The translations under genes and the position numbers were made by a program. The notes under the pieces were generated by a model, which searched no databases, was not told where the DNA came from, and saw only the letters and a list, made by a program, of their open reading frames with translations. DNA of 7,041 nucleotides from an uncultured Kineosporia sp. (lineage in GTDB: Bacteria > Actinomycetota > Actinomycetes > Actinomycetales > Kineosporiaceae), in NCBI GenBank assembly GCA_937859855.1, contig CALMAR010000205.1, forward strand, positions 3,964-11,004, read 5' to 3'. Shown piece by piece: positions 1-7,041 of this stretch; positions within the stretch are counted from its first letter, which is position 1, and each line of letters starts with the position of its first letter.

Positions 1-51
1 CGCAAATTCGACGGGCGGCGGACGCGGCGGCTGCGGCGAGCACGAGCGAGG

Positions 52-69
52 GACGGCGCGGGCGCCGTC
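52..69 (-). terminator. GC-rich hairpin at the end of rplI, possible weak terminator
   Basis: A perfect 7-bp inverted repeat, GACGGCG (52-58) and CGCCGTC (63-69), has a 4-nt loop and overlaps the rplI stop codon (68-70). No T-tract follows in the transcription direction. It could be a GC-only terminator of the type proposed for actinobacteria or simply chance in this composition. The rest of 1-51 holds nothing I can identify. Confidence 0.25.
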
Positions 70-514
70 AGGTGGAGACGACCGTGACGGCCACCTTCGC
101 CTGGACCTCCGGATGCAGTCGGACGTGCACGGTGTAGTCGCCGAGGTTCTTGATCGGCTGGGTCAGCTCGACCTTGCGGCGGTCGACCTGCATGCCGCCG
201 GCCTGGGCGATCGCCGAGGCGACGTCGGCGGGGGTGACCGCACCGAACAGGCGGCCCGAGGCACCCGCCTTGACCGGCAGCCGAACCGGCTTGGCCTCCA
301 GCGAGTCACGGACCCGCTGGGCCTCCTCGAGGCTGGCGAACTCGCGCGCCGTACGGGCCTTGCGGATCGAGGCGACCTGCTTCTCGCCGCCCTTGGTCCA
401 GGTCACGGCGAGGCCCCGCGGGACGAGGTAGTTGCGGCCGTAGCCGTCCTTGACCTCGACCACGTCGCCGGGGGTGCCCAGGCCGGTCACTTCCTGCGTG
501 AGGATCAGCTTCAT
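68..514 (-). CDS. rplI: 50S ribosomal protein L9
   Basis: L9 is a two-domain 50S protein that binds 23S rRNA near the base of the L1 stalk and helps keep the reading frame. The 148-aa product is the usual length. The N-terminal RNA-binding domain carries the L9 signature at residues 13-36 (GTPGDVVEV, then [13 protein letters not shown]). A charged connecting helix spans about residues 41-75, and the C-terminal domain starts near GRLFGAVT (residues 87-94). The ATG start is supported by AGGAGG at 524-529, 9 nt upstream. That Shine-Dalgarno sequence begins in the last base of the rpsR stop codon and the gap between the genes is 14 nt, so translation is probably coupled to rpsR. It is the last gene of the rpsF-ssb-rpsR-rplI operon visible here. 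Identification is firm. Confidence 0.98.
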
Positions 515-528
515 GACCTCTGCCCTCC

Positions 529-765
529 TCAGCGAGCGGAGCTGGAGTAGGGCAGCAGGGCCATCTCGCGGGCGTTCTTCACCGCACGGGCGATGTCACG
601 CTGCTGCTGCACGGTCACCCCGGTGACCCGGCGGGCACGGATCTTGCCGCGGTCGGAGATGAACTTCCGCAGCAGGGTGGTGTCCTTGTAGTCGACCAGC
701 TCGACCTTCGCGGCTCTGAGCGGGTTCTGCTTCTTCTTCGGCTTCCGCACGGGCGGCTTGGCCAT
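529..765 (-). CDS. rpsR: 30S ribosomal protein S18, cysteine-free (zinc-independent) form
   Basis: S18 binds the 30S platform as a partner of S6. The 78-aa product has the family core [17 protein letters not shown] (residues 26-42), then RARRVTG and a C-terminal ending [15 protein letters not shown]. The start ATG has AAGGAG at 774-779, 8 nt upstream. It lies 30 nt after ssb and 14 nt before rplI. The protein contains no cysteine at all. The CxxC near residue 13 and the later cysteine after RVTG, which bind zinc in the C+ forms of many actinobacteria, are replaced (QNPL and GVTV). This is therefore the C- form, even though it sits in the primary operon rather than with the extra zinc-starvation ribosomal genes. 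Family assignment is firm; zinc independence is inferred from the missing ligands. Confidence 0.98.
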
Positions 766-795
766 GATCTTTACTCCTTGGAATCAGTTCTGGGA

Positions 796-1326
796 TCAGA
801 AGGGCGGGTCGTCCTGGCTGCCGCTGAAGCCGCCACCGGACGGGCCGGTCGCCCATGGGTCGTCGGACTGCCCACCACCGCCACCGGACCCACCGGAGGC
901 ACCACCGGACCCGCCGCCGGAATAGCCGCCACCGCCGCCGGAGAACCCGCCGCCGCCGCCACGCTGGGTCTTGTTGACCTTCGCGGTCGCGTAGCGCAGC
1001 GACGGGCCGAGCTCGTCGACCTCCAGCTCGTTGACGGTGCGCTTCTCGCCTTCCTTGGTCTCGTACGACCGCGACTTCAGCCGGCCCGTGACGATCACGC
1101 GGGAGCCGCGCTGCAGCGACTCGGCGACGTTCTCCGCCGCGTCCCGCCACACGGAGCAGCGCATGAACAGCGTCTCGCCGTCCTTCCACTCGTTCGACTG
1201 CCGGTCGAACGTGCGCGGCGTGCTGGCCACGGTGAAGTTGGCCACCGCGGCGCCGGAGGGGGTGAACCGCAGTTCGGGGTCGTTGGTCAGGTTGCCGATG
1301 AGCGTCAGCGTCGTGTCGCCAGCCAT
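796..1326 (-). CDS. ssb: Single-stranded DNA-binding protein SSB
   Basis: SSB coats single-stranded DNA during replication, repair and recombination, and recruits partner enzymes through its C-terminal tip. The 176-aa product has an OB-fold at about residues 1-112: [17 protein letters not shown] at the start, W47 and W60 as likely DNA-stacking tryptophans, and [14 protein letters not shown] glycine-rich linker covers about residues 122-152, and the tip ends DDPPF, matching the conserved acidic D-D-x-P-F motif. The reading frame stays open upstream to 1725, but that extension runs through rpsF in another frame. The ATG at 1326 is chosen because the OB-fold begins there and GGAG (1333-1336) lies 6 nt upstream. 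The gap to rpsF is 32 nt and to rpsR 30 nt, consistent with one transcript. Confidence 0.98.
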
Positions 1327-1358
1327 ACGGGTCTCCGTGTGTTCGGTGGTGGTGAAGC

Positions 1359-1649
1359 TCAGCGCGCCTCGGGGCGCATCAACTTGGTGCGCAGCACCGA
1401 CTCGTTGAGGTTGAGCTGGCGGTCCAGCTCCTTGGCGTCGGCGGGCTCGGTGGTCATGTTGACCACCGCGTAGATGCCCTCGTGCTTCTTCTTGATCTCG
1501 TAGGCCAGGCGGCGCCGGCCCCAGATGTCGACCGTGTCCACCGAGCCGCCGCCCTTGCGGATGACGTTCAGGAACTTGTCCAACGACGGGGCGACGGTCC
1601 GCTCCTCGAGTTCCGGATCGAGAATGACCATCAGTTCGTACTGACGCAT
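1359..1649 (-). CDS. rpsF: 30S ribosomal protein S6
   Basis: S6 assembles with S18 on the central domain of 16S rRNA. The product begins [16 protein letters not shown] and contains the S6 signature [20 protein letters not shown] at about residues 41-60. The 96-aa length is normal for the family. A GTG at 1661 would add four residues (GTG GGT TCA CAC), but that GTG directly abuts the AGGAGG Shine-Dalgarno sequence (1661-1666) and cannot use it. ATG at 1649 lies 11 nt downstream of it and gives the conserved N-terminus. It is the first gene of the ribosomal operon and is preceded by a leader of about 100 nt that can fold over its ribosome binding site. Identification is firm. Confidence 0.98.
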
Positions 1650-1660
1650 GTGTGAACCCA

Positions 1661-1666
1661 CCTCCT
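1661..1666 (-). promoter_or_regulatory. Shine-Dalgarno sequence of rpsF
   Basis: A perfect AGGAGG on the minus strand, 11 nt before ATG 1649. It decides the rpsF start against the in-frame GTG at 1661. It is complementary to CCTCCT at 1698-1703 of the same leader. Confidence 0.85.
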
Positions 1667-1703
1667 CTGGTCTGGTCGGTCACGGTCGGTCCGTGACAGG
1701 AGG
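1661..1703 (-). promoter_or_regulatory. rpsF leader structure that can sequester the SD; candidate S6:S18 autoregulatory element
   Basis: Seen in the sequence: in the transcript direction, CCTCCT (1703-1698) is followed directly by a 7-bp hairpin. Its arms are GTCACGG (1697-1691) and CCGTGAC (1685-1679), and its loop is ACCGA. Twelve unpaired-looking bases (CGACCAGACCAG) follow, then the Shine-Dalgarno AGGAGG (1666-1661). CCTCCT and AGGAGG are perfectly complementary, so the outer helix would hide the ribosome binding site while the inner hairpin presents CCG in its loop. Known: in many bacteria the S6:S18 complex represses its own mRNA through a leader motif with a conserved CCG. Inferred: this leader may be such an element. 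I have not matched it to a covariance model. Confidence 0.45.
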
Positions 1704-1761
1704 GTCGTGCGTCGGCGCCGGTCACCTGCCGATGACTCGGGGTGGACGGCGCAGCCGGTAC

Positions 1762-1788
1762 ACCCTAGCCGGGACGGCGCCCGGTCAC
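1762..1788 (-). promoter_or_regulatory. Candidate promoter of the rpsF operon
   Basis: On the minus strand TAGGGT (1767-1762) fits the actinobacterial -10 pattern TANNNT. A TGAC-containing -35-like element, GTGACC (1788-1783), lies upstream with a short 15-nt spacer. A start near 1755 would give a leader of about 105 nt before rpsF. The -35 element overlaps the stop codon of the preceding 110-aa gene (1787-1785), so read-through from the envelope genes is also possible. The spacer is shorter than the ideal 17 nt, which lowers confidence. Confidence 0.4.
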
Positions 1789-2117
1789 CGAATCGGTATC
1801 CCCGACCGCCGACGCCGGCCGGCGACGAGGAGGACGAAGGGCTCCATCACCAGCAGCACGATCCACAACCCGAGGCCCAGGAAACCGTTGCCGGCCCAGA
1901 CCGCGAATCCGTGCGTCGGCGGGGCGTAGACGTGCGTGTCCTGCGGGGGTGGCACCCTCAGAGCCAGCCACACGAAGCACCCGGCGGAGGCCACCGGCAA
2001 CCCGGCCAGGACCAGCCACCGCGCCGCGCCTCCCGATCTGCCGTGCCACGCCCGCGTGGCGTGCACCGTCCAGAGCACCAGGCCCACGGCGGGCAGCACG
2101 AACGAGCTCACGGTCAC
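1785..2117 (-). CDS. Small integral membrane protein, family not recognised
   Basis: The product has 110 aa and I do not recognise its family. It shows three hydrophobic segments, at about residues 5-21, 34-53 and 76-99. A polar loop between the second and third (about 54-72) is rich in proline and histidine (PPPQDTHVYAPPTH). The C-terminus is basic (GRRRR, residues 100-104) and probably faces the cytoplasm. The start is uncertain: GTG at 2117 and GTG two codons later are both possible, and neither has a clear Shine-Dalgarno sequence. It begins about 31 nt after the 780-aa gene, so co-transcription is likely, and the rpsF promoter candidate overlaps its end. The frame reads as a genuine gene because its hydrophobic segments are coherent and the competing frames give arginine-rich shadows. 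The function is unknown. Confidence 0.7.
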   Translation of the reverse strand: MTVSSFVLPAVGLVLWTVHATRAWHGRSGGAARWLVLAGLPVASAGCFVWLALRVPPPQDTHVYAPPTHGFAVWAGNGFLGLGLWIVLLVMEPFVLLVAGRRRRSGIPIR

Positions 2118-2148
2118 ACCCTGACCGGTCCGGAACCGAATCGGCTCC

Positions 2149-4491
2149 TCATGCCACGAACTTGTTCAGGATCACGTCGGCCAGGGCGTTGGCCACGCCG
2201 TCGAAAAGGCTTGCGTGCAGCGAGGTCGCCACGCCGATCGGCACGTTCGTGCTCTTCAGCCACAAGGGTCCGCGGGCGGCGTCGAACTGCACGTCCGAGT
2301 TCTGCAGGAACACCTTCTTGAAGGCCGAGCGCATGGTGGCCGAGGAACCGAACCGGGCGGTGATGAACTCCTGGTACTTGCTCTTCGCGGCAGCGGAGGA
2401 CGCGTACCGGGCGGTCAGCGCATCGGAGACCTTCAGGCTGGACGTCTTGGTGATCGCCAGACCGACCACCATGGCATCCACGTCGGCCAGCATGTCACCG
2501 GCGGAGAAGGATTCCAGCCCGGCGTTGTTGCCGATCTGCCTGTAGGCGTAGGCGTAGGCGTTCGCGTCGGTGACACCGGCGTTGTAGCAGTCCGCACTCG
2601 CCGTGATCTGGTCGCCCGCCCAGCCGCCGAAGTCCACCATCGTCGGGGAGGACTTGTCCGAGGACAGCGAATGCGCGAAGACCGCGCCGAGGGACGCGCC
2701 GAAGTGCTGGATGTCGCACAGGTACCCGGTCTTCGGGCACCGCAGGCTGCCGGGAGCCGGCCGGCCCTTGGCCGCCGCGCAGGCCGCGATGAAGCCGCCG
2801 TCGATCCCGCCACTGACGGCGTCGAAGTCCAGACCGGCGTAACGGCCGTCGATGTAGGTGCGCAGGTACTGGGCGGTCAGCTGCGCCACCGTGTAGCCGG
2901 TGTGGCTGGACCGCCAGCTCGTGGCCTGCGCCTCCACCCACCTGACCCAGGTGAAGAAGGCGGCGTTCTGGTCGATCGGCGTCGTCAACGACGAGATGCC
3001 GGTGTCACGACCGGACTTGACGTCGTTGTCGACGTCGATCTGGCCGGCCGCTCCGGATGCCAGGGTGAGCGTCTTGATCTGGTCGAACGCCCAGTTGGCG
3101 GGCAGCGGGAAGCCGAGGTTTCCGCTGTAGCCGGTGGACATCCCGCTGACGAAACTGCTGATCGCACCGCCGGCGTCGCAGACCATGGAACAGATGTTCC
3201 GGCTGCCGTAGACCCCGATCGAGTAGCGGTTCCCCAGGCCCTCGAAGGAGGAGGCGATCGCCCGGAAGTACGGGATGATGTTGCTGCGCACCTCGTCGGC
3301 GGTGGCGTCGTAGTCGACGGCGAAGTAGATCAGCGATCCCCGGGGCAGGCCGAGCGCCAGCGCGTTGCTGTGTGCGGCCTGGGCCTGGGCCGTACCGTGC
3401 GCCTGGTCGAACAGGTTCAGCGCGTTGTTCGACTCCTGGTAGATCGGGAAGAACGTCAGGCCGTTGGCGAGGATCACCTGGATCTCCGTCGCCGTCAGGA
3501 TCTTGTCCGATCCACCGGCCAGGTAGCGTCCGACCGTCTGGTAACCGGCTGCCTTGACCGCCTTGGCCCGCGCGTCGTTCAGCGGCGTCCGGCAGTCGCA
3601 GGCCTTGCCCGCCCGGTCCGGATCACCGGTGGACACCAGCAGGCTGCACCAGGTCTGGTAGTCGCCCTTGCCGGTGGTCGGCAGCAGGCAGAACTGCTGG
3701 AAGGCCGTGGTGACGGCGGAGGTCGTGCTGGTGAACGTGGAACTGCTCCAGTCGACGCCGCTGCGGCCGTTGAAGATCAGCGCAGCCTTGAACAGCGTGA
3801 CGAAGTGGGTGGTGCCGGAGTCGGTCGTGCCCACGCCGACCGTGCCCTTGGTCTTCAGACCGTCCTTGGTGGCCGGCCCGAACACCCCGTTGGCGACGCC
3901 GTCCGCCAGACCGATCGAGTACTGGATCGCCAGCATCAGGCCCTGCTGGACGTTCCGGGAGAAGAACCCGTCGCAGGGCACGATCTGGAAGTCCTGCCGG
4001 GACACGTAGGTGAGGTTCATCCACCGCTGCACCGACCGGACCTGCGCGTCACCCCCGGCCAGCAGCACGTAGGCGTCCATGGTGAGCAGCGCCTTCATCT
4101 CCTTGGCGGAGACCGAATTGTTCGTCCCGGAGGCGATGAAACCCATGTCCGTCTTCCAGGCCACCAGCCCGGCCTGGGTCGGCGTCCCGAAGAGGCCGTC
4201 CTCGAAACCGCCGGAGTACCCCTTGCAGTAGAGCCCGGACTCGACGATGATCTTGACGTTCACGTTGGCCGTGGCCGCCGAGACCGGGCCGAAGGCAATC
4301 ATCTTCGCCATCGTGGTGTCGCCGAAATTGTCCGACAGCGCGGTGATCCCCAGCTCGTGCTGCAGACCCCGGGTCAGCGAGTGCATGGTGGCCCAGCCGG
4401 TGATCCCGTCCTCCGCGCACGCCACGTACCCGCTGACGTTCTTGTATGTGGCGTTCACCCACTGCTGGGCCTGCTGCACCCGCAGATCCAT
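2149..4491 (-). CDS. Multi-domain protein: four peptidoglycan-binding-like units, Rv2525c-like (DUF1906) glycoside-hydrolase-like domain, unknown C-terminal domain
   Basis: The product has 780 aa. Residues about 3-145 and 150-290 look like two copies of a tandem peptidoglycan-binding-like pair (VQQAQQWVNATY with DGITGW; VQRWMNLTY with DGFFSR and NGVFGPATKDGL). Residues about 298-500 match the Rv2525c/DUF1906 GH25-like barrel: CDCRTPL with D299, TVGRYLAGG (319-327), FFPIYQES (347-354), IYFAVDYDAT with D393 and D395, YSIGVYGS (423-430), WAFDQI (467-472) and GQIDVDND (483-490). Residues about 508-780 form a domain I cannot assign, with LCDIQHFGAS and MVDFGGWAGDQI as landmarks. ATG 4491 has GGGAG 6 nt upstream. 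No signal peptide or membrane segment is visible, although the domains suggest wall polymers as substrate and there are 13 cysteines. It lies 18 nt behind the Tat-substrate gene. Wall hydrolysis or binding is inferred, not shown. Confidence 0.9.
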   Translation of the reverse strand: MDLRVQQAQQWVNATYKNVSGYVACAEDGITGWATMHSLTRGLQHELGITALSDNFGDTTMAKMIAFGPVSAATANVNVKIIVESGLYCKGYSGGFEDGLFGTPTQAGLVAWKTDMGFIASGTNNSVSAKEMKALLTMDAYVLLAGGDAQVRSVQRWMNLTYVSRQDFQIVPCDGFFSRNVQQGLMLAIQYSIGLADGVANGVFGPATKDGLKTKGTVGVGTTDSGTTHFVTLFKAALIFNGRSGVDWSSSTFTSTTSAVTTAFQQFCLLPTTGKGDYQTWCSLLVSTGDPDRAGKACDCRTPLNDARAKAVKAAGYQTVGRYLAGGSDKILTATEIQVILANGLTFFPIYQESNNALNLFDQAHGTAQAQAAHSNALALGLPRGSLIYFAVDYDATADEVRSNIIPYFRAIASSFEGLGNRYSIGVYGSRNICSMVCDAGGAISSFVSGMSTGYSGNLGFPLPANWAFDQIKTLTLASGAAGQIDVDNDVKSGRDTGISSLTTPIDQNAAFFTWVRWVEAQATSWRSSHTGYTVAQLTAQYLRTYIDGRYAGLDFDAVSGGIDGGFIAACAAAKGRPAPGSLRCPKTGYLCDIQHFGASLGAVFAHSLSSDKSSPTMVDFGGWAGDQITASADCYNAGVTDANAYAYAYRQIGNNAGLESFSAGDMLADVDAMVVGLAITKTSSLKVSDALTARYASSAAAKSKYQEFITARFGSSATMRSAFKKVFLQNSDVQFDAARGPLWLKSTNVPIGVATSLHASLFDGVANALADVILNKFVA

Positions 4492-4509
4492 CGGACACTC
4501 CCTTGCGAC

Positions 4510-5562
4510 TCAGGCGAATCTGGCCCTGGACTCCGCGTCGTAGATGCTGTTCTGGTTGACCACCGACTCCAGGTACGTGGTCCGCTGGGTGCCGCGCCGC
4601 TCGGCCGGGCCGACCACGCCGACCATCGGGTGCTTGATGCCGGACAGGGCGCCGACCGGGTCGGCCGGGGTGACGGCGAGCCGCAGCTGGATCTGCTCCC
4701 CCATCGGCAGGTGCGCGTGCGCCGTCCACTCCAGCGCCCTGACCGCCGCCGTCGAGACGTCCTCGGCGGACCCGGACACGCGCCGGCCGCCCAGCGTCCG
4801 GGCGTCCTGCAGGGAGATCGACCGGACGACGTGCGGATCGGCCACCACCCGGACCCGGTAACCCGCGGGCACCGCTCCCGGGCCCGTCGAGCGCACGGAG
4901 GCGACCCGGGCACAGTAGGAACGGAAGCCGCCGCCCCACTCGAGCGGCTGCCACAGCACGCCCGCCTCGCAACCCCACGGCTGCCCGGCGACCGGCTCCG
5001 ACCGCCGTCCCCCGAGGTGGGCGCGCCTGCGCGTTCCGGCGCGCTGCGTCACCGAGGCCTGGACGTCGCCGTAGTCGCGCAGGATGTCGAGTGGATAGCG
5101 CCGCGGTCGCAGGTGGCCCACGACGACGGTGGTCGAGCCACCGGCCGGGATCGCTTCGTCCACCCGGACCTTCACAGTGGTCAGGCCGGTCTGCGGGTCC
5201 GTGACCACCGACTGTCTGGAGGCCGCCAGCGCCGTGGCGCCGTGAGCGGCCGTGACCGTCTGCGCCAGCTCGTACAGCCGGGGGTCGTACTCCAGGGCGA
5301 CGATCGACCCGGCCTCGATCGACGTGGCGCCCTTCACCGTGACGCCGAGATCGTTCGGTGCGATCACCGACTGGCTGGAACCGGGCACCAGCACGGCCGA
5401 TCGACCCGCAGTGGTGGGACCGACCGAGAGGTCGCCGTCCGCGGTCGCGGCGGCCTGGGCATGACTCTCGACACCCAGCGTCACGGTCGCCGCGAGGGCT
5501 CCCGCCGCTGCCCACCTGAGCACGGCCCGCCGTCCCACGGCCGCCGAGACCACGTCATCCAC
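4510..5562 (-). CDS. Tat-exported protein of unknown family
   Basis: The product has 350 aa from GTG 5562. That start is preferred because GAGG lies 7 nt upstream and it places a twin-arginine signal at the N-terminus: GRRAVLR (residues 10-16), a moderately hydrophobic stretch to about residue 31, and an AQA cleavage site ending at residue 37. An earlier in-frame ATG at 5643 would put 27 arginine- and proline-rich residues before it. The mature part is rich in valine, threonine and alanine with alternating hydrophobic residues (TSIEAGSIVALEYDP; TTVKVRVDEAIPAGGSTTVVV), which suggests beta-sandwich folds. It has two cysteines, C198 and C217, close enough for a disulfide. I recognise no catalytic motif. 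Only 18 nt separate it from the 780-aa gene. Tat export implies that it folds, or binds a partner, in the cytoplasm before transport. The molecular function is unknown. Confidence 0.85.
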   Translation of the reverse strand: MDDVVSAAVGRRAVLRWAAAGALAATVTLGVESHAQAAATADGDLSVGPTTAGRSAVLVPGSSQSVIAPNDLGVTVKGATSIEAGSIVALEYDPRLYELAQTVTAAHGATALAASRQSVVTDPQTGLTTVKVRVDEAIPAGGSTTVVVGHLRPRRYPLDILRDYGDVQASVTQRAGTRRRAHLGGRRSEPVAGQPWGCEAGVLWQPLEWGGGFRSYCARVASVRSTGPGAVPAGYRVRVVADPHVVRSISLQDARTLGGRRVSGSAEDVSTAAVRALEWTAHAHLPMGEQIQLRLAVTPADPVGALSGIKHPMVGVVGPAERRGTQRTTYLESVVNQNSIYDAESRARFA

Positions 5563-5667
5563 AGGCACACCTCTCTGAGGTCGGTGAAGCTGCCGGGCGG
5601 ACACGGGACGTCCCGCCGGTCGTCGTGCCGGCCCCTCGGGCATCGCCCGGGTGAGTGGGACCGCAGC
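5563..5667 (-). other. Intergenic gap with a 12-bp palindrome and small hairpins
   Basis: The 105 bp between the two secreted-protein genes hold a perfect 12-bp palindrome, CGGGACGTCCCG (5604-5615). They also hold a 5-bp hairpin with an 8-nt loop (arms 5615-5619 and 5628-5632) and a 5-bp hairpin with a 3-nt loop (arms 5637-5641 and 5645-5649). No T-tract follows on the transcribed strand, so these are not convincing terminators. The palindrome could be an operator, but in such GC-rich DNA chance is a fair explanation. The Shine-Dalgarno GAGG of the downstream gene is at 5570-5573. Confidence 0.3.
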
Positions 5668-6144
5668 TCAGTTCGGCCAGCCCGAGGGCAGCCTGACGCA
5701 GCCGCTGTGCGGCGGGGTGACCGAGTCGCTGATGTAGGTGAAACGCGGCCAGAGCAGCACCTTGCGGGTGTTCGGCCCGAACTCGCCGTCGGCGGTGACG
5801 TGCTCCTTGCCCTGGGCGTACTTCAGCGCACTCTTGGTGGCGGGCCCGAAGGCGCCGTCCGCGGAGATGCTCCGGCTGTAGCAGTACTTCAGCGCCCACT
5901 GCAGGGACTTGACCGGGTGCGGCAGGTCGTCGTTCTTCGCGTCGGTCTGGCCGCTGGCCATGGTGCACCAGCCGTCGGCACGGACGGACCCGAACGGGAT
6001 CGAGATGTAGTACGACCCCGAGTTGTCCCAGAAGAGCGTGTCGCACTTCTTCAGCGCCGCCGCCTGTGCGGGACCGGCGATCGCGACCAGCGATGCCAGC
6101 GACAGCAACGCGGCGATGAGCAGCGGCAAGGACTTACGCGTCAC
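5668..6144 (-). CDS. Secreted peptidoglycan-binding-like protein
   Basis: The product has 158 aa from GTG 6144. That start has an AGGGGG Shine-Dalgarno sequence (6150-6155) 5 nt upstream and gives a classic Sec signal: TRKS, a hydrophobic core at residues 6-23, then PAQA with cleavage after A28. An ATG at 6171 in the same frame lacks a ribosome binding site and would spoil the signal. The mature chain has a peptidoglycan-binding-like fold (PG_binding_1 type) at about residues 76-134. It shows VKSLQWALKY, then two DGxFGPxT turns: DGAFGPAT (97-104) and DGEFGPNT (119-126). Four cysteines (34, 60, 88, 149) could form two disulfides outside the cell. There is no catalytic domain, so it is probably a wall-binding or accessory protein rather than a hydrolase. 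It appears to start the envelope gene run. Confidence 0.88.
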   Translation of the reverse strand: MTRKSLPLLIAALLSLASLVAIAGPAQAAALKKCDTLFWDNSGSYYISIPFGSVRADGWCTMASGQTDAKNDDLPHPVKSLQWALKYCYSRSISADGAFGPATKSALKYAQGKEHVTADGEFGPNTRKVLLWPRFTYISDSVTPPHSGCVRLPSGWPN

Positions 6145-6173
6145 CTGAACCCCCTGAGGCGTGTGCACCATCC

Positions 6174-6201
6174 GTTACGGGTGGTTTCGGCTGATGTTTC
6201 C
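6174..6201 (-). promoter_or_regulatory. Candidate ECF-sigma-type promoter upstream of the secreted peptidoglycan-binding-like gene
   Basis: On the minus strand GGAAAC (6201-6196) and CGTAAC (6179-6174) are 16 nt apart. That recalls the GGAAC / CGTN elements of ECF sigma factors such as Streptomyces SigE, which respond to envelope stress. Transcription would start roughly 20-25 nt before GTG 6144. Both elements deviate from consensus and I see no strong housekeeping -10/-35 pair in the 6145-6275 gap. This is a weak suggestion only. Confidence 0.22.
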
Positions 6202-6275
6202 GTTCGGTCGACCGCCGCGACAATCGCCGCCGACTGTGATCTCGGCCACAGGTGCGGGGTGGGCAGGTGGGATGC

Positions 6276-7041
6276 TCAGGCCGTGTAGTGCCGGCCGTGC
6301 TGCGCCGTGGATCCCCATCCGAGCGGGCTCGGTGCCAGCCCGGCGGCGAGCAGGTCGCCCCGGTATCGGCGGACCGCCTGCACCCCGATCCAGGCGATCC
6401 CGGCCAGCCGCGCGATCAGCAGGAACAGGTAGAGGGACGGCGGCAGCCCACGGGTGGGCGTGGTGTCCGCGCCGATGAAGAACCAGACCCCGACGAAGTA
6501 GGCGCATTCGGTACCGGCCCAGATCAGGTGGTCCCGCCAGGCCAGCCCGGACAGCGCGATCAGTGGCAGCAGCAGCAGGCTGGTCTGCACCGGCAGGGAC
6601 GTCGCCGACACCAGCGCAGCGCACAACAGGGCCAGCGCGAGCGGCGCCAGCACCGCAGGCGGCAGGGGCGAGGGGGCCGCGGATTCCGGTGACGGGTCCA
6701 GGGCCGGCCACACGCCGTCCGCCTCCGGGTCCTCGGGCTCCGCCGCCGGGTCCTCGGGCTCCGCCGCCGGGGGGACGGCCGTCAGCCGGACCACCGCGGC
6801 GGCCAGCGCCAGCAGCAGCAGGATCGACAGCACCGCGGCGACCCGCCCGGTCAGCGGCTGCAGGTTGAACAGCCAGCCGAACAGGCCGACCACCAGCCGG
6901 GCCGGCCAGGAGTCCGGGGGGTTCGGCCGGGACCGGCCCAGCAGTTGCGGCAGCAACCACAACGAGCCGTACCCCGGTGGCGCCGAGCGCCAGTCGCCGA
7001 ACCCGCCGTCGCTCCACCGGAACAACCCCCGCCCGGCGCGC
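6276..7041 (-). CDS. GT87/DUF2029-like polytopic membrane protein, C-terminal part (5' end beyond the window)
   Basis: About 255 codons are open to the window edge. The first start-like codon inside (TTG 7025) has no good Shine-Dalgarno sequence, so the true start is probably outside. Counting from that TTG, hydrophobic segments lie at about residues 41-54, 61-80, 124-142, 147-160, 175-185 and 197-216. The run LLLLPLIALSGLAWRDHLIW, then ExxYFxxVWFFIG and a final helix ending in QAVRRYRG, resembles the C-terminus of the actinobacterial GT87 (DUF2029) proteins found upstream of rpsF (Rv0051-like). Members are polyprenyl-phosphate-dependent mannosyltransferase-like enzymes of the cell envelope. 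The catalytic N-terminal part is not visible, so activity is inferred from family only. An unusual acidic proline-rich loop (about residues 85-122) includes a tandem AAEPEDP repeat. Confidence 0.75.
   Translation of the reverse strand, partial: RAGRGLFRWSDGGFGDWRSAPPGYGSLWLLPQLLGRSRPNPPDSWPARLVVGLFGWLFNLQPLTGRVAAVLSILLLLALAAAVVRLTAVPPAAEPEDPAAEPEDPEADGVWPALDPSPESAAPSPLPPAVLAPLALALLCAALVSATSLPVQTSLLLLPLIALSGLAWRDHLIWAGTECAYFVGVWFFIGADTTPTRGLPPSLYLFLLIARLAGIAWIGVQAVRRYRGDLLAAGLAPSPLGWGSTAQHGRHYTA
6725..6766 (-). repeat. Tandem 21-bp duplication coding for repeated AAEPEDP
   Basis: Two identical, adjacent 21-bp units (6725-6745 and 6746-6766) lie inside the GT87-like gene. In frame they encode seven residues repeated as AAEPEDPAAEPEDP, in an acidic loop between membrane segments. 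Because the unit is a multiple of three, copy-number change would lengthen or shorten the loop without a frameshift. Confidence 0.85.

Follow-up and report, generated by a model that had tools for sequence, protein, structure and literature searches.

Comparative genomic analysis indicates that a wall-targeting protein without an export signal of its own, encoded in the window (the whole 7,041-nucleotide stretch of DNA analysed here), is likely exported by hitchhiking on the product of the neighbouring gene through the twin-arginine (Tat) system. The two proteins are referred to below as the passenger and the carrier. This reading builds on what is seen in the genomes: the passenger has no signal, its neighbour has a Tat signal, the pairing is near-universal among the actinobacterial relatives sampled, and it is absent where a relative has a Tat signal in cis or where no TatC was found. 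The features of the window, all on the minus strand, are as follows.

2149..4491, minus strand: passenger (cargo) open reading frame, ATG at 4491 and stop at 2149, 780 aa, wall-targeting type
3637..4485, minus strand: four predicted peptidoglycan (PG)-binding-like three-helix units (AlphaFold2 model; best PF01471 stretch at residues 251-281)
3019..3561, minus strand: Rv2525c-like glycoside-hydrolase-like barrel, residues 311-491 (PF08924, Foldseek)
2155..2970, minus strand: predicted all-helical C-terminal region, residues 508-779 (AlphaFold2 model)
4492..4512, minus strand: intergenic gap of 18 nt, with the carrier stop TGA (4512-4510), which is in frame with the passenger, included in the coordinates
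4510..5562, minus strand: carrier of the c1 family, GTG 5562 to 4510, 350 aa with a Tat signal
5437..5562, minus strand: predicted Tat signal peptide of the carrier, with the motif VGRRAVLR, the hydrophobic stretch WAAAGALAATVTLG and AQA before the likely cleavage site
5668..6171, minus strand: small secreted protein of Sec type, with a hydrophobic N-terminus and a single PG-binding domain (PF01471, 6.8e-11)
1785..2117, minus strand: small membrane protein with two predicted transmembrane (TM) segments, 31 nt after the passenger

The earlier note on this DNA had placed the passenger frame correctly at 2149..4491, on what is the minus strand, and had described four PG-binding-like units and a DUF1906 barrel. 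All four units appear in the AlphaFold2 model (single chain, 52-row alignment, mean pLDDT 91.3), at about residues 3-67, 77-135, 149-215 and 230-285, but Pfam does not recognise all of them, and PF01471 clears its cutoff in the passenger only as a whole-protein score. The barrel is confirmed by a PF08924 match to residues 311-491 (E 5e-48; 164.3 bits against a curated cutoff of 27.2). The top Foldseek matches of the model are 4PMR, 4PMN, 4PMQ and 4PMO (Rv2525c), with TM scores by target of 0.72-0.75; 1SFS is also matched, and a profile search against PDB sequences agrees with Foldseek on the Rv2525c barrel. Residues D393 and D395, in the FAVDYD stretch of the barrel, are invariant in the 52 rows, suggesting that an active site may be kept. 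For the C-terminal helical region, the whole-model Foldseek search returned five matches at E ≤ 0.001, all of them entries of the barrel family. In addition, PF27189, which entered Pfam after the version scanned here, is assigned to most homologues among the 120 listed of 2281.

Residues 1-60 of the passenger contain neither an uncharged hydrophobic 12-mer (best mean Kyte-Doolittle value 0.76) nor a Tat motif, bearing out the view that the N-terminus is not a Sec or Tat signal. A longer start with a signal peptide is excluded, since an in-frame TGA lies 18 nt 5' of the ATG and the intervening bases contain no start codon, and AGGGAG 5' of the ATG resembles, by sequence, a ribosome-binding site. 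Among the 120 homologue rows listed of 2281, query included, 109 have zero or one residue before the query M1, a few being shorter entries that start later. None of these 120 has a Tat-like N-terminus, and in the two whose first 70 residues include a hydrophobic stretch, that stretch lies within the conserved domain. The common start and the lack of Tat-like N-termini in these homologues indicate that the missing signal is a family trait rather than a misannotated start. In the lineage of the window, the suggested check of upstream starts thus reveals no conserved one that would add a signal peptide; elsewhere, Tat signals in cis do occur in four intact relatives and five short forms.

The argument from disulfides fares less well. 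The passenger does contain 13 cysteines (residues 25, 89, 173, 268, 282, 298, 300, 434, 438, 571, 585, 592 and 635), including the close pairs C268/C282, C434/C438 and C585/C592 that had been taken as a sign of disulfides formed outside the cytoplasm. However, the close pairs are neither conserved nor co-occurring. In the 120 listed rows, Cys438, 571, 585, 592 and 635 are present in 3, 21, 6, 13 and 16, respectively, and co-occurrence is weak for 268/282 (phi 0.15) and 585/592 (phi 0.04). Only Cys89 (119/120) and Cys434 (120/120) are near-invariant in these rows, and they lie in different domains, Cys434 contrasting with its neighbour Cys438. The close pairs therefore lend no support to an extracellular site.

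The carrier gene lies directly upstream of the passenger gene on the same strand, with 18 nt between them. Its start at GTG 5562 is preferred over ATG 5643 (377 aa) because the clustered database entry P0126 starts close to the GTG, as do the aligned relatives. The N-terminus, MDDVVSAAVGRRAVLRWAAAGALAATVTLGVESHAQAAA, is of the twin-arginine type, with RR at residues 11-12 according to a detector of motif and hydrophobic stretch; R11 and R12 are invariant in 14/14 and then 19/19 rows of the c1 family, and residues 1-42 have a pLDDT under 50 in the model. In the model the mature part is all-beta, probably with two beta-sandwich domains. Searches with the c1 fold (Foldseek, VIA-align) retrieved many unrelated beta-sandwich proteins, such as integrins, streptococcal adhesins and pilins, and nothing specific, and the best match of c1 to PDB sequences has an E of 0.41. 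A database search with the carrier yielded six proteins, its own entry among them; for some of these, the longest contig agrees in length (103305 or 10552) with that of close passenger homologues. Upstream of the carrier, the gene at 5668..6171 is an optional member of the set, and the neighbours in the window are, by eye, rplI, rpsR, ssb and rpsF.

A second carrier family, c2, comprises proteins of about 200 aa in which RR is invariant in 14/14 rows. The alignment of c1 with c2 is confined to the signal peptide, and judged by sequence the two look like different proteins in the same place beside the same passenger. As to a possible M15 peptidase domain in c2, none of the eight c2 carriers scanned has any Pfam match above cutoff, and the match to ChiX is weak (E 0.034).

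The pairing was followed across 22 loci found via a sequence pattern and 98 from genomes matched by the passenger profile. Such matches occur in 13/394 genomes of one class, in 43/250, 30/249 and 11/199 genomes of three families, and in 8/249 genomes of a Bacillota phylum, six of the latter being barrel-only. Among 127 passenger ORFs found, 124 were listed at a score of at least 250 bits; 12 of these were set aside for a missing N-terminus or a score below 480 bits (L017 twice, L018, L019, L021, L024, L032, L117-L119 and L120 twice), and L079, the same locus as L014, was dropped, leaving 111 distinct intact relatives. The set-aside ORFs include c1 carriers at L018, L019 and L024 and Tat signals on L117-L120, and no carrier was seen at L017, L021 or L032. 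The sample was drawn apart from the six barrel-only Bacillota matches and partial matches in G160, G269:C4, G395, G861:C221, G821, G1167 and G1258. Own signals were sought in the whole upstream open frame wherever it reached at least 60 residues.

Among the 111 intact relatives, four (L011, L041, L063, L116) harbor a cis Tat signal, one (L013) a Sec-type start and 106 no signal. A same-strand carrier within 700 bp, its domain edge within 680 bp, accompanies 102 of these 106 signal-less relatives, all 102 from actinobacterial samples; 23 of the carriers belong to c1 and 79 to c2. The Tat detector is positive on 101 of the 102 carriers, against a background of 27 of 322 genes that stand at least three places off, and the remaining one, L114, shows by eye LSRRSILRG (LSRRSILRGALVVSAVAA) and a hydrophobic stretch. 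The carrier gene stands upstream of the passenger gene in eight cases and downstream in 94, with adjacency kept. On the 103305-base contig of L023 there are two passenger genes, each with a c1 carrier. The pairing is also specific at the genome level: c1 occurs in 6/250 genomes of one family as seven copies, all seven beside a passenger, and c2 occurs in 36/249 genomes of another family, where c2 is present in 29 of the 30 genomes with a passenger and c1 in the remaining one. The other seven c2 genomes have no listed passenger and contain four c2 near full length, two without a passenger (L121, L122) and two with passenger remnants (L123, L124), and three that are partial or weak. In a tree of the first 505 passenger residues, the labels c1, c2, own signal and none change only four times, suggesting that the pairing was kept over long divergence, but with few independent origins.

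Relatives with an export route of their own are found without a carrier. None of the four with a Tat signal in cis has one beside it, nor do five short forms with cis Tat signals at four loci (the family of the L010 genome, Microbacteriaceae), nor L013, a 2207-aa chain that joins a hydrophobic N-terminus of Sec type to the same passenger module and RHS repeats. Only four of the 106 signal-less relatives also lack a carrier, namely L012, L020 and L036 of Bacillota and L016 of Atopobiaceae. Of 11 genomes searched for TatC, five have it (four from actinomycetes, and that of L016 from Atopobiaceae), and it was found in 0/6 Bacillota genomes with the passenger family; the latter are partly drafts, and two of the absences are weak, the L017 copy being split in two frames and the L021 contig being cut in a genome of about 1.0 Mb. 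At L020, a PF05105 holin gene (E 1.4e-27) lies just upstream of a passenger that ends in a muramidase domain, together with a gene that has only weak sigma/HTH matches, and at L012 the passenger is preceded by a gene that matches Sigma70_r4 (1.6e-10). The L016 locus, where TatC is present and c1 and c2 are absent, has, about 3 kb off, two opposite-strand genes with Tat-like signals at their N-termini.

Plasmid-borne copies present a more mixed picture. Bacillota copies abound on plasmids: passenger matches occur in 537 plasmid records (384 Enterococcus, 70 Lactiplantibacillus), from which 6 of 22 Streptomyces, 3/3 Curtobacterium, 1 Streptantibioticus and 6 Bacillota loci were read. The 10 actinobacterial loci comprise four with c2, one of which (L137) is the replicon of L095 and is already among the 102, one with a short ORF matching both passenger and c2, and five without a carrier (three Curtobacterium, one S. 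clavuligerus, and one Streptomyces with IS elements behind the passenger). The six Bacillota plasmid loci (L128, L131-L134, L136) are signal-less and show no c1 or c2 match in the stretch read. The L136 sequence begins like that of L128.

That the two proteins form a complex and leave together, that the passenger attaches to the wall and that it has any lytic activity are inferences beyond these observations. The passenger would fold in the cytoplasm and bind to the Tat-tagged carrier, and Tat would then move the complex across the membrane, after which the PG-binding units would anchor the barrel to peptidoglycan. In 17 of the 79 c2 pairs the passenger ends within 21 residues after residue 505, suggesting that the docking surface for c2 is probably formed by the PG-binding units or the barrel.

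Precedents for such a route exist. In Streptomyces, the signal-less MelC2 is reported to hitchhike on the Tat-tagged MelC1 (PMC2758597); like the window pair, that system has adjacent genes, a large active protein without a signal and a helper with a Tat signal. However, MelC1 also loads copper into its enzyme, whereas no cofactor is evident in the window, where the passenger is a wall-directed multidomain protein from a family served by two carrier families whose mutual alignment is limited to the signal. The E. coli hydrogenase-2 pair HybO/HybC and PaoABC are described as Tat hitchhikers with co-exported partners (PMC4273604); as in the window pair, one subunit alone bears the signal in that account, but these are cofactor-bearing redox enzymes of a Gram-negative bacterium. 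Rv2525c of M. tuberculosis, which has the same PF08924 barrel as the passenger, is reported to be exported by Tat (PMC4038636). It bears a Tat signal itself and, judging from solved chains of 202-234 residues, consists of little more than the barrel, whereas the passenger has PG-binding units and a separate carrier in place of a Tat signal of its own.

Among the relatives encountered, the closest with known biology is a DUF1906 protein encoded on an E. faecalis plasmid, with which the passenger shares 39% identity over residues 1-506 (528 columns, E 1e-100). This protein is likewise signal-less, and its gene is accompanied by genes for a holin and for a BacL1-like enzyme with SH3 repeats and by one annotated bacL2. 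From gene order and length, we take the DUF1906 gene to be, presumably, bacA. The layout of the locus fits a Bac41-type bacteriolysin, a system described as two active proteins, BacL1 and BacA, that act on the wall (PMC9951850, PMC8532689). The window differs in having a Tat carrier and a different C-terminus, and neither a BacL1-type endopeptidase nor a holin was found among the ORFs or Pfam matches of the 7-kb window.

An alternative that we consider unlikely is a functional partnership with separate exits, in which the Tat protein would be exported on its own, the wall protein would leave by lysis like a bacteriolysin or autolysin, and both would act together outside. BacL1 and BacA are reported to be secreted individually and yet to cooperate (PMC9951850), and a signal-less relative standing in a Bac41-type locus with a holin gene agrees with separate exits, as do the carrier-less plasmid copies and the Bacillota copies without c1 or c2. 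However, a functional partner should stay needed in relatives that carry a Tat signal in cis, and none accompanies the four such relatives or the five short forms; moreover, the partner place is taken by two families whose alignment covers only the signal.

An exit through a holin-like pore formed by the membrane protein at 1785-2117, as holins provide for endolysins, appears very improbable. A holin gene does stand just upstream of the passenger at L020 (PF05105) and another is present in the Bac41-type locus, transport by holins instead of Tat has been discussed for clostridia (PMC9527704), and small TM genes are commoner close to the passenger (37 of 290 same-strand genes) than farther away (6 of 271). 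Such genes recur, however, in only 36 of the 111 loci and do not form one conserved family, and the gene at 1785-2117 has no tblastn relative in the 22 loci and no Pfam match. A small TM gene acting as a universal holin is thereby rejected as a general rule. A phage endolysin is likewise not supported: the 7-kb window shows no holin or phage genes, and 50,697 phage records gave a single match at E 1e-15; no viral contigs with P0121 were found.

Least probable of all is a passenger that stays cytoplasmic and uses its wall-like domains otherwise, for example in spores or in the turnover of recycled muropeptides: the missing signal would fit such a function, as would Cys89 and Cys434, kept in nearly all listed homologues, and the Bacillota copies without a carrier, but the PG-binding units, a barrel whose solved relative is Tat-secreted, cis Tat signals in nine relatives and the reported presence of the Bacillus DUF1906 protein YbfG in pellicle and cell-free liquid (PMC12020853), where lysis is possible, all speak against it.

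Tat hitchhiking thus remains the preferred reading. It is favoured by the pairing and its exclusivity, by a likeness of c1 and c2 that is common only in the signal, by genome-wide specificity, by adjacency despite changed gene order, and by the distribution of TatC, the export of Rv2525c as a Tat substrate and the MelC1/MelC2 precedent. Counted against it are the five of 10 actinobacterial plasmid loci without a carrier, the small number of independent events, L016, and c2 copies without an intact passenger. In addition, the signal-less Bacillota members without a c1 or c2 carrier indicate that the passenger family can exist without the carrier route. Where the earlier note had offered non-classical export, release on lysis or delivery by a partner, the last fares best, and the partner is named here as the neighbouring carrier at 4510-5562; the disulfide argument did not hold.

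Across species, the conserved module is joined to varied ends, including Amidase_2, Lipase_3, Muramidase and RHS repeats. Among eight relatives with long N-terminal frames that were scanned, Amidase_2 is above cutoff in L078 and below it in L072 and L076; it is also above cutoff in L065. The kinship with Bac41 and the exchangeable ends suggest, at the sequence level, an attack on other bacteria, although remodelling of the producer's own wall also fits. Tentatively, and with less confidence than in hitchhiking itself, export in this family may be viewed as modular: a signal-less module of four PG-binding units and a barrel would combine with effector ends that can be swapped (amidase, muramidase, lipase, RHS-repeat chain or helical domain) and with an exit that can be swapped as well (c1 or c2 carrier, cis Tat or Sec signal, or, in the absence of Tat, a holin). 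On this view, the members in actinobacteria would be related to Bac41-type bacteriolysins, would hitchhike on Tat and would be directed against other bacteria.

Tat hitchhiking has been described for a handful of pairs, and those named in the source are redox enzymes (PMC4273604). Signal-less tail-anchored proteins exported with Tat partners are regarded as hard to find bioinformatically (2024 study, PMC10924467); the family considered here is signal-less, is not tail-anchored, and shows a Tat partner in 102 of 106 sampled loci. Among the titles and abstract openings retrieved, in a search that covered literature outside subscription papers, none described the passenger-carrier pairing. What emerges is a candidate hitchhiker pair for a wall-targeting protein in which no cofactor is evident, and whose two carrier families resemble each other in the signal alone. 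The natural replacements of the carrier, by a cis signal or a holin, make the hitchhiking idea directly testable. If true, it would explain how widespread signal-less wall-targeting proteins, easily misread as cytoplasmic, leave the cell, and would provide a gene-neighbour rule for predicting the secretion of such proteins.

In the window, one TGA and 18 nt (window 4492-4512) lie between the gene for the Tat-signal carrier and that for its signal-less cargo, the wall-targeting protein with peptidoglycan (PG)-binding-like units and a DUF1906 barrel, and both genes share a reading frame. Judging by gene coordinates, this arrangement is not found in the related contig L023. The genes around the cassette include the following:

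Window 68-1661, (-) strand: block of rplI, rpsR, ssb and rpsF, downstream of the cassette, as read by eye from the ORFs.
Window 6276-7025, (-) strand: ORF with a TTG start and about four hydrophobic segments.

A Pfam scan of the latter ORF returned no match, and the ORF may be longer, because its frame is open as far as the window end. Beside the cargo gene of another locus, L043, lies a small membrane gene (4248-4802) with a VanZ match (E 3.7e-17).

Some relatives of the cargo carry other domains. A 2207-aa protein from Clostridiales (L013:7521-14141) comprises a hydrophobic N-terminus, a PG-binding/DUF1906 module and then DUF6531 and RHS repeats, a domain order resembling that of a polymorphic toxin chain. 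In Atopobiaceae (L016), a cargo relative is fused with a class 3 lipase domain. Near this relative are two opposite-strand genes with Tat-like signals at their start, which possibly represent a third carrier type. The regions noted at this locus are L016:4500-5555 (-) and 7992-10712.

A search of plasmid records revealed that the cargo family is common on Lactobacillales plasmids, and the plasmid loci noted were L132 (E. faecalis), L128 and L136 (L. plantarum), and L133 (Listeria). Among the few plasmid loci examined, some cargo-family copies lie near integrase, toxin-antitoxin, SIR2 or TIR genes. On a Streptomyces plasmid, a 495-aa ORF (L143:2995-4482) matches both the cargo profile and that of c2, the second carrier family, as if the two genes had been joined through deletion. 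At L123 and L124, cargo remnants adjoin near-full-length c2 carriers, a pattern read as carriers outliving their passenger; at L123, the ORF adjoining the c2 carrier resembles a transposase by eye.
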